From an uncultured Eubacteriales bacterium (GTDB lineage: Bacteria; Bacillota; Clostridia; Peptostreptococcales; Anaerovoracaceae), in contig CADBXM010000005.1 in NCBI GenBank assembly GCA_902798745.1, positions 29,768-93,767 of the forward strand: a stretch of DNA of 64,000 nt, read 5' to 3'. The notes below the pieces were generated by a model. It had not been told where the DNA came from. It did not search any database and worked only from the letters and a program-made list of their open reading frames with translations. A program made the position numbers and the translations under genes. Below, piece by piece: positions 1-64,000 of this stretch; the first letter of the stretch is position 1; each line of letters starts with the position of its first letter.

Positions 1-3
1 CGC

Positions 4-1320
4 ATGGGAGTCAAGGCAATCAAATTCGGCGGCTCATCGGTCGCAGACGGAATACAGCTCGGAAAGATCAAAGACATAATCGAAGCGGATCCTGAACGCC
101 GTTTCGTCGTGGTATCTGCGCCGGGAAAGAGATTCAGCGCTGACAGCAAAATCACAGATCTTCTTCTCATGTGCAAGGCACAGGCGGACAGCAACATACC
201 TTATGAACAGCTTTTCCAGGTGATCGAAGACCGCTATAACGCTATATCACTTCAGCTCGGTATAGATGTGGATCTGAGCGGTGAATACGAAGAGATCCTC
301 AAAAATCTTAACGAAGGATGCAGCAAAGACTATATCGCGAGCCGTGGTGAATACCTTTCGGCAATACTGATAGCGGAATATCTTGGCTATGACTTCGTTG
401 ACACCTGTGGCCTGATCCTTTTCGATGGCAAAGGAAGACTCCTATCCGAAGAAACCAATGATGCCCTTTCTGAAGAACTTTCAAAGCATGAGCGCGCGGT
501 TCTCCCTGGCTTCTACGGAAGCAGAGCGGATAACGGTGAAATAAGAGTATTTTCACGCGGAGGTTCCGACGTCACAGGCGCTCTCGTAGCACGTGCAGTG
601 AATGCCGACATATATGAGAACTGGACAGATGTGTCCGGCCTTCTGATGGCTGATCCTCGCATTGTTAAGGACCCACTGCCTATCGAGTACATATCCTATC
701 TTGAGCTCAGAGAGCTTTCATACATGGGAGCCAGCGTTCTTCATGAAGACGCGGTCTTCCCTGTAAGGCTCGCAGGGATCCCTATCAACATCCGAAATAC
801 AAACGCTCCTGATGATCCGGGGACAATAATTACGACCGAGGGCTCATATCGAGATGATAAGCTTCTTTCCGGTATCGCGGGCAAGCAGCCGTTCACGGTA
901 ATAAGCATTTACAAGAACATGATGAACAAGGAAGTCGGTTTCGTGAGAAGAACTCTCGCTGTGCTCGAAGACCTCGGCATCAGTTTTGACCACATACCTA
1001 CCGGTATCGACTCTCTCTCCGTGGTAATCGAGAGCGCTGAACTTGAAGACCACCTAGATGAAGTGCTCGCTGAATTTGAGCAACGCCTCCATCCGGATGA
1101 GATAAGTGTCGTTTCAGACATCGCGATGATAGCCGTAGTAGGCGCCGGACTCAACAGAAAAATCGGTGCGGCAACAAAGATCACAGGCGCCCTTTCAGAC
1201 GCGGGCATCAACATTCGTATGCTCAATCAGGGAATCAGCGAGATAAACGTTATCATCGGTGTCGACTCCCCTGACTTTGAGCCGGCGATTCGTGCGATTT
1301 ACGAAGCATTCACCTTATGA
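4..1320 (+). CDS. Aspartate kinase (monofunctional)
   Basis: Phosphorylates L-aspartate with ATP, the first step toward lysine, threonine and methionine. The 438-residue product opens with the kinase motif KFGGSSVADG (residues 7-16), has SRGGSDVTG at 184-192 and the WTDVSG segment near 207, then two C-terminal ACT-type regulatory regions (about 297-365 and 372-438) that in this family bind feedback amino acids. Length matches stand-alone clostridial aspartate kinases. The ATG at position 4 is used as start, but its ribosome binding site lies outside the window, so a slightly earlier start cannot be excluded. Its stop overlaps the next start by 4 bases (ATGA), so it is probably co-translated with the PnuC gene. 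Identification is firm; which amino acid inhibits it is not visible. Confidence 0.93.
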   Translation: MGVKAIKFGGSSVADGIQLGKIKDIIEADPERRFVVVSAPGKRFSADSKITDLLLMCKAQADSNIPYEQLFQVIEDRYNAISLQLGIDVDLSGEYEEILKNLNEGCSKDYIASRGEYLSAILIAEYLGYDFVDTCGLILFDGKGRLLSEETNDALSEELSKHERAVLPGFYGSRADNGEIRVFSRGGSDVTGALVARAVNADIYENWTDVSGLLMADPRIVKDPLPIEYISYLELRELSYMGASVLHEDAVFPVRLAGIPINIRNTNAPDDPGTIITTEGSYRDDKLLSGIAGKQPFTVISIYKNMMNKEVGFVRRTLAVLEDLGISFDHIPTGIDSLSVVIESAELEDHLDEVLAEFEQRLHPDEISVVSDIAMIAVVGAGLNRKIGAATKITGALSDAGINIRMLNQGISEINVIIGVDSPDFEPAIRAIYEAFTL

Positions 1321-2003
1321 AGCTCTGGAACTACTTCAGCACATTTGAGAAATTATTATGGCTGGTCTCATTTGTCGCGGTAGTGATCTCGTTTCTGATC
1401 TTTGACCGCGAAAACATGCTGACACTTGTTGCTTCTGTCATAGGAGTAACATTTTTGATTTTCCTAGCTAAGGGAAATCCGATAGGCCAGTTTTTGACTA
1501 TCGTCTTCAGTGTCATGTACGCCATTATTTCGTATTCTTATGCGTACTACGGCGAAATGATAACCTACCTTGGCATGACAGCTCCAATGGCCCTTCTTGC
1601 CCTGATAGCGTGGCTCAGACATCCTTATAAGGGGAATAAAGCCGAAGTAGAAGTAAACACGATCTCCAAAAAAGAGGTCGTGTTCATGTTCGGACTTACC
1701 GCGGTCGTAACGGTCGTATTCTATTTTATTCTGTCAGCTCTCGGCAACGCGAACATAATCCCGAGCACCATCTCGGTCACAACGTCTTTTCTCGCGTCTT
1801 ATCTGACTTTCCGCAGAAACCATTACTATGCTCTCGCGTATGCGTCCAATGATCTGGTGCTGGTCGTGCTTTGGACTCTGGCTACAATGACCGATGTGCA
1901 CTACGTTCCGGTACTGATCACTTTCATCTGCTTCGCGATAAACGATTTTTACGGATTCATCAACTGGACGAAGATGAAGAAAAAACAGGCGCAAGGCCTG
2001 TGA
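1317..2003 (+). CDS. pnuC: PnuC-family nicotinamide riboside (vitamin) transporter
   Basis: Integral membrane protein of 228 residues with about seven hydrophobic segments and the late family signature NDFYGFINW, which points to PnuC-type facilitators that import nicotinamide riboside for NAD synthesis. Related Pnu transporters carry riboflavin or thiamine, so the substrate is inferred from family resemblance only. The start overlaps the stop of the aspartate kinase gene, which is unusual company, and no NAD salvage gene is next to it. The last codons overlap a hairpin that acts as terminator for glmS on the opposite strand; the two stop codons are only 4 bases apart. Confidence 0.8.
   Translation: MKLWNYFSTFEKLLWLVSFVAVVISFLIFDRENMLTLVASVIGVTFLIFLAKGNPIGQFLTIVFSVMYAIISYSYAYYGEMITYLGMTAPMALLALIAWLRHPYKGNKAEVEVNTISKKEVVFMFGLTAVVTVVFYFILSALGNANIIPSTISVTTSFLASYLTFRRNHYYALAYASNDLVLVVLWTLATMTDVHYVPVLITFICFAINDFYGFINWTKMKKKQAQGL
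1979..2001 (-). terminator. Rho-independent terminator of the glmS operon, inside the 3' end of pnuC
   Basis: On the minus strand a 6-bp stem (ACAGGC pairing with GCCTGT, 1985-2001) is followed by six T residues. It follows the glmS stop directly and lies wholly within the last codons of the convergent pnuC gene, so the lysine- and glutamine-rich C-terminus of PnuC is encoded by terminator DNA. Confidence 0.6.
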
Positions 2004-2007
2004 TTTC

Positions 2008-3876
2008 CTACTCGACTGTAACGGATTTCGCAAGATTTCTCGGCTTATCCACATCGAGCCCCCTGGCTATACTTGTGTAATAACCAAGTAGCTGCAGCGG
2101 TATGACCGCAAGACTTCCGGCAAAGTGCTCATCCGTTTTCGGAACATAGATGGTAAAGTTCACATAGTCCTCAACGTTGTAGTTGCCGTTGCTTGTGACA
2201 CCCATCAGATACGCTCCGCGCGCTCTGCACTCTTCCATATTGCTGATGGTCTTCTCCAGTAAGCCCTCCTGAGTCAACAGTCCTATAACAAGAAGCCCTT
2301 TTTCAACAAGGCTGATCGTTCCGTGTTTGAGTTCTCCCGCCGCATACGCCTCACTATGTATGTAGCTTATCTCTTTCATCTTGAGACTTCCCTCAAGACT
2401 TATCGCGTAATCCAGCCCTCTTCCTATGTAGAACATATCACGCGAATTGGAATGCTTTGAGGCAAACCACTGAATACGCTCTTTGTTTTCCAGAGCGCGA
2501 CTTATCTTCTCAGGAAGAGCCAGCAGCTCCTCTATGTAATAATCGTAATCGTTCTTTTCCAGCTTACCTTTTGCGTCAGCCAATGCCAGTGCCAGCGTGT
2601 ACATTGCCACAAGCTGGGCGCTGTAAGCCTTGGTAGTAGCAACGGATATCTCTGGTCCGGCAAGCGTATATAAGACATTGTCAGCTTCTCTGGCTATGGT
2701 CGATCCTACCACATTGACTACCGCCAGTGTACGTATCCCACGCTCTTTCGCCGCTCTCAGCGCCGCCAAAGTGTCAGCAGTCTCACCCGATTGTGATATG
2801 ACGATAAACAACGCGTCTTTATCAAGTAGTATCTTTTTATATCTGAATTCCGATGCCAGTTCAGCTGTTACCTGTAATTCCGCGAGATCCTCGATCACAT
2901 ACTTTCCTACCATACCTGCATGCCATGCAGACCCGCAGGCGGCGATATGGACTTCGGAGATGTCCTTGAGCACATCCGGAGTCAGTCCCGAAACAGACAA
3001 ATCGACCCGATTATCCTTGATCACGCTCGCGAGAGTGTCCCTTACAGCATCCGGCTGCTCATGGATCTCTTTGATCATGAAGTGCTCATATCCGCCCTTC
3101 TCGGCGGCGGCTGCATCCCATGTGATGTGTGTGCTTTCCATTTCGACCTCATCACCGTTGAGATCAAAGAAATGAGCCTCTCCCGGAAGGATCCTCACTG
3201 ATTGAAGGTTGTCTATGTAGTATATGTCTCTTGTGTACTTAAGTATCGCAGGCACGTCGGATGCGAGAAAAGTCTCCCCGTCAGCCACGCCTATGACCAT
3301 AGGGCTGTCTTTTCTTGCCGCGTATATCTCTCCCGGATAGTCCTTGAACATCAGCGCCAGAGCGTAAGAGCCGCGCACACGCACCATCATCCTGTTGATG
3401 GCATCGATAGGTCCGATCTTATACTTTTTGTAGTAATAATCGACCAGTTTGATGACTACTTCAGTATCAGTGCTGCTGTAGAAGGTATATCCGTTTCCGG
3501 TCAGCTTGGCTCTGAGCTCTTCATAGTTTTCGATTATACCATTATGGACTCCAACAACATCGGATTCCACAGGTCCCGATGCGGATCCCGTAGCATTACC
3601 GCTGACATGAGGATGAGCATTGCTTTGGCTCGGTTCGCCGTGCGTCGCCCATCTCGTGTGGCCGATACCGCAAGTGCCCGGAAGAGCAGCGCCATTATCG
3701 ATCTTTTCCGCAAGATTGCGAAGCTTTCCCGTAGCCTTCACGACTTCAGCAAGTGAATCGCCATCTCTTACAGCCAGTCCGGATGAGTCATATCCTCTGT
3801 ATTCGAGTTTTGAAAGGCCTGCCAGCAATACAGGCGCTGCCTGCTGTCTTCCCGTAAACCCAACTATTCCACACAT
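2008..3876 (-). CDS. glmS: Glutamine--fructose-6-phosphate aminotransferase (isomerising)
   Basis: Makes glucosamine-6-phosphate from fructose-6-phosphate and glutamine, the entry to peptidoglycan amino sugars. The 622-residue protein starts MCGIVGF, with Cys2 becoming the N-terminal nucleophile of the class II glutamine amidotransferase domain; RWATHG and HNGIIENY follow. Two SIS sugar-isomerase domains cover about 290-620, seen as AACGSAWHAG and SQSGETADT, and the C-terminus LAKSVTVE is typical. An AGGAG site precedes the ATG. Only 21 bases separate it from purB, so there is no room for the glmS ribozyme found in many Bacillota; it appears to be the last gene of the nucleotide operon. Confidence 0.97.
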   Translation of the reverse strand: MCGIVGFTGRQQAAPVLLAGLSKLEYRGYDSSGLAVRDGDSLAEVVKATGKLRNLAEKIDNGAALPGTCGIGHTRWATHGEPSQSNAHPHVSGNATGSASGPVESDVVGVHNGIIENYEELRAKLTGNGYTFYSSTDTEVVIKLVDYYYKKYKIGPIDAINRMMVRVRGSYALALMFKDYPGEIYAARKDSPMVIGVADGETFLASDVPAILKYTRDIYYIDNLQSVRILPGEAHFFDLNGDEVEMESTHITWDAAAAEKGGYEHFMIKEIHEQPDAVRDTLASVIKDNRVDLSVSGLTPDVLKDISEVHIAACGSAWHAGMVGKYVIEDLAELQVTAELASEFRYKKILLDKDALFIVISQSGETADTLAALRAAKERGIRTLAVVNVVGSTIAREADNVLYTLAGPEISVATTKAYSAQLVAMYTLALALADAKGKLEKNDYDYYIEELLALPEKISRALENKERIQWFASKHSNSRDMFYIGRGLDYAISLEGSLKMKEISYIHSEAYAAGELKHGTISLVEKGLLVIGLLTQEGLLEKTISNMEECRARGAYLMGVTSNGNYNVEDYVNFTIYVPKTDEHFAGSLAVIPLQLLGYYTSIARGLDVDKPRNLAKSVTVE

Positions 3877-3897
3877 ACCTATTCTCCTCTGCGCGTG

Positions 3898-5313
3898 TTA
3901 GATATCCAGTTCTTCATCAGATTTTGATGCTTTTTCCAGTATCGGTTTCAACTGTTCCACGTATCTTTCCACCTGCTCTGCGCATCTGCCGGTGTACTGA
4001 TGAGGGTCCATTAGCTTTTCAAGCTCTTCTAAAGACAATCCCAGAGAAGGCTGTTCTGAGAGTTTCTTCAGGAGTTCTCCGTCACGGCCTTCTTTTAATG
4101 CGGCTGTCGCTTCCATGGAGCATTTCCTTATGATCTCATGGATCTCTTGCCTGTCCCCTCCTTTTTTGACTGCTTCCATCATAATGTTTTCGGTAGCGAT
4201 AAACGGCAGATAATCCCTTAGTGTCTTATCGATCACCTTTTCATTTACGACCAGACCATTGCTTACATTCTTTGCGATCCTGAGAATGGAGTCACAGCAC
4301 AGGAAACCTTCCGGAAGCGATATGCGCCTGTTGGCCGAGTCATCCAAAGTCCTCTCGAGCCACTGTGACTGGGCAGTCATAACGGAATTCATCGTGTCTG
4401 CCATAAGGTATCTGGCGAGTGAACATATCCTTTCACATCTCATCGGATTTCTCTTATATGCCATGGCCGATGAGCCTATCTGATTCTTTTCGAACGGCTC
4501 TTCTATCTGTCTGTCATGCTGAAGGAGCCTTATATCCTGAGCCATCCTGTAGCAGGATTGAGCTATGGACGAGAGGCAGTTCATGATCCTTACGTCCGTC
4601 TTTCTCGGATATGTCTGTCCTGATACCGGGAATACCTCGGTGAATCCGAACTTTTCGGCTATGATGCTGTTCATGCCGTCTATCTTATCTGTGTCGCCTT
4701 CGAACAGATCCATAAAGCTTGCTTCTGTTCCGGTAGTTCCGCGGCATCCGAGGAACCTGATATTACCAATGGCAAATTCCAGCTCATGATAATCGGACTC
4801 AAGATCCTGCAGCCAAAGCGATACTCGCTTTCCCACTGTAACAGGCTGCGCCGGCTGGTAGTGAGTATAACCGAGCGTCGGCACGTCTTTATACTCAAGA
4901 GCGCATTCCGCAAGATTGGCCATCAGCGCCCTTAATTCTTCTTTGATATATTTGAGCGCGTCCCTGTAAATGATCAGATCCGCGTTATCTGTCACGTAAC
5001 AGCTGGTCGCTCCGAGATGTATGATACCTGCAGCTGAAGGCGCCGCTTTGCCGTATGCATATACGTGCGCCATAACATCGTGCCTTACTTCTTTTTCTCT
5101 CTTTGCCACCAGATCGTAATCTATATCGTCTAAATGAGCCTTGAGTTCCTCCACCTGCGCTTCGGTGATCCCAAGTCCCTGCTTCATCTCTGCCTCGGCC
5201 AAAGCCGCCCATAGCCTGCGCCATGTGCCGTATCTCGTATCATTCGAGAACAGCTTAAGCATATAGTCTGATGCATATCTGGATGAAAAAGGCGATTCAT
5301 ATCTGTCTCTCAT
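3898..5313 (-). CDS. purB: Adenylosuccinate lyase
   Basis: Cleaves adenylosuccinate to AMP and SAICAR to AICAR, acting twice in purine synthesis. The 471-residue product belongs to the fumarase/aspartase fold and carries the signature GSSAMAYKRNPMRCERI around residues 281-297, whose flexible loop holds the catalytic serine. An early HDVMAHVYAYG and a TSCYVTDNAD segment match PurB. The length fits the longer form of the family, about 470 residues. It starts 9 bases after purA and ends 21 bases before glmS. The site before the ATG is weak, suggesting translational coupling to purA. Confidence 0.96.
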   Translation of the reverse strand: MRDRYESPFSSRYASDYMLKLFSNDTRYGTWRRLWAALAEAEMKQGLGITEAQVEELKAHLDDIDYDLVAKREKEVRHDVMAHVYAYGKAAPSAAGIIHLGATSCYVTDNADLIIYRDALKYIKEELRALMANLAECALEYKDVPTLGYTHYQPAQPVTVGKRVSLWLQDLESDYHELEFAIGNIRFLGCRGTTGTEASFMDLFEGDTDKIDGMNSIIAEKFGFTEVFPVSGQTYPRKTDVRIMNCLSSIAQSCYRMAQDIRLLQHDRQIEEPFEKNQIGSSAMAYKRNPMRCERICSLARYLMADTMNSVMTAQSQWLERTLDDSANRRISLPEGFLCCDSILRIAKNVSNGLVVNEKVIDKTLRDYLPFIATENIMMEAVKKGGDRQEIHEIIRKCSMEATAALKEGRDGELLKKLSEQPSLGLSLEELEKLMDPHQYTGRCAEQVERYVEQLKPILEKASKSDEELDI

Positions 5314-5322
5314 TACTGGTTC

Positions 5323-6600
5323 TCACTTTCTTATAATGATGCTCTCTCTTTCAGGACCGACTGAAACGTAGCTTATCGGACATCCGATCGCTTTTTCTAT
5401 CATGATCACATAGTCCTGCGCCTCTTCAGGCAGCTCGCTGAATTCTCTGACACCGGATATGTCTTTTTTCCAACCTTTTACATACTCGATCACAGGCTTT
5501 GCGTCTTCCAGAGCCAGAGGGAACGGGAATCTGTCAGTCTCTTTCCCATCTACGATATATTTGGTGCACACCGGTATCTCATCCATACAGCTGAGCACGT
5601 CGAGCTTGGTGAGGGCCACCTCTGTAGCAACCTGCACCTCAACACCGTATCTTGAAGCTACCAGATCGATCGGTCCGACCCTTCTAGGTCTTCCTGTCTT
5701 TGCACCGTATTCGTTCCCGGCTTCTCTCAGCTTCTCGGCTTCTTCACCGGACATCTCGCACACGAAAGGTCCTTCTCCGACGCATGTCGAATAGGCCTTG
5801 CAAACTCCGATCACATCATCGATCTTAGCAGCAGGAAATCCCGATCCAATAGGAGCATATGCAGCCATTGTATTTGAGGAAGTCGTATAAGGATAAATGC
5901 CGTAGTCAAGATCTCTTAATGAACCGAGCTGTGCTTCGAATAGTATCTGCTTGCCGCTTTCGCTCGCGTTTTTGAGATACGCTCCCGTATCCGCTACAAA
6001 TGGTTTGATCTTTTCGCAGGACTCATTTACCCACTTTTCAATTTGCTCCAGAGTGTATGGCTTGTATCCGTATACCAGTTCCAGAGTCAGATTCTTCCAT
6101 TCCATGATATCGATCAGGTGGGCCATGAGTTTCTCAGGATAGAATAATTCGCCCGCCAGCACGGTCTTTTTCTGGTGCTTATCGGAATAGAACGGTGCTA
6201 TACCCTGTTTGGTCGAACCGTATTTCTTATCCTTGAGTCTCATCTCCTCAAGTTCATCCATATCCCTGTGCCACGGGCCCAGCAGAGACGCGCGGTCACT
6301 TATCATGAGATTATCTGGAGTAATTGATACACCCTTGCTTCTGACTTCTTCTATTTCTGTCATAAGGTTCTCGGGATCGAGAGCCACTCCGTTGCCGAGG
6401 ATATTCATGACTCCACTGCGGAATATACCTGATGGCAGAAGATGCAGGGCAAATTTCCCAAGGTCATTTTCAACGGTATGGCCGGCGTTTCCGCCTCCCT
6501 GGAACCTAACTACGACATCATATCTCTCTGTAAGAAGGTCTACCATACGGCCTTTGCCTTCATCTCCCCAGTTGATTCCTACGATCGCGCAATTTGACAT
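5323..6600 (-). CDS. purA: Adenylosuccinate synthetase
   Basis: Couples IMP to aspartate with GTP hydrolysis, the first committed step to AMP. The 425-residue protein starts with the phosphate-binding loop GINWGDEGKGRMVDLL, then GGGNAGHT; later GIDLVA-like and TGRPRRVG segments are typical of PurA (seen as KTGRPRRVGPIDLVASRYG). It sits 4 bases after purC and 9 before purB, so the operon holds both AMP-branch enzymes side by side. An AGAGG site lies 9 bases before the ATG. Confidence 0.97.
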   Translation of the reverse strand: MSNCAIVGINWGDEGKGRMVDLLTERYDVVVRFQGGGNAGHTVENDLGKFALHLLPSGIFRSGVMNILGNGVALDPENLMTEIEEVRSKGVSITPDNLMISDRASLLGPWHRDMDELEEMRLKDKKYGSTKQGIAPFYSDKHQKKTVLAGELFYPEKLMAHLIDIMEWKNLTLELVYGYKPYTLEQIEKWVNESCEKIKPFVADTGAYLKNASESGKQILFEAQLGSLRDLDYGIYPYTTSSNTMAAYAPIGSGFPAAKIDDVIGVCKAYSTCVGEGPFVCEMSGEEAEKLREAGNEYGAKTGRPRRVGPIDLVASRYGVEVQVATEVALTKLDVLSCMDEIPVCTKYIVDGKETDRFPFPLALEDAKPVIEYVKGWKKDISGVREFSELPEEAQDYVIMIEKAIGCPISYVSVGPERESIIIRK

Positions 6601-6604
6601 GATA

Positions 6605-7480
6605 TTAAACCTCTAATTCTTTTCCCGTCAGTTTCTTATATGCTTCGAGATACTTTTCACGTGTCTTCTCGATCACTTCATCGGTAAGTTTATTTCCGTT
6701 ACCCGGATTCGACTTCAGCCAGTCCCTTACGTACTGCTTGTCGTATGATGGTTCTGCCCTGCCCGGAACGTATCCGTCGAGCTGCCAGAATCTGGAGCTG
6801 TCAGGCGTGAGCACCTCATCGCCCAATACTATGTTCCCCTCTTCATCCAGGCCAAACTCGAATTTGGTGTCAGCAATGATGATCCCCTTGCTGAGAGCAT
6901 ACTCAGCGCATCTTGAGTAGATCTCGATACTGATGTCCTTTATCTTTTCCGCGTAGGTCGTTCCCTTTCCCGGATACAGCCGCTCTAGAGTCTCCTTGCA
7001 CTTATCAAAGCTTATCTGCTCATCATGAAGGCCCTGCTCGGCTTTTGTCGTAGGTGTGAAGATCGGTTCAGGAAGCTTGTCCGACTCCTTGAGCCCCGCA
7101 GGGAGCTCTATTCCCGACACCTTGCCTGTTTCTTTATAGCTCGCATATCCCGATCCGGAGAGATAGCCTCTTACGATACACTCGAACGGAAGCATGGACA
7201 GTTTCCTGCACTTCATGGATCGGCCTTTGTAATACTCTGTCCTGAAGAATTCCGGCATGTCACCTGTATCTGTCGATATCAAATGATTAGGCACGATATC
7301 CTTTGTGAAACCGAACCAGAATTCCGACAGCTTATTCAATACACGACCTTTATCGGGCACAGTGCTGTCAAGGATGACATCAAAAGCGGATATCCTGTCA
7401 GTAGCCACTATTATCATGTATTCCCCAAGGTCGTAAACGCTTCTGACCTTTCCTTCCATTGCAGGCTTATAAGATTCCAT
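6605..7480 (-). CDS. purC: SAICAR synthetase
   Basis: ATP-dependent ligation of aspartate to CAIR in purine synthesis. Residues YDLGEYMIIVATDRISAFDV near the N-terminus and GKGTTYAEKIKDISIEIY in the middle are characteristic, and the 291-residue length fits the bacterial-eukaryotic long form. A longer frame begins at 7492, but GGAGGT lies just upstream of the internal ATG at 7480 and within the first codons of the longer version, so 7480 is chosen. Purine genes before purC in the pathway (purF, purL and others) are not in this window. A hairpin occupies the 89-base gap from the dapF-like gene. Confidence 0.95.
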   Translation of the reverse strand: MESYKPAMEGKVRSVYDLGEYMIIVATDRISAFDVILDSTVPDKGRVLNKLSEFWFGFTKDIVPNHLISTDTGDMPEFFRTEYYKGRSMKCRKLSMLPFECIVRGYLSGSGYASYKETGKVSGIELPAGLKESDKLPEPIFTPTTKAEQGLHDEQISFDKCKETLERLYPGKGTTYAEKIKDISIEIYSRCAEYALSKGIIIADTKFEFGLDEEGNIVLGDEVLTPDSSRFWQLDGYVPGRAEPSYDKQYVRDWLKSNPGNGNKLTDEVIEKTREKYLEAYKKLTGKELEV

Positions 7481-7520
7481 TCCTACCTCCATCTGCCTCT
7501 GTATTTATAGACCTTAAGAA

Positions 7521-7552
7521 CCCCTTATCAAGTTGATTAGTTTGATAAGGGG
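7521..7552. terminator. Strong hairpin between the dapF-like gene and purC
   Basis: An 11-bp stem pairs 7521-7531 with 7542-7552 (CCCCTTATCAA with its complement, loop of 10). The T-rich tail (CATTTTTTAT) lies on the plus-strand side; on the minus strand, in which all flanking genes are read, the tail is only TTCTTAAGG. It may terminate or attenuate transcription between the dapF-like gene and purC, or protect a processed mRNA end. No known purine riboswitch pattern is visible here. Confidence 0.5.
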
Positions 7553-7569
7553 TCCATTTTTTATATCGA

Positions 7570-8376
7570 TTATATATCGATCTCACCCGTCTCAACAGTT
7601 TCGGCGTAACCCGTAATGAAGCAGTGTCCGGTCACTTCATCGATATCGATGGTAAGATCTCCTCCCGCAAGATGCACAAGTACAGGAAGACTCAGAATTT
7701 CATTTGCTTTACCTGCTACAACAGAAGCTGCAGCACCTGTAGCGCACGCAGGAGTTTCTCCATCACCGGTCTCCCATGCGAGCATACTGATCTCATGCGG
7801 GCTTATGATCTTGATGGTCTCAGTAGCTACTCCGCCCGGGAAAATACCGCTGTTTTCAACCGCCTCAGCTGCCTGCTCGATCGGAAGATCCTGGCCTTCC
7901 TCAAGGAACACAACAGCATGTGCGCTGCCTATATCGACCTTTTCATAAGATATCATTTCGCCTGTTGCTTTGTTGCTTGCTACGCCACGGCCTTTAGTGA
8001 CCGCGCTGCCCATATCTACCGTTACACTGCCGACAATTCCATCCTTTACCTCAAAAGTTGCATCTCTGAGCCCGGCATCTGTATCGATACGCGCGCGTCT
8101 TCTGTGCGCAGGTATGATTTGGTGCTCATATATATATTTGACAACACATATGACCCCGTTACCATACATCTTGCCTTTAGCCCCACTTCTATTGAACATA
8201 GTCATAAGTACATCAGCTCTGCGGGATGGTTCTATAAGTATCAACCCATCGCTTCCGATGCCTTCGTTCAGGTCAGCCAGCTTAATAGCAAGCTTTCTTG
8301 GATCTCGTACTTGTTCTTCATAACAATTGATATAACTGTAATCATTTCCGCATGCCTGCATTTTTGTGAATTTCAT
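7570..8376 (-). CDS. DapF-fold epimerase homologue with altered active site
   Basis: The 268-residue product aligns along its whole length with diaminopimelate epimerase: MKFTKMQACGNDY at the start, GSDGLILI at 41-48, and GETPACATGAAAS around Cys211. However the first catalytic Cys of the usual MCGNG motif is Tyr here (KMYGNG, Tyr71; codon TAT), the GNPH motif has become GSAH (150-153), and the WERG substrate Arg is Thr (WETGDG). These residues hold and racemise diaminopimelate in true DapF, so another substrate or a non-catalytic role is likely. The frame extends to 8487, but AGGAGG sits just before the ATG at 8376. Located between pyrG and purC, with no lysine genes nearby. Confidence 0.8.
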   Translation of the reverse strand: MKFTKMQACGNDYSYINCYEEQVRDPRKLAIKLADLNEGIGSDGLILIEPSRRADVLMTMFNRSGAKGKMYGNGVICVVKYIYEHQIIPAHRRRARIDTDAGLRDATFEVKDGIVGSVTVDMGSAVTKGRGVASNKATGEMISYEKVDIGSAHAVVFLEEGQDLPIEQAAEAVENSGIFPGGVATETIKIISPHEISMLAWETGDGETPACATGAAASVVAGKANEILSLPVLVHLAGGDLTIDIDEVTGHCFITGYAETVETGEIDI

Positions 8377-8392
8377 TTCGTTCCTCCTAGTC

Positions 8393-10015
<1,623 letters not shown>

Positions 10016-11563
10016 CTACAACCACTCCACAGTTGCAGGCGGCTTTGAAGTTATGTCATAAACGACACGTGTTATATCCTCTATCTCGTTTGTTATCCGT
10101 AAGCTTACCTTCTCGAGAAGTTCAAAAGGCAGCCTTGTCCATTCAGCTGTCATGAAATCATCTGTTGTGACAGACCTCAGTACAACCGTAGAGCCATATG
10201 TCCTGGCATCTCCCTTGACACCGACAGACCTAAGATCCGTAAGCACGGCGAAGAACTGGCTCGCCAACTCTTCACAGCCTGCCTTAGCGATCTCTTCCCT
10301 GAAAATGGCATCGGCCTCACGCAGTATATCCAACTTTTCTTTGCTTATTTCGCCTATAACTCTTACAGCCAGTCCCGGCCCCGGGAAAGGTTGCCTGAAA
10401 ACTAGTTCCTCAGGGAGTCCCAGCTTGAGCCCTACTTCTCTGACTTCGTCCTTGAACAAGTCCCTTAATGGTTCTATGATCTCATCAAACTTCATAACCG
10501 ACGGTAATCCGCCAACATTGTGATGGCTCTTTATAACAGAGGAGTCACCTTTTCCGCTTTCGATCACGTCAGGATAAATGGTCCCCTGCGCTAGTACTGT
10601 GATATCACCGATCATTTCAGACGCGTCTTCAAATGTTCTGATAAACTCCTCGCCTATGATCTTTCGCCGTGTTTCAGGGTCTGTAACACCGCTAAGCTTT
10701 GTGAGGAATCTTTCCTCTGCGTCTACCCTTATAAGGTTCATGTCAAAGCGCCCTCTGAATGCGCTCTCGACCAGATCACCCTCACCTTTTCTCAGAAGAC
10801 CGTGATCAACGAACACCGCTGTAAGGTCTTTTCCGATCGCGCGCGAAAGAAGCGCTGCACAGACCGATGAGTCCACACCGCCTGATAATCCAAGCAAGAC
10901 CTTTTTTCCATTAAGCATCTCCTGAATCCTCTTGACAGATATATCTATGAAGTCATCCATTTTCCAATCCGCCTTGACATTCGAGATCTTAAACAGAAAA
11001 TCAGCTATGACCTCCTTGCCATACACAGTATGCGTGACCTCAGGATGGAATTGCGTTCCGTATATTTTTCTTACGGGATCTCCCATTGCCGCGACCGGGC
11101 AAACATCCGTATGCGCCAGTCTGATAAAGCCCTCAGGGAGCTCTGAAATATAGTCGGTATGGCTCATCCAGCAAATGCTCGTCTCGGGAACATCTTCCAT
11201 TAGAAGCCCTACCTTGCTTGAAACTCGGTCCGCTGTGACCTCAGTCTTTCCGTATTCGCCTGAACTGCCCGCAGCTGAAACCTTTCCCCCGGCCATCCAT
11301 GCGATGAGCTGGGCGCCATAGCATATTCCAAGAACAGGTATGCCGAGTTCCAGCAGTTTCGCGTCATAATGTGGCGAGCTTTCGAGATATACGCTGTTTG
11401 GACCTCCTGTCAGGATGACGGCTTTATACCCTGCTTCCAGTATTTCATCAGGCGATATTTTATTGTATGGCTTGATCTCGGCATATACCGACATCTCCCT
11501 TACACGTCTTGCAATAAGCTGATCATACTGTCCGCCGAAATCAAGAACCAACACCTTGTCCAC
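10016..11563 (-). CDS. guaA: GMP synthase (glutamine-hydrolysing)
   Basis: Converts XMP to GMP. The 515-residue protein has an N-terminal class I glutamine amidotransferase domain ([18 protein letters not shown], nucleophile in GICYGAQ, His-Glu in QFHPEV), an ATP pyrophosphatase domain with [11 protein letters not shown], and the C-terminal dimerisation domain ending in [12 protein letters not shown]. The start codon is GTG at 11563, with AGAGAGG about 10 bases upstream. It is the first gene of the nucleotide operon. Confidence 0.97.
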
Positions 11564-11628
11564 AGCTTTTCAACCTCTCTTTTCACCACAAAACAACAAT
11601 AGTACATAGTTAAGATAATCCATTTCTT

Positions 11629-11634
11629 ATTATA
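11629..11634 (-). promoter_or_regulatory. Possible -10 box for the guaA operon
   Basis: A perfect TATAAT on the minus strand lies about 65 bases upstream of the guaA start in an AT-rich region. No good -35 hexamer is seen at the right spacing, and no purine riboswitch or PurR-box pair is recognisable in the short leader. Confidence 0.3.
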
Positions 11635-11680
11635 TCTGAAATATATATATCATTTGCCTTATCATACTTTTTGCATATGA

Positions 11681-11711
11681 AAAAAATCGCCCGCACAAAT
11701 ATGCAGGCGAT
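11681..11711 (-). terminator. Terminator after the LysR-family gene
   Basis: On the minus strand, just past the LysR stop, ATCGCC and GCA pair with TGC and GGCGAT (11686-11711, single mismatch between them, 6-base loop), followed by five to six T residues at 11681-11686. It closes the ilvE-LysR unit and separates it from the guaA promoter region. Confidence 0.75.
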
Positions 11712-11744
11712 CTGTACAGAATCACGGTCTTTCCGTTATTCATT

Positions 11745-12644
11745 TTACTTATTCTGCTCCTTTTCAGTGCTTACCAATGTCTTTACAAAATCAATGAAAT
11801 TTTCCTCGACAACAGGCAGAGTATGTCCCTTGCGCCAGACGAACAGATACTCCATCATTTTTCCCCGTCCGGCGATCTCCCTGAAGACCAACGAGTCGTT
11901 TGGGATATATGCAGTTCTCGGATATATGCTGATCCCCACCTGTCTTCCCGCAAGCGCCGCTGCGTCGAGATAGCTGTCCATCTCACATACTATCCTCGGT
12001 TCGGCATTCACCTCACGGAACCACTTATAAATGGTCTCTATAACTGCCCTTCTGCTCGGCACTATGAGATTCTCTCCAACCAAATCGGCGACTCTCACCT
12101 TTCGACCGGCCACATTCGCCAATGGGTGATCTTTGCTCATAAGAGCTGCCATTTTTTCTTCACCGACATGAAAGCTGTGAAGAAGTGAATGATCACATGG
12201 CGATGTGATTACAGCCAGGCTGATGATCCCGCTGCGCAGCTTTTCGAGCAAGTCGTCTGTGCTGCCGTCGAGTATCCTGAAACGCACATTAGGATGTTGC
12301 TGCCTGAAGCCCGCAAACCATTCTGCTGCTATGTCAGGAGCCATACCCTCGACAAGGCCGATCGATATGGTCCCATGCATACCTTCTCTCATGGCAAGAA
12401 CTTCAGCTTTGGTCCTTTCAGCTAAGCTGAGTATGTCCTTGGCGCGCCTATAAAGGAGCTGCCCCGATTCAGTCAGCTTTAGGTGCCTTTTGCCCCTGAT
12501 GAACAGCAATGTATCGAGTTCTGTTTCCAGATTCTTTATCTGCGAGCTGAGCGGAGGCTGGCTCATATGCAGCTTTTCTGCTGCCTTTGTAATATTAAGT
12601 TCTTCTGCAACAGTTACAAAATATCGTAGGGTCCTGAGTTCCAT
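11745..12644 (-). CDS. LysR-family transcriptional regulator
   Basis: A 299-residue protein with an N-terminal winged helix-turn-helix (MELRTLRYFVTVAEELNIT, then AAEKLHMSQPPLSSQIKNLE) and a periplasmic-binding-like effector domain from about residue 90. This architecture is that of LysR activators, which sense a small metabolite. The longer frame from 12665 is not used because GGGGGTG sits just before the ATG at 12644. It starts only 29 bases after ilvE on the same strand, so it is probably co-transcribed with ilvE rather than divergently arranged as most LysR genes are. Effector and targets cannot be read from the sequence. Confidence 0.88.
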   Translation of the reverse strand: MELRTLRYFVTVAEELNITKAAEKLHMSQPPLSSQIKNLETELDTLLFIRGKRHLKLTESGQLLYRRAKDILSLAERTKAEVLAMREGMHGTISIGLVEGMAPDIAAEWFAGFRQQHPNVRFRILDGSTDDLLEKLRSGIISLAVITSPCDHSLLHSFHVGEEKMAALMSKDHPLANVAGRKVRVADLVGENLIVPSRRAVIETIYKWFREVNAEPRIVCEMDSYLDAAALAGRQVGISIYPRTAYIPNDSLVFREIAGRGKMMEYLFVWRKGHTLPVVEENFIDFVKTLVSTEKEQNK

Positions 12645-12673
12645 AGTCACCCCCATGTGAAACAAAGAGTCTG

Positions 12674-13756
12674 CTAAAGCCTTACTATCCAGTTGCCCAT
12701 CTCATCAGGAAGCTTGCCTGTCTGCATTCCATACAGACTGTCGTAAAGACGCTGGCTGATATCGCCGACTACCTCATTGTTGATCACATAATCTTCGCCC
12801 TTATAGTTAAGAACTCCGATAGGCGAGATCACGCATGCGGTACCTGTTGCCCAGGCTTCTTTGAGAGAGCCATCCTTTATAGCATCAAATACCTCTTTTA
12901 GTTCTATCCTGCGTTCTTCGACCTCGTAACCCCATTTGCGCAGAAGCTGTATTGCGCTGTCACGGGTCACTCCCGGAAGAATGGATCCTGTGAGTTCAGG
13001 CGTGATCACCTTATCGCCGATCACAAAGAATGCATTGGATGTACCTACTTCCTCGACATATTTATGTTCATTGGAATCGAGCCAGAGCACTTCTTCGCAG
13101 CCCTGTTCATGGGCCTTGATGGAGGCGATCATGCCGCACGCGTAATTACCTGCTGTTTTTGCGTATCCCGTGCCGCCGATAGCCGCACGGATGAATTTCT
13201 CTTCTACCAGTATGCGGCTGCCGTGGAGCTTGCTCTCGTTACCCTCGTAGTACGCTCCTACTGCGCACAGGATTATAATGAACCAATATTTCTTTGCAGG
13301 AAGCACCGAAAAGCTTACTTCCGGCGACAAGATGAATGGCCTTATATAGAGTGAAGTCCCGGGATCTGTCGGAGTCCAGTCTGCGTCCAGCTTGACGATA
13401 GCCTTGACTGCAGCGAGGAACAGTTCCTCGTCCATAGGCGGGATACACATTCTCTCGTTGGTATTGTTAAGGCGCTTCGCGTTCATATCAGGGCGGAACA
13501 GATTGAGTCCTCCTTCCGGATTGCGATAGGCCTTAAGGCCTTCAAACATCATCTGCCCGTAATGAAGTGTGGTCGCGCCGGGGTCAAAGCTGATAGGCCC
13601 GTAAGGCACTATCCTTCCGTCGTGCCAACCCTGCCCCTCATCATAATCCATGATGAACATGTGGTCTGTGAAGTACTTGCCGAATCCCAGTGATTTGCAG
13701 TTTGTCGGCTTTTCTTTTGGTGTAGTTGTTTTAGTTACAGGAAAAACGTAATCCAT
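12674..13756 (-). CDS. ilvE: Branched-chain amino acid aminotransferase
   Basis: Fold-type IV PLP enzyme of 360 residues that interconverts branched-chain amino acids and their keto acids. GTGYAKTAGNYA around residue 200 contains the PLP lysine, and YVEEVGTSNAFFV (about 232-244) contains the conserved glutamate; the length and these motifs match the longer BCAT form also found in eukaryotes. GGAGG precedes the ATG. It lies downstream of a regulator that itself carries a second, shorter fold-type IV domain, and upstream of a LysR gene. Confidence 0.95.
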   Translation of the reverse strand: MDYVFPVTKTTTPKEKPTNCKSLGFGKYFTDHMFIMDYDEGQGWHDGRIVPYGPISFDPGATTLHYGQMMFEGLKAYRNPEGGLNLFRPDMNAKRLNNTNERMCIPPMDEELFLAAVKAIVKLDADWTPTDPGTSLYIRPFILSPEVSFSVLPAKKYWFIIILCAVGAYYEGNESKLHGSRILVEEKFIRAAIGGTGYAKTAGNYACGMIASIKAHEQGCEEVLWLDSNEHKYVEEVGTSNAFFVIGDKVITPELTGSILPGVTRDSAIQLLRKWGYEVEERRIELKEVFDAIKDGSLKEAWATGTACVISPIGVLNYKGEDYVINNEVVGDISQRLYDSLYGMQTGKLPDEMGNWIVRL

Positions 13757-13775
13757 CTTTGTCCTCCGTGATATC

Positions 13776-13828
13776 GTGTAAAATCAATTCTATTAAGCCT
13801 AGCCTATAATTAACGATTAATTTTACAC
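13776..13828. promoter_or_regulatory. Inverted repeat upstream of ilvE (possible operator)
   Basis: Thirteen bases at 13776-13788 (GTGTAAAATCAAT) recur inverted at 13816-13828 with one mismatch, 27 bases apart, within the 122-base gap between ilvE and the MocR-type gene. The spacing and symmetry suit a dimeric regulator near the ilvE promoter. No clear -35/-10 pair was found. Confidence 0.4.
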
Positions 13829-13878
13829 TCTCCCGATCACTATTTAAAATACCTATAACTTTACAACCATCATAGCTT

Positions 13879-16062
13879 TTACATATGATTGTATTCTTTC
13901 ATTACATACCTGAGCACCGGATCGTTCACATCATATGAGATGCCTCCAATGGACGCGATCGGAAGCACCTTTGGCGATGTACCGCTTAGGAACGCCGCGT
14001 CAAAGCTTCGCAGTTCGTCCTTTCCGACCAAATGATAATGCAGCGGTATACCGGCTTTCTCTATGATCCTTATTATCATTGTCCTGGTCACTCCCAACAG
14101 TACTGTATCCGAAGGAGATGTATACACTTCCCCGTCTTTGATAAAGAACACATTGGAGCGGCTGCCTTCAGTTATTTTCCCATCATTATTGACCAAAAGG
14201 ACTTCATATAAGTCACCCGTTCTGATCGCTCTGTCAGTAGCATCCCTCAGCTCATGATCCATCATTTTGATGTTAGGATTCTTTCTCTCGCCCTTGAACA
14301 AATCTGTTCTGACTCCAGTCTCATAAAGCTTAGCGGATGGATAATGAGCCGGGTTGAGATGCACAATCGAGTGCCCATCGACATCCACTTCCACCCTGAC
14401 ATTATGATCATCTGAGCCTATCTCAGCTGCAAGATCAGTCAGGCTTTTGGCCAAATCATCACATGTAAAAGGTACCGGCAGCCCCATGCTCGCAAGCGAC
14501 TTTTCAAGTCTCTCGTAGTGTTCGCTCAGGAACTGCGGTTTCCCTCCGATCAGCCTTATTACCTCATATACCGAAGGAAGGCTGCCGCTTCCCTTCGTCA
14601 CAGCTGATTCAAAGCCTTCTATCATTGTTTTTACAGCGGCCCTGATCCTGCCCAGCGGGATCTGGTTATAGTAGAACACCAGATACATCTGCCCCTCACT
14701 ATCGAGCTGATCGATGCTGTTCACTTTTATGCCCGCTTCTGCGGCCGTCTTTATCAGACGATCCGCCATCTCGCAGCGTAACTCTGCTGTCCTGGCCTCG
14801 CCCCTTTTCCCTTGAGCAAGGACTCTTGTATGTGTATTTAGCTTTAATATTATGTTGATACCTGACTGAGTATTCTCCGCCGTAAGGAAGCCTCCCTCGC
14901 TCCCGTAATCCCTGATAGCTTCAAGGGTCTCACGAAGTTTGCCCGAGTACAGTTTGCGCACACGTCTGAGATTTGTGTGGAAGTAGCCCCTCCTCATAAA
15001 CTCCGCGAGAGTAAGCTGCTCAGTTTTGGAACAGGTCTGATCGTAGTTGTTACGCATGCTTTCGTACAGCTTCACCATCTCCTCAGGGAGCACCATGTAA
15101 CTTATCCTGATCGCCGGAAACAATGTGGACGAAAAGGAGCCGAGATATACGACCCTTCCGGAATGATCTATTCCCTGAAGCGCAGGGATAGGCATGCCGG
15201 TATATCGCAGTTCGCTGTTGTAATCATCTTCGATTATTATGCTATCATTGGCTTCCGCCCATTCAAGGATCTCGTGTCTGCGGCTTATAGGCATCACTGC
15301 GCCTGTAGGAAACTGGTTTTGCGGGCTGACATATACAGCGGTCCTGATGTTTACTGGAAGGCTCTCTATGACGATGCCGTCGCCTCTAACGGGTATACTG
15401 TTCATACTGAATCCCCAGTCACGGAATATGCTCCTCACAGGCATATAGCCGGGGTCCTCAACCGAAACGTGCTCAATATCCATCATTTTGAGTATTCTGG
15501 CCAAATGATTTATCAGCTGCTGTGTACCTGCGCTTATGACTACCTGTTCCTGAGAGCATATGACCCCTCTTGCCTTGTAAAGATATCCCGCTATCTCCGC
15601 TCTCAAAGCAGGCTCTCCCTGACGGTCTCCTTCTGACAGCAAAAGTTCCGGCGTCTCATTGAGGACTGCGGACATGCATTTCTTCCACTTTACGAAATCA
15701 AAGGACTCCGGGTCCCAGCTGAACCGGATCGTATCGCCTTTTTGCACTTTAGTGCTGCTTTCTTGACGCCCCTCTTTACCGCCATGATCTTTCAGGCTCC
15801 TGCGCGCGTCTTTTACTACAGCGCCCTGCGCTGCGTAGTATCCCGACTGAGGTCTGCTTATCAGATATCCTTCTGTCATCAGCTGCTCATACGCCATCTT
15901 GACTGTGGTGACACTCATGCCAACAGAAGATGCCATGCATCTTAATGAAGGCAGCCTCTCTCCTGTCTCGATCCTTCCCTCGGATATCTCTTCTTTAAGA
16001 TATTCATATAGCTGTACATAAAGGCTTTTGCCTGAATTGTGATCGATTTCCAAAGAAACCAT
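13879..16062 (-). CDS. MocR-type GntR regulator fused to a fold-type IV aminotransferase domain
   Basis: A 727-residue three-part protein. Residues 1-75 are a GntR winged helix (LYVQLYEYLKEEISEGRIE, then LPSLRCMASSVGMSVTTVK). Residues about 110-490 match the fold-type I aminotransferase domain of MocR/PdxR regulators (SPQNQFPTGAVMP, IIEDDYNSELRY). Where such proteins have the PLP lysine in FSKTL, this one reads FSSTL, with Ser312 (codon TCC). Residues about 495-727 are a fold-type IV aminotransferase-like domain with the expected lysine (NIKMMDHELR, Lys599), TEGSRSN (Glu632) and GVTR. So one PLP site appears lost and a second gained. The start has GGGG nearby. Divergent from an ECF vitamin transporter gene, which suggests vitamin B6 or amino-acid control. 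Confidence 0.87.
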   Translation of the reverse strand: MVSLEIDHNSGKSLYVQLYEYLKEEISEGRIETGERLPSLRCMASSVGMSVTTVKMAYEQLMTEGYLISRPQSGYYAAQGAVVKDARRSLKDHGGKEGRQESSTKVQKGDTIRFSWDPESFDFVKWKKCMSAVLNETPELLLSEGDRQGEPALRAEIAGYLYKARGVICSQEQVVISAGTQQLINHLARILKMMDIEHVSVEDPGYMPVRSIFRDWGFSMNSIPVRGDGIVIESLPVNIRTAVYVSPQNQFPTGAVMPISRRHEILEWAEANDSIIIEDDYNSELRYTGMPIPALQGIDHSGRVVYLGSFSSTLFPAIRISYMVLPEEMVKLYESMRNNYDQTCSKTEQLTLAEFMRRGYFHTNLRRVRKLYSGKLRETLEAIRDYGSEGGFLTAENTQSGINIILKLNTHTRVLAQGKRGEARTAELRCEMADRLIKTAAEAGIKVNSIDQLDSEGQMYLVFYYNQIPLGRIRAAVKTMIEGFESAVTKGSGSLPSVYEVIRLIGGKPQFLSEHYERLEKSLASMGLPVPFTCDDLAKSLTDLAAEIGSDDHNVRVEVDVDGHSIVHLNPAHYPSAKLYETGVRTDLFKGERKNPNIKMMDHELRDATDRAIRTGDLYEVLLVNNDGKITEGSRSNVFFIKDGEVYTSPSDTVLLGVTRTMIIRIIEKAGIPLHYHLVGKDELRSFDAAFLSGTSPKVLPIASIGGISYDVNDPVLRYVMKEYNHM

Positions 16063-16103
16063 CTGTTTTCCCCCTATTTATCCGCAGATTGTTATCATTA
16101 TTC

Positions 16104-16150
16104 TTCTATAATTGAGTATTTCTATAATCACAGTTTGCGATTATTATAAT
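16104..16150. promoter_or_regulatory. Candidate operator/promoter region between the MocR-type and ECF-S genes
   Basis: TTCTATAAT occurs twice as a direct repeat (16104-16112 and 16120-16128, 16 bases start to start), and ATAATC/GATTAT form an inverted repeat just after it. TATAAT-like hexamers appear on both strands. Direct repeats of this type are the usual binding sites of MocR regulators, here between the regulator and its divergent neighbour. Exact promoters cannot be assigned by eye. Confidence 0.4.
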
Positions 16151-16196
16151 TCATATAAAACAAGTGGTCAAGGCACAGCGGACTAAGGAGGATACC

Positions 16197-16700
16197 ATGG
16201 ACGCCCATTCTTCCGGGTTCAATACAAGTAAACTCGTATTCGCCTCACTAATGGCTTGCCTTGTTATGCTTGGCACCATCCTCTTCAGGATACCTATCCC
16301 CATGACACAGGGCTATGTGCATCTCGGAGATGCCATGATCTACCTCGGCGTACTGATCCTTGGAAAAAAACAGGGTGCCATAGCGGCCGCCCTGGGTTCT
16401 GCTCTCGGTGATATCCTCGGAGGCTTTGCCTTTTGGGCGCCGTGGAGCTTCGTTATTAAGTTTGCAATGGCATATATTGCCGGAACTCAGATCGATAAAA
16501 CACATAAGGTGGTTTCTATGACCGCCGGCGGTCTCGTCATGTGCGCAGGCTATCTGATCGCTGAACGTGTCATGTACGGGAGCTGGGCGCTTGCACTGAC
16601 AGGACTTCCGTGGAACATTGGACAGTTTGCTGTAGGCATCGCAGTCGCTTTAGCTTCGCAGCCACTCGTAAAACTGATCCCCGGAGTTGCCAGGAGCTGA
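16197..16700 (+). CDS. ECF transporter S component (vitamin uptake; pyridoxine or thiamine-precursor type suspected)
   Basis: A 167-residue membrane protein with about five to six hydrophobic segments. VHLGDAMIYLGVLILGKKQG followed by GSALGDILGGFAFWAPW and FVIKFAMAYIAG is the pattern of small substrate-binding subunits of energy-coupling factor transporters, which deliver vitamins to a shared EcfAAT module not present in this window. An in-frame GTG lies upstream at 16164, but AAGGAGG directly precedes the ATG at 16197. It faces a PdxR/MocR-type regulator across a 134-base promoter region, so a vitamin B6 substrate is plausible; hydroxymethylpyrimidine or another vitamin is possible. Its stop abuts that of the convergent YwaF-like gene. 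Confidence 0.75.
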   Translation: MDAHSSGFNTSKLVFASLMACLVMLGTILFRIPIPMTQGYVHLGDAMIYLGVLILGKKQGAIAAALGSALGDILGGFAFWAPWSFVIKFAMAYIAGTQIDKTHKVVSMTAGGLVMCAGYLIAERVMYGSWALALTGLPWNIGQFAVGIAVALASQPLVKLIPGVARS

Positions 16701-17429
16701 TCATGACTTCTCTGTATTAGAGAAAAACGCTCTATCCTCTGCGAGGAATATCAAATACGATGCCAGGATAAGACTGCACATATACAATACTACTTCCGGC
16801 AGCATCCCGATCTTCCCCGCTATATCTGACAATATCGGTTGGCTGGTCGGATAGAATGGACTTATATAGAACATCTCGGGCTCACGAGATGGATCGTTGA
16901 TGATAAGTTTTCCCAGAACATTTATCGATTCGGCGATTGCCGCCGTGATAAAAAACAACCAGAGGGACGGCAGAAATGAAGGCCGTTCCCTTTTTTTCAG
17001 GATCTCTAACGCTATTATGGATTCACTTATGATCAGAGCATGATATATGAACGAGTGTATCATGAACACCGATCCTTCGAGCAGCATGCCACCCGGAAAA
17101 GCCAGCGCCATGATAGCCCCGAGCAAAGAAAAGCTGCATAGATATACGAGCGCAGCATCCTGCGACTTTCCTTTCAGATATTTCACCGCGAACGACAGAT
17201 ACATGGCGATCGAGCACAGCTGCCATGGAAAGTATATGAGACTTATTTGTTCGCCATAGATGTATTTATAGCAAAACCACTGCTTGAATACCTCGGCAAT
17301 TAGCATTATCAAGCCAAGCACCCAAAGCAAATTCAGCAGATGGTCCTCTCCTTTATCCCTCACATAGTAAAAGACCGCTATGTTGATCGCGACCGCGAGC
17401 GCCACGAAAATCAGGTGCAAAGTTCCCAT
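16701..17429 (-). CDS. YwaF-like integral membrane protein
   Basis: A 242-residue protein with about seven hydrophobic helices. The segment LIYFPWQLCSIAMYLSFAVKY resembles the FPxQLC signature of the YwaF/TIGR02206 membrane family (distantly TMEM164-like), whose biochemical function is not established to my knowledge. It starts 9 bases after araD on the same strand, so it is probably the last gene of the sugar kinase operon. There is no space between its stop and the stop of the ECF gene. Confidence 0.55.
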   Translation of the reverse strand: MGTLHLIFVALAVAINIAVFYYVRDKGEDHLLNLLWVLGLIMLIAEVFKQWFCYKYIYGEQISLIYFPWQLCSIAMYLSFAVKYLKGKSQDAALVYLCSFSLLGAIMALAFPGGMLLEGSVFMIHSFIYHALIISESIIALEILKKRERPSFLPSLWLFFITAAIAESINVLGKLIINDPSREPEMFYISPFYPTSQPILSDIAGKIGMLPEVVLYMCSLILASYLIFLAEDRAFFSNTEKS

Positions 17430-17438
17430 ATCCAGCCT

Positions 17439-18131
17439 TTACTTCTGTCCGTAATACGCATTCGCCCCGTGTTTGCGGAGATAATGTTTGTCGAGCAGTT
17501 CCTGCTGCATGTTTCCCAGATTCCGGTTGAGCATCTCCGCATGATAATTCATTTCGCATACAGTTTCCAAAACAACTGAATTATGGACGGCATTCACGGG
17601 ATCTATGCCCCATACGAATGGGCCATGCGAGTGAACGAGGACCGCCTGCACAGCATCAGGATCGATGTCCTTGAAGGTCTCCACGATCACATTGCCTGTT
17701 TCAAGTTCATACCTGCCGCCTATTTCCTCAGGAGTCATCAGCCTTGTGCAAGGGACTTCGCCGTAAAAATGATCCGCGTGTGTCGTACCCAGCGGTCTGA
17801 CAGCTTTTCCGGCCTGAGCGTAGGATACAGCCCACTTGCTGTGAGTGTGAACGATCCCACCTATATTTTTGAACTGTCTGTAAAGTACAAGGTGTGTATC
17901 CGTATCACTTGACGGTCTAAGAACCCCCTCGACTACCTGCCCGGACGCCAGATCGACAACGACCATATCTTCAGGCTTCATATCGTCGTATTCGACACCG
18001 CTCGGCTTTATCACCATGAGCCCTCTTTCTCTGTCGATACCGGAAACATTGCCCCATGTAAAAACTACAAGTCCGTATTCCGGCAGCATCATATTGGCTT
18101 CGTATACTTGTTTCTTTAGTTCTTCCAGCAT
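17439..18131 (-). CDS. araD: L-ribulose-5-phosphate 4-epimerase
   Basis: Class II aldolase-fold zinc enzyme of 230 residues that epimerises L-ribulose-5-phosphate to D-xylulose-5-phosphate, feeding pentoses to the pentose phosphate pathway. Zinc ligands are visible in [14 protein letters not shown] and [12 protein letters not shown], and [24 protein letters not shown] is the family N-terminal block. A frame from 18152 exists, but GGAGG precedes the ATG at 18131, which leaves an 11-base gap after the kinase. AraD and UlaF/SgbE (L-ascorbate route) are close relatives; the kinase next door does not settle which pathway. Confidence 0.93.
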
Positions 18132-18142
18132 CTTGCCTCCTT

Positions 18143-19711
18143 CTACAGGCACTGTATGGCTGCTTTTTCAACAGGAAGTGCTTTTATATAATTATCCAAG
18201 AACACTGTAAATCCCGAAATATCTTCTTCATTTGCCATCAAAGTGTGAGTGACCGCGTCTCCAAATACCTTGTTGTCAAGATAATCTTCAAGAGACTCTC
18301 CATCCTCATGCCAGATCATGTACGCAGCAAGAAGCGCCATTCCGAAAGGGCCTCCTTCTCCTGCTGTTTCCATGACGGAAACAGGCGTTCCCACTGCTGC
18401 CGACAGCATCCTCTGACCGACTTCCGGAGTCTTGAAGAACCCTCCATGACCATATAGTTTATCGATCTTGACACTCTCCTTTTCTGTAAGGATGTCCATG
18501 CCTATCTTGAGTGTTGCCAAAGCTGACAGAAGATGCGTTCTCATAAAATTCGCGAGGCTGAAATCGCTGTTGTTCGCTCTTGCAAAAACAGGCCTTCCTT
18601 CATCGAGGTCAGTGATCCCCTCACCTGAAATATAGTTGAAGCTCATCAGACCACCGCAGTCCGGATCTCCCTCAAGAGCTTTGCGGAACAAAGTCACAAA
18701 GACTTCCTTTTTGCTCACTTTCAGTCCCATGGCATCAACAAAATCGCAGAAAAGATCGACCCATGCATTGATATCCGAAGTGCAGTTGTTGCAGTGTACC
18801 ATTGCTACGGGTGAACCCGATGGAGTTGTGACCATGTCTATCTCACGGTGGACCCCAAGCTTATGATCGGTTACGACCATGGCAAAATCACTTGTGCCTG
18901 CCGATACGTTTCCGGTACGCACTCTCACTGAATTTGTCGCTGTCATGCCTGTTCCTGCGTCTCCCTCGCACGGAGCAACCGGGATGCCGTCTTTGAGAGT
19001 ACATGTTGGATCAAGAAAAGCTGCGCCTTCTGATGTCAGCACGCCCCCTGATTCACCGGCGGTCTTGATCTCAGGAAGGATATCTCTCAGCTTCCACCCA
19101 TAGCCCTTTCCTGCTATCAGAGCATCAAATTTATCGACCATCTGCTGATCGTAATCATTCTTCTCACTGTCGATCGGGAACATTCCCGATGCTTCTCCGA
19201 CGCCCATCACTTTTTCGCCCGTGAATTTCCAGTGCACATATCCTGCAAGCGTAGTCAGATAATCTATTTCCGCTACGTGATCGTATCCTGCTTTCACAGC
19301 CTGATAAAGGTGGGCTATACTCCATCTTTGAGGTATATTGAACCCGAACAGTTCTGTGAGTTCTGACGCCTCTTCGCTGGTGATCGTATTGCGCCATGTG
19401 CGGAATCTCGCAAGTTGTCTGCCGTCTTTATCAAACGGAAGATATCCGTGCATCATGGCGGAAACGCCTATGGCTCCCACTTCTGTCAACGGAGAATCAA
19501 ATTTATGCTCGGCTTCATCCTTAAGCTTGGCATAACATGAGCGGATACCCTCTGCAACTTCATCAAGAGAATACGTCCAGATCCCGTCTTCCAAGCGGTT
19601 TTCCCACTCATAACTGCCACCGGCGACCGGTATATGATCCTCGTCTATAAGAACAGCCTTGATCCTTGTAGAACCAAGCTCTATCCCGAGAACAGCTTTT
19701 TTATAGTCCAT
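18143..19711 (-). CDS. FGGY-family pentulose kinase (L-ribulokinase or L-xylulokinase)
   Basis: A 522-residue kinase with both FGGY actin-like domains: [19 protein letters not shown] at the N-terminus, [34 protein letters not shown] in the middle and [22 protein letters not shown] in the C-terminal half. It phosphorylates a keto-sugar before AraD acts, so L-ribulose is the simplest substrate and L-xylulose the alternative. No isomerase (AraA) or sugar transporter is in the window. First gene of a kinase-araD-ywaF unit; a cre-like site lies about 70 bases upstream. Confidence 0.85.
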
Positions 19712-19777
19712 CTTTCTTCACTGCCTTTGTCTTTGACTGCTTCAACTGTAATCCAACAGCCTTCACAGTCTGGTATG

Positions 19778-19791
19778 TGTGAATGTTTACA
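19778..19791. promoter_or_regulatory. Possible catabolite-repression (cre-like) site upstream of the sugar kinase
   Basis: TGTGAATGTTTACA resembles the CcpA target TGWAANCGNTNWCA with two mismatches and lies 67 bases upstream of the kinase start. The location fits carbon catabolite control of a pentose operon, but two mismatches make it a weak match. Confidence 0.3.
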
Positions 19792-19906
19792 TATTACTTT
19801 ACCATAGATCATTCACAGAATGAAAATCGTTAGCTCACTGACGGCCCTTTCTTTGTTCTGCTATACTGTATTCTGATATACTGAAAACGAAAGGAGAACA
19901 ACTGCC

Positions 19907-20884
19907 ATGACAGATCCAGCAAAAGTACCTTCATTCACTTTATATAACGGAGACAAGATCCCTTGCATAGGCATGGGGACATTCGGTTCAGACCGTGTCT
20001 CGTCCGAAGAAGTTGCCAAAGCAGTTTCAGGAGGTATCAAGTCCGGATACCGTCTCTTTGATTGCGCAGCCTGTTACGGCAACGAAGACAAGATCGGCGA
20101 GTCGTTCCAGGAAGCATTTGACGCGGGAACAGTCAAGCGAAACGAGCTGTTCATTATGACCAAAGTATGGAATGATATGCATCGCAAAGTCTCTGAATCG
20201 TGCAAGAAAAGCATCTCCGATCTCAAATGCGGATATATCGACATGTTGTTTATCCACTGGCCTTTCCCGAATTATCACGCTCCTTTCTGTGATGTGGATT
20301 CACGCAACCCGGATTCCAAGCCGTTTTCGGTTGATGAGTTTACAGACACATACCACCAGATAGAAGAACTCGTAGACGAAGGCCTGGTGAGACATATAGG
20401 CATTTCCAACATGACTATCCACAAACTGGAAGCAGTTCTGGGAAAGCTGCGCATCCCGCCTTCTGCATGTGAATCCGAGATTCATCCGACATTCCAACAG
20501 AGGGAATTATGTGATTATCTGAAAGCTCACGATATCCTTCCGATCGGTTATATGCCGCTCGGTTCTCCGCGCAGGCCTGAACGTGATATACTTCCGGATG
20601 ATGTCAACGATATGCAGACAGCTCAGCTGAGACAGATAGCTGAGGATCATGGTTGCCATCCCGCGATAATATGCATCAAGTGGGCTCTTCAGAAGGGTCA
20701 TCTTCCTATACCTTTCTCTATCCATAATTACGAGGCTAATCTTGAAGCCGCCCTTACAGAAAAACTCACCGATGAGGAAATGTCCATCATCGATGAGCTT
20801 GAGTGCGGAAACCGTCTGGTCAAAGGGCAGGTGTTCCTGTGGCCCGAAGCTTCAGATTGGCATGATCTTTGGGATGAGGCATGA
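19907..20884 (+). CDS. Aldo/keto reductase
   Basis: A 325-residue (beta/alpha)8-barrel NAD(P)H-dependent oxidoreductase of the aldose-reductase type. The catalytic tetrad can be read as Asp52, Tyr57 (FDCAACYGNE), Lys86 (FIMTKVWND) and His117 (DMLFIHWPF); the GISNMT segment around 170 is also standard. GAAAGGAG precedes the ATG. It is divergent from the pentulose kinase and shares its 195-base upstream region, so a sugar or sugar-derived aldehyde substrate is possible but not shown. Its stop lies next to a hairpin that belongs to a minus-strand tRNA remnant. Confidence 0.9.
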   Translation: MTDPAKVPSFTLYNGDKIPCIGMGTFGSDRVSSEEVAKAVSGGIKSGYRLFDCAACYGNEDKIGESFQEAFDAGTVKRNELFIMTKVWNDMHRKVSESCKKSISDLKCGYIDMLFIHWPFPNYHAPFCDVDSRNPDSKPFSVDEFTDTYHQIEELVDEGLVRHIGISNMTIHKLEAVLGKLRIPPSACESEIHPTFQQRELCDYLKAHDILPIGYMPLGSPRRPERDILPDDVNDMQTAQLRQIAEDHGCHPAIICIKWALQKGHLPIPFSIHNYEANLEAALTEKLTDEEMSIIDELECGNRLVKGQVFLWPEASDWHDLWDEA

Positions 20885-20915
20885 AAAAACCGCAAACGCT
20901 TGATACGTCTGCGGT
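20883..20915 (-). terminator. Minus-strand terminator, apparently the ancestral tRNA-Ser terminator
   Basis: ACCGCA (20889-20894) pairs with TGCGGT (20910-20915), with a further 3-bp ACG/CGT helix inside; on the minus strand the stem is followed by T residues (20884-20889). It lies 4 bases downstream of the tRNA-Ser 3' fragment in tRNA orientation, the position expected for a tRNA terminator. On the plus strand no T tail follows, so it does not look built for the aldo/keto reductase. Confidence 0.6.
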
Positions 20916-20917
20916 CT

Positions 20918-20943
20918 AATGGCGGAGAGAGGGGGATTTGAAC
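20918..20943 (-). repeat. Duplicated tRNA-Ser 3' end (attachment-site-like direct repeat, copy 1)
   Basis: These 26 bases are identical to 23191-23216, which span the 3' acceptor strand, CCA and part of the T-arm of the complete tRNA-Ser. Identity stops abruptly at 20944. Only the 3' end is present, so this copy is not a functional tRNA. The arrangement matches the far-end att copy left by an integrative element that used a tRNA-Ser 3' end. Confidence 0.8.
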
Positions 20944-20980
20944 AAGTACGTTATACCTAAAACGCCGTATTTTCAAGGAA

Positions 20981-20998
20981 ATGAGGGACGTCCCTCAT
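20981..20998. repeat. Perfect 18-bp palindrome next to the att-like repeat
   Basis: ATGAGGGACGTCCCTCAT reads the same on both strands. Flanking CCGTAT and ATACGG extend the symmetry imperfectly. GTGTATCC is repeated twice just after it (21003-21020). Such features are common at integrase-binding ends or as REP-like hairpins; no gene is associated here. Confidence 0.45.
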
Positions 20999-21037
20999 AC
21001 GGTGTATCCAGAAGTGTATCCATACTGTGACACGATA

Positions 21038-21071
21038 AATGCAGGCCAGCGTAAATGCTATAGCCTGCATT
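21038..21071. terminator. Hairpin inside the tRNA-Ser islet
   Basis: AATGCAGGC (21038-21046) pairs with GCCTGCATT (21063-21071), with AGC/GCT inside. A modest T run (ATTTTC) follows on the plus strand. It may be a second terminator behind the secreted-protein gene or a structural feature of the islet end. Confidence 0.35.
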
Positions 21072-21108
21072 ACTATTTTCAGGAATGTCGGTGGGAAGTC
21101 GAGATGTG

Positions 21109-21132
21109 AAAAGGGCGATCTTTCGACCGCCC
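21109..21132 (-). terminator. Terminator of the secreted-protein gene
   Basis: On the minus strand an 8-bp GC-rich stem (GGGCGGTC with GATCGCCC) closed by a GAAA tetraloop is followed by four T residues, 11 bases after the stop codon at 21144. Confidence 0.75.
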
Positions 21133-21143
21133 CTCTGTTTTTA

Positions 21144-22889
21144 CTATTTTACAAGTACTTTCTTTCCGCAGTTCTTCTTTGTGAAGATCTTCTTATACTT
21201 CTTCACATACTTCTTGTTGGTTTTCTTCTTGCCAACCTTGACCTTGACCGTCTTGATCTTTGATCCCTTGAGAGAGCCCTTGACCGAAGCCTTAGTAAGC
21301 TTCTTTGTCTTAACAGTCAGAGTTTTACACTTTGTACCTTTGAAAGCGCCTGCCTGTATGCCGGTAACATTGAATTTCTTTCCGCTGATAACTACTGTGG
21401 CAGGAACTGTAAACGATTTCCTGTTTGGAGCCTTTATGAGCGAAACAGTATTGGTAGTTGTCACAACATACTTGGCTATGCTACTTGGTACACCATGAAC
21501 TGTACTCGGTGTCGCAGGATCAATTGAAGGTTTTACCGGAGACTTAGTCTTGACTGCGTCGATCGCCGACTTGGCATTCGCCAGAGCTTCTGATACGCCT
21601 TCTTTATCTCTGGCCTTATCGATCGCTGTGTCGCCGGCAGTCTTGGCATCATTCATTGCCGCTACGCCATCAGCATCGTAATCGCTGTCAGCCTTTGCAT
21701 TCCTATAAGTTGCAAGGTCTGTCTTTGCTGTGCTCTTAGCTGCATCGAGATCAGCCTGTCTTATGGTTTCTTCCGCAGTCTCCAGCTTCTTCAGCAGTGT
21801 ATATTTGATCTCATCTTTCTCAGCATCCGACAGAACATCGTATGCTTCGCGCGCGGCTTTGACTGAAGCCCTGTCATCCTCTGTAGTCGGATCAGCAGGA
21901 AGCGCTGCGATCATATACTTCACAGCATCTACCGGAAGAGGAGGGAATACGACCTTTTTATAACCAAGAGTCTGCTCTTGTTTAACCTCAATTTTCGTTC
22001 CTTCACCTGTACCTTTGGCATTATCCCAGCCTGTCCCGACGATGGCGTTTTTGACGGTGCCGGTGATGGCGTTTTCGTAACCGTTAGCACTCAGTTTTGC
22101 GCTTTCGTTTATGGTAATACTGTAGTCTCTAGCGTATATGCCATACTCACTGCCATTGGCGATCAATTCCGCGCCTTCTTTGACAGTGATGCCATCACCG
22201 CCGCTAATTCTTATAGCCGTACCATCATCTTGCCTTGTACTAGTACTAGTAGCATCCAGCTTTCCTTCGACAACAATGCCCCCATCAAAATTAATGATGC
22301 CATCTATTCCTTTTACATTCAGCTTGCCGTTTTTATTAACAACAATGCCCCACGCTGTTACACCAAAGTTGACGTTGGTATTGTCCTCGTTAACGTTCAG
22401 CGTGCCGTCGACAGCGAGTTCTTTTTCAGATTGTACGCCGTAGCTAAAACCGCCGGAAGTGCCCCCTCCGTTGACAGTCAGACTGCCTTTGACAGTAAGG
22501 TTTCCTTTTGAATAAATGGCATAGCAATCATAACTACTATTAGGCCCTGTCACAGTGCTGGCCGATGTTGCATTGATGATAAGATCATTATCTGCATCAT
22601 CATAGTATATTGCAGCAGATTTGTGTTTTTCATTATTGATATGTTCTCCACTGATATCCGCGCCGTCCAGCGTCAGGGTTGCAGGAGTATCACCATTTGC
22701 AGGTGTGAAACTCACTGTACCGTCACCAAGCACGTTACCCATGTTCTTGCTGGTTACCTGTTTGTTTCCAACCCAGAGATCGTAGTTGGTGACATCATCC
22801 GCATACGCCTCCTGACTCAGTCCCAGTACCGGCATCATCGTCAGCATCAGTGCGAAGCTGAGCAGGATGCCTAAGAATCTTTGCTTCAT
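21144..22889 (-). CDS. Secreted surface protein with beta-helix-like, helical and lysine-rich C-terminal regions
   Basis: A 581-residue exported protein. Residues 1-30 are a signal peptide (lysine-arginine start, hydrophobic core, cleavage near AYADD). Residues about 35-300 contain short repeating strand units (SKGNLTVKGSLTVNGGG, SEKELAVDGTLNVN, NKNGKLNVKG, EGKLDATS), suggesting a parallel beta-helix. Residues about 310-455 are charged and helical, with DLDAAKSTAKTDL and AMNDAKTAGDTAIDKA like FIVAR/DUF1542-type wall repeats. The last 110 residues include the VTGIQAGAFKGTKCKTLTV unit of BspA-like leucine-rich repeats and a very lysine-rich end (GKKVLVK). No LPXTG anchor is seen; the basic tail may bind wall polymers. 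AAAGGAG precedes the ATG. It is the only gene of the tRNA-Ser islet. Confidence 0.75.
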   Translation of the reverse strand: MKQRFLGILLSFALMLTMMPVLGLSQEAYADDVTNYDLWVGNKQVTSKNMGNVLGDGTVSFTPANGDTPATLTLDGADISGEHINNEKHKSAAIYYDDADNDLIINATSASTVTGPNSSYDCYAIYSKGNLTVKGSLTVNGGGTSGGFSYGVQSEKELAVDGTLNVNEDNTNVNFGVTAWGIVVNKNGKLNVKGIDGIINFDGGIVVEGKLDATSTSTRQDDGTAIRISGGDGITVKEGAELIANGSEYGIYARDYSITINESAKLSANGYENAITGTVKNAIVGTGWDNAKGTGEGTKIEVKQEQTLGYKKVVFPPLPVDAVKYMIAALPADPTTEDDRASVKAAREAYDVLSDAEKDEIKYTLLKKLETAEETIRQADLDAAKSTAKTDLATYRNAKADSDYDADGVAAMNDAKTAGDTAIDKARDKEGVSEALANAKSAIDAVKTKSPVKPSIDPATPSTVHGVPSSIAKYVVTTTNTVSLIKAPNRKSFTVPATVVISGKKFNVTGIQAGAFKGTKCKTLTVKTKKLTKASVKGSLKGSKIKTVKVKVGKKKTNKKYVKKYKKIFTKKNCGKKVLVK

Positions 22890-23190
22890 AAAACTACTCC
22901 TTTACTCGTATTTGCGGCTATCACGGCCGCCGCATGACCATACTAAATACCGCTAATCAGTATATCCCATTTCTCATCATATTTTAAGAGGGGTTCCAGA
23001 ATGGAGCCCCTTAATTCTTGACAAATGCACTATGATTTGTTCTAAGCAAAACAAAAATGGGCGAGATTTAGCCCCGCCCGTCATACTTTCAAGCTTTTTC
23101 ACCTCTTTGATTCTCAAAATCCCGCATCTCCTCAAGCCCACTGTTTTCAAAGGGTACAAAGAAAAATGACCGTCATCACGACGATCATTA
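22890..23190. other. Gene-free 300-base stretch between the surface-protein gene and tRNA-Ser
   Basis: It holds a weak minus-strand promoter candidate for the surface protein (TTAAAA, 17 bases, TATACT), a GC hairpin at 22990-23010 (GGGG and TCCA pairing with TGGA and CCCC around GAA), and a terminator-like hairpin at 23053-23079. The open frame crossing it and the tRNA translates tRNA sequence and is not a gene. Confidence 0.5.
23053..23079 (-). terminator. Terminator-like hairpin downstream of tRNA-Ser
   Basis: On the minus strand GGGCG pairs with CGCCC (23059-23079) and is followed by ATTTTTG. It lies 114 bases past the tRNA 3' end and may serve as its present terminator, replacing the one now stranded at 20883-20915. 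Confidence 0.45.
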
Positions 23191-23216
23191 AATGGCGGAG
23201 AGAGGGGGATTTGAAC
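23191..23216 (-). repeat. Attachment-site-like direct repeat, copy 2 (within tRNA-Ser)
   Basis: This copy is the 3' end of the functional tRNA-Ser plus two flanking bases and is identical to 20918-20943. The 2.27 kb between the copies is the inferred insertion. Confidence 0.8.
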
Positions 23217-23284
23217 CCCCGCACGGGAGTTACCCGCCTGCTGGTATTCGAAGCCAGTCCCTTCAGCCTCTTGGGTACCTCTCC
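23193..23284 (-). tRNA. tRNA-Ser (anticodon CGA)
   Basis: A 92-base tRNA with encoded CCA. The acceptor stem GGAGAGG pairs with TCTCTCC (one G-T pair), the D stem is CCC/GGG, the T-arm is GGGGG TTCAAAT CCCCC, and a long variable arm (CGGG/CCCG) marks a class II tRNA. The 17-base anticodon arm is CTGGC TTCGAAT ACCAG, giving anticodon CGA for serine codon UCG. The closing pair of the anticodon stem, position 31-39, is a C-A mismatch. It is the intact end of the islet bounded by the 26-base repeat. Confidence 0.9.
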
Positions 23285-23296
23285 ACAGCAAGTGCT

Positions 23297-23326
23297 ATTG
23301 TAGCATATTGCCAGATAATATTTCAA
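23297..23326 (-). promoter_or_regulatory. tRNA-Ser promoter
   Basis: On the minus strand TTGAAA (23321-23326) and an extended -10, TGC TACAAT (23297-23302), are 18 bases apart. Transcription would start a few bases before the tRNA. The -35 overlaps the last codons of the D,D-carboxypeptidase gene. Confidence 0.65.
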
Positions 23327-24633
23327 TGTTTTTTGCGCGTAAGCAGTTCAAACGCTATGAGCAGCGCAAGTATGACTGCTACAACGATCGTGGCAGAGTT
23401 GGATACATAGAATCGTGACAGGAACCAGCCCCTTTTCACGTCTTCCCCGGCATAGAGATATCCCTGACCCACCTGCTCATCATTCGCGAATATCTGATAC
23501 TTACCTATTCGATCGCCTTTTTCCAATGGAGCCTCGACCTTGTTGAATTCGGTCCTCACCTTTACTCCGCTCGCCTTTTTGTTTTTCGGATAGGCATATC
23601 TCAAGCCTTTCACGTATACAGGCACCTTAGGTACCGCTCCGTACTTGACCCAAGCTTCACTAACATTATTGTCACTGTCGGTCACTATGAACCCCGGGGT
23701 CACTTCGTGCGAGAACTTTACCATTTTTACAGGGTCTTTGATCCTGCCCTTTGCTGTATCATCCATTAACACAACTACAGAGCTGAGTCCGTTATCTCTG
23801 AACGCGAACGCCACAGTACACTGTGACTCAGACCATGTACCTGTCTTACCTCCGATAACGCCCTTTATCTTATGCGTTGCCTTAAGAAGCGCGTTATCGA
23901 GTTCCAGCTCATCGTTTTTATTTGTAGCCGGTACTACGTACCTTTTTGTTACAGCTATTTTTCTCAGAGTTTCGTTCTCAAGACAATGCTTCGTTATTAT
24001 TGCCAGATCATGGGCAGTAGTGTAATGATTCTTGTTCTCCCAGCCGTTGGTGTTTACGAAATTGGTATTTTCACAACCCCACTCTTTCGCGGTATCGTTC
24101 ATCAGCTTTACGAAAGCCTTCTCACTGCCGGATACTCCTTCGCCGAGCACGATAGCCGCGTCATTGGCTGACATCATCATCGTTGCATAAGCGAGGTCTA
24201 TCACCTTGAGTTTCTCACCCTCTACAAGTTCCATCTCCATGCCGTCTTTGAGCTCTCGAACGGAGTTTTTTGATGCTGTGAGCACCTGGTCGGATTCGAG
24301 GTTTTCCAGAGCTAAATACGTCGTAAGTATCTTTGTGATGCTGTATGGAGGCAGCTTCTTGTCCGCTTTCTTTTCGTACACAAACTCATCGAGGTCGAGT
24401 GAGTACATCGCTGCGGAACCCGCCGTCAGCTTAGGCGCCTCAGCGTCCAAGCTCCCGTGCTCCCTTATGAGACTGCTGTCATAGCCTTCTCCCGTTCCCG
24501 CTGAAGCAGACAAAAGATTGACCAAAAAAGCCACAACAAGAATAAGCAGCGTCAATGTGCAAGCTGCTCTTCTGTAATTGATCCGGATTCTTTTCCTGCG
24601 TTTTTCTGTTCCTGCTTCAGACAATTCGATCAC
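23323..24633 (-). CDS. D-alanyl-D-alanine carboxypeptidase (DacF/PBP5 type)
   Basis: Trims the terminal D-Ala from peptidoglycan stem peptides outside the membrane. The 436-residue protein has a membrane helix at about 23-44, the active-site motif SITK (Ser98-Lys101), SAN (155-157) and KTGT near 268, followed by a beta-rich PBP5 C-terminal domain and a C-terminal hydrophobic helix (about 408-428) that anchors it, ending in RKKH. Having both an uncleaved-looking N-terminal helix and a C-terminal helix is somewhat unusual for class C PBPs. Start is GTG at 24633, overlapping the stop of the upstream phosphoesterase gene (GTGA). Confidence 0.92.
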   Translation of the reverse strand: MIELSEAGTEKRRKRIRINYRRAACTLTLLILVVAFLVNLLSASAGTGEGYDSSLIREHGSLDAEAPKLTAGSAAMYSLDLDEFVYEKKADKKLPPYSITKILTTYLALENLESDQVLTASKNSVRELKDGMEMELVEGEKLKVIDLAYATMMMSANDAAIVLGEGVSGSEKAFVKLMNDTAKEWGCENTNFVNTNGWENKNHYTTAHDLAIITKHCLENETLRKIAVTKRYVVPATNKNDELELDNALLKATHKIKGVIGGKTGTWSESQCTVAFAFRDNGLSSVVVLMDDTAKGRIKDPVKMVKFSHEVTPGFIVTDSDNNVSEAWVKYGAVPKVPVYVKGLRYAYPKNKKASGVKVRTEFNKVEAPLEKGDRIGKYQIFANDEQVGQGYLYAGEDVKRGWFLSRFYVSNSATIVVAVILALLIAFELLTRKKH

Positions 24634-25352
24634 TCCTCAGCTTCGCTGTCGTAAATCAATTTTGGCGCTGAGCCCAGATAGTCAAGCGATACAAGCATAT
24701 ACTCTACACCCCTGTGCACTCCCTTTATGCCCGTATTGAATGCAGGCATGCCGTGAAGGTGCCCATACACACACTTCCACACTCCATATTCCTCGAGCAA
24801 TTTCGTAAACTCGGTTTCACGTGCTTTCGGGTCGCTCGGAGGATAATGAAGACATGCTATTATCCTGTCTTCCGGAGCCAACGCCTTGGCCGCGTCGAGT
24901 CCCATCTTCATCCTAAGTATCTCTCGGGCGTAGATTTTTTCATCATGCTCGCTGTACTCTTCAGAGCCGGGATATGGCCATCCCCTCGAAGCGGTTATAA
25001 CTATGTCTTCACCCTGAACTTTATAGCATTCGTTCTGGAGAAAAACTATATCATCGTAGAGCGTATTGATGTGCTTGATACGTCCCCACCAGAGGTCGTG
25101 GTTACCCTTTGAAATAAGCTTTGTGCCGGGAAGACTGTGGATCCACTCAAAATCATCCATAGCCTCTTCAAGGCGAAGCGCCCAGGAAACATCTCCCGGT
25201 ATCAGGACTATATCCTCATCCGAGACTATCCTCTCCCAGTTTTCTTTGATACTCCACGGATGATTCTCCCAGCCGGGACCGAACTTGTCCATCGGCTTGT
25301 CTATATTTTCATTGAATGACAGATGTAAATCCGCTATAGCAAATATCTTCAA
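24630..25352 (-). CDS. Calcineurin-like metallophosphoesterase
   Basis: A 240-residue cytoplasmic phosphoesterase with the full metal-binding series: ADLHLS near the start, PGDVSW, SKGNHD, a CLHYPPS segment and YGHLHG. This is the pattern of class III metallophosphoesterases, and the substrate is unknown. The open frame reaches 25565, but the conserved domain begins at KIFAIADLH, and a TTG at 25352 with AAGGAG 6 bases upstream is the best start; no suitable ATG exists there. It follows tcdA by 23 bases and overlaps the D,D-carboxypeptidase gene. Confidence 0.85.
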   Translation of the reverse strand: MKIFAIADLHLSFNENIDKPMDKFGPGWENHPWSIKENWERIVSDEDIVLIPGDVSWALRLEEAMDDFEWIHSLPGTKLISKGNHDLWWGRIKHINTLYDDIVFLQNECYKVQGEDIVITASRGWPYPGSEEYSEHDEKIYAREILRMKMGLDAAKALAPEDRIIACLHYPPSDPKARETEFTKLLEEYGVWKCVYGHLHGMPAFNTGIKGVHRGVEYMLVSLDYLGSAPKLIYDSEAEE

Positions 25353-25375
25353 TCTGCACTCCTTTTTCAGTCTTA

Positions 25376-26053
25376 CTAATCTTTGATCCCCGCGATACGG
25401 CAGATCACATATCCCGCCAGCGTGAGACCCATAGACCCGGGAACATAGCTGAGAGTTCCAAGGTCTCCTGTTCTCGGAGCCGGCTTTTCTTTTGAGTATG
25501 CCACCGGCAGATGTTCTATACCTATCTCGCGAAGTCTTTTTCTCATCACCTTCGCAAGAGGACATGTCTGGGTCTTCGAAATATCTTCCACTATGAAATC
25601 CGTTTCAAACTTTCCCGCGGCTCCCATTGCGGATATGATGTTCACTCCGGACTCCGTCGCTCTTCTTATGAGTTCTGTCTTGGCATCCACGTCGTCAATG
25701 GCATCGATGATCCAGTCAAACTGTGCAAGATCTATCTCCTCACCTGTTTTGTAAAAAAGCGGGACGGCAGTCACTTCCGCGTCAGGATTGATATCCTTTA
25801 TCCGCTCTGCCATAACCTCAGCTTTGTTTATTCCCAGCGTCGAATTCAGAGCTACGAGCTGCCTGTTTATATTGCTTGGCTGTACGCTGTCACCGTCCAT
25901 CAGCGTTATCCTGCCGATCCCGGCTCTGCCTACTGCCTCTGCAGCGTAAGATCCTACTCCTCCGGTTCCCATCACAAGAACGGACGCGGCTTTGAGTTTC
26001 TCAACGCCTTCATCTCCTGCCAGTATTCTTGTTCGGGTGTAAATATCTTCCAT
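25376..26053 (-). CDS. tcdA: tRNA threonylcarbamoyladenosine dehydratase (TcdA/CsdL)
   Basis: An E1-like ThiF-family enzyme of 225 residues that uses ATP to cyclise t6A to ct6A at position 37 of tRNAs. The nucleotide-binding motif VLVMGTGGVGSYAAEAVGRA and DGDSVQPSNINRQL, with the catalytic-region Arg, are visible. GDLGTLSYVPGSMGLTLAGYV at the end is typical of TcdA rather than of ThiF or MoeB, and there is no zinc CxxC pair. It lies 4 bases after recX. Confidence 0.9.
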   Translation of the reverse strand: MEDIYTRTRILAGDEGVEKLKAASVLVMGTGGVGSYAAEAVGRAGIGRITLMDGDSVQPSNINRQLVALNSTLGINKAEVMAERIKDINPDAEVTAVPLFYKTGEEIDLAQFDWIIDAIDDVDAKTELIRRATESGVNIISAMGAAGKFETDFIVEDISKTQTCPLAKVMRKRLREIGIEHLPVAYSKEKPAPRTGDLGTLSYVPGSMGLTLAGYVICRIAGIKD

Positions 26054-26057
26054 GTTG

Positions 26058-26582
26058 CTATTCTATGGTCTCTCTTCTTAGTGTGTCCAGTACTCTGAAT
26101 ATGTCCCCTCTCGCAAAACCCTTCGATTCAAGCTTTCTTGCTATTTTTGCCGATAGCTTGTCGTCGAGTTCTTTTACGGTTTCTGCTTCTCCGTATATAT
26201 CACTTGGAACAAACACTTCCTTTCTCGCTATCGCGAGAGCGTCCTCGTATTCGTCCACTTTTTGCTCGAAAAGGAAATCCTCTTTCGCGTTGCGAATGAT
26301 CTCCCTATCTACGCCTTTCTCCGCAAGTTCCTTTTCGGCTCTCAATGTCCCCCGCTTTTTCTCACGGTTGTATTCGTAGTAGCGGAGCGCATACTGATAG
26401 TCATCGAGATAATTGAGCCCGATGAGCTCTTCAACTGCTTCGTCGATCTCTTCCGGGGAGTACTCCTTATCTCTAAGATGCTTTCTAAGTTCATAGACTG
26501 TACGCATCCGGTTCGCAAGATATGCCGCTGCAGTCTCCATCGCGGTTTTCGTATTTTTCTTTTCTGATACAGATCGCGGCAT
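26058..26582 (-). CDS. recX: Regulatory protein RecX
   Basis: Modulator of RecA filaments, 174 residues, nearly all helical, with the three-helix repeats of the family: AAYLANRMRTVYELRKHLRDK, then IDEAVEELIGLNYLDDYQYA and REKKRGTLRAEKELAEKGVD. A frame from 26603 exists, but GGAGAGGAGA precedes the ATG at 26582. This start lies inside the 3' end of the phosphopantetheinyl transferase gene, giving an out-of-frame overlap of 92 bases; even the next ATG (26540) would overlap by 50. recA itself is not in the window. Confidence 0.88.
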   Translation of the reverse strand: MPRSVSEKKNTKTAMETAAAYLANRMRTVYELRKHLRDKEYSPEEIDEAVEELIGLNYLDDYQYALRYYEYNREKKRGTLRAEKELAEKGVDREIIRNAKEDFLFEQKVDEYEDALAIARKEVFVPSDIYGEAETVKELDDKLSAKIARKLESKGFARGDIFRVLDTLRRETIE

Positions 26583-27090
26583 GTATCTCCTCTCCACCGG
26601 CAAAAGCTATATCCTTTATGACGTATTCGATCCCACGTACGCAGACGTTGTCTTCACCGACAGAAGGCAAAGACGTATCGGCTACCGAGCTTCCAAGCGC
26701 TTTTATCAGGGCTTCACGGCGTGTCCAGCGCCTGAAGAACTCCCTCAGCCCTTCGCTTTCGCTTGTCTCCGCTGCAGTCTCGACTGCCTTCTCATCTATT
26801 GGATTATACCATCTGCGGGCGATCGATAATATATCTGCTTTCTTCTCGTACTGGATATCAAGACCGCATTCAGTCTCATTAAAAAGAACAGCCCAGGCTT
26901 TTCCCGAGTGAGAAATCGAGAAATGGTCGAAACCTTCAATATATGGTTTGCCATTTTCTCCGATCTTCAGCTCGCTTACTAAAGCCATGGCCTTTTCTCT
27001 GTCGCCTATGTATTCACTTATCGCGTCACGCAGCAAACCATGACTGTCTTCCCGTCTGCCGCCTCCGGACAAAGTGTAATAAATGATCAC
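26491..27090 (-). CDS. 4'-phosphopantetheinyl transferase (Sfp type)
   Basis: Transfers phosphopantetheine from CoA to carrier proteins. The 199-residue protein has the Sfp-type motifs HFSISHSG, GLDIQ and FFRRWTRREALIKA, where the usual WxxKE reads WTRRE. It is shorter than Sfp (about 225), with a variable C-terminal tail (RKEKYENRDGDCSG onward) that is encoded by the bases overlapping recX. Start is GTG at 27090, overlapping the CtpA stop (GTGA). No polyketide or non-ribosomal peptide genes are nearby, so its carrier substrate is unknown. Confidence 0.85.
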   Translation of the reverse strand: MIIYYTLSGGGRREDSHGLLRDAISEYIGDREKAMALVSELKIGENGKPYIEGFDHFSISHSGKAWAVLFNETECGLDIQYEKKADILSIARRWYNPIDEKAVETAAETSESEGLREFFRRWTRREALIKALGSSVADTSLPSVGEDNVCVRGIEYVIKDIAFAGGEEIHAAICIRKEKYENRDGDCSGISCEPDAYSL

Positions 27091-28379
27091 TTTTCCAGCA
27101 CCTCCATAGCCTTTTCGATCACTTCATCTCCCTCTGCTTCTATGTCAGGAGTGATTCCTACCCCATTCACCTTATCCCCGTTTGGTCTGAAGTATTCGGT
27201 AGTTGTGATCTTTATGGCAGAGCGGTCTTTGAAACGGCGAGTCAACTGTGTCACGCCCTTGCCATAAGTCTTAGCGCCTATGAGAGTCCCTCCGTTATTG
27301 TCCTGTACTGCCGCGCTGAGTATCTCTGAAGCACTAGCCGTATTTTCATTAACAAGCAAAACATAGTCTATGCCCGCGGAACTCGCTTTTGAGTTATGCA
27401 CCTTTTCGGTTCCGTCCTTGGACACTTCTGTCATTATCCTGCATTCAGGAAGCAGGTAATCCGCTATTTCTATGCTTGAGTCTGTTATTCCCCCGCCGTT
27501 GTTTCTGAGATCGATTATGAACTTGTCGCAGCCTTCTCCTTCAAGGTCTCTGACAGCAAGCTCAAAATCTTTGCCTGTTTCTTCTCTGAATGCTGTGATG
27601 GCGATATATCCTATATTTGTATCGCTGTTTCCATCTTCCTCATATTCAGTGTAGTATATAGAGTCTTCCTCGATTCGAGCGCGATTCACCGTAACATCAA
27701 AGCTTTTGCCGTCTCTTTCGATGGTAAGAACGACCGGAGTCCCGACTTCACCCGAGATCTTTTTTATAGCATCATCAACATCAGCAGGCGCCTTTCCGTC
27801 TACTGCCTTTATGATATCGTTTTCCTTGAGTCCGGCCTCTTCCGCGGGCTCATCTCTCAAGACAGTCAAGATGACTATATCGCCGTCCTTTTCGCTGACC
27901 CCGATGCCAATACCCACATAATCGCCGAGAATCTTTTTCAGAAATTCATCATACTCCTCGGCAGTATAATACGCTGCATAAGGATCACCTATGCTCGAAA
28001 CGATCTCCTTGAGCTTCGCGTCACTCATTTCATCGCCGTCATAGTCAGCGATCGGATCATTCGCTATCAACTGCATTATCTCCTCGTATTTATCATACTT
28101 GTTGATAAGTGTCTTATAGTGGTCGAACTGCTCTTTTGACAGGAACATTCCCAGGCCAAATACATAACAAAGGACGAACAGGACAGCAAGACAAGCTATA
28201 AAACCCGCCGTAAACGCAAAAACAACCTTGCCCCCTGAGGATCCGGAGCCCTTATTCCCAGGTTCTTTCTCATCAAAATTACCTTCTTCGTTTCCCACGA
28301 AAACATCGTAGTCTTGGGTATCCGACAGATCGAGCCCTGTTCTTATCGTTTCGTTTTCTTCGATGCGTTCTTTATCCAT
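27087..28379 (-). CDS. C-terminal processing protease, S41 family
   Basis: A 430-residue membrane-anchored serine protease. An acidic cytoplasmic N-terminus is followed by one membrane helix (about 50-74), a PDZ domain (about 148-220; YVGIGIGVSEKDGDIVILTV) and the peptidase domain with NENTASASEILSAAVQD (catalytic Ser) and GAKTYGKGVTQ (catalytic Lys). It resembles CtpA/CtpB of Bacillota, which act on cell-surface proteins. The TTG at 28382 is followed directly by ATG at 28379, which overlaps the recJ stop (TGATG) and is taken as start. Confidence 0.9.
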   Translation of the reverse strand: MDKERIEENETIRTGLDLSDTQDYDVFVGNEEGNFDEKEPGNKGSGSSGGKVVFAFTAGFIACLAVLFVLCYVFGLGMFLSKEQFDHYKTLINKYDKYEEIMQLIANDPIADYDGDEMSDAKLKEIVSSIGDPYAAYYTAEEYDEFLKKILGDYVGIGIGVSEKDGDIVILTVLRDEPAEEAGLKENDIIKAVDGKAPADVDDAIKKISGEVGTPVVLTIERDGKSFDVTVNRARIEEDSIYYTEYEEDGNSDTNIGYIAITAFREETGKDFELAVRDLEGEGCDKFIIDLRNNGGGITDSSIEIADYLLPECRIMTEVSKDGTEKVHNSKASSAGIDYVLLVNENTASASEILSAAVQDNNGGTLIGAKTYGKGVTQLTRRFKDRSAIKITTTEYFRPNGDKVNGVGITPDIEAEGDEVIEKAMEVLEK

Positions 28380-30058
28380 CAAATGGTTCCCGCCGGCAGC
28401 ACTTCTCTCACTACCGCCTGCGCCTTTCTTTCGTCTCTCCAGGTATTTATCTCTATATTACACAGTATGTCAACACTGCCCTCGTTTATCGCCTTATAAG
28501 CCTCTGCAGCGTTTCTGAACATCACAGCATCGATCTTTCGCGAATCGTTCGTAAGAAGCGAAAACCTCGCCATCTTATCGTCATCCTTCAGGAACCTCCA
28601 GCCTGTTACCGAAGCGTTTCTTATAAGGAAGACTGGGACTTCATTATCTTTTCCGCACGGCTCCAGCAGAGTGAGAGCATCAGCCAGTTCCATATCAACA
28701 TCATCGCTATGGATCTCAACGTCGCAGTCATGTCTCATAGCCAGCAGTTCTTCATCCTCAGACGCCGCATTCCTGAGATCATTATTGAGAGCTTCCCTCA
28801 GCCCTTCCATGTCTTTGGCTTTGATGGTAAAACCGCAGGCAGCGCTGTGCCCGCCAAAGCTAATGAACCTGTCTCTGTATTTATCAAGCATGGAAAAGAG
28901 ATCCACTCCCGGGATCGATCTTCCGGTGCCTTTATATGTGTCTTCATTTCGTGAGATGACCACCACGGGCCTGTTGATCTTTTCTCTCAGCTTGCCCGCA
29001 ACTATACCAAGCACGCCTTCGTGAGAATCGTTTATCTCGACTATGATGAAGTCGCCCTTCTTGAGTTCTTCATCAAGCGCTTCCGTGCCTCTTTCGTAAG
29101 CGTCATCCTGAAGTCTCCTGCGCTCTCTGTTGGCTTCTATCAGAGCGTCACAACATTCCCTTATCTCTTCATCGTCATTGGAGATGAACAGCTTTACTCC
29201 TATAGACGCATCTCCCATTCTGCCGGAAGCGTTTACTTTAGGCGCGATACCGAACGAGATGTCTCCGGCCTTGAGAGTCCTGTAATCAAGCGATGATTTA
29301 TCTATAAGCTCTCTGAGGCCTTTGTTCCTGCATCCAAGATGGATGCTTCTGAGTCCGCATTTAACGAGCGTCCTGTTTTCATCTCTCATCGGCATGATGT
29401 CTGCGATGGTCCCGATCGTAGCAAGCTCAAGCATCTCTGCCATCAGGCTGCCCGGTATGTTTCTCTCTCTTGCTACCGCGAGCGCGAGCTTGTACGCTAC
29501 TCCTACACCTGCAAGTCCTTTGAACGGGTATTCATCCTCCGGGAGCCTCGGATTGATGATGATACCCTCAGCTCTTTCCAGGCTCATATTGTGGTGATCG
29601 GTCACCAGTGTCTCTATTCCCTTTTCATGGGCATAGGCAGTCTCATCGGCAGAAGTGGAGCCACAATCGACTGTGACTATGAATTCTCCTCCGTCCTCGA
29701 TTATCCTGTCTATAGATTCCCTGTGAAGACCGTAGCCCTCATCAAGTCTCGATGGGATATAGTAAGTGATGTTGTCGGTGAGGCAGCCGATCACTTTCAT
29801 CAAAAGAGCCGTCGATGTTATCCCATCGACGTCATAATCTCCGTAAATGACTATCCTCTTGTGTTCGTCAACAGCTTTAAGCAACAGATCCACCCCCTCA
29901 CGCATATTAGCGAGCAGGAATGGATCATAAGCAAGCTGCGGTTTCGAAGAGAAGAATTCTTCAAGATCCTCCTCTCCGATCCCTCTCGATTTTATTATTC
30001 TGAGGACTACATCCGGCACATTATTGACTTTTGCCTTCTTTTCTTTGTTTTCCTGCAT
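28379..30058 (-). CDS. recJ: Single-stranded-DNA-specific exonuclease RecJ
   Basis: 5'-3' exonuclease in recombination and repair. The 559-residue protein has the DHH-family motifs IYGDYDVDGITSTALL, the TVDCGSTS segment, VTDHHNM and the DHHA1 motif FGGHSAACGFTI, with a C-terminal OB-fold region. Length is close to other clostridial RecJ. Its stop overlaps the ctpA start, and EnvC is 28 bases upstream. Confidence 0.94.
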   Translation of the reverse strand: MQENKEKKAKVNNVPDVVLRIIKSRGIGEEDLEEFFSSKPQLAYDPFLLANMREGVDLLLKAVDEHKRIVIYGDYDVDGITSTALLMKVIGCLTDNITYYIPSRLDEGYGLHRESIDRIIEDGGEFIVTVDCGSTSADETAYAHEKGIETLVTDHHNMSLERAEGIIINPRLPEDEYPFKGLAGVGVAYKLALAVARERNIPGSLMAEMLELATIGTIADIMPMRDENRTLVKCGLRSIHLGCRNKGLRELIDKSSLDYRTLKAGDISFGIAPKVNASGRMGDASIGVKLFISNDDEEIRECCDALIEANRERRRLQDDAYERGTEALDEELKKGDFIIVEINDSHEGVLGIVAGKLREKINRPVVVISRNEDTYKGTGRSIPGVDLFSMLDKYRDRFISFGGHSAACGFTIKAKDMEGLREALNNDLRNAASEDEELLAMRHDCDVEIHSDDVDMELADALTLLEPCGKDNEVPVFLIRNASVTGWRFLKDDDKMARFSLLTNDSRKIDAVMFRNAAEAYKAINEGSVDILCNIEINTWRDERKAQAVVREVLPAGTI

Positions 30059-30086
30059 CTGCCGGGATGCTCCCTAAATTATCATG

Positions 30087-31208
30087 TCAGTACAGATTGA
30101 ATGGATTTATCGTGCTTCCGCCCTTGAATACTGTAAAGTGGAGATGCGGCCCTGTCGAAGCACCGGTAGATCCGATATATCCGACAACTGTGCCTTTCTT
30201 CACGAACTGGTCTGTACTCACCGCGATCTTGCTAAGGTGTCCGTTCAGTATAGTAAGTCCGTTACCTGTTGCGTACTGTACACAGTTACCATAACCTCCG
30301 TAGTATCTGGCCATTGTGACTACGCCATCAGCAACAGCGTATACAGGAGAACCATTTGTTCCGCTGGTAAGCACTATATCCAGACCGTTATGGAACTCTC
30401 TTCCGTGGAAAGGACATATCCTCCATCCGTATTTATCTGAAAGTTGCCAGTTGCTCTGTGTCGGCCATGCATACTCGCCCGGAGATATGTCGATCTGGCC
30501 TCCTGATTCCACTATCATAGCCTCAGCCTTTTCCTGAAGGGCAGCTGCTTCAGCAGCCATTTCCGCTGCTTCGGCTTCCTTCTGAGCCTGCATCGCATGC
30601 ATCTTATCCGCTTCAGCCTGATATCTCTTCTTCAGCTCTTCCGTCTCGATCTCAGCCGCTTCGAGGGCTATCTGTTGATTCTCGAGTGATTCCTTGAGTT
30701 TTTTGAGTTGTTTATGATCCTTCTGCAGTTTTTTCAGAAGGCCCTGGTCGCTCTCAAGGATCTTGTGTACCATGCCGACATTTGACAGTAGATCTTCAAC
30801 GCTCTCGGAGCTCAGGATAACGTCCACGAATCCGGCGGTACCCGTCTTATACATGGCCGTCAGCCTCTTATCAAGAGCATCGTTTTGATCCTTGATCTCA
30901 GCCTCTTTCTTGGTGATCTTCTCGCCGGTCTCGGCTATCTCTGCCTTGGTGTATTCCACCTGGCTTGCGAGTTCCTCGAGTTTTGCTTCTGCTTCTTCAA
31001 AATTCTTTGTCGCGGCAGCTGCTTTTTTGGCAGCGTCCTTGGCTTCTTCTCTTTTAGCCTCGGTCTGCTTTTTGGCCTCTTTGGCCGCGGCATCGGCCGC
31101 GTCCTTCTCTTCTTGCGTTACCGCAAATGATGTACTGAAAGCAGCGCATGCCAGCGCCAATATCAGGGTAAATACTATTAAAATATTTCTTTTCTTATGC
31201 TTCTTCAT
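30087..31208 (-). CDS. EnvC-like murein hydrolase activator with M23 (LytM) domain
   Basis: A 373-residue secreted protein. A signal peptide (KKHKKRN, hydrophobic core, cleavage around residue 29) leads into a long Ala/Lys/Glu-rich coiled coil (about 31-235) and a C-terminal LytM domain with FHNGLDIV (zinc-ligand His and Asp) and GPHLHF (HxH), so it looks catalytically intact. Position directly downstream of ftsE-ftsX strongly suggests the extracellular hydrolase that FtsEX activates, as for EnvC in proteobacteria and PcsB in streptococci. Confidence 0.9.
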   Translation of the reverse strand: MKKHKKRNILIVFTLILALACAAFSTSFAVTQEEKDAADAAAKEAKKQTEAKREEAKDAAKKAAAATKNFEEAEAKLEELASQVEYTKAEIAETGEKITKKEAEIKDQNDALDKRLTAMYKTGTAGFVDVILSSESVEDLLSNVGMVHKILESDQGLLKKLQKDHKQLKKLKESLENQQIALEAAEIETEELKKRYQAEADKMHAMQAQKEAEAAEMAAEAAALQEKAEAMIVESGGQIDISPGEYAWPTQSNWQLSDKYGWRICPFHGREFHNGLDIVLTSGTNGSPVYAVADGVVTMARYYGGYGNCVQYATGNGLTILNGHLSKIAVSTDQFVKKGTVVGYIGSTGASTGPHLHFTVFKGGSTINPFNLY

Positions 31209-31228
31209 TCAGACTTTTTCTCGCTCCT

Positions 31229-32119
31229 CTATTTGTCGAGGAATCTTCTTATGGATATGATACTTCCGCATACACCTATGCTGATGCCGAGGCAGAGGAA
31301 GATGATCAACAGGTTCTTGGTCAGATAAGGAGCAGGAACCATAGTTACCGACAGGATTCGGGCGATATCCGCACCAACGAGCTCGATGACCTTTGTATAG
31401 ATCAGGTATGTGAGCCCTGTGGCAATAGCCGCCGAGAGTATTCCCACGATGATTCCGCCCCAGATGAACGGTGCTCTTACGAACCAGTCCGTCGCTCCGA
31501 GGTATTTCATGATACCGATCTCCTTCTCGCGGTTGAACACGGTCAGTTTGATGGTATTGGCTACGATGATGATCGAAACTATCACCAGGAACGCCATCGC
31601 GATCAGAGATCCTACTTCGATGAAATGGGATATCTGAGCCAGCTTTTCTATCGTATCGCGGTAATAGACTACATCGTCCACACCCTCGATCGTCGGCGCT
31701 GCCTCAGCCAGGCTGTTTGCAGCATCTTTATTCTCAACATATACTGTGTAGGAATCAGGCAGTGGGTTCTTAGGGAGATTATCGAGAAGATATCCGTTCT
31801 CGCCCCATCTCTCCTTCAGAGTGATAAGCGCTTCATCCTTGGAGACATATGTCACCGAATCGACTCCTTCAGTGCTTTCGATCGTTGCTTTTACCGCATC
31901 ATTGACTTTCTGACTATTGCCGTCCTTCAGATAGATCTGGATCACGTTGTAGTCCTTTTCTATCGATGCGGCAAATAAATTGACGTTTACGAATGCCACG
32001 AAGAACAGTCCGAGTATGAGCATCATCGCTGTGATGGCGAGCACGGAAGTGAAGTACATGCCTTTGTTCCGGCCCATCTGTGAGAATGCCTGCTTGAGGT
32101 TGTATCCGATCCTACTCAT
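31229..32119 (-). CDS. ftsX: Cell division protein FtsX
   Basis: Membrane partner of FtsE, 296 residues with four membrane helices: one at about 22-44, then a large extracellular loop (about 45-165), and three more near the end. LGATDWFVRAPFIWGGIIVG is a typical FtsX block. The frame continues to 32170, but the ATG at 32119 overlaps the last codons of ftsE by 8 bases and has GGAGGTG upstream inside ftsE, so it is chosen. FtsEX transduces ATP hydrolysis to peptidoglycan hydrolases such as the adjacent EnvC-like protein. Confidence 0.93.
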   Translation of the reverse strand: MSRIGYNLKQAFSQMGRNKGMYFTSVLAITAMMLILGLFFVAFVNVNLFAASIEKDYNVIQIYLKDGNSQKVNDAVKATIESTEGVDSVTYVSKDEALITLKERWGENGYLLDNLPKNPLPDSYTVYVENKDAANSLAEAAPTIEGVDDVVYYRDTIEKLAQISHFIEVGSLIAMAFLVIVSIIIVANTIKLTVFNREKEIGIMKYLGATDWFVRAPFIWGGIIVGILSAAIATGLTYLIYTKVIELVGADIARILSVTMVPAPYLTKNLLIIFLCLGISIGVCGSIISIRRFLDK

Positions 32120-32990
32120 AGCTATCGTCACCTCCGTCCAGGTATTCGTCAAGAATGCTGTAAAGCTCATCTCCTGTAGGCGGATCCATGCTTATCGTCT
32201 TACCCCTGATGCTCTCGGTGAGTTCAGGGTCGAGCTGCATTGTCCTCGCCTTGATTGGATCATCCGTAAACGAAGTAAAGCCCGGGACATAGAGGTCGTC
32301 CTCTGTTCCCTGCTGCTTATATCCGTAGCTGCCTTCCTCGTCACGGACGATATGCCCCTGATCGATGGCAACTACTCTCTTATTCATTTTATCCACGATA
32401 TCCTTGGCGTGAGTTACCATGAGGACTGTCGTGCCTCTAATATTGATCTGCTCGAGCAGCGCCATGATATCCATCGCAGTTATTGGATCGAGGTTACCGG
32501 TAGGCTCGTCGCATATGAGCACTCTAGGTTTATTAACAAGAGCTCTTGCGATGCCGACTCTCTGCTGCTCTCCCGCCGACAGCTCTGCAGGATATCTGTT
32601 CGCTTTGTCCTTTATATCCACCAGGTCGAGCACATAAGGTACCCTTTCCCTGATTTCCCTTTTGCTCTTATGGAGCACTTCCATAGCAAAAGCGACATTT
32701 TCATATACGGTCTTCTTTTCAAGAAGCCTGAAGTCCTGGAACACCATTCCGATCTTCTGCCTTATTGCAGGTATTTCGCGTCTTCCGATCTTTGTGATGT
32801 CCTTTCCGGCGAGTATGATCCGTCCGCTGTCGGGATCTATCTCCTTAAGGATCAGTCTTATGAAAGTGGTCTTACCCGCGCCTGATGGTCCTACGAGGAA
32901 AACGAAGTCTCCGCTTTTGATATGGACCGAGGCATCGATAAGCCCTACATTGTCTCCGTATTTTTTGGTTACGTTGTTGAATATTATCAT
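32112..32990 (-). CDS. ftsE: Cell division ATP-binding protein FtsE, with C-terminal extension
   Basis: ABC ATPase of 292 residues with Walker A GPSGAGKTTFIRLIL, signature LSAGEQQRVGIARAL and Walker B VLICDEPTGNLD. The ATPase core ends near residue 225 (VVAIDQGHIV), where most FtsE stop; here about 65 more residues follow, polar and acidic (PGFTSFTDDP, PPTGDELYSILDEYLDGGDDS), with no recognised domain. GGAGG lies 12 bases before the ATG. It heads the ftsE-ftsX-envC unit. Confidence 0.93.
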   Translation of the reverse strand: MIIFNNVTKKYGDNVGLIDASVHIKSGDFVFLVGPSGAGKTTFIRLILKEIDPDSGRIILAGKDITKIGRREIPAIRQKIGMVFQDFRLLEKKTVYENVAFAMEVLHKSKREIRERVPYVLDLVDIKDKANRYPAELSAGEQQRVGIARALVNKPRVLICDEPTGNLDPITAMDIMALLEQINIRGTTVLMVTHAKDIVDKMNKRVVAIDQGHIVRDEEGSYGYKQQGTEDDLYVPGFTSFTDDPIKARTMQLDPELTESIRGKTISMDPPTGDELYSILDEYLDGGDDSYE

Positions 32991-33009
32991 GAAAAAAGAG
33001 CTTCCTCCC

Positions 33010-33033
33010 GTATAATAGACGAAAGTATTATAC
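33010..33033. promoter_or_regulatory. ftsE promoter region with inverted repeat
   Basis: GTATAATA (33010-33017) recurs inverted at 33026-33033 with an 8-base spacer. The distal half forms an extended -10 (TG TATAAT) on the minus strand about 40 bases before ftsE; no good -35 is seen. The symmetry could be an operator or two back-to-back -10 boxes. Confidence 0.4.
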
Positions 33034-33080
33034 AGTCAGAAGCCCTTGCTGTTCTTGAAACTTAATGAACTTTCAGAGTG

Positions 33081-33806
33081 TCAAACGAGCACCTTCGAGA
33101 GGAAATCCTTAGTACGCGGTTCCTGTGGGTTATTGAGCACTTCTTCAGGTGTACCCTGCTCTACGATGTATCCACCATCCATGAATATGACCTTGTTGGC
33201 TACTTCCTTGGCGAATCCCATTTCGTGAGTCACGACCACCATGGTCATACCTTCTGTGGCGAGATCCTTCATAACATCAAGTACTTCTCCTACCATCTCA
33301 GGGTCGAGCGCCGAGGTAGGCTCGTCAAACAGGATCACTTCCGGATCCATTGCTAGCGCGCGGGCGATAGCCACTCTCTGCTGTTGTCCGCCGGAAAGGT
33401 TTCTCGGATACTCGTTCGCCTTTTCCGCCAGGCCTACACGATCCAGCAGCTTCATGGCTTTCTCTTCTATCTCCTTTTTGTCGGCCTTCTTTACATTCAA
33501 AGGTCCGATCGTAAGATTTTCAAGCACCGACTTGTGCGGGAACAGATTGAAGGACTGGAACACCATGCCCATCTTTGTCCTCATGCGGTCTATATTGCCC
33601 TCCGTAACTTGTTCACCGTCAATGTATATCTCACCGGCCGTCGGCTCCTCGAGCCTGTTGATGCAGCGGAGCATAGTGGATTTACCTGAACCGGATGGTC
33701 CAACGATGCAAAGCACTTCGCCCTCTTCCACATTCTGGTCGATACCTTTGAGCACCTCAAGATCGCCGAAGCTCTTTTTGAGTCCTTTTATTTCTATCAT
33801 ACTCAT
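33081..33806 (-). CDS. Polar amino-acid ABC transporter, ATP-binding protein
   Basis: A 241-residue GlnQ/ArtP-type ATPase: Walker [19 protein letters not shown], signature [19 protein letters not shown], Walker [17 protein letters not shown] and the switch histidine in [10 protein letters not shown]. The start overlaps the permease stop (ATGA). With the permease and the binding lipoprotein it forms a complete importer, read in the order binding protein, permease, ATPase. Confidence 0.94.
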
Positions 33807-34486
33807 GCCGCTGACTCCCTTCTGGCCATCTTTCTCTCATAGCCGTTGATTATCTTGGACAGAGGTATAGTCAGGATCATGTAAGCCAGCGCTACCCCGA
33901 TATATGCCGGGAAGGTCTCGAATGATGATGAGTTCCATAGCTGTCCTCGCCTCAATATCTCAACCACGCCTACATAACCGAGCACTGATGTCTCCTTGAT
34001 GAGAGTTACGAATTCATTCGCGAATGCCGGAAGGATAACACGGACTGCCTGAGGTATGATGATGAGTCTCATAGCCATACCATGTGTCATGCCGAGAGAT
34101 CTTGCGGCTTCCATCTGGCCTTTATCAATAGCCTGGATACCCGATCTGATTACCTCGGACATGTACGCAGCCGAGTTGCAGCCGCATACGATGATGGCCG
34201 GAACTGCCATGCCGCCGAAATCGTCCCATTTAAAGCCAATGCCCCAGGACTGCAGTAACCATGGAATACCATAGGCCATGATGAGGGCCTGCACCAGCAT
34301 AGGTGTTCCTCTCACCACATCGACATATACTTTTGCTATCACCTGAAGGACTTTGCTTTTTGTCTGTGAACACAGAGCAAGGAGCAGACCTAAGGCTGCT
34401 CCTATAACTATTGCCACAAGACTGACCGCCACTGTAGCCGGTATGCCCTTGCAGGCGATGAGAAAACCTTTAAGATATACTCCCAT
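33803..34486 (-). CDS. Polar amino-acid ABC transporter, permease
   Basis: A 227-residue membrane protein of the HisMQ/ArtQ type with about five helices. [45 protein letters not shown] and [19 protein letters not shown] mark the family; the EAARSLG segment contacts the ATPase. AAGGAAAT precedes the ATG. It lies 44 bases after the binding protein gene and overlaps the ATPase gene. Confidence 0.94.
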
Positions 34487-34530
34487 TTCTATTTCCTTCG
34501 CCTGTTTATCTAATCAAATATAACTGATCT

Positions 34531-35316
34531 TTACTCTGATTCCATATTGTACTTTGCAAGAAGCTCATCGTATGTGCCGTTTGCCTTGATGTTGGCAAGA
34601 CCTGTATTGAGCTTATCGAGCAGTTCGGTGTTGCCCTTCTTTACCGCGAACGCGAATTCTTCCATTTCTCCGAAGCCCTCGCCTACGTATTTAGCGATGT
34701 CAGAGTGCTCCATGAGATATTCATATCCGACCGGCTTGTCAACGATGACGCCCTGGACCTCGCCGTTCTGCAGCTGCAGATAGCAGTCTGTCCACTGATT
34801 GAGCACGATGCCCTCAGCGATCTTTCCTTCTTCCTGCATCTGTTTTACCATGTCTCCGCCTGTTGTTCCGATCTGGCTGGCGAGCTTCATGTCAGGTGTA
34901 ACAGCATCGAGTCCGGTAAGGTCGCTGTCTGCTGCTACGAGAAGCATCAGTCTGCTCTTGAAATATGTATCACCGAAATCAGCTTTATCAGCACGGTCAC
35001 CTGCAAGTTTATTCATACCCGCGCAGATGATATCGCCCTGATCTGACTCGAGAGCCGGAATAAGGGAATCGAATTCCATGTTGACCCACTCAAGCTTGAG
35101 TCCCTGATCCTCAGCGATAGCTGCCATCATATCAGGGTCAAAGCCCACGATCTCTCCGCTCTCTTCGTCTGTCCATTCAAACGGAGCGAAAGTTGCTTCT
35201 GTCACTACCTTGAGCACTTGCTCATCGGAGCTGCTGTCTCCGCCGCCGCATGCGCTGAGCATAAATGCGAATACCATTGCCATTGCGAGCAATACTACTA
35301 ATGCTTTCTTCTTCAT
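34531..35316 (-). CDS. Polar amino-acid ABC transporter, substrate-binding lipoprotein
   Basis: A 261-residue SBP_bac_3 protein. The signal peptide ends in the lipobox LSAC (Cys23), followed by a Gly/Ser linker, so it is a membrane-anchored lipoprotein. Binding-site blocks include ATFAPFEWTDEESGEIVGFDPD, IGTTGGDM and VDKPVGYEYL. The frame starts at 35355 but AAGGAGA precedes the ATG at 35316. The candidate ArgR box over its promoter suggests arginine or a related cationic amino acid; sequence alone does not prove this. Confidence 0.92.
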   Translation of the reverse strand: MKKKALVVLLAMAMVFAFMLSACGGGDSSSDEQVLKVVTEATFAPFEWTDEESGEIVGFDPDMMAAIAEDQGLKLEWVNMEFDSLIPALESDQGDIICAGMNKLAGDRADKADFGDTYFKSRLMLLVAADSDLTGLDAVTPDMKLASQIGTTGGDMVKQMQEEGKIAEGIVLNQWTDCYLQLQNGEVQGVIVDKPVGYEYLMEHSDIAKYVGEGFGEMEEFAFAVKKGNTELLDKLNTGLANIKANGTYDELLAKYNMESE

Positions 35317-35360
35317 TATTTTTCTCCTTCTGATAAGTATTTTTTGATTTACCATGCAAG

Positions 35361-35389
35361 ACTATAACACTGCGTGAATATTTATACAA
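35361..35389 (-). promoter_or_regulatory. ABC transporter promoter with candidate ArgR box
   Basis: On the minus strand TTGTAT (35384-35389) and TATAGT (35361-35366) are exactly 17 bases apart. TGTATAAATATTCA (35375-35388) lies across the -35 and matches the ARG-box pattern TGAATWWWWATTCA with one mismatch. A repressor bound there would block RNA polymerase. Confidence 0.5.
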
Positions 35390-35400
35390 GTAAAACCAAC

Positions 35401-35450
35401 AAAAAGAACCGCTGATTTTGTATATTATTTCATACTATTCAGCGATTCTT
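35401..35450 (-). terminator. Terminator of mgtE
   Basis: A 12-bp stem pairs 35404-35415 with 35439-35450 (one G-T pair on the minus strand), with a GTAT/ATAC helix within the loop and a run of T residues after it. It starts 23 bases past the mgtE stop. Confidence 0.75.
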
Positions 35451-35472
35451 TGAAAAACGATCAGAATAACTA

Positions 35473-36873
35473 TTAGCCTATGTTCAGTATAAGCCCCGCC
35501 ATTATGAAATATGTGCCTAGCGATACCATATCCGTGACTGATGCCATCATCGGGCCGGCCATCAGAGCCGGGTCTATACCAATCAGCTTCGCCAGCATCG
35601 GGAGAAGCGAGCCTATCAGCTTCGCGATGATAACGATGACGATCATGGACAGGCAGACGGTCAACGCCACACCCGGTGGATTGTGATCGAGTAATACTAT
35701 CCTGAGATAGTTTACCGCGCTCAGGCAAACGCCTACCACCAGAGCTATACGTATCTCTTTCCAGATCACCTTAAAAACATCTTCAAGTTCAATATCACCT
35801 GTAGCCATTCCTCGAATGACAAGTGTTGACGACTGCGTGCCTGAGTTACCGCCCGTGCCCATCAGAAGCGGCATGTAGATGACCAGACTGATCACCTGGC
35901 TCAGCGCGTCCTCGAAACTCTGGATTATTCCGCCGGTGATGAAGTAAGAGCACATCAGCAGGAAAAGCCACGGCAGTCTCGCCTTGACATGCTGCCATAC
36001 CGACATGTCGAGATATTCTCTGTCTGTCGAATCGATTACGCCGCCCATACGCTCGATATCTTCTGTAGTCTCCTCTTCGATTACTTCTAAGATATCGTCT
36101 ACGGTTACGATACCGACGAGCCTGAATTCGTTGTCCACTACCGGTATTGCCAGATAGCCGTATCTGGTGAACAGATCGGATACCTCCTCCTGGTCATCAT
36201 CCACATGGGCTACAACAGGATCCTCATGCATGAGATCCCCGACTATGGCTTCATCCGGAGCAATAACGAGAGTCTTCAGCGATATTACGCCCTGTAGCTT
36301 GCGCCCTCTGTCGAGCACGTAGCATGTATAGATCGTCTCGGAATCGAGTCCGACGTCTTTTATGTGCTCGAGAGCTTCTTTTACGGTATTTGTCTTTTTC
36401 AGATTGATATACTCAGGCGTCATCAGGGCGCCGGCGCTGTCCTCGTTGTATTTGAGGAAGGTATTGATCAGGCGGCGCTCGCTCTTTGGCGTCGTAGTGA
36501 GTATCTTGTCAACGATATTCGACGGGAGTTCTTCAAGTACGTCGATCATATCGTCGAAGTCGAGCTCATCGAGAATGTATTTGATCTCGGGATCAGTGAT
36601 GATATTAATGATATCGATCTGATCATCAACGGAAAGCTCCGCGAAAACATCTACGCTGATGTCTTTCGGAAGCGCTCTAAAGAGGACGACCATTCTCTGG
36701 AGGTCGAATTTTCGCCTGATATCCACCAGCATCTCAGCGATCTCGACTTCATTGTGTTTGAGAAGCTCGTCTCTGCAGCGGAAGTACTTTTTTTCTTCCA
36801 TGAGTTCAAATATCTTCTCGATGCTCTCGTCATAAGCCTGCTCCATGTCAGGGACGAGATTTACATTCTCCAT
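35473..36873 (-). CDS. mgtE: Magnesium transporter MgtE
   Basis: A 466-residue Mg2+ channel. The N-terminal helical domain (about 20-140), two CBS domains (about 150-280; seen as MTPEYINLKKTNTVKEALEHI and AIPVVDNEFRLVGIVTVDDILEVIEEE), a plug helix, and five membrane helices follow in the normal order. GGNSGTQSSTLVIRGMATGD is the strongly conserved pore block. AAAGGAGG precedes the ATG. It lies 27 bases after ligA, so it has no separate leader and no room for an M-box riboswitch. Confidence 0.95.
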   Translation of the reverse strand: MENVNLVPDMEQAYDESIEKIFELMEEKKYFRCRDELLKHNEVEIAEMLVDIRRKFDLQRMVVLFRALPKDISVDVFAELSVDDQIDIINIITDPEIKYILDELDFDDMIDVLEELPSNIVDKILTTTPKSERRLINTFLKYNEDSAGALMTPEYINLKKTNTVKEALEHIKDVGLDSETIYTCYVLDRGRKLQGVISLKTLVIAPDEAIVGDLMHEDPVVAHVDDDQEEVSDLFTRYGYLAIPVVDNEFRLVGIVTVDDILEVIEEETTEDIERMGGVIDSTDREYLDMSVWQHVKARLPWLFLLMCSYFITGGIIQSFEDALSQVISLVIYMPLLMGTGGNSGTQSSTLVIRGMATGDIELEDVFKVIWKEIRIALVVGVCLSAVNYLRIVLLDHNPPGVALTVCLSMIVIVIIAKLIGSLLPMLAKLIGIDPALMAGPMMASVTDMVSLGTYFIMAGLILNIG

Positions 36874-36900
36874 TGGACTGTCCTCCTTTCCGCGTTACTC

Positions 36901-38856
36901 TTACTTTAACATATCTATTATTTCATTTTCAGTTATGATTTCCACTCCGAGCTCACGGGCCGTGCGGTTCTTTGAAGAACCAGAATTCGGGTCGTTGGTG
37001 ATCAGGAAATCCGTTTTCGCAGATACAGACCCCGCCACCTTGCCGCCTTCGGCTTCTATCTCAGCTTTGAGTTCTTTTCTGTTTGAATAATGCTCGAGGC
37101 TTCCCGTGATGACAAAAGTCTTTCCATCGAGCTTGTTTCCGGCTGCTTCAAACGACTCGTCAAGTGTGAGCACTTCGAGCAGGTCCTTGATCTGTTCGGA
37201 ATTCGACTCATCTTTGAAATATGCTGCGTAATCTCTAGCGAGCACATCGCCCACTCCATCGATATCGGTAAGAGCCTCTTCATCGAGCCCCTGCATCTCC
37301 GGCCATTTATTCCTGCACGCCCTTGCGATCAAATTTGAGTTCTGCACGCCTATGCCCGGGACTCCGAGTCCGTAAAGCAGGCGAGCAGGTGTGGTATGAG
37401 ATGCCCTCTCAGCAGAAGCTGTAAGATTATCGAATGACTTCTTTCCGAAACCTTCCATATCTACTATATCATCTTCGAACCGTGATAGCTTGAATAAATC
37501 CGCGAATTCTCTGACCGCGCCTATACCGATCAGCTTTAAAAGCCCTGACTCAGAAAGCCCTTCTATATTCAGAGCATCTCTCTCAACGAAATGAGAGAAC
37601 TTCTTTACGTGCTTGGCCAGGCATTCAGGATTTGTGCAGTGGAGCGTCTTTGTCCCGTCTTCATCCTTTATTTCCGTTGCTCCTCCGCATACCGGGCATG
37701 TCGATGGGATCTCGATATTCCTGCTGCGGGTAAGGTTGCCGGCAAGCTGAGGGATGATCATATTGGCCTTGTATACCTGAACGATGTCTCCAATGCCGAG
37801 CTCGAGATCTTCCATTATATTGATGTTATGGACCGATGCTCTCGACACTGTGGTGCCTTCCAGCTCAACCGGGTCGAATATAGCGACCGGATTCAGAAGT
37901 CCTGTACGCGACGGGCTCCACTCTATCTCGCGAAGTGTTGTCTCCGCCTGCTGATCTCTCCACTTGAAAGCGATCGAATCCTTAGGGAATTTGGCTGTCT
38001 CGCCCAATGTCGCGGCATATGCTCCGTCATCGAGCGTCAGCACCAGCCCATCCGAAGGTATGTCAAAATTTGGGATCGCAGCCTCATACTTATCTATTTC
38101 GCCGAGAAGGTTGTTCTTGTCGACCATTACGTAGTCGACTATTTCAAAGCCTTGAGTCTTCAGCCATTCCATCCGCTCCTGTCTTGAATTGATCTCCATG
38201 CCTTCCAGTACCGTCAGATTGAAAGCGTAGAAATTGACGTTCCTCTCAGCCGTTACCTTAGGATCGAGCTGGCGAATGGAACCGCTGCAGAGGTTTCTCG
38301 GGTTTTTGTATTTCGCGTCGGCGTCGTCTATGGCCTCGTTTATCTTCTCAAAGTCGGAATACCTTATGACGGCCTCGCCTCTTAGCATGATCCGCCCTTT
38401 GTAAGGGATTGTCTTAGGAACATTTTTGCACTCGAGCACGTTAGCGGTTATAAGCTCGCCCTCTACGCCGTTCCCGCGGGTCACGCCCTGCACGAGCCTG
38501 CCGTTTTCATAAGTAAGTCCCACAGTGAGCCCGTCCAGTTTCCATGAGAGCAATCCCTTCTGATCGCCAAGCCAGGCTCTTAGTTCATCCCTGTCCTTGG
38601 TTTTGTTAAGGGAGAGCATCTTTATCTCATGAACGATTTTCGGAAGGCCCGCCGCCGTTTCAAAGCCGACGTTGACAGAAGGACTGTCGCTTCGGATATA
38701 TCCGGTCTCCGCTTCGAGCGCCAGAAGCTCGTCGTACATGTCATCGTACTCGTAGTTCGTGATGATCTCCGCGCCGTCGGTATAGTAGGCGCGCGAGGCT
38801 TCATTGAGCTTCTCCGTCAAGACATCTATTCTGTTTTTCTTCTCATCATTGTTCAT
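36901..38856 (-). CDS. ligA: NAD-dependent DNA ligase LigA
   Basis: Seals nicks in replication and repair. The 651-residue protein has the adenylation lysine in SWKLDGLTVGL, the OB-fold region, a four-Cys zinc finger (CPVCGG and CTNPEC), helix-hairpin-helix repeats, and a C-terminal BRCT domain beginning GKTFVITGSLEHYSNRKEL. Length is at the short end of the LigA range (about 650-690). The start overlaps the pcrA stop (ATGA), as in the common pcrA-ligA pair. Confidence 0.96.
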   Translation of the reverse strand: MNNDEKKNRIDVLTEKLNEASRAYYTDGAEIITNYEYDDMYDELLALEAETGYIRSDSPSVNVGFETAAGLPKIVHEIKMLSLNKTKDRDELRAWLGDQKGLLSWKLDGLTVGLTYENGRLVQGVTRGNGVEGELITANVLECKNVPKTIPYKGRIMLRGEAVIRYSDFEKINEAIDDADAKYKNPRNLCSGSIRQLDPKVTAERNVNFYAFNLTVLEGMEINSRQERMEWLKTQGFEIVDYVMVDKNNLLGEIDKYEAAIPNFDIPSDGLVLTLDDGAYAATLGETAKFPKDSIAFKWRDQQAETTLREIEWSPSRTGLLNPVAIFDPVELEGTTVSRASVHNINIMEDLELGIGDIVQVYKANMIIPQLAGNLTRSRNIEIPSTCPVCGGATEIKDEDGTKTLHCTNPECLAKHVKKFSHFVERDALNIEGLSESGLLKLIGIGAVREFADLFKLSRFEDDIVDMEGFGKKSFDNLTASAERASHTTPARLLYGLGVPGIGVQNSNLIARACRNKWPEMQGLDEEALTDIDGVGDVLARDYAAYFKDESNSEQIKDLLEVLTLDESFEAAGNKLDGKTFVITGSLEHYSNRKELKAEIEAEGGKVAGSVSAKTDFLITNDPNSGSSKNRTARELGVEIITENEIIDMLK

Positions 38857-41183
38857 TGAACGAGCTCCATCTTTACGAAACCCTTGCCGAGTTTCTTCTC
38901 GCCTACCGAATCAAACATCACGGTCATCGTCTTGGCATCCTGCTCTATCACCATGCCTTCACCGAATTTAGGGTGTCTCACGATATCTCCGTTATTGAAT
39001 TCCTGTACTGTGCCGGCTTTGCTGCTTGTTTCTTTTTTGGCTGCTCCCAAGCTGTCGAACGGTTTAGCAGAAGGCTTGCCGTAAAAACCATCTGCACTGC
39101 CGTGGGTCCTTCCTCCGAAGAAATAGTCGCCTGTATAGGAGCCTTCTCCTCTTAGCCCTGTTCCCAGTTCTACCTTCTCTTCCACAGTCTGATCGCCGTC
39201 CATGCAATCCCTGTCCATCTCGCCAAGGAAGCATGACTCCGTCTGAAAATCAGTTCGGCCATAGAGAGTGCGAAGCTGGGCGCCTGTGAGATAAAGTTTC
39301 TTCATCGCTCGCGTGATGCCGACATAGCAAAGCCTTCGCTCCTCTTCCATGCCGCCCTCTCTGTCGAAGGCAGCGTTGCCCGGGAACATGCCGTTTTCCA
39401 TGCCCGGCATGAATACAATAGGGAATTCGAGCCCCTTCGCCGAGTGAAGGGTCATCAGCACGACTGCGTCTTCGTCAGCATCGTGATTGTCTATATCTGA
39501 CATCAATGCTATCTGCTCGAGGAACGCTGAAAGCTCGGTCTGTGATTCTGCATCAAAGCCTTCGCCTATAAGTTCGAGCCTCTCCCTGTTCATCTCTTCT
39601 CTAAGGGCCTGTGCGCTCCCGTCAGCGAGTCCTTTTTCGAACTCAGCTATAACGGATTTGAATTCCATTATGTTCTCGATGCGGCTCTCTGCCTCTATGC
39701 TGTTCTGATCCTCGAGGGCTTTGAGATACCCCGAGCGGGTCAGTATGTTGTCGTAGATATCGGTGATGGTGAGGTTGGCCTGTTCATTTCTTATATCCTC
39801 TATCATGGAGATGAATTCCTCAACGGCTGTCCTCACTTTGTTTCCGAAGCCTGCTCTTAACTCGTCTTCGCAAAGAGCCTCATATATGGTAAGGTCATAT
39901 GCTTTCGCGTACTCCTCTATGCCTGAAAGGGTTTTGCCGCCGATGCCGCGTTTTGGCTCGTTGATGACCCTCAGCATCGACACATTGTCGCCGGGGTTTT
40001 CTATGAGTCTCAGGTAGGCCATGACATCCTTTATTTCTTTGCGGTCATAGTATCTGAGACCGGCCAGCACTCTGTACGGGATACCGCGGAAACTGAATTT
40101 TTCTTCAAAGCTTCTGGACTGGGCGTTCTTTCTGTAGAGTATGGCCATGTCCTTGAAAGCATATCCCTCATCGTAATGCAGTCTCTCTATCTCAGCACTT
40201 ATCCAGCGAGCTTCCTGCTTCTCGTCTTCAAGCCTTTTATATGTTATCTTCTCTCCGTCTTTTCTCTCCGTCCAAAGAGCTTTGACCTTGCGCTCCTTGT
40301 TGTTCTTTATGACAGAATTGGCGAGTTTGAGTATATTGCCGTCCGATCTGTAGTTCTGCTCGAGCCTTATCGTGAGCACGTCTTTAAAATCGTGCTCGAA
40401 ATCGAGGATGTTTCGAATGTCTGCTCCTCTCCACTGGTATATACACTGATCGTCATCGCCGACCACACAGAGATTGCCGTGCTTTGAAGCCAGCATTTTC
40501 ACCATCTTGTACTGCAGATAGTTGGTATCCTGATACTCATCGACCATTATGTATCTGAATCTGTCGGAATAGTATTCGCGTATATCTTCGTTCTGCTCAA
40601 GCAGCTTCACTCCATTCCAAAGGAGATCATCAAAGTCCATCGCGTTCGCTTCCATAAGTTCAGCCTGATAGCGCTTATAGACTTCATATATCATCTTGTC
40701 CTGAGGCAGCCCCCGGCTTCCGGCAAGGAATTCATCCGGGCCCTCTTCCCTTTCCTTGCACTTACTGATGACCGATATGATAAGCGATGTCGAAGTCAGT
40801 TTGTCATCGATCCCGAGGTCCTTGCTTATGCGCTTTATAAGCGTCTTCTTGTCGGTCTCGTCATATACTGTAAAGCCGGCCTTATAGCCGAGCCTCTCCG
40901 GCGAATACCGCAACATACGAAGGCACATGGCATGGAAGGTCATTATCCACATGCCGTAAGCCTCGCCTATAAGATCCTCAACACGCCCTCTCATCTCCGC
41001 AGCCGCTTTGTTGGTAAATGTCACGGCAAGGATGCTGCGTGGATCTATGCCGTTTTTCACCATATAGGCTATGCGGTGTGTCATGGTCGCAGTCTTGCCC
41101 GAACCCGCTCCAGCGAGTATCAGGACCGGACCATCGATCTGTCTTACCGCCCTATTCTGTTCACTGTTCAATGTCATTCGCAT
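38853..41183 (-). CDS. pcrA: ATP-dependent DNA helicase PcrA/UvrD
   Basis: Superfamily 1A 3'-5' helicase of 776 residues. Motif I is AGAGSGKTATMTHR, motif II is DEYQDTN, motif III includes VGDDDQCIYQWRGAD, and motif VI is VGITRAMKKLYLTGA. The C-terminal RNA-polymerase-interacting Tudor-like segment (FNNGDIVRHPKFGEGMVIEQ) supports PcrA. The first ATG (41183) has no good ribosome site, nor does the one two codons later (41177). Confidence 0.94.
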   Translation of the reverse strand: MRMTLNSEQNRAVRQIDGPVLILAGAGSGKTATMTHRIAYMVKNGIDPRSILAVTFTNKAAAEMRGRVEDLIGEAYGMWIMTFHAMCLRMLRYSPERLGYKAGFTVYDETDKKTLIKRISKDLGIDDKLTSTSLIISVISKCKEREEGPDEFLAGSRGLPQDKMIYEVYKRYQAELMEANAMDFDDLLWNGVKLLEQNEDIREYYSDRFRYIMVDEYQDTNYLQYKMVKMLASKHGNLCVVGDDDQCIYQWRGADIRNILDFEHDFKDVLTIRLEQNYRSDGNILKLANSVIKNNKERKVKALWTERKDGEKITYKRLEDEKQEARWISAEIERLHYDEGYAFKDMAILYRKNAQSRSFEEKFSFRGIPYRVLAGLRYYDRKEIKDVMAYLRLIENPGDNVSMLRVINEPKRGIGGKTLSGIEEYAKAYDLTIYEALCEDELRAGFGNKVRTAVEEFISMIEDIRNEQANLTITDIYDNILTRSGYLKALEDQNSIEAESRIENIMEFKSVIAEFEKGLADGSAQALREEMNRERLELIGEGFDAESQTELSAFLEQIALMSDIDNHDADEDAVVLMTLHSAKGLEFPIVFMPGMENGMFPGNAAFDREGGMEEERRLCYVGITRAMKKLYLTGAQLRTLYGRTDFQTESCFLGEMDRDCMDGDQTVEEKVELGTGLRGEGSYTGDYFFGGRTHGSADGFYGKPSAKPFDSLGAAKKETSSKAGTVQEFNNGDIVRHPKFGEGMVIEQDAKTMTVMFDSVGEKKLGKGFVKMELVQ

Positions 41184-41227
41184 AGATTAATATTTTATCA
41201 TATTTCGGGCGACAATTGGGCAAATAA

Positions 41228-41257
41228 AGAGACCGCATTCCTAAGAATGCGGTCTCT
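41228..41257 (-). terminator. Terminator of gdhA
   Basis: A perfect 13-bp stem (41228-41240 with 41245-41257) closed by a four-base loop, 38 bases past the gdhA stop, followed on the minus strand by TTTATTTG. Confidence 0.85.
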
Positions 41258-41295
41258 GTGGTTTGCGCGTTTCCGCTAAAGAGTCGTCTTACTGA

Positions 41296-42666
41296 TTATA
41301 CAAGACCCTGAGCCATCATAGCCTCAGCAACTCTCTCGAATCCAGCGATGTTAGCACCCTGAACAAGAGCGTTCTTGTTGCCATAGTACTTCTCACCAGC
41401 ATTAGCACATGCATTGTAGATGTTCTGCATGATCTGGTGGAGCTGAGCATAAACGTCCTCGTGCTGGAATACAGTGTGACCTGCGCACTGACCCATCTCG
41501 ATGCAGGAGCAAGCAACGCCGCCGGCGTTAGCTGCCTTAGCAGGACCAACTGCTACCATCTCGTCCATGAGGTATGCAAGAGCGTCATTTGTTGTAGGCA
41601 TGTTAGCGCCTTCGCAATAGAACTTGCAGCCGCCTTCAACGATAGCCTTAGCATGCTCCATGTGAACGTCATTCTGCATTGCGCATGGGATGAACATGTC
41701 AACCTTGATGCCGGCATCCTGCTGTACTGTCCAAGGCTTCTTGCCTGCGAAGAACTTAGCTTCTGGGAACTTCTCTGCGTAAGGTGCGCAGATGTTCTTG
41801 CCGGAGCTTCTGAGCTCGAGGAGGTAAGCAACCTTCTCATCTGTGCTGATGCCTTCTGGATCATAGATATATCCGTCTGGTCCGGAAATTGTGATGCACT
41901 TAGCGCCGAGTCTCTGGAGCTGCCAAGCTGTACCCCAAGCAACGTTACCGAAACCGGAGATAGCTACGACTTTGTCCTTGATCTCTTCGCCGTTGGCCTT
42001 GAGCATTTCCTCAGCGTACCATACGATACCGAAACCTGTAGCCTCTGTTCTTCCGAGGAGTCCGCCGTAAGGGATGTGCTTACCTGTGAGAACGCCACCG
42101 TCGAATCTGTCAGTGATTCTCTTGTACTGTCCGAAGAGGTAACCGATCTCTCTTGCGCCAACACCGAGGTCGCCTGCAGGAACGTCTGTGTCAGGACCGA
42201 TGTGTCTGTAGAGCTCTGTCATGAATGCCTGGCAGAATCTCATAACCTCTGCATCGCTCTTGCCGTTAGGATCGAAGTCCGAACCGCCCTTGCCGCCGCC
42301 GATTGGGAGACCTGTGAGGGAATTCTTGAAGATCTGCTCGAATCCGAGGAACTTAATGATTCCAGGATATACGCCAGGAGCGAATCTCAGACCACCCTTG
42401 TAAGGTCCGATAGCGCTGTTGAACTGATATCTGTAGCCCTTGTTGACCTGAACTTTACCTTCATCATCAACCCATACTACTCTGAATGTAACTCCTCTTT
42501 CAGGCTCTACGAGTCTCTCAAGAAGTGCGCACTCCTCATACTGAGGGTTAGCGTCCATAACTGGAGCGAGTGAAGTAAGAACTTCTTCTACTGTCTGATG
42601 GAATTCAACTTCGCCAGGGTTATTAGCCTTGCACTGTTCGATGACTCTTTCTACATAATTTGCCAT
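41296..42666 (-). CDS. gdhA: Glutamate dehydrogenase, hexameric type
   Basis: Interconverts glutamate and 2-oxoglutarate plus ammonia. The 456-residue protein is of the small hexameric family: GGLRFAPGVYPGIIKFLGFEQ and PIGGGKGGSDFDPNGKSDAE hold substrate lysines, DVPAGDLGVGAREIGYLFGQ follows, and VAISGFGNVAWGTAW is the nucleotide-binding loop. NADP specificity is usual for this group but is not certain from motifs. Codon choice is noticeably more restricted than in neighbouring genes, consistent with high expression, and leaves a long open antisense frame that is not a gene. Good promoter and AAGGAG site. Confidence 0.95.
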   Translation of the reverse strand: MANYVERVIEQCKANNPGEVEFHQTVEEVLTSLAPVMDANPQYEECALLERLVEPERGVTFRVVWVDDEGKVQVNKGYRYQFNSAIGPYKGGLRFAPGVYPGIIKFLGFEQIFKNSLTGLPIGGGKGGSDFDPNGKSDAEVMRFCQAFMTELYRHIGPDTDVPAGDLGVGAREIGYLFGQYKRITDRFDGGVLTGKHIPYGGLLGRTEATGFGIVWYAEEMLKANGEEIKDKVVAISGFGNVAWGTAWQLQRLGAKCITISGPDGYIYDPEGISTDEKVAYLLELRSSGKNICAPYAEKFPEAKFFAGKKPWTVQQDAGIKVDMFIPCAMQNDVHMEHAKAIVEGGCKFYCEGANMPTTNDALAYLMDEMVAVGPAKAANAGGVACSCIEMGQCAGHTVFQHEDVYAQLHQIMQNIYNACANAGEKYYGNKNALVQGANIAGFERVAEAMMAQGLV

Positions 42667-42730
42667 TGCGTATCACTCTCCTTGTAATAAAGCTTTATCA
42701 ATTGAGTGGGCATTATTTGCCCGTAGTTAA

Positions 42731-42758
42731 ATTTTAACATTCACGCATAAAAAGTCAA
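42731..42758 (-). promoter_or_regulatory. gdhA promoter
   Basis: On the minus strand TTGACT (42753-42758) and TAAAAT (42731-42736) are 16 bases apart, about 65 bases before the gdhA start. Confidence 0.6.
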
Positions 42759-42784
42759 CCGAAACACAAGCATAATCGGGACAT

Positions 42785-42822
42785 AAAAAGAGGGAGTTCG
42801 GCAGACTTTTACCGCGCTCCCT
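42785..42822 (-). terminator. Terminator of addA
   Basis: AGGGAG (42791-42796) pairs with CTCCCT (42817-42822), with CGG/CCG inside, followed on the minus strand by CTTTTTATG. It lies 13 bases after the addA stop. Confidence 0.7.
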
Positions 42823-42834
42823 TAATTTTGTAAA

Positions 42835-45800
42835 TTACAACATATTAACCGCTTCAGATACTGTGAAAAGATACAAATACGCTTCTCCGACATCCTTGCC
42901 GCTTCCCTTTCGGAGAGCCTCGGAATAAAGCTCTATCTGTACTTTGTACTCGTCCCGGATACGCCCGATCTCCACCTCGAGCGGACGGCCCGGATGTATG
43001 AAGCTCGACTTATAATCCAAGAGTATCATCTTGCCGTTTTCCTCAAAGCAGCAGTCGATGACACCCTGTACCATTATATCCCTGCCGCCTCTGTTTGTCC
43101 TGAGTGTGAACGGCTTTTCACGTTTCAGTGTGCCCGCCGCATCGGCCGCGATAGCTCTCTGTCCAAGATCACTCGCGAAAAATGCAGCGATCTTTGTGAG
43201 GTCAAGAGAATCATAGACCGCCTCATCTATGGCATCATGAGCACGAAGGAATCCCGCACGCTCCGCGATGTATGCCTCGTCTATATTGCCATCGGAATCC
43301 GTCACTTTCGAGAAGTCGATGAATTCCATTATTCGATGATAAGCAGTACCTATATCCGCCGCGCCCGCTTTTTTCTTCGCTACGGTATTTCTCCAGAGGT
43401 TGACCACCTCTGTATCTGCCTGACGAGCTGATATATCCGAGTCGTCATCGGCACTGTTCTTTGCCGCTTCGAGTTCTTCCCTGCGTATGGCGCTGACAGA
43501 ATACTTTGCCTTGGCATCCAGCATATACTCATGAGGATATTTGTAGCTGAATCTCCTGTCGATCTCGTCGTATAGCTTCTGCTCCTCAGCAGAAAGCGGC
43601 TTATCTGTATATTCTCTGATCGATCCCGTGTGACTGTTGGCTTTACTTGATACCTTTAATTCAAGAGGACTGATGCGGTATCTGTTGAAGCCCGACTTCA
43701 GCGTGTCCCCCATCGCCTTGAGGAAGTTCTGAGGATTTGCCACGTAGCTTGTGAGATCTTCCTCCGACTTGATCGTTCCGACCAAGAAGAGCTTGTTTCT
43801 GGCCCTTGTCATGGCTACGTAGAGCAGCCTCAATTCCTCCCTGTAACTGTCGCGTTTTGATTTGGAATTGATCGCCCTCTGTACAGACGTTGATCTCCAG
43901 TATTTTCTGTCCGGGTCGATATACGGCAGGCCCACTCCGACTCCTGAGTCAAAGCTGAATCCTTTCTCGTTATTATCGAACTGGAATCTGTGTCCAAGTC
44001 CCCCGACAATAACGAAAGGATATTCAAGACCTTTGCTCTTGTGTATAGTGCTTATGCGCACCACATTATCGTCTTTTCCTGATGTCGGTGTCTGACCGTT
44101 GCTTAGTTTCTTGCTCTTGAGCACATCCAGGAAGCCTATGAAAGAACTTAGTGTCGCAACACTGTCCTTGCTGAACTGCGCGGCTCTGTCAGCGAGCGAT
44201 CTTAAGTTTGCCTGTCGCATGGCTCCGCCCGGCATCGCTCCGACCATCCTGTAGTAACCCGAGTCCACAAGTACCTTCCATACAAGGTCCGGGAGCGGCA
44301 TCATTCGGGAGAGCGCTCTCCATTCCATAAGATCACTTACCGCACCCTGGACTTTCTTTTTGAGTTCGCCTTCAGGCCCGTCGGAAGCATACCACTCAAA
44401 AGCCTCAAAGAACGCATCCCGCCTGTTACCATAGGCGATCCTTATATTCGCAAGATCCTCCGGGTCGAACGAGAATATCTCTGAGTGGAGCACGGCTATA
44501 AGCGGCACATCACGTCTCATATTGTCTATGACCGAAAGGAGAGCCAGGGCTATCTCTATCTCCACAGTGTCGAAATAATCTTCGTTCCCTTCAATATGAG
44601 GCTCTATCCCGTGATCTCTCAGGGCTCTGCTCATAAGCTCGCCCCTGTATCTTACGGCGCGGAACAGGATAGCGATATCCCCCGGCTTTACTTTTCTCAC
44701 TTCACGCGTATTTGTATCGTAGAAATCGGTGCCTATGACGGACGCGCATAGCTTTGCGATGTATTCAGCCTCAGCTTCCTCTTTGGAGAGTTCTTCTTCC
44801 GCTGTGTCATCGTCTCCGATTTCTTCTATCCCGGTATCCGGATCCGCTTCTATATCGCTTCCTTCCTCTGTCAGGATATGGACTTCAGGTATGAAATCAT
44901 ATTCTTCGGGGCAATCAAGACCGGTGTACAGCATCGCTCTCTCGTCATAGCCCTCCATGATCCTTTTGAAGACATGGTTGATATACCTGATGGTCCTGTC
45001 GTTGGTCCTGAAGTTCTTTCCAAGATCGATGGCGAGCTCGTTCTCATCACCGCACTCGCTGAATTTTTTATACAATGCCTCAAAGATCTCAGGCTCAGCC
45101 TGGCGGAACTTATATATGCTCTGCTTGATATCACCTACCCTGAACACATTGTCGGGCCTTGCGACACTGCTGATGAGATGCTCCTGGATGTTGTTCGTAT
45201 CCTGGTATTCATCCACGAATATGTATTTGAACCTCTTGCGCAGTATCTCTGCGTTGTCCTTGTTCTTGAGGATCTCAACGGCATAGTGCTCCTGATCGGA
45301 AAAGTCCATCAGCCTATGCTCTTTTTTCTTTTCTCTGTATCTTCTCTCAAACTCTTCGAGCAGCTTCAGGTAGTAGATGGTATATCCGTAGCTGGCATTC
45401 ATCTCGCTGAGTCTGGTAGCGAAGTCGGGCACGAGATATCTGTTTTTGAAGCCGTCGAGTTCAGCCTTTATGATCTTCTCACGTATACGCTTTACTTCAG
45501 GTTTGATCGGCTCGTAAAGCTCTTTCTTATCTGCCGCTCTTACGCTTATCATAGCTTTTGGGAAAGCCTCGATTGCATTCAGCACACCGTCATCAAAGCC
45601 GGATGATGCAAGACGCGATATTATCTCTACAGCAGCCTCTGCCTGAGGTTTAAGCTTGCCTTCGTAGATTTCAGCCAAACCGGCATTTTCAAAAATGGTC
45701 TGAAGTTTGTTCAGAGCGCCCAGCACTTTTTTGAATGCGTCAAGGCAGTCCTCACTCATGAGTTTTTGCAGGTCTGAACCTGCGAAAGATTCCGGAGTGA

Positions 45801-46410
45801 CTTTCAGCATTTCGGCTTTTTCGTATGCCCATTCGAAGTAATCCGGCATACTTCGGAGCTTGCTGTAAGCCTTGAGCATGCCTTCCATGAATGTATCTTC
45901 AGTCCGCTCTTCGCTGTAGAGCCTCAGGAACGATCTGAAGCTGCCGCCTTCAATAATAGCGTCATCGGCAAAGGCATCTTCAAACAGCTCGCTTATCGCC
46001 TCTCTCTGGAGAAGTTCAGACTGCGCTTCATCGGCCGTCGCAAAGCCCGGATCCATATCCAGTTCGTGGAAAAACTCTCTGATTACACGGAGCGAGAAGC
46101 TGTTGATGGTGGTGATATATGCTTTGTAGAGCTTCGCGAGCTGCGCGCTTAAGCGCGGCGCATCCTCGGGATGCGCGGCTATCCGCCCCCGGATAGCCCT
46201 CGCGAGCCTGAGCCTCATCTCGGATGCTGCAGCATTTGTAAAGGTCACCACAAGCATTTCATCGACATCAGCCTTGCCGTCAAGGATGATGCCGATGATC
46301 CTCTCTACCAGAACAGCCGTCTTTCCCGAACCCGCTGCGGCGGATACCAAGACAGATTTGTCGGTGGTCTCTATCGCTGTTAATTGTTCATCAGTAAATT
46401 TTGTTGCCAT
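42835..46410 (-). CDS. addA: ATP-dependent helicase/nuclease subunit A (AddA)
   Basis: The RecBCD-like helicase-nuclease subunit of Bacillota, 1191 residues. Motif I SAAAGSGKTAVLVERI begins at residue 23, motif II is DEYQDTNN, VGDIKQSIYKFRQAEPEIF follows, and YVAMTRARNKLFLVGT is motif VI. Near the C-terminus MILLDYKSSF is the RecB-family nuclease motif. A TTG-initiated frame from 46428 is possible, but the ATG at 46410 fits other AddA starts. The partner AddB, usually encoded just upstream, is not here: the neighbour is an Hsp70-like gene ending 10 bases before this start. A terminator follows. Confidence 0.95.
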   Translation of the reverse strand: MATKFTDEQLTAIETTDKSVLVSAAAGSGKTAVLVERIIGIILDGKADVDEMLVVTFTNAAASEMRLRLARAIRGRIAAHPEDAPRLSAQLAKLYKAYITTINSFSLRVIREFFHELDMDPGFATADEAQSELLQREAISELFEDAFADDAIIEGGSFRSFLRLYSEERTEDTFMEGMLKAYSKLRSMPDYFEWAYEKAEMLKVTPESFAGSDLQKLMSEDCLDAFKKVLGALNKLQTIFENAGLAEIYEGKLKPQAEAAVEIISRLASSGFDDGVLNAIEAFPKAMISVRAADKKELYEPIKPEVKRIREKIIKAELDGFKNRYLVPDFATRLSEMNASYGYTIYYLKLLEEFERRYREKKKEHRLMDFSDQEHYAVEILKNKDNAEILRKRFKYIFVDEYQDTNNIQEHLISSVARPDNVFRVGDIKQSIYKFRQAEPEIFEALYKKFSECGDENELAIDLGKNFRTNDRTIRYINHVFKRIMEGYDERAMLYTGLDCPEEYDFIPEVHILTEEGSDIEADPDTGIEEIGDDDTAEEELSKEEAEAEYIAKLCASVIGTDFYDTNTREVRKVKPGDIAILFRAVRYRGELMSRALRDHGIEPHIEGNEDYFDTVEIEIALALLSVIDNMRRDVPLIAVLHSEIFSFDPEDLANIRIAYGNRRDAFFEAFEWYASDGPEGELKKKVQGAVSDLMEWRALSRMMPLPDLVWKVLVDSGYYRMVGAMPGGAMRQANLRSLADRAAQFSKDSVATLSSFIGFLDVLKSKKLSNGQTPTSGKDDNVVRISTIHKSKGLEYPFVIVGGLGHRFQFDNNEKGFSFDSGVGVGLPYIDPDRKYWRSTSVQRAINSKSKRDSYREELRLLYVAMTRARNKLFLVGTIKSEEDLTSYVANPQNFLKAMGDTLKSGFNRYRISPLELKVSSKANSHTGSIREYTDKPLSAEEQKLYDEIDRRFSYKYPHEYMLDAKAKYSVSAIRREELEAAKNSADDDSDISARQADTEVVNLWRNTVAKKKAGAADIGTAYHRIMEFIDFSKVTDSDGNIDEAYIAERAGFLRAHDAIDEAVYDSLDLTKIAAFFASDLGQRAIAADAAGTLKREKPFTLRTNRGGRDIMVQGVIDCCFEENGKMILLDYKSSFIHPGRPLEVEIGRIRDEYKVQIELYSEALRKGSGKDVGEAYLYLFTVSEAVNML

Positions 46411-46420
46411 ATCAATAGCT

Positions 46421-48334
46421 TCAGCCAAGCGGTATCTCGACCACTTCAGCCATCTTTATCAACGCATGTTCGATCTGCCCGGATATCTCATCCACCATGC
46501 GCTTTGTGATCTCATCGCTCTTATCTTTCTCGAGGCTTTCGTAGAACGACTCCTTGATATCCCTGCTTACGCTATCCATGCGCATCCTGAATGTGTTCTT
46601 AGGCACCAGCCTGCGCATAGTCTTAGGTATATCCGCTGTCAGCATCTTTTCCTGCATCTTGTCCTTACCCAAAATAAGTATCACGGCGGAAGCGATCACT
46701 CCGATCAGCACCCCTTCAGGACCCGCCATGAACGGTATCAGATCGATCGCGGATATGAGCAAAGCCACGAGAGCAGTCACGGTAGAATCGATCAGGAATG
46801 TCATCTCCTCTACTGCGAATATGTTCTTTGCGTCGACCTTTATGTCGATATCCGAAGCTGACAGATATGATCTCAGGCTCAGGGCCGTGTACGGCACCCT
46901 ATGCTTTATGCAAATAGGAACAGTATATTCTTCAAGCTCTTCGACTACCGGCTTCAGCCAGTTGGTGATAGGACCGGCCAGCAGTTCTCTTGTTTCATCT
47001 TTTTTCAGGAATTCGGCGACGTCGATCTGCAGTATCCCATCGGTATCCGACAGTTTCTGTATCTCGCCGTTTCTCCACCTGTCGAATATTGGCATAGCCA
47101 CCTGCTCTATCATCGGGTCGACCAGACAGTCCACCGCGTCCTTATAAAGCTTCGGGATGTGCTTCTCCACTATCTCCTCTATCGTCGTATCACGGATCAG
47201 CTTATCCAGATCCTCTCTGAACTCCCTGATGTCTTCATCGATACGACCACAGTAAGCCAGACCTCTGGCTACAGAAAATTCCGGGTCAGTTGCAGCTATA
47301 ATAACTGCGTCGGGGAATATCTCACTGCACCAGTCTCTGATGGACTCCAGCTTGCTCACACCACCTGTCAGGAATATGAGCTCAGGCTGCTCTCCAGAAA
47401 TATTCTCTTTCACGTCTTTGAGAGATGAGATGAATACTTCCTTCCATGAGCGCCCGCCGAGGCTTTGCGTCTTTTTGTTGACGAGCTTCTTCGCGACATC
47501 GGCATTCATCCTAAGTGTGAGCTTGACCGGGCGGTCATAGCGCAGCACTATGGTTTCCCTGCAATCATGAGAGGCCCAGTACTCTTCATCGGAGAAATAC
47601 TTTTCCTTCAGCCTGCGCGCAGCAAACTCAGCATAATTCTTCCAAGCATCGCTCGCATCGAATACGGCTTTTATCTTTTTGCGGCTTATGCCTGATGCTT
47701 CGACAGAACTTTCGAGCAATATCTCATCCATTATGCCGCCGCCCAGCATGACTTCGCCCGCAGTCTGCATCTCGACTTCCTTACCTCCCATGATATACGC
47801 GAAGTCAGTCGTCGATGAGCCTATATCCACTACCAGCACCGGCTTTGACAGTATGTCCACGCCCAGCTGCAGATGCTTGGACTGACAGGCGCTCACCATG
47901 GCAGCCCTTGATTCAGAGATGATCTTGGCCGGTGGATATCCAGCGCCTTCGAATATCTCACGATAATGCTCTCTCGTGTTTTTGTTCCATCCTGCTGGGC
48001 ATCCGATGTAGAATGAGCACTCCTCATTCTTGATCAAATCACCGTTCCCATACAGCTCGCCCAGAACTCCCGCAGCAAAACTCTTCACATCGGCTGCACT
48101 GGAGCGGTCTGTAAGGAACCTGCTTTTGAAGCGGATACGGCGTTTTGTAACATTGTCAGCATAGCAGGCTTTTTCACCTATGATAAGATCACCCGAAGTC
48201 GGCACGGCATATGCCGTGATAAAACTCTCCTCACCCGCCACGGTGAGAACTTCAGGCGTCGCCTGTTCTCCTTTGTTAAGCCTGGTGATCGCGCTTTCAG
48301 CGTCACCCAGGTCAAATCCATAAAAACGATCCAT
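46421..48334 (-). CDS. Hsp70-like actin-fold ATPase with C-terminal membrane hairpin
   Basis: A 637-residue protein I do not recognise as a named family. Residues 1-365 are an actin/Hsp70-type ATPase: phosphate-1-like YGFDLGDAESAI, YIGCPAGW at 109-116, phosphate-2 VLVVDIGSSTTDFAYIMGG (167-185) and adenosine motif FLTGGVSKLES (321-331). No DnaK peptide-binding beta domain follows. Instead there are about 150 charged, mostly helical residues, two adjacent hydrophobic helices (about 518-537 and 540-557, with a helical-hairpin break at DLIPFMAGPEG) and a helical tail. A TTG precedes the ATG at 48334, which has AAGG 7 bases upstream. It lies 18 bases after a membrane-protein gene and 10 before addA. 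Confidence 0.72.
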   Translation of the reverse strand: MDRFYGFDLGDAESAITRLNKGEQATPEVLTVAGEESFITAYAVPTSGDLIIGEKACYADNVTKRRIRFKSRFLTDRSSAADVKSFAAGVLGELYGNGDLIKNEECSFYIGCPAGWNKNTREHYREIFEGAGYPPAKIISESRAAMVSACQSKHLQLGVDILSKPVLVVDIGSSTTDFAYIMGGKEVEMQTAGEVMLGGGIMDEILLESSVEASGISRKKIKAVFDASDAWKNYAEFAARRLKEKYFSDEEYWASHDCRETIVLRYDRPVKLTLRMNADVAKKLVNKKTQSLGGRSWKEVFISSLKDVKENISGEQPELIFLTGGVSKLESIRDWCSEIFPDAVIIAATDPEFSVARGLAYCGRIDEDIREFREDLDKLIRDTTIEEIVEKHIPKLYKDAVDCLVDPMIEQVAMPIFDRWRNGEIQKLSDTDGILQIDVAEFLKKDETRELLAGPITNWLKPVVEELEEYTVPICIKHRVPYTALSLRSYLSASDIDIKVDAKNIFAVEEMTFLIDSTVTALVALLISAIDLIPFMAGPEGVLIGVIASAVILILGKDKMQEKMLTADIPKTMRRLVPKNTFRMRMDSVSRDIKESFYESLEKDKSDEITKRMVDEISGQIEHALIKMAEVVEIPLG

Positions 48335-48352
48335 CAAAGAGCCTTTCTTTTG

Positions 48353-49240
48353 CTATCTTCCTTTAGAGGCAAGTCCTTTCTTAAGCAGCTCGCCCTGAGC
48401 GACCAGAGCCGGCCTTATGGTAGCCGCAGAATTGCCCGGCATAAGGTCAAAGTATTGGGCAGTGTCTTTACTGTAATCGACTACGTCTATCTGATTCCTG
48501 TGGAGGAAGTACTTTATCTGATCTACCTTTTCGAGAGCGAATTCGGGATCCCCGCTATATGCTGCTGCCAGAAGATCAGAGAACAGTTCGAGCTCAGACC
48601 GGGTAACTGCCTTACCGTCAATGGTACCGGCTTTCTCCTGTTCCTCCATATGCTCAGCTGCGCGTATCTCTTCAAGGCTCTGATCAACTGAAAGTATTGC
48701 ATTTCTGAAGTTGCGATAGATTTTGTCCGCATCGATGCGGATCTCCACCTGTTGATCCTTCTTTACGGCCTTTTTCTTTTTCGGGCGGGCGTACATGTAT
48801 CCTGAGAAGTATAGACATACCATGCCTACCACCACTGCGCCAACATGCAGCAGCACCTCTTCGCGTGCCTTTACTTCCGCTGCCAGGTAAGCGTCCATCA
48901 AGTATGGCCCTACCCCAAACACGCAAAGCAGAAGCCCCAGAACGAACAATAGCAGGAAAGATATCTTGAACGATCCCACCTCGTCCTCGGGTTCATGTCC
49001 GCTCTCCCAGACTTTCACCTTGCCGTTTGAATCCATAAGCGGGAGTGAAAGTCTCACCGCTTGCAGCATATATGCGGCAGCGCCTCTCTCACGTTCGCTT
49101 CCGGCCTGCTCGTTGTGCCTGAGCAGAAGTTTGTCCAGTTCTTTGTCCAGGACACGTACAGCCTTTTCAGCAGTAGCTGCAGCGGATAATTCCGTAAGCA
49201 GCTTGTCCTTATCTTTTTCAAGTAAATCCGTAATTTTCAT
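48353..49240 (-). CDS. Two-helix membrane protein, probable partner of the Hsp70-like ATPase
   Basis: A 295-residue protein with no family I can name. Residues 1-90 are charged and helical, two membrane helices lie at about 92-113 and 129-150, ARPKKKKAVKKD marks the cytoplasmic side, and residues 165-295 are helical with a small conserved-looking end, ATIRPALVAQGELLKKG. That end is reminiscent of the RPA segment closing GrpE, the nucleotide-exchange factor of DnaK, but the match is only a few residues. It precedes the Hsp70-like gene in the same direction, which suggests one membrane complex. No strong ribosome site is seen before the ATG. Confidence 0.6.
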   Translation of the reverse strand: MKITDLLEKDKDKLLTELSAAATAEKAVRVLDKELDKLLLRHNEQAGSERERGAAAYMLQAVRLSLPLMDSNGKVKVWESGHEPEDEVGSFKISFLLLFVLGLLLCVFGVGPYLMDAYLAAEVKAREEVLLHVGAVVVGMVCLYFSGYMYARPKKKKAVKKDQQVEIRIDADKIYRNFRNAILSVDQSLEEIRAAEHMEEQEKAGTIDGKAVTRSELELFSDLLAAAYSGDPEFALEKVDQIKYFLHRNQIDVVDYSKDTAQYFDLMPGNSAATIRPALVAQGELLKKGLASKGR

Positions 49241-49344
49241 AGCAATCGTATTTTACCACATTCTCCGGTCGATTATGTTATCAGACGATCATACCACCCT
49301 TATTATAGCAAAAATAACGATATCGGCGAATTGTAATAGAACTC

Positions 49345-49374
49345 AAAAAAGAGACCGGCTTTTAAGCCGGTCTC
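49345..49374 (-). terminator. Terminator of gpmI
   Basis: GAGACCGGCTT (49351-49361) pairs with its complement at 49364-49374, followed on the minus strand by six T residues (49345-49350). It lies 17 bases past the gpmI stop. Confidence 0.85.
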
Positions 49375-49391
49375 ACACCTTTATTTACATG

Positions 49392-50906
49392 TTATACAAG
49401 CACATCGCCTTCCATACCGCCCGGTACTTCGAGTCCCATCATAGTAAGGAGCGTAGGCGCTATATCTGCCAGCTTGCCTGTAGTCTTTTTGAACGGCATA
49501 GGTTCATTGCATATATGGCAGAGCGGAACAACAGAAGTGGAATGCTTCGTGACCACCTTGCCAGCATCATCTATCATGTAGTCGGCATTACCATGGTCTG
49601 CGGTAAGCAGTATCTGTCCGTCATGAGCAAGTATAGCCTCAGCGATATTTCCAACCAGCCCGTCGAGTGTCTCGATAGCCTTTACTGCCGCGTCGAACAC
49701 TCCGGTGTGTCCTACCATGTCAGGGTTTGCGAAGTTGAGGATGATCAAGTCATACAGATCCTCGTTGATCTTCTCTATAACAGTCTCTGCCACCTTAGGA
49801 GCGCTCATCTCCGGCTGGAGATCGTATGTCTCGACTTTAGGGGACGGGATGAGGATCCTGTCTTCATTCTTGTTAGGCTCCTCCACTCCACCGTTGAAGA
49901 AGAAAGTGACATGAGCGTATTTTTCGGTCTCGGCTATCCTGAGCTGTCTGAGTCCGAGGTCGGCGATCGTTCCACCGAGAGTTGGCTCGACTGCTTCAGG
50001 CGGGAACGCGACTGTTACGTTAGGCATGGTGGCATCGTATTCCGCCATGCAAACGTATGTGAGATCCTTCGGAGCCGACTTTCTCTCAAAGCCATCGAAT
50101 TCAGGATCGACAAGAGCTCTTGTGATCTCCCTTGCTCTGTCAGGTCTGAAATTGATGAAAACAACGGAATCTCCGGACTTGATAGGGACAGCGTTCACAA
50201 CAGTAGGCTGCAGGAACTCATCGGTCTCGTCCTTTGCATATGAATTATCGATCGCCTCCTGCGAATCCTTCGCTTTGAGTCCTTCCGACAAAGTCAGTGC
50301 ATCGTAAGCGCGAACGAGTCTCTCCCATCTCTTGTCTCTGTCCATGGCGTAGAAGCGACCCGAGATGACTCCGATCTGTCCTACTCCCAGTTCCTTCATA
50401 TAGTCTTCCAGAGGGAGCAGCCAGTCGAGTGCGCTCTTAGGCGGCACGTCACGGCCGTCGAGGAAGCAATGGACCACAACATCCTTGACTCCGTTTCTCT
50501 TCGCCATTTCAATTGTAGCCTTGAGATGTTCGAAGTGACTGTGGACTCCGCCATCGGAAACTAGCCCCATTATGTGGAGCGTATGTCCCTCAGCCGCGTT
50601 CTTCATCGCTCCGAGAAGCGCCTTGTTTTCGAAGAAACTTCCAGAGTCTATGGCTCTTGAGATCTTAAGGAGATTCTGATAGATGACGCTGCCTGCGCCG
50701 ATGTTGAGATGTCCAACCTCTGAGTTGCCCATCTGACCCGCCGGAAGACCGACAGGCTCGCCGCTCGCCTCTATCGTGATGAATGGATATTTCTCAAAGA
50801 ATCCGTCCAGCACCGGCTTGTTTGCCGCCGCTATGGCATTACCGTGTTTTTCCTCTCTGATACCGAATCCATCGAGTATCATGAGCATCGTAGGTCTGTG
50901 TTTCAT
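49392..50906 (-). CDS. gpmI: 2,3-bisphosphoglycerate-independent phosphoglycerate mutase
   Basis: Interconverts 3- and 2-phosphoglycerate in glycolysis using manganese. The 504-residue protein belongs to the alkaline phosphatase superfamily: LMILDGFGIRE at the start, the phosphoserine in MGNSEVGHLNIGAG, DGRDVPPKSALDWL, and the metal ligands in ANPDMVGHTG and LTADHGNADYM. It begins at the last base of the rpoZ stop (TAATG), so it is translationally coupled to the omega-subunit gene, an uncommon pairing. Confidence 0.96.
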   Translation of the reverse strand: MKHRPTMLMILDGFGIREEKHGNAIAAANKPVLDGFFEKYPFITIEASGEPVGLPAGQMGNSEVGHLNIGAGSVIYQNLLKISRAIDSGSFFENKALLGAMKNAAEGHTLHIMGLVSDGGVHSHFEHLKATIEMAKRNGVKDVVVHCFLDGRDVPPKSALDWLLPLEDYMKELGVGQIGVISGRFYAMDRDKRWERLVRAYDALTLSEGLKAKDSQEAIDNSYAKDETDEFLQPTVVNAVPIKSGDSVVFINFRPDRAREITRALVDPEFDGFERKSAPKDLTYVCMAEYDATMPNVTVAFPPEAVEPTLGGTIADLGLRQLRIAETEKYAHVTFFFNGGVEEPNKNEDRILIPSPKVETYDLQPEMSAPKVAETVIEKINEDLYDLIILNFANPDMVGHTGVFDAAVKAIETLDGLVGNIAEAILAHDGQILLTADHGNADYMIDDAGKVVTKHSTSVVPLCHICNEPMPFKKTTGKLADIAPTLLTMMGLEVPGGMEGDVLV

Positions 50907-51277
50907 TATTTTTCCTCCGCAGACTCTTCCTCCGCAGGTGCTTCAGCAGCTTCCTCAGCCGGGGCTTCTTCTGCTGCGACAGCCTCTTCAGCTGCAGCTT
51001 TTTCTTCCTCAGCAGTCTCTTCAGCCGCTTCTTCTGCCTCTGCTTCTTCGGCAGGAGCTTCCTCAACAGGCTCCTCATGCACAGGTCTTCTGTATGAGAT
51101 CATGTCGTCTGCTACTTCCTTAGCCGCCTGGCTTACAGGTCTTTCGCACTCTTCTTCAGTGAGGGCCGGCTTGCCGTCAACGATATCTCTGGCTCTCTTG
51201 GCAGCGAGAATGCAGAGTGAGTATCTGCTGTCGGTCTTTTCGTTAAGTGTGTTTATCGATGGATAGAGTAACATCAT
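50906..51277 (-). CDS. rpoZ: RNA polymerase omega subunit with acidic C-terminal tail
   Basis: A 123-residue protein. Residues 1-65 match bacterial omega: MLLYPSINTLNEKTDSRYSL, then AAKRARDI and a QAAKEVADDMI segment. After residue about 68 comes a low-complexity tail of some 55 residues made almost only of Glu and Ala with a few Pro, carrying strong negative charge. Most omegas end near residue 70-90. Two ATG codons are adjacent; AAGGGGA lies just upstream. It sits between gmk and gpmI, as part of the usual yicC-gmk-rpoZ run. Confidence 0.88.
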   Translation of the reverse strand: MMLLYPSINTLNEKTDSRYSLCILAAKRARDIVDGKPALTEEECERPVSQAAKEVADDMISYRRPVHEEPVEEAPAEEAEAEEAAEETAEEEKAAAEEAVAAEEAPAEEAAEAPAEEESAEEK

Positions 51278-51306
51278 TTCCCCTTTCTATGTTGAAATGC
51301 TTTCGC

Positions 51307-51927
51307 TTATTTATCTTGCTGGTTTTCGTACTGTTTGATTATCGGCTTCACTACCTCTGGCACTCTCGAAGCTTCCGCAGCCATTATGCTCTTTATGGCG
51401 CTGACCGATTCATCCAGCACATCGTTCACGATGAAGTAATCGTATTCGCCTATAAGCTTTATCTCATTGACAGCTTGCCCGAGTCGCTTTTCGATGTCTT
51501 CTCTGCTCTCGGTGCCTCTGCCTTCAAGTCTGGATCTCAGAACTTCCAGACTAGGCGGAAGTATGAAAATGAGAACTGCTTCAGGCATCGCTTTTTTCAC
51601 CTGGAGCCCGCCCTGGACATCGATGTCGAGTATCACGTTGCGGCCTCTTTCAAGGCGGCTCATCACCATGTCCTTTGGCGTTCCGTAATAGTTGTCAAAG
51701 ACTGTCGCGTATTCTAGGAACCCTTCATCGGCTATATTTGTCTCGAATTCCTCTTTCGTCACGAAGAAATAGTCTTTTCCGTGAACTTCGCCCGGTCTCG
51801 GTGATCTGGTCGTCATCGATACCGAAAACTCGTTTCCGATCTCCTTGAGTATCTCGGCGCAGATAGTGCCCTTGCCTGTTCCTGAAGGACCGGATATTAC
51901 ATAAAGCTTACCTTTTTTACGGCTCAT
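51307..51927 (-). CDS. gmk: Guanylate kinase
   Basis: Phosphorylates GMP to GDP. The 206-residue protein has the P-loop YVISGPSGTGKGTICAEI, the GMP-binding TTRSPRPGEVHGKDYFFV, and the lid segment around RGTESREDIEKRL. Length is typical. GGGAGG precedes the ATG. It is 67 bases after yicC and 29 before rpoZ. Confidence 0.96.
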   Translation of the reverse strand: MSRKKGKLYVISGPSGTGKGTICAEILKEIGNEFSVSMTTRSPRPGEVHGKDYFFVTKEEFETNIADEGFLEYATVFDNYYGTPKDMVMSRLERGRNVILDIDVQGGLQVKKAMPEAVLIFILPPSLEVLRSRLEGRGTESREDIEKRLGQAVNEIKLIGEYDYFIVNDVLDESVSAIKSIMAAEASRVPEVVKPIIKQYENQQDK

Positions 51928-51994
51928 ACTTACCTCCCGCGAACAAATATTGTATCACTATTGGCTCCGGCATTGCAATTCTCAGGACACTAAA

Positions 51995-52888
51995 TTACTC
52001 AATGTTCTGAACCTGCTCGCGGATCTTTTCTATTTCTGCCTTGAGATCGAGCATCATCGATGTGATATCCTTGTCGTTTGACTTTGATCCGATGGTATTT
52101 GCCTCTCTGTTCATCTCCTGGATCAGAAAGTCTATCTTCTTTCCGATCGCTTCGCTGCCATCGCTTCCGAGGAATCCTCTAAGCTGGCTCACGTGGCTCT
52201 CGAGCCTTACAAGCTCTTCGGTGATGTTTGCTTTGTCTGCGAAGATGGCTGCCTCAAGCGCGATCCTCTCTTCCGGGACTTCGTATACTCCATCAAGGAG
52301 TTCCTCGACTCTGGCCTTGAACTTCGCAGCGTATTCCTTTTCGATCTCAGGAGCCCTCTCCTCGATATTCTTTCTGATGCTCTCAACTGTATCGGCTCTT
52401 GCTGAAAGGTCTGCCGCCAGTTTCTTTCCCTCGGCTTCTCGCATGCTGCAAAAGTCGTCGAGTGCCTTTTCCGTTGCGGCAAGCAGTCTTCCCGTTACAG
52501 CCTCTTCATCCTCTTCGGCAGCAACGGTCTTGATCACATCAGGCATCTTTGCGAGCAGGCCGAGCGACGGCCCCATTAGCTCACCTATCTCAAAGGTCTC
52601 GCTCAGATCAGTCAGAGCATTGTAGTACTTCGCGGCAAGATCCTTGTCGAGCATCACGTCGCTGTCACTGCGGCCGATGTTATCAACGCTTACACCCACT
52701 TCAACCTTGCCCCTATGCACCTTTTCCTTTATCGCGCTCTTGATGGTGTCTTCTGCGAACGCGTACTTTCTCGGCATCTTGACGAAAATATCCAGGTATC
52801 TGTGATTGACCGCTCTTATCTCAACGGTCACTCTGCTCACCTCGTCAGTATATTCGCCCCTGCCAAAACCCGTCATGCTTTTTATCAT
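51995..52888 (-). CDS. YicC-family endoribonuclease
   Basis: A 297-residue protein with the family start IKSMTGFGRGEYTDEVSRVTVEIRAVNHRYLDI and end MNREANTIGSKSNDKDITSMMLDLKAEIEKIREQVQNIE. Members of this family have been described as RNA-degrading enzymes (YicC/YloC). It precedes gmk and rpoZ as in many Bacillota. AAAGGAGG precedes the ATG. Confidence 0.92.
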   Translation of the reverse strand: MIKSMTGFGRGEYTDEVSRVTVEIRAVNHRYLDIFVKMPRKYAFAEDTIKSAIKEKVHRGKVEVGVSVDNIGRSDSDVMLDKDLAAKYYNALTDLSETFEIGELMGPSLGLLAKMPDVIKTVAAEEDEEAVTGRLLAATEKALDDFCSMREAEGKKLAADLSARADTVESIRKNIEERAPEIEKEYAAKFKARVEELLDGVYEVPEERIALEAAIFADKANITEELVRLESHVSQLRGFLGSDGSEAIGKKIDFLIQEMNREANTIGSKSNDKDITSMMLDLKAEIEKIREQVQNIE

Positions 52889-52967
52889 TTCCGAAAGCCT
52901 CCTTTCCGGTCTTATTGCCTTGATCTTTCGGGCACATCAAATAATACCACAACTTGGAGGATATTGC

Positions 52968-52996
52968 TTGAACAGGAGAAGCGTAAAAACTATTAT
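52968..52996 (+). promoter_or_regulatory. Promoter of the EEP-fold gene
   Basis: TTGAAC (52968-52973) and TATTAT (52991-52996) are 17 bases apart on the plus strand, about 50 bases before the ATG at 53046. Confidence 0.5.
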
Positions 52997-53045
52997 TGAA
53001 GTAGAAAATAACTCTAAGTATCAAAGAATGATCGAAGGTGGTGCT

Positions 53046-54149
53046 ATGGGTAAACATGAAAAACAAGAAAAGAAAAAAGGCGGTTTTTTCAGGGGTCTGC
53101 TCAAGCTGGTAGTGTGGCTGCTCGTCATCGTGATCGTATTGGTCGGAGGAATGATAGGGTTCCTGTCCGCGACTGAATTCAAACCGGGCGATGTCGAGAC
53201 TGCCGAGATCGCAGGCCAGGCAAACGGAAAACTGAAATCAGGTGCTGAAATGACTGTTATGTCCTGGAACATAGGTTACGGAGCTCTGGGTGATAACGCC
53301 GACTTCTTCATGGACGGAGGCACCTCGGTTTACACCGCCGACGAGGAGCGCGTAGAGAGCAATATGGATGGAATAATTGACAATATCGGTACTTCCAAGC
53401 CGGACATAGCGTTCATCCAGGAGATAGATCAGGACTCATCACGCTCGCATCACACTAATGAGTACGAAATGCTACAGACAGAATTCCCTGATTACTGCAC
53501 CTCTTTTGCCAACAATTTCAAGGTCGCCTATCTTCCTTATCCTATCCCGCCGATGGGAAAGGTCGACTCGGGAATAGCGACATTCTCGAAATATCAGGCC
53601 GACTCAGCTGAGAGGATACAACTGCCGATACCTTTCACCTGGCCTATGCGCATGGCCAATCTGAAGCGCTGCCTGCTCGTGGAAAGGATCCCGGTCGCCG
53701 GTTCTGACAAAGAACTTGTGCTGGTGAACCTCCACCTTGAAGCATATGACAGCGGCGAAGGCAAAGTCGCGCAGACAAAGCAGCTTGCCGAGTTACTGAA
53801 TCAGGAATATGAAAAAGGCAATTACGTCATTGCCGGCGGTGACTTCAATCAGATCTTCTCGAGCGAAGACTACAATGCCTTTGCCGTCAAAGAAGGAATG
53901 TGGAGCCCGGGGATCATCGACGTGTCGACCATACCGGGCAAGTGGAACTTCCTTATGGACGAAAAAGTGCCGAGCTGCCGAAGCCTCGACCAGCCATATG
54001 CGGGATCTGATAAGGATAATTTCCAGTATTACCTGATAGATGGCTTCATAACAAGCGGGAACATCGATGTAAAGAGCTGTGTTACACAGGATCTGGGCTT
54101 TAAGAATTCCGACCACAACCCTGTACTGATGAAGATAAAGCTTAAATAG
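53046..54149 (+). CDS. Membrane-anchored endonuclease/exonuclease/phosphatase-fold protein
   Basis: A 367-residue protein with one N-terminal membrane helix (about 18-42, after a lysine-rich cytoplasmic start) and an extracellular EEP domain. Typical motifs are MSWNIGYGAL, DIAFIQEID, VNLHLEA, AGGDFNQIF and a final NSDHNPVLMKIKL, giving the expected metal and catalytic residues. Family members cleave phosphodiesters or phosphomonoesters of DNA, sphingomyelin or inositol lipids; the substrate here is unknown. The open frame begins far upstream at 52806, but GAAGGTGG precedes the ATG at 53046. It is a single plus-strand gene divergent from yicC. Confidence 0.85.
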   Translation: MGKHEKQEKKKGGFFRGLLKLVVWLLVIVIVLVGGMIGFLSATEFKPGDVETAEIAGQANGKLKSGAEMTVMSWNIGYGALGDNADFFMDGGTSVYTADEERVESNMDGIIDNIGTSKPDIAFIQEIDQDSSRSHHTNEYEMLQTEFPDYCTSFANNFKVAYLPYPIPPMGKVDSGIATFSKYQADSAERIQLPIPFTWPMRMANLKRCLLVERIPVAGSDKELVLVNLHLEAYDSGEGKVAQTKQLAELLNQEYEKGNYVIAGGDFNQIFSSEDYNAFAVKEGMWSPGIIDVSTIPGKWNFLMDEKVPSCRSLDQPYAGSDKDNFQYYLIDGFITSGNIDVKSCVTQDLGFKNSDHNPVLMKIKLK

Positions 54150-54183
54150 AATGAGGCGGTCCCCGCCCAAGATCAGCAAGAAA

Positions 54184-54218
54184 ACAGCGCATACCGGTCA
54201 CAAGCCGATATGCGCTGT
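54184..54218. terminator. Bidirectional terminator between the EEP gene and mscL
   Basis: A 10-bp stem (ACAGCGCATA with its complement, 54184-54218) plus an inner CGG/CCG helix. ATTTTAT follows on the plus strand and TTTTCTTG on the minus strand, so it can stop both convergent genes. Confidence 0.75.
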
Positions 54219-54250
54219 ATTTTATGTTGAATTCAGGATCAATGATCAGA

Positions 54251-54643
54251 CTATTTCTTCTCTTTGAGCATATCACGGATCTCTGTCAGTAGCTGTATGT
54301 CCTCTGGAACAGGTTCAGGCTCTGCAGGTGCTTCTTCCTCGCTCTTAAGCTCTTTTGCCTTGTTCATCGCCTTGATGATGAGGAACAATGTGAATGCAAC
54401 AAGCAGGAACTTGATGATAGCGTCGATGAGAGCGCCGAACATGATATTGGCCTCGCCAACCTGTACGCCCCATTTCGCGAAATCGATACCTCCGCAGATC
54501 ACTCCGATAAGCGGTGTAATGATACTATCAACAAGCGCAGTCACGATCGCTGTGAATGCTCCGCCGATGATGATACCGACGGCCATGTCCATTACATTGC
54601 CTCTGCTGATAAACTCTTTGAATTCCTTCATAAATGATTTCAT
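54251..54643 (-). CDS. mscL: Large-conductance mechanosensitive channel MscL
   Basis: A 130-residue osmotic-release channel. FKEFISRGNVMDMAVGIIIGGAFTAIVTALV is the N-terminal and first membrane helix, FGALIDAIIKFLLVAFTLFLIIKAMNK the second, and a short helical C-terminal bundle ends QLLTEIRDMLKEKK. The sequence is textbook MscL apart from a slightly Glu/Pro-rich linker near residues 98-112. GGAGG precedes the ATG. Last gene of a long minus-strand operon. Confidence 0.96.
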   Translation of the reverse strand: MKSFMKEFKEFISRGNVMDMAVGIIIGGAFTAIVTALVDSIITPLIGVICGGIDFAKWGVQVGEANIMFGALIDAIIKFLLVAFTLFLIIKAMNKAKELKSEEEAPAEPEPVPEDIQLLTEIRDMLKEKK

Positions 54644-54647
54644 TTGA

Positions 54648-55337
54648 TCAACCCTCCTTCTTAGTAATGCCCGGCTGCATATTTTGCGGCATCAGAGCAA
54701 GTATATCACAATCCAGTTTATATTCATCAGTATCAATGAAAAACCACTGAGCTATATTTACCTTCAGTCCTTTTTTGGAAGCCGCCTCCATGAACTGCTC
54801 AATGCTGTCAATGTGCGGAAAGTCAAAATTGAGAGTCTGAGAACGATAGTGCATAGGAAGCACCATCTTAGGCTTTGTCTTCTCGATGAGCTCCAGAGCC
54901 TCATTCCTGTCGTAAGTATAAACCCCTCCGACCGGGATCAAAGCTATGTCAGCGTCCTTGAGAAGAGCCATATTCTCTTCGGTCAAAAGATCTTCCAGCT
55001 TTTCACCGATATCACCGTAGTGGATCAGCTTCTCGCCTGTCTTTTTTCTTGTAATGATATGTATCCTGTTAGGCCCTCTCAAAGCGCCCTTCTCAGGATC
55101 GTGCCATGTGTCGATCCACGTCACATCAAACGGGCTTTCATCCATAGGCTCGACAGTGATGTGCTCGACTCCATGATGGTCGGCGTGCTCGTGCGAGCAA
55201 AGGACTTCGCTCGCGCTGTCGACGATCTTGCCGTAGCCGTCGACAGACCCGTGTCTATACGGGTCGAGCACGATCGAATACCCGGTCTCGTTGTCTCTTA
55301 TCTTGAAACACGCATGTCCTACATACTTGATCAGCAT
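54648..55337 (-). CDS. Metallo-beta-lactamase-fold hydrolase (UPF0173-like)
   Basis: A 229-residue cytoplasmic protein with the metal motif SHEHADHHG, VGHACFKIRD near the start, HYGDIGE and LPMHYRSQTL, the set found in UPF0173/YtkL-type MBL proteins. Substrate unknown; no secretion signal. It is 4 bases upstream of mscL and 32 after the lipid kinase gene. Confidence 0.85.
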   Translation of the reverse strand: MLIKYVGHACFKIRDNETGYSIVLDPYRHGSVDGYGKIVDSASEVLCSHEHADHHGVEHITVEPMDESPFDVTWIDTWHDPEKGALRGPNRIHIITRKKTGEKLIHYGDIGEKLEDLLTEENMALLKDADIALIPVGGVYTYDRNEALELIEKTKPKMVLPMHYRSQTLNFDFPHIDSIEQFMEAASKKGLKVNIAQWFFIDTDEYKLDCDILALMPQNMQPGITKKEG

Positions 55338-55369
55338 TTTATTCCCCTTTCCCGGGATCTCCGGGATCC

Positions 55370-56275
55370 CTATCTAATTATCTCGACCGCGGACCTGATA
55401 GTCTTTATCTCACATATAGCCGCGCCCTTTTCATACTCTCCGTCCAGGGTCCAGTGTACATCCTCTCCTATCTCGATCGTCACTTCTCCGGCAGAAAGTG
55501 TTTCTATCTGATTTGATTTGAAGCTTCCGCTGAGCATGCTCGCCGCTATATCACTTAGGGCGATTATGTCTTTAGGCATCTTCACCATCATTATTTCCAT
55601 GAGACCATCGTTCATGTCGACAGCGAGCCTATCAAGATGGAGTATGCCCCCTATCGATTTGGAATTACAGACGGCGCCGATGAGATAGTCACCTTCGAGC
55701 ACTTTCTCATCGGGAGTTCCTTTATCCGCCGTGACTCTCGCATGTATCGATTTGAGATTAGCAAGCTCTGTTACCCCACTCATAACATATGCGGCATGGC
55801 CGAAGATGTTTTTGAGATTCTGCGGCACCGAGTACGTCACCGAAGTGAATGCTCCGAAACTGGCTACGTAGCTGAAGTACCTGCCGTTGAAACTGCCTAT
55901 GTCGACCGGCTTCGCGCTGCCGTTGATTATGGTGTGGACACACTCGTTTATTCCTTTAGGAAGGCCTATCGAGTTCGCAAAGTCATTGGTGGAACCTGCA
56001 GGGATGTATCCGAGACGTGTTTTGTGTCCGCTCGAAATAAGCCCTTCTAATACCTCATTGAGCGTGCCGTCCCCTCCGGATACCACCACGGTGTCGACGC
56101 TGCTTCCGTATTCCGCTGCGAAATCCCTTGCATCTCCTCTTCCTGTGGTCATCAGCACCTCAGTCATATACCCCGCATTCGAGAATCCGCCTACGATCTC
56201 AGCAAGATGCTTTGGAGCCAGCATCGTTCCCGATTTAGGATTCATTATCAGCAGAAGTTTCTTCCTCTCTGACAT
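55370..56275 (-). CDS. Diacylglycerol/lipid kinase family protein (DgkB/YegS type)
   Basis: A 301-residue lipid kinase. LLLIMNPKSGTM begins the nucleotide-binding region and VVVSGGDGTLNEVLEGL contains the catalytic GGDGT; IPAGSTNDFANSIG follows. In Bacillota such enzymes recycle diacylglycerol into phosphatidic acid for lipid and lipoteichoic acid metabolism, though some family members are uncharacterised. GGAGG lies 9 bases upstream of the ATG, within the YihY gene, and the two genes overlap by 41 bases out of frame. Confidence 0.9.
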   Translation of the reverse strand: MSERKKLLLIMNPKSGTMLAPKHLAEIVGGFSNAGYMTEVLMTTGRGDARDFAAEYGSSVDTVVVSGGDGTLNEVLEGLISSGHKTRLGYIPAGSTNDFANSIGLPKGINECVHTIINGSAKPVDIGSFNGRYFSYVASFGAFTSVTYSVPQNLKNIFGHAAYVMSGVTELANLKSIHARVTADKGTPDEKVLEGDYLIGAVCNSKSIGGILHLDRLAVDMNDGLMEIMMVKMPKDIIALSDIAASMLSGSFKSNQIETLSAGEVTIEIGEDVHWTLDGEYEKGAAICEIKTIRSAVEIIR

Positions 56276-57416
56276 CTGTCATGTCCTCCGTTTCAGCCTT
56301 GACCTCAGCCTCGGCGATCATTTTTTCTTCGACTTTCTGTCTCAGACTTCTTTCAGCAACCAGCTCGTCGATCTCGCGCTCACGCTTCTCTTGATATCCC
56401 GGATCGAACTTTCTGGACATCCTTACAGCGATACTGTCAAGACTTCTGTCTGCCAGATCATATTCTCCGTAAATGAGCTTGTTCCACATCTCTTCGCCCC
56501 TGTCGCCATACTGTTTCAGCACATATGACTTTATCTTCTCAGGGCTAAGCCTATCTCTTCTAAGCTGTATATCCCAGGATTTGTTGAACATCATACCTAT
56601 GCAGAGCACCCAGCTTATAAGGTAGAACCACAGCATCATGGCTACGATATTTGAAAAAGCTCCATAAAGGATGTTGTAATTTGTCGCTCTTTCGATATAG
56701 AGGGAATAGATCCATGTCACCAGCACAAGTCCTATGGTGGCCAGCACGGAGCCCGGAAGCACGGCTTTGATCGGTACTCGGATCCTCGGGAGCACATAGT
56801 ATATAAGCAGTATGATCAGGAAGAACATCACTGTCAGAAGCGGTGTCCTGAGTCTCATGATCACAGCGTATATCTCAGGTCTCTGCAGGACCTTCTGAGC
56901 TATCAGTTCGCCGTAAACATATACTATGAGTACCATAGCAACGGAAAAGATAAGGATCAGCGCCATCGGTATGGCCTTGAGACGTTCAGCAAAATAGCTG
57001 TATCTGTACTTGCCGTTGGTAAGGGTATAAGTGGTGAGCCTCGAAAGCGAAAATGAAAGGGATGAACTCGCCCAGAGCACGAGTATTATCATGATGAAAT
57101 TGCTTATGCCCGTGGAAGACGCCGATAGCAGACTCTCCAAAAAACTGCTCATGTGATTCGAAAGATGCGTGTTCAACCAGTCCCGCACGAAATCCATCGA
57201 GATATCGAATATGCCTAGCACCTGAGTAAGCACTATCAGCATAGGCACTGCTGACATCAAAAAGAAATAAGCCAGCATCCCGGCAAATCCGGCATAATAC
57301 TGGTCATCAAACTGCCTCCATACATGGAAGCCCATCTTGACCAGTCTCTCCCAGGTAATCGGGATCTTCTTTTCTTCTTCTATTTTATCCTGCGTTTTGT
57401 TACTATTGTCGCTCAT
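56235..57416 (-). CDS. YihY/BrkB-family membrane protein
   Basis: A 393-residue membrane protein with six predicted helices: the first around 40-62 (YYAGFAGMLAYFFLMSAVPML), then near 108, 153, 196, 222 and 253. FYLISWVLCIGMMFN is a common end of the core. A cytoplasmic C-terminal region of about 110 residues, with many charges and a Glu-rich end, follows. The family was once called ribonuclease BN, but a nuclease role is not supported; its function is unclear. Weak ribosome site; 20 bases after the XTP pyrophosphatase gene. Confidence 0.88.
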   Translation of the reverse strand: MSDNSNKTQDKIEEEKKIPITWERLVKMGFHVWRQFDDQYYAGFAGMLAYFFLMSAVPMLIVLTQVLGIFDISMDFVRDWLNTHLSNHMSSFLESLLSASSTGISNFIMIILVLWASSSLSFSLSRLTTYTLTNGKYRYSYFAERLKAIPMALILIFSVAMVLIVYVYGELIAQKVLQRPEIYAVIMRLRTPLLTVMFFLIILLIYYVLPRIRVPIKAVLPGSVLATIGLVLVTWIYSLYIERATNYNILYGAFSNIVAMMLWFYLISWVLCIGMMFNKSWDIQLRRDRLSPEKIKSYVLKQYGDRGEEMWNKLIYGEYDLADRSLDSIAVRMSRKFDPGYQEKREREIDELVAERSLRQKVEEKMIAEAEVKAETEDMTDVREEETSADNES

Positions 57417-57436
57417 AGTCTGCGATCCGGCTCTGC

Positions 57437-58054
57437 CTATCCAAGCAGCTTCTCCAGTTCATCAAGAGCTCTTGCTCTGTGACTGATGCGGTTCTTTGCC
57501 TCAGGCGCCATTTCGGCGAATGTTTCATCATAACCGTCAGGTATAAACAGAGGATCGTATCCAAAGCCTCTGCTGCCACGCTGTTCGCCTATTATGCGTC
57601 CTTCACACTCACCTCTTGCTATCAGTCTGCTGCCATCCGGCCATATCATGGTAATGACCGTGACAAACCTTGCTCCTCTTTTGCTTTCCGGCACTCCTTC
57701 AAGAGCGTCTAACAGCTTAACGTTATTGTCTTCATATGTACAGCCCTCGCCGGCATAGCGAGCGCTGTAAACACCCGGAGCTCCGTCAAGAGCGTCCACC
57801 ATGAGCCCTGAATCATCGGCGATGACCGGGCTGTCTTTGTATTTATCAAGAGTTGGGTCCGCAGCGATCATATCGATAATGGCACTCGCCTTGATAAATG
57901 AGTTTTCCTCAAATGTGGTCCCGGTCTCTTCTATATCATCAGTTGGGATCCCTGCTTCGTCTCTTGAGATCACCGAAAAATCGTACTTCTCGAGTATAGC
58001 CTGGATCTCTCTGATCTTGTTCTTGTTCTGTGATGCTAATATCGCTGTCTTCAT
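57437..58054 (-). CDS. XTP/dITP diphosphatase (RdgB/HAM1)
   Basis: Removes deaminated purine nucleoside triphosphates. The 205-residue protein has ILASQNKNKIREIQAIL at the start, the VIADDSGLMVDALDGAPGVYSARYAG block in the middle and GFGYDPLFIPDG and SHRARALDELEKL near the end, all typical. It lies 9 bases after scfB and 20 before yihY. Confidence 0.94.
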   Translation of the reverse strand: MKTAILASQNKNKIREIQAILEKYDFSVISRDEAGIPTDDIEETGTTFEENSFIKASAIIDMIAADPTLDKYKDSPVIADDSGLMVDALDGAPGVYSARYAGEGCTYEDNNVKLLDALEGVPESKRGARFVTVITMIWPDGSRLIARGECEGRIIGEQRGSRGFGYDPLFIPDGYDETFAEMAPEAKNRISHRARALDELEKLLG

Positions 58055-58063
58055 GTTGCTATT

Positions 58064-59497
58064 TTACCATTCTTCGCGCGCGACTGCCATCATAAGGGCG
58101 CATTCGATGCGTTTCCTGTGCAACTTGCATCCAAACTCGTACACCTTGTTGATATCCCCATTCGAATGATAGTTATTGGCCGCGCAGCCTCCCGCGCAGT
58201 ATAGCCTGGCCCAACAGTCCTTACATTTATCTCTTGTATATATGTTGTTCGCTCCCGCAAAGATATCAACTGTTTCAGGCTTAGTGATACCTTCGTATAT
58301 GTTGCCGACTATCATATCATCATCCCCTACGAATTGATGACATGGATAAAGGTCTCCGGTTGGAGTCACCGCCAGATATTCTGTCGCCACACCGCAGCCC
58401 GCGACTCTCTTATATATGCAAGGACCACCTGTAAGGTCGACCGTATAGTGGTAGAAGTTGAATCCCTCTCCGGCCTTCTCTCTTTTTAGCATTTCAAGAG
58501 CAAGCTTTTCATATTCCTCGTAAAGCTTAGGTAGATCGTCCTCGCTCAGAGCATATGGAGCCGAAGGATCTGCAACGACAGGCTCTATGGACGTTTCCCT
58601 GAACCCGAGATCAGCCATCGCGAGCACATCGGCGCAGAAATCCTTGTTATATGCCGTATATGTTCCTCTCATATAGTACTCTGAGGAGCGTCTCTCTGCT
58701 CCCTCTTCTGTTCGCGATTCTACAAGAGCTTTGAAATTATCCATTATGGCATCATAGGTGCCCTCGCCCGACTTGGAGTGGCGCATGCGGTCATGCGTCT
58801 CACGCCTTCCGTCCATGCTGAGGACCACATTGCCCATCTCGCGATCGGTAAACTCGATGACGTCTTCATCTATAAGGACACCATTGGTAGTCAGAGTAAA
58901 ATTGAATATCTTATCGGTCTTTTTCTCCAGTTCCCTGCCGTAAGCGACTATCTCTTTGCATACATCCCAGTTTATAAGTGGTTCGCCACCGAAGAAGTCC
59001 ACTTCAAGATGGCGTCTTGAGCCGCTGTTCTCAACCAGATAGTCCAGCGCGCGCTTGCCGACTTCTGCGCTCATGATGCCGCTCTTTCCGGAGTAATCGC
59101 CCTTTCCTGCGAAACAATACTCGCAATCCATGTTGCAGCCGTGAGCTACGTGGAGACATATCGCCTTCAGTACGGACTGTTTCAGCTTTATCTCATCGGC
59201 AGCAGCTTCAAACGGATCTTCGCTCCAAAGCTGGCCGGCTTCGCAAAGCTCAGCCAGATCTTCCAGAGTCTCAACGGCATCGTCATGCGAGATCCCATTC
59301 GCAAGGACTGCATCAGACGCGATCTTTTCGAGGGCTTTTGTATCCCCGAACAAATCCTTTGCGCCAGCGCTCTTTTCGCTGATGGCGGCATCGCACTTTT
59401 CGATGATATCAAAGGCGACATCATCTACCGAATGCACTGCCCCGCTAGCAGCGTCCACCACTATATTGAAACCGTTTAATTTGTATAAATGTATCAT
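58064..59497 (-). CDS. scfB: SCIFF peptide radical SAM maturase
   Basis: Radical SAM/SPASM enzyme of 477 residues that installs a thioether bridge in the SCIFF peptide. The N-terminal about 100 residues (MIHLYKLNGFNIVVDAASGA) form the precursor-binding region. The CxxxCxxC cluster site is CNMDCEYC (Cys121, 125, 128), DFFGGEPL follows, and the SPASM region is cysteine-rich (CGVATEY, LYPCHQF, CKDCWARLYCAGGCAANNY). The frame runs to 59593, but family members start MIH; the ATG at 59497 has AAAAGG nearby. The precursor gene lies 262 bases upstream, with a terminator and a long inverted repeat between. Confidence 0.93.
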   Translation of the reverse strand: MIHLYKLNGFNIVVDAASGAVHSVDDVAFDIIEKCDAAISEKSAGAKDLFGDTKALEKIASDAVLANGISHDDAVETLEDLAELCEAGQLWSEDPFEAAADEIKLKQSVLKAICLHVAHGCNMDCEYCFAGKGDYSGKSGIMSAEVGKRALDYLVENSGSRRHLEVDFFGGEPLINWDVCKEIVAYGRELEKKTDKIFNFTLTTNGVLIDEDVIEFTDREMGNVVLSMDGRRETHDRMRHSKSGEGTYDAIMDNFKALVESRTEEGAERRSSEYYMRGTYTAYNKDFCADVLAMADLGFRETSIEPVVADPSAPYALSEDDLPKLYEEYEKLALEMLKREKAGEGFNFYHYTVDLTGGPCIYKRVAGCGVATEYLAVTPTGDLYPCHQFVGDDDMIVGNIYEGITKPETVDIFAGANNIYTRDKCKDCWARLYCAGGCAANNYHSNGDINKVYEFGCKLHRKRIECALMMAVAREEW

Positions 59498-59513
59498 TCT
59501 TACCTTTTTCATT

Positions 59514-59707
59514 AAGTGTGTGAATATACGGCGCCGATTTTGCATGGAGGAGCCGCTCCGGGATCGCGCGACGAGGCTGCAGGCGATTGGCAAGGAGCCG
59601 GCCGTCGCAAGCGAAGCGTCAGACTAGGCTCCCCAAGAGACAAAGCCGAGCGAGCAGCGATCCCCGGCGAGGGAATACCAAAATCGAAGGCGTATACGCA
59701 TACACTT
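59514..59707. repeat. Long GC-rich inverted-repeat element between scfA and scfB
   Basis: The outer arms 59514-59541 and 59679-59707 are imperfect inverted copies (both contain ATACG-type sequence followed by CGATTTTG in arm orientation). Inside, GGGATCGC (59560-59567) pairs with GCGATCCC (59657-59664), and GGAGCC with GGCTCC further in. The whole 194 bases could fold into one branched hairpin and is much richer in G+C than its surroundings. It could be a MITE-like insertion or a structured RNA in the scfB leader. No coding frame here is credible. Confidence 0.65.
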
Positions 59708-59720
59708 TCTTTATATACGA

Positions 59721-59748
59721 AAAAAACGGCGCTGCATCAGCAGCGCCG
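59721..59748 (-). terminator. Terminator of scfA
   Basis: CGGCGCTGC pairs with GCAGCGCCG (59727-59748) around a four-base loop, followed on the minus strand by six T residues (59721-59726), 12 bases past the scfA stop. Confidence 0.9.
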
Positions 59749-59759
59749 CCATAAGCCAC

Positions 59760-59909
59760 TTACTTGTCCTTGCGCTGCTCGCAGTGCTGATTGGCAACGC
59801 TGCAGGATGTCTTGCTTGCGGACTGGCAGGAAGTCTGGCACTCGCCGCATCCGCCTGTCAGCTTTGACTTATTCATATCTCTTGTTGTAATAGTCTTGAT
59901 CCTCTTCAT
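59760..59909 (-). CDS. scfA: SCIFF peptide precursor (variant with five cysteines)
   Basis: A 49-residue ribosomal peptide precursor, the substrate of the maturase encoded downstream. The N-terminal leader is MKRIKTITTRDMNKSK, and the core runs GGCGECQTSC, QSASKTSC, SVANQHC. The usual pattern is six cysteines; here Cys21, 24, 28, 36 and 43 are present but position 32 is Ser (codon AGC) and position 37 is Ser. As I recall, characterised SCIFF peptides form their thioether between Cys32 and Thr37, so both sites differ. GGAGGGG lies 8 bases before the ATG. It is too short for usual gene finding. Strong own promoter and terminator. Confidence 0.9.
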   Translation of the reverse strand: MKRIKTITTRDMNKSKLTGGCGECQTSCQSASKTSCSVANQHCEQRKDK

Positions 59910-59942
59910 TGTATTTCCCCTCCGTGTTTTTACTACCTGTGT

Positions 59943-59971
59943 AGAATATCATTCTGTCCCGGTACTGTCAA
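59943..59971 (-). promoter_or_regulatory. scfA promoter
   Basis: A consensus -35 TTGACA (59966-59971) and -10 TATTCT (59943-59948) are 17 bases apart on the minus strand, giving a short leader of about 25-30 bases before scfA. It is among the best promoters in the window. Confidence 0.75.
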
Positions 59972-59978
59972 CGCTTTC

Positions 59979-61001
59979 TCACTTTCCTCCAAAGAGCTTT
60001 CCCAGTACGGAGAGCTTCTTATCAGCTTCTTCTTCGACGACCGGGGCTCCTGCATCCGCAGGTTTATCTTCATAAGCGAATGATGTCATTGCAGGCTCTT
60101 CGAATACCGCCTCAGGCTCAGGTTCCCTGTCCGGTTTAGGTATCTCGATAGTGTCTCTGCTTGCAAGCTCAACTTTGTTGGCTTCCTTAACTTCTTCCTC
60201 TTCAGGCTTGTTCAGCTTTTCTTTATCGCTTGCCTCAGCAGCTCTGATATTGAAGGTAAATACAGCTTCCTTCTTCATGTCTCTGTTGACGATACGGATC
60301 CTGTCTGCCTTGCCTTCTGTGCTGTCGGCCTTGACAAGGATATCCCTTGACTCGCCTGCCGCTATATCAAGTGTCACATCCTGGCCCGGCTTAGGAGGAA
60401 GATCCCAGTTTCTGGTGTCAGGATTGTATGCGGTGTGGAAGAATCTCACCTTTCCCACCGTTACTTCTATATGATAGATGCAGTCTTGCTTGACGCTTGG
60501 AAGCAGACATTCGCTCTGTTTGTCTCCCAACTGCCCTCTCAAATTGACAAGTCCGTTCGCTGTCCTGTATACGAGGCCTCTATACTCGTTCTTGGAATTG
60601 GCAGCCTCACTTACGATCACCACGTCACAAGGAGCGTTATTGATAACATACTCTGTAGTCGAACCGATAGCGCTCAGCATGTCAGCCTTGGATGACTTTG
60701 TCATGATTATCAGGTTAGCTCCGATCTCGCGAGCAGTTCTTGTGATACGCAGGCCGGCCTTTCCTACAGCGGATATGGTGCTCGTCTTATAATCTTCGAG
60801 CGTCTGAGCGATGAGTTCAAGTTTCTCATCCAGTTCTTTTAGGGCCTGAGTCTCTGCTTCGGATTTGACCGAATAGCCGAGTCTTTCGTCTACCATCATA
60901 AGCACCAGCTCAGCATCGCTAGGTGGGTAGTGCTTTCTTGTGTAATGAAGAGCTTTCAGGCTTCTTTCTGTATCTTCAAGTGGCAGGAGTATTTTTTTCA
61001 T
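59979..61001 (-). CDS. Universal stress protein domain with unusual C-terminal extension
   Basis: A 340-residue protein. Residues 1-140 are a UspA-type domain (KKILLPLEDTERSLKALHY, LIIMTKSSKADMLSAIGSTTEYVINNAPCDVVIV), including the nucleotide-binding G-x9-GS-like end. Residues about 145-265 form a separate, probably beta-rich domain of unknown type (VYRTANGLVNLRGQLGD, TLDIAAGESRDILVKAD). The last 75 residues are acidic and proline-rich and end GKLFGGK. The frame reaches 61022, but AGGAAAAGG directly precedes the ATG at 61001. Next gene upstream ends 67 bases away. Confidence 0.75.
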   Translation of the reverse strand: MKKILLPLEDTERSLKALHYTRKHYPPSDAELVLMMVDERLGYSVKSEAETQALKELDEKLELIAQTLEDYKTSTISAVGKAGLRITRTAREIGANLIIMTKSSKADMLSAIGSTTEYVINNAPCDVVIVSEAANSKNEYRGLVYRTANGLVNLRGQLGDKQSECLLPSVKQDCIYHIEVTVGKVRFFHTAYNPDTRNWDLPPKPGQDVTLDIAAGESRDILVKADSTEGKADRIRIVNRDMKKEAVFTFNIRAAEASDKEKLNKPEEEEVKEANKVELASRDTIEIPKPDREPEPEAVFEEPAMTSFAYEDKPADAGAPVVEEEADKKLSVLGKLFGGK

Positions 61002-61068
61002 TTCCTTTTCCTCATACCTCATTATTGTACGATATTTGTTGACATATTATTTTAGCACAGAACAGGCT

Positions 61069-62151
61069 CTATTTCAAAAACCTGCTGTTGATGGTCAGGA
61101 TAAACACCTCAAGAATGGCGTAGAGCACCAGATAATCGTCATCGTATGAAAGGACGATGTCGTTACGGCGTTTGCCCAGCCCTTCGAAAATGAGCTTTGG
61201 CGACCCTCCGATCAACGCCATTAGCTTGCCGTCCTTTTCTATCCTGTAATTGCATGAAATATTGCCTCTTCTGCACGCAGGGAAAAGACTGATCCTGAAT
61301 GAGCCGTCCTCGGTCTCGGCTATAAATCCATCTCCGGCCCTGTCCCTGAACCTTCTGATCTCCCCGAAGTGCTCTCCGTTGGCAGTCAGTTCAAAGCCGG
61401 CTCTGTCGGCAGGCTCGTCCCTCTTGTTGAAAGCATGAGGTATAACAGCAGCCATTTCATCGTCATCGGCATCATAGACAGCAGAACTGAACGGATGAAG
61501 TGAGGCTTCCACTCTAAGGACATCGTTTCCTTCCGAGTCCTTGAACCAGCCTTCTTCCGAATTGTGATAATAAAACTTGTATTCTTCAAGATTTGCCGGG
61601 ACAGTGACGTTTTCCCCCGCTGCGATCCTTTTGATGAGATCGCAGAGATGGTCGAGCATCACAGTCGAAGCAAGCTTGAAGCTCGCGTAGATAGCGTATC
61701 TTTCCGGCGTAGCATCGTATTCTGCCGGATTGATCAGCCCGTCAAATCTGTACTCATTCTTCTCGTCGCGAACGATCTTGTCCATCTGCATCGTGTGCTT
61801 GAGAACGATGCTCGATCCTTTTTTTGCGATCACGATGCAATCCCAAAATACATTCGGTCCGATAATGATGCAGTCGCCTTTGAAGTCACTATGTCCGCCA
61901 AGCCATGGCTTTCCTATCGGTGTATCCATGCCCTTGATCTTTTCGTATAGATCTTCAATGCTTATATTGGCTTTTATTTGCTTCTCATATAGGCTCCTGT
62001 CATTGAAGTTGCCACGTCCTCTTAAATAAAATATGCCGAATCCGATCAGCGCTACGATACCGCCAAAGACCACGTGGCCAGACAACATGGAAATAAACCC
62101 TATGACCAGCCAGATGATCGCTGCTACTGTTAGCATTCTGTCTTGTTTCAT
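61069..62151 (-). CDS. Membrane protein of unknown function
   Basis: A 360-residue protein I cannot assign. Two hydrophobic helices (about 8-26 and 30-45) are followed by RGRGNFNDRS and a cytoplasmic region of about 310 residues. The middle part has alternating hydrophobic and charged strands; the last 110 residues (NGEHFGEIRRFRDRAGDGFI, then YRIEKDGKLMALIGG) look beta-rich, and the protein ends in a hydrophobic stretch (LVLYAILEVFILTINSRF) that could be a third membrane or amphipathic segment. GGAGGG precedes the ATG at 62151; the longer frame to 62235 overlaps the mutase and is rejected. It is 22 bases after the phosphohexomutase gene. Confidence 0.6.
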   Translation of the reverse strand: MKQDRMLTVAAIIWLVIGFISMLSGHVVFGGIVALIGFGIFYLRGRGNFNDRSLYEKQIKANISIEDLYEKIKGMDTPIGKPWLGGHSDFKGDCIIIGPNVFWDCIVIAKKGSSIVLKHTMQMDKIVRDEKNEYRFDGLINPAEYDATPERYAIYASFKLASTVMLDHLCDLIKRIAAGENVTVPANLEEYKFYYHNSEEGWFKDSEGNDVLRVEASLHPFSSAVYDADDDEMAAVIPHAFNKRDEPADRAGFELTANGEHFGEIRRFRDRAGDGFIAETEDGSFRISLFPACRRGNISCNYRIEKDGKLMALIGGSPKLIFEGLGKRRNDIVLSYDDDYLVLYAILEVFILTINSRFLK

Positions 62152-62173
62152 ATGTCCCTCCGGGTATCGCCCG

Positions 62174-63883
62174 CTATGCCTCCAGCAGAGCGTCCATGGC
62201 TTCGCGAATAGCCTTTTTCCTGGCGTCAGCCGCATCGGCTGTTTCTCCGCGCACCATTACATAAGTCTTGATCTTAGGCTCTGTGCCCGATGGCCTTACC
62301 GCCACAGCGCAGCCGTCCTCGAGATAATAGAAGAGGACATTGCTCTTTGTGAAGCCCGGGATATCTGTCATGTAATCTCTCAGGCCTTCCACTTTGAGAC
62401 CGATCTCTGCAGGAGGATTGCTCCTGATGCGGCTCATCACCGCTTCCCTTCTCTCAGCGGAATCGTAGCCCTCAAACATCTTAGATTGCGTATCCTCAAT
62501 GAAATATCCGTATTTCTCATACAGAGCCTGAAGGCCTTCATAGACCGACATGCCCTTTGCTCTGTAGTAGCACCCTACCTCAGCGAGCATCATCGCTGCG
62601 AATACGGCATCCTTGTCTCTGGCGTATGAACCGCCGAGGAAACCTATGCTTTCTTCGAATCCGAAAATAAAGTTGTAGTCTCCGTTCTCATCGAGTTCCT
62701 TTATCTTCTCACCTATGAACTTGAATCCCGTCAGCACTTCGACGATCTCGACATCGTTTTCCTCGCAGATCCTGTTTGCCATGATAGTCGAAACTATTGA
62801 CTTGCAAGCGAAAGGCTTTGGCGGCATGATGCCGAGTTCCTTACGCTCAGTGATGATGTAGTCGAGCATCAGGCAGGCGATCTGGTTGCCGCTGAGCACC
62901 TTGTATTCGTCGCCGTTTTTCACGACAGCTCCGCAGCGATCCGAATCCGGATCAACTCCGATCACCAGTTCCGCGCCGTTTTTCTTCGCATACTCAATCG
63001 CAAGAGCAAAGCCCTCTGTATTTTCAGGATTAGGAGACTTCACCGTAGGGAAGTTTCCATCGGGTATCATCTGCTCCTCAACAGGAATGACTGCTCCGTA
63101 GCCCTGACGTCTCAGGATCTCAGGAACCAGCTTGTAGCCTGCTCCATGGAAAGGAGTGAAGACTATCTTCATGTCCTTCGCTACCTGATCGATAAACTTG
63201 TGGGTGATCGATGTCTCCATGACTCTTGAGATGTAGGTCTCATCCATTTCACTTCCCAGCATCTCGATAAGACCTTTTGCCAGAGCCTCGTCAAAGTCCA
63301 TGGTCTTCACATCTTCAAAGATATCTATCTTAGCTATCTCTGCCGAAACAACATCTGCATGTTCAGGACCGAGCTGGGCTCCGTCAGCCCAATAAGCCTT
63401 GTAGCCATTGTACTCTTTTGGGTTGTGGCTTGCCGTGATATTAATACCCGCAATGGATCCCGTCTCTCTTACAGCAAACGAAAGCTCGGGTGTCGGACGC
63501 ATGTCATCAAATATATATACCTTGATACCATTGGCCGCGAGCACCGACGCTGCCTCTTTCGCGAATAGCCTTGAATTGAGTCTGGAATCATGAGCGACCG
63601 CAACGCCGTTTCCCTCATCAGAGTCTCCGCCGATCTGCCCGCCCTTTTCGATGATGAGGTTGGCAAATCCTTGTGTGGCATATCTGACTGTGTATACATT
63701 CATGTTGCCGATGCCGGCTCCCATGATGCCTCTCAGACCTGCGGTACCAAAGCTGAGCATGGCCTTGAAGCGGCCCTCTATCTCGCTTTCGTTTCCTTCA
63801 AGTGCCCTTAGTTCTTCCTTTGTTTTTTCATCGACTGCGTCAGACGCCAGCCAGTATTCATATTCTTCTCTGCAATTTCTCAT
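62174..63883 (-). CDS. Phosphoglucomutase/phosphomannomutase
   Basis: Alpha-D-phosphohexomutase of 569 residues, interconverting hexose 1- and 6-phosphates. The catalytic phosphoserine is Ser152 in ITASHNPKEYNGYK; the metal loop is GVDPDSDRCGA; the sugar loop GFEESIGFLGG and the phosphate loop VRPSGTEPKIKTYV follow. Length and domain order fit the PgcA group. AAGGTG lies 4 bases before the ATG. A transposon end lies only about 18 bases upstream, so its native promoter may have been displaced. Confidence 0.94.
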   Translation of the reverse strand: MRNCREEYEYWLASDAVDEKTKEELRALEGNESEIEGRFKAMLSFGTAGLRGIMGAGIGNMNVYTVRYATQGFANLIIEKGGQIGGDSDEGNGVAVAHDSRLNSRLFAKEAASVLAANGIKVYIFDDMRPTPELSFAVRETGSIAGINITASHNPKEYNGYKAYWADGAQLGPEHADVVSAEIAKIDIFEDVKTMDFDEALAKGLIEMLGSEMDETYISRVMETSITHKFIDQVAKDMKIVFTPFHGAGYKLVPEILRRQGYGAVIPVEEQMIPDGNFPTVKSPNPENTEGFALAIEYAKKNGAELVIGVDPDSDRCGAVVKNGDEYKVLSGNQIACLMLDYIITERKELGIMPPKPFACKSIVSTIMANRICEENDVEIVEVLTGFKFIGEKIKELDENGDYNFIFGFEESIGFLGGSYARDKDAVFAAMMLAEVGCYYRAKGMSVYEGLQALYEKYGYFIEDTQSKMFEGYDSAERREAVMSRIRSNPPAEIGLKVEGLRDYMTDIPGFTKSNVLFYYLEDGCAVAVRPSGTEPKIKTYVMVRGETADAADARKKAIREAMDALLEA

Positions 63884-63900
63884 TTCCGCACCTTCTTGAT

Positions 63901-64000
63901 CCGTGACATGCTCCCACCACTTATAGAAGTGGGGGCTTCTCGCTCAACAAGCCTAACGACTTGAGTATCAACGAGCTATCCCCGTGTGCCCCACGGTTCC
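63901..64000 (-). mobile_element. Right end of an IS200/IS605-type TnpB element (omega-RNA region)
   Basis: Read on the minus strand, the sequence has the hairpins expected at the 3' end of TnpB elements: CCGTG/CACGG (63979-63996 region), then the terminal stem with CACTT/AAGTG flanked by GGGG/CCC (about 63911-63935), ending GGGAGCATGTCAC near 63903. The body of the element lies beyond 64000. This 3' region normally yields the guide (omega) RNA, whose guide would be read from the flanking host DNA below 63903. The exact boundary is uncertain by several bases. Confidence 0.7.
63968..64000 (-). CDS. TnpB RNA-guided nuclease, C-terminal end (partial)
   Basis: The last ten codons visible read GTVGHTGIAR followed by TGA. 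GTVGHT-type endings close many TnpB/OrfB proteins of IS605 and IS1341 groups. Only this fragment is inside the window, so nuclease integrity cannot be judged. Confidence 0.5.
   Translation of the reverse strand, partial: GTVGHTGIAR

What the first reader, a model, noticed from the sequence alone, without database searches (positions are those of the whole stretch)
13879..16062. MocR regulator with PLP lysine replaced by Ser and a fused fold-type IV aminotransferase domain
MocR proteins sense ligands through a fold-type I PLP domain. In this one the lysine of the FSKTL motif is Ser312, so an internal aldimine cannot form there. The protein extends by about 230 residues into a fold-type IV domain whose PLP lysine (Lys599) and Glu632 are present. 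The sensory PLP chemistry may have moved to a second, structurally unrelated PLP fold, giving a HTH-foldI-foldIV regulator or a bifunctional enzyme-regulator.
Basis: partly seen in the sequence, partly recalled or inferred. Interest (0 to 1): 0.8.

Follow-up and report, generated by a model that had tools for sequence, protein, structure and literature searches.

The report
Lysine-less vitamin-B6 regulator fused to transaminase
A bacterium whose relatives live in animal guts makes a gene switch, probably for vitamin B6 uptake, whose usual B6-holding lysine is missing and to whose end a second, apparently intact B6-binding enzyme-like domain has been joined; the missing lysine is shared by many related switches, while the added domain looks like a later, local invention.

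Summary
Window 13879-16062 (-) is one 727-aa frame: GntR helix-turn-helix, MocR fold-type I domain with Ser312 in place of the aldimine Lys, and a fold-type IV domain with Lys599 and Glu632. Twenty-two full-length copies (window included) in 21 of 47 genomes of the genus exclude an artefact. The proposed link between Lys loss and fusion does not hold: 67 unfused rows in my tree (65 distinct) also lack the Lys, and the fusion maps to one change inside that Lys-less clade. The trait that goes with Lys loss is context: a divergent ECF S-component gene related to HmpT/PdxU2 (vitamin B6) in 18 of 18 testable fused, 46 of 67 testable unfused Lys-less and 0 of 13 Lys-bearing loci; five Lys-bearing ones face pdxS. 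No genome of the genus has pdxS above cut-off. The added domain best matches DtolTA, the first monomeric fold-IV transaminase; 13 of 14 PLP contacts are identical. All domains are under purifying selection. Best reading: a regulator of B6-type uptake whose fold-I domain senses without an aldimine, carrying a PLP-binding DtolTA-like module whose role (second sensor, PMP-releasing enzyme, passenger) is open. New variant of MocR/PdxR.

The parts
13879..16062 (-). HTH - fold-type I - fold-type IV fusion gene, 727 aa
   Evidence: single ORF; 22 full-length fused genes in the genus, this one included
15835..16023 (-). GntR winged helix-turn-helix, residues 14-76
   Evidence: Pfam PF00392, 51 bits
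14602..15720 (-). MocR fold-type I aminotransferase-like domain, about residues 115-487
   Evidence: Pfam PF00155 and NCBIfam PdxR; Foldseek to the GabR/PdxR C-terminal domains, TMt 0.80-0.86
15127..15129 (-). Ser312 codon at the position of the internal-aldimine Lys
   Evidence: B. clausii PdxR and GabR have Lys in the same column
13888..14577 (-). fold-type IV (Aminotran_4, DtolTA-like) domain, about residues 496-725
   Evidence: Pfam PF01063, 144 bits; profile search to DtolTA E 3.6e-52; Foldseek to 9j0v TMt 0.88 in the full model, 0.85 for the domain alone
14266..14268 (-). Lys599 codon, equivalent of DtolTA PLP Lys137
   Evidence: present in window + 21 of 21 fused loci
14167..14169 (-). 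Glu632 codon, equivalent of DtolTA Glu170 (bonds PLP N1)
   Evidence: PMC11673721 section 2.5
16143..16171 (-). promoter-like TTGACC-N17-TATAAT for the fusion gene
   Evidence: 19 of 19 fused upstream regions match a pattern written after seeing the alignment, shuffles mean 0.92
16125..16135 (-). left half (AACTGTGATTA) of a candidate operator just downstream of the -10 box
   Evidence: upstream alignment, coordinates; function not tested
16084..16092 (-). right half (ACAATCTGC) of the candidate operator; the window is one of 2 of 19 fused regions that miss the repeat-pair pattern
   Evidence: function not tested
16164..16700 (+). divergent ECF-transporter S component (PF07155); the ATG at 16197 behind AAGGAGG is the likelier start
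   Evidence: Pfam 108 bits; only PDB sequence match 4hzu_S; divergent ECF neighbour in 18 of 18 testable other fused loci

Best explanation
A PdxR-like MocR regulator of the divergent ECF S-component gene and of itself. Shown by sequence: the HTH; a conserved but Lys-less fold-I domain; a DtolTA-like fold-IV PLP site with its contacts kept; a conserved divergent ECF gene; no pdxS above cut-off. Inferred: the fold-I domain binds a phosphorylated B6 vitamer (or a close analogue) reversibly without a Schiff base, so it reports the B6 pool instead of holding PLP as a fixed cofactor, and switches expression of a B6-type uptake system. Also inferred: the C-terminal domain binds PLP on Lys599 as a self-contained unit and either adds a second, aldimine-based PLP read-out or carries out a half-transamination that turns PLP plus an amine donor into PMP. 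Lys loss came first, in the ECF-linked MocR clade; fusion followed, on the MocR tree once, and has been seen in one genus only.
For: Tree of 101 MocR rows: fused rows need one change (SH-aLRT 91, quick search) inside an 86-row clade without Lys; the 13 Lys-bearing rows fall outside it. A divergent ECF S gene stands within 700 bases of 18 of 18 testable fused loci, 46 of 67 testable unfused Lys-less loci and 0 of 13 Lys-bearing loci. The S component's only PDB sequence match is HmpT/PdxU2, for which pyridoxamine was found as substrate (PMC4860826, passages). pdxS is over the cut-off in 0 of 47 genomes of the genus; the window genome has one Phos_pyr_kin hit, which could be a B6 kinase or ThiD. 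In the family sample 8 of 148 genomes have pdxS over the cut-off; in 7 of the 8 a MocR match lies beside it on the opposite strand (coordinates; for G065 the match is partial; the list is capped), and the 5 of those 7 that I read (L094, L101, L104, L106, L107) have Lys. Fold-I residues Glu278, Asp279 and Tyr281 stay conserved without Lys, and fold I has the lowest dN/dS in each of six pairs. Fold IV: 13 of 14 DtolTA PLP contacts identical, the other Thr to Ser, all 14 invariant in 20 full-length fused proteins.
Against: No ligand, DNA-binding or PLP data exist. The S component differs from HmpT at three of the six discussed pocket positions (E41 to D, H84 to K, Q87 to M), in 67-68 of 70 sequences, so its substrate may not be B6. 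21 of 67 testable unfused Lys-less loci, including L026 and L027 of the sister group, have no ECF neighbour within the distance tested. The fold-I pocket also changed elsewhere: His249 of the Lys-bearing rows is Asn, and Arg319 is Lys in 82% of unfused Lys-less rows, so the ligand may have changed. NCBIfam calls the Lys-less proteins PdxR, but that model does not test the Lys. Nothing shows that the fold-IV domain talks to the HTH.
Confidence: 0.58

Rival explanations
1. Trigger-enzyme or passenger reading: the fold-IV domain is an ordinary (R)-selective amine/D-amino-acid deaminase or transaminase joined to the regulator only for co-expression or co-location, with no part in sensing.
For: Separate homologues occur elsewhere in the family and class. 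In the 13 loci I read I saw no shared neighbours except between the genus-mates L067 and L068 (by eye); one of the 13, L070, is itself fused to a GDT1 transporter, so the domain joins unrelated partners. PLP contacts kept. Arg503 lies where bsDATA has Lys35 and DtolTA has Gln38, which could bind a gamma-carboxylate.
Against: In the genus list no genome with a full-length fused gene shows a second, separate copy of this domain; the fusion is kept down to about 57-60% identity; the DtolTA N-terminal segment (1-31) is missing from the fused domain, which may impair catalysis.
Confidence: 0.27
2. One reading: Lys loss in fold I was made possible by, or compensated by, transfer of the PLP-sensing chemistry to the fold-IV domain.
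For: All fused proteins read lack Lys312 and keep Lys599/Glu632 (window + 21 of 21).
Against: 67 unfused rows (65 distinct) also lack the Lys, including the closest sisters L025-L027; the fold-I domain is the most constrained of the three.
Confidence: 0.07
3. The ECF system carries something other than vitamin B6, and the Lys-less domain senses that compound.
For: Pocket differences D/K/M against HmpT E41/H84/Q87 are nearly uniform; Pfam names the family for riboflavin; fold-I pocket changes at 249 and 319.
Against: HmpT is the only PDB sequence match; Y120, N140, Q143 kept; PdxR-type regulator; genus without pdxS above cut-off.
Confidence: 0.2
4. Artefact: frameshift, mis-assembly or a decayed pseudogene.
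For: None found.
Against: 22 full-length fused genes in 21 genomes; dN/dS 0.034-0.112 in all domains.
Confidence: 0.01

Closest known systems
PdxR (MocR subfamily; B. clausii PdxR 7pq9/7zla; NCBIfam NF052282)
   Same: Same HTH + fold-I architecture; best sequence and structure match. PdxR regulons include transport genes pdxU (PMC5320631 section 11); in Streptococcus pyogenes PdxR acts on pdxKU (PMC11619246, passages).
   Different: No aldimine Lys; no pdxS above cut-off in the genome; extra fold-IV domain; faces an ECF S gene whose pocket differs from HmpT.
GabR of B. subtilis
   Same: Same fold; Asp279 and Tyr281 at the same numbers.
   Different: GabR responds through an external aldimine of PLP and GABA (entry titles) with Lys312; not possible in fold I here.
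DtolTA, monomeric fold-type IV transaminase (9j0u/9j0v; PMC11673721)
   Same: Best match of the C-terminal domain by sequence and fold; 13 of 14 PLP contacts identical.
   Different: Fused; lacks the equivalent of DtolTA residues 1-31; shorter C-terminus (alignment ends at DtolTA 265 of 286); Gln38 is Arg503, Lys91 is Arg556, Ser142 is Glu604.
HmpT/PdxU2 ECF S component (4hzu)
   Same: Only PDB sequence match of the divergent gene.
   Different: Three of six discussed pocket residues differ.

Membership tests
MocR/GabR subfamily of GntR | N-terminal GntR winged HTH | tested here: met
   PF00392 at 14-76
MocR/GabR subfamily of GntR | fold-type I aminotransferase-like domain after the HTH | tested here: met
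   PF00155; Foldseek to GabR/PdxR
MocR/GabR subfamily of GntR | Lys312 for the internal aldimine (PMC6677901: Asp279 and Lys312 conserved across its clusters; passage) | tested here: not met
   Ser312. I therefore call it a MocR by homology and architecture and a variant by mechanism.
MocR/GabR subfamily of GntR | Asp279 and Tyr281 of the PLP pocket | tested here: met
MocR/GabR subfamily of GntR | PLP- or ligand-dependent DNA binding | not testable with these tools
   needs purified protein
PdxR | NCBIfam NF052282 above cut-off | tested here: met
   444 bits against 320
PdxR | linked to B6 synthesis or salvage genes | tested here: inconclusive
   no pdxS in the genome or above cut-off in the genus; divergent ECF S gene related to HmpT
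DtolTA-like fold-type IV transaminase | PLP Lys, Glu to N1, phosphate-binding Arg/Thr residues | tested here: met
   K599, E632, R518, T659, T695
DtolTA-like fold-type IV transaminase | N-terminal region 1 and extended C-terminal helix | tested here: not met
   aligned stretch runs from DtolTA 32 to 265 of 286; so I call it DtolTA-like, not a member
DtolTA-like fold-type IV transaminase | monomeric; (R)/D-selective half-transamination | not testable with these tools
   needs enzymology

The most novel reading that the evidence does not exclude
A two-stage B6 sensor in one chain: the fold-IV domain, which like DtolTA may hold PMP badly, turns PLP plus a D-amino acid or amine into PMP and releases it next to a fold-I sensor that has given up its Lys and so reads PMP (or any non-aldehyde B6 phosphate) by non-covalent binding. 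Transcription of the uptake gene would then answer to PLP and amine donor together.
Probability: 0.1. Interest if true: 0.88.

Novelty: new variant of a known kind. Interest (0 to 1): 0.62.

Why it matters
MocR sensing has been explained through the aldimine of one Lys. A clade that lost this Lys yet keeps the domain under the strongest constraint, with Lys-bearing paralogues beside pdxS and Lys-less ones beside an ECF uptake gene, makes it directly testable how an aminotransferase fold senses without its Schiff base. The fusion adds a regulator with two unrelated PLP folds in series, and a natural construct to ask what monomeric fold-IV transaminases are for.

Tried and rejected
Frameshift or assembly artefact: rejected by 22 full-length fused genes. 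Lys loss as a consequence of fusion: not supported by the tree. Fold-IV domain as PabC for p-aminobenzoate: unlikely, since no chorismate-binding enzyme was found in the genome (PF00425; assembly 93% complete). Fold-IV domain as the D-Glu source in place of a glutamate racemase: not supported for the genus, since PF01177 is over the cut-off in 47 of 47 genomes; in the window genome the only hit is 36 bits, so there it stays open. A link to the neighbouring BCAT gene: it appeared in none of the flanks of L004-L052 (flanks of at most 5 kb, many shorter). A riboswitch: one chance-level snoRNA match in 11500-18500. A defence role: no PADLOC hit. Fusion outside the genus: none besides the window's own gene in 148 family genomes or 391 class genomes (there at most two candidates per genome were scored, E up to 1e-60). 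The fold-IV tree is weak: 12 of the 13 other rows form one group (96/99), but L075, a long branch, falls among the fused rows, the outgroup BCAT is a very long branch, and only 26% of bootstrap trees show the fused rows as one side of a branch; a single origin of the fused domains is not proved there. Not tested: whether the Lys-less clade reaches beyond the family (the class hits were not read at position 312). Literature: searches listed no paper on Lys-less MocRs or on an HTH-fold I-fold IV protein by title or abstract start; two returned zero papers. The library is open-access only. Notebook slips corrected here: entry 1 says S/T at 312 (the S/T variation in the close relatives is at 311; 312 is Ser there), entry 2 says 19/21 fused loci with the ECF gene (18 of 18 testable), entry 2 says 13 stand-alone fold-IV genes (12, since L070 is a GDT1 fusion), entry 4 says at least 6 pdxS genomes with a MocR neighbour (7 of 8).

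Full report
Observation. Window 13879-16062 on the minus strand is a single 727-aa frame. Residues 312, 599 and 632 are Ser, Lys and Glu. Pfam finds GntR (14-76), Aminotran_1_2 (145-347) and Aminotran_4 (498-705). NCBIfam assigns residues 13-480 to PdxR, 444 bits against a cut-off of 320. In the PDB sequence search the first domains match B. clausii PdxR and B. subtilis GabR, both with Lys in the column of Ser312.

The fusion is real and local. One scan of genome contigs gave 49 loci. 21 of them (L004-L024) encode the fusion, two cut at the 5' end; the window and 21 of 21 have Ser312, Lys599 and Glu632. In the window's genus, 22 full-length fused genes, the window's included, occur in 21 of 47 genomes (G157 has two), with longer fragments in G173 and G183 and a 54-aa one in G188; 3 genomes have the unfused sister type and 6 a more distant unfused one. 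In 148 genomes of the family and 391 of the class, drawn by the tool, the only fused gene listed was the window's own (the list is capped below its best matches, and one search scored at most two candidates per genome). dN/dS (NG86) for six close pairs is 0.034-0.112 over the three domains, lowest for fold I in each pair; dS above 1 in several comparisons makes those values rough.

Lys loss looks older than the fusion. The 27 unfused close loci (L025-L051) all have Ser at position 312; the distant L052 has Lys. From the family search I picked 60 of the listed matches by hand, higher- and lower-scoring ones, and used two more loci that one search had given (L061, L064). Of these 62, 47 score 330 bits or more and none has Lys; of the 15 lower-scoring ones 13 have Lys, L093 has Ser and L105 Asn. 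Some loci are the same gene from two sources. Left out of the tree: L060, L080, L082 and L089 as such duplicates; L017, L023, L030, L049 and L051, cut at contig ends; L052, cut and distant; L014, a full-length near-copy of L013. In the tree of 101 rows, column 312 removed, the fused rows need one change (SH-aLRT 91) and lie inside an 86-row Lys-less clade (Ser 81, Ala 3, Thr 2; 67 unfused rows, 65 distinct, and 19 fused), with L025-L027 as sister. Lys against not-Lys needs three changes because of L093 and L105. The search was quick and support on several inner branches is under 95.

Context. A divergent ECF S-component gene lies within 700 bases in 18 of 18 fused loci with enough upstream sequence (3 of 21 too short), in 46 of 67 unfused Lys-less loci (3 of 70 too short; two identical pairs are counted twice), in 0 of 13 Lys-bearing loci and in 1 of the 2 odd rows L093/L105. 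L118, counted as without, has a divergent one farther off. The S component belongs to PF07155 and its only PDB sequence match is 4hzu_S, which PMC4860826 (passages) calls HmpT/PdxU2 and for which pyridoxamine was identified. Of the six pocket residues discussed there, Y120, N140 and Q143 are kept, E41 is Asp, H84 Lys and Q87 Met in the window, as in 67-68 of 70 sequences. So B6 transport is an inference. pdxS (PF01680) is over the cut-off in 0 of 47 genomes of the genus, with one 20-bit match below it, and in 8 of 148 of the family. In 7 of those 8 (G032, G072, G056, G103, G140, G047, and G065 by a partial match) a MocR match lies beside pdxS on the other strand (coordinates); I read 5 of the 7 (L094, L101, L104, L106, L107) and all have Lys. 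G072, G032 and G047 also carry a Lys-less one (L058, L114, L066). Reading: Lys-bearing PdxR goes with synthesis, the Lys-less protein with uptake. PMC5320631 (abstract, sections 11 and 15, passages) describes PdxR regulons with pdxST, pdxK and pdxU.

Upstream DNA. Aligned upstream regions (window, 18 fused and 11 unfused loci) show a TTGACC-N17-TATAAT promoter for the regulator followed by AACTGTGAT...ACAATT/ACAGTT repeats, shared in part with unfused relatives. With patterns written after seeing the alignment, 19 of 19 fused regions match the promoter and 17 of 19 the repeat pair (unfused: 10 and 6 of 11); 200 shuffles of the fused set gave means of 0.92 and 0.27 and maxima of 4 and 2 of 19. 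The window is one of the two misses for the repeat pair. That this is an operator is inference.

Fold-I pocket. Glu278, Asp279 and Tyr281 stay conserved without Lys; His249 of the Lys-bearing rows is Asn; Arg319 is kept in the fused rows and is Lys in 82% of unfused Lys-less rows. A pocket kept this way suggests a bound ligand, not decay, though perhaps not the same ligand. Lys-less fold-I enzymes that use PMP, such as ColD and the E1 dehydratase of dideoxysugar pathways, are a precedent that I recall and did not look up.

Fold-IV domain. The AlphaFold model of the whole chain has mean pLDDT 79 and pTM 0.61, that of the domain alone 89 and 0.87; domain placement was not judged. Foldseek ranks DtolTA first for the domain (9j0v, TMt 0.85, 36% identity), as does the profile search (E 3.6e-52, next 1e-26). 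PMC11673721 (abstract, passages, sections 2.4, 2.5 and Conclusions) names PLP contacts K137, R53, T198, T234, V197, V36, N175, R199, T232, L194, R173, S174, E170, Y34. By the alignment these are K599, R518, T659, T695, V658, V501, N637, R660, S693, L655, R635, S636, E632, Y499: 13 of 14 identical, and all are invariant in 20 full-length fused proteins. [quoted passage not shown] A self-contained unit suits fusion to the end of a dimeric regulator. Gln38 of DtolTA (Lys35 in bsDATA, which binds a gamma-carboxylate) is Arg503, invariant in those 20. The equivalents of DtolTA residues 1-31 and of the end of its C-terminal helix are absent. Separate homologues occur elsewhere in the family and class. 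Of the 13 loci I read, 12 stand alone and L070 is fused to a GDT1 antiporter; I saw no shared neighbours except between the genus-mates L067 and L068, by eye.

Mechanism. Shown by sequence: domains, residues, neighbours, constraint. Inferred: autoregulation and control of the ECF gene, B6-type ligand, non-covalent sensing by fold I, PLP on Lys599. Open: whether fold IV informs the HTH.

Novelty. It is a MocR by homology and architecture but fails the Lys feature, and PdxR membership is inconclusive in function. In the searches made (open-access library only) no listed title or abstract start concerned Lys-less MocRs or this fusion; PMC6677901 (passages) states Lys312 conserved across its MocR clusters. 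I rate it a new variant of a known kind, interest 0.62: the Lys-less clade is the more surprising half, the fusion the more curious one.

Noticed in passing
L070:2580-4040: The same type of fold-IV domain behind a GDT1 (PF01169) cation/proton antiporter in one frame of 487 aa: a second, unrelated fusion partner.
   Followed up: partly
L094, L101, L104, L106, L107: Lys-bearing MocR paralogues divergent to pdxS in family genomes that have pdxS; in three of these five genomes a Lys-less paralogue was read elsewhere.
   Followed up: partly
window 16164-16700 and 69 related S components: Nearly uniform pocket residues Asp/Lys/Met where HmpT has E41/H84/Q87: a conserved Lys in the binding pocket of a putative B6 transporter.
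   Followed up: no
L105 and L093: Two further MocRs without the aldimine Lys (Asn and Ser) outside the main Lys-less clade; L105 also faces an ECF S gene, hinting at independent losses tied to uptake genes.
   Followed up: no
G157 (C82 and C92); L008 and L014 from one assembly: Two different fused genes in one assembly: paralogues or mixed bins.
   Followed up: no
window 16197: The ECF gene probably starts at ATG 16197 behind AAGGAGG, not at GTG 16164, since the regulator's -35 box covers 16166-16171.
   Followed up: no
G000:C1:84017-84340: The window genome's only PF01177 (Asp/Glu racemase) hit is 36 bits; of the other 46 genomes 45 have a best E of 1e-18 or lower. May be an assembly gap.
   Followed up: no
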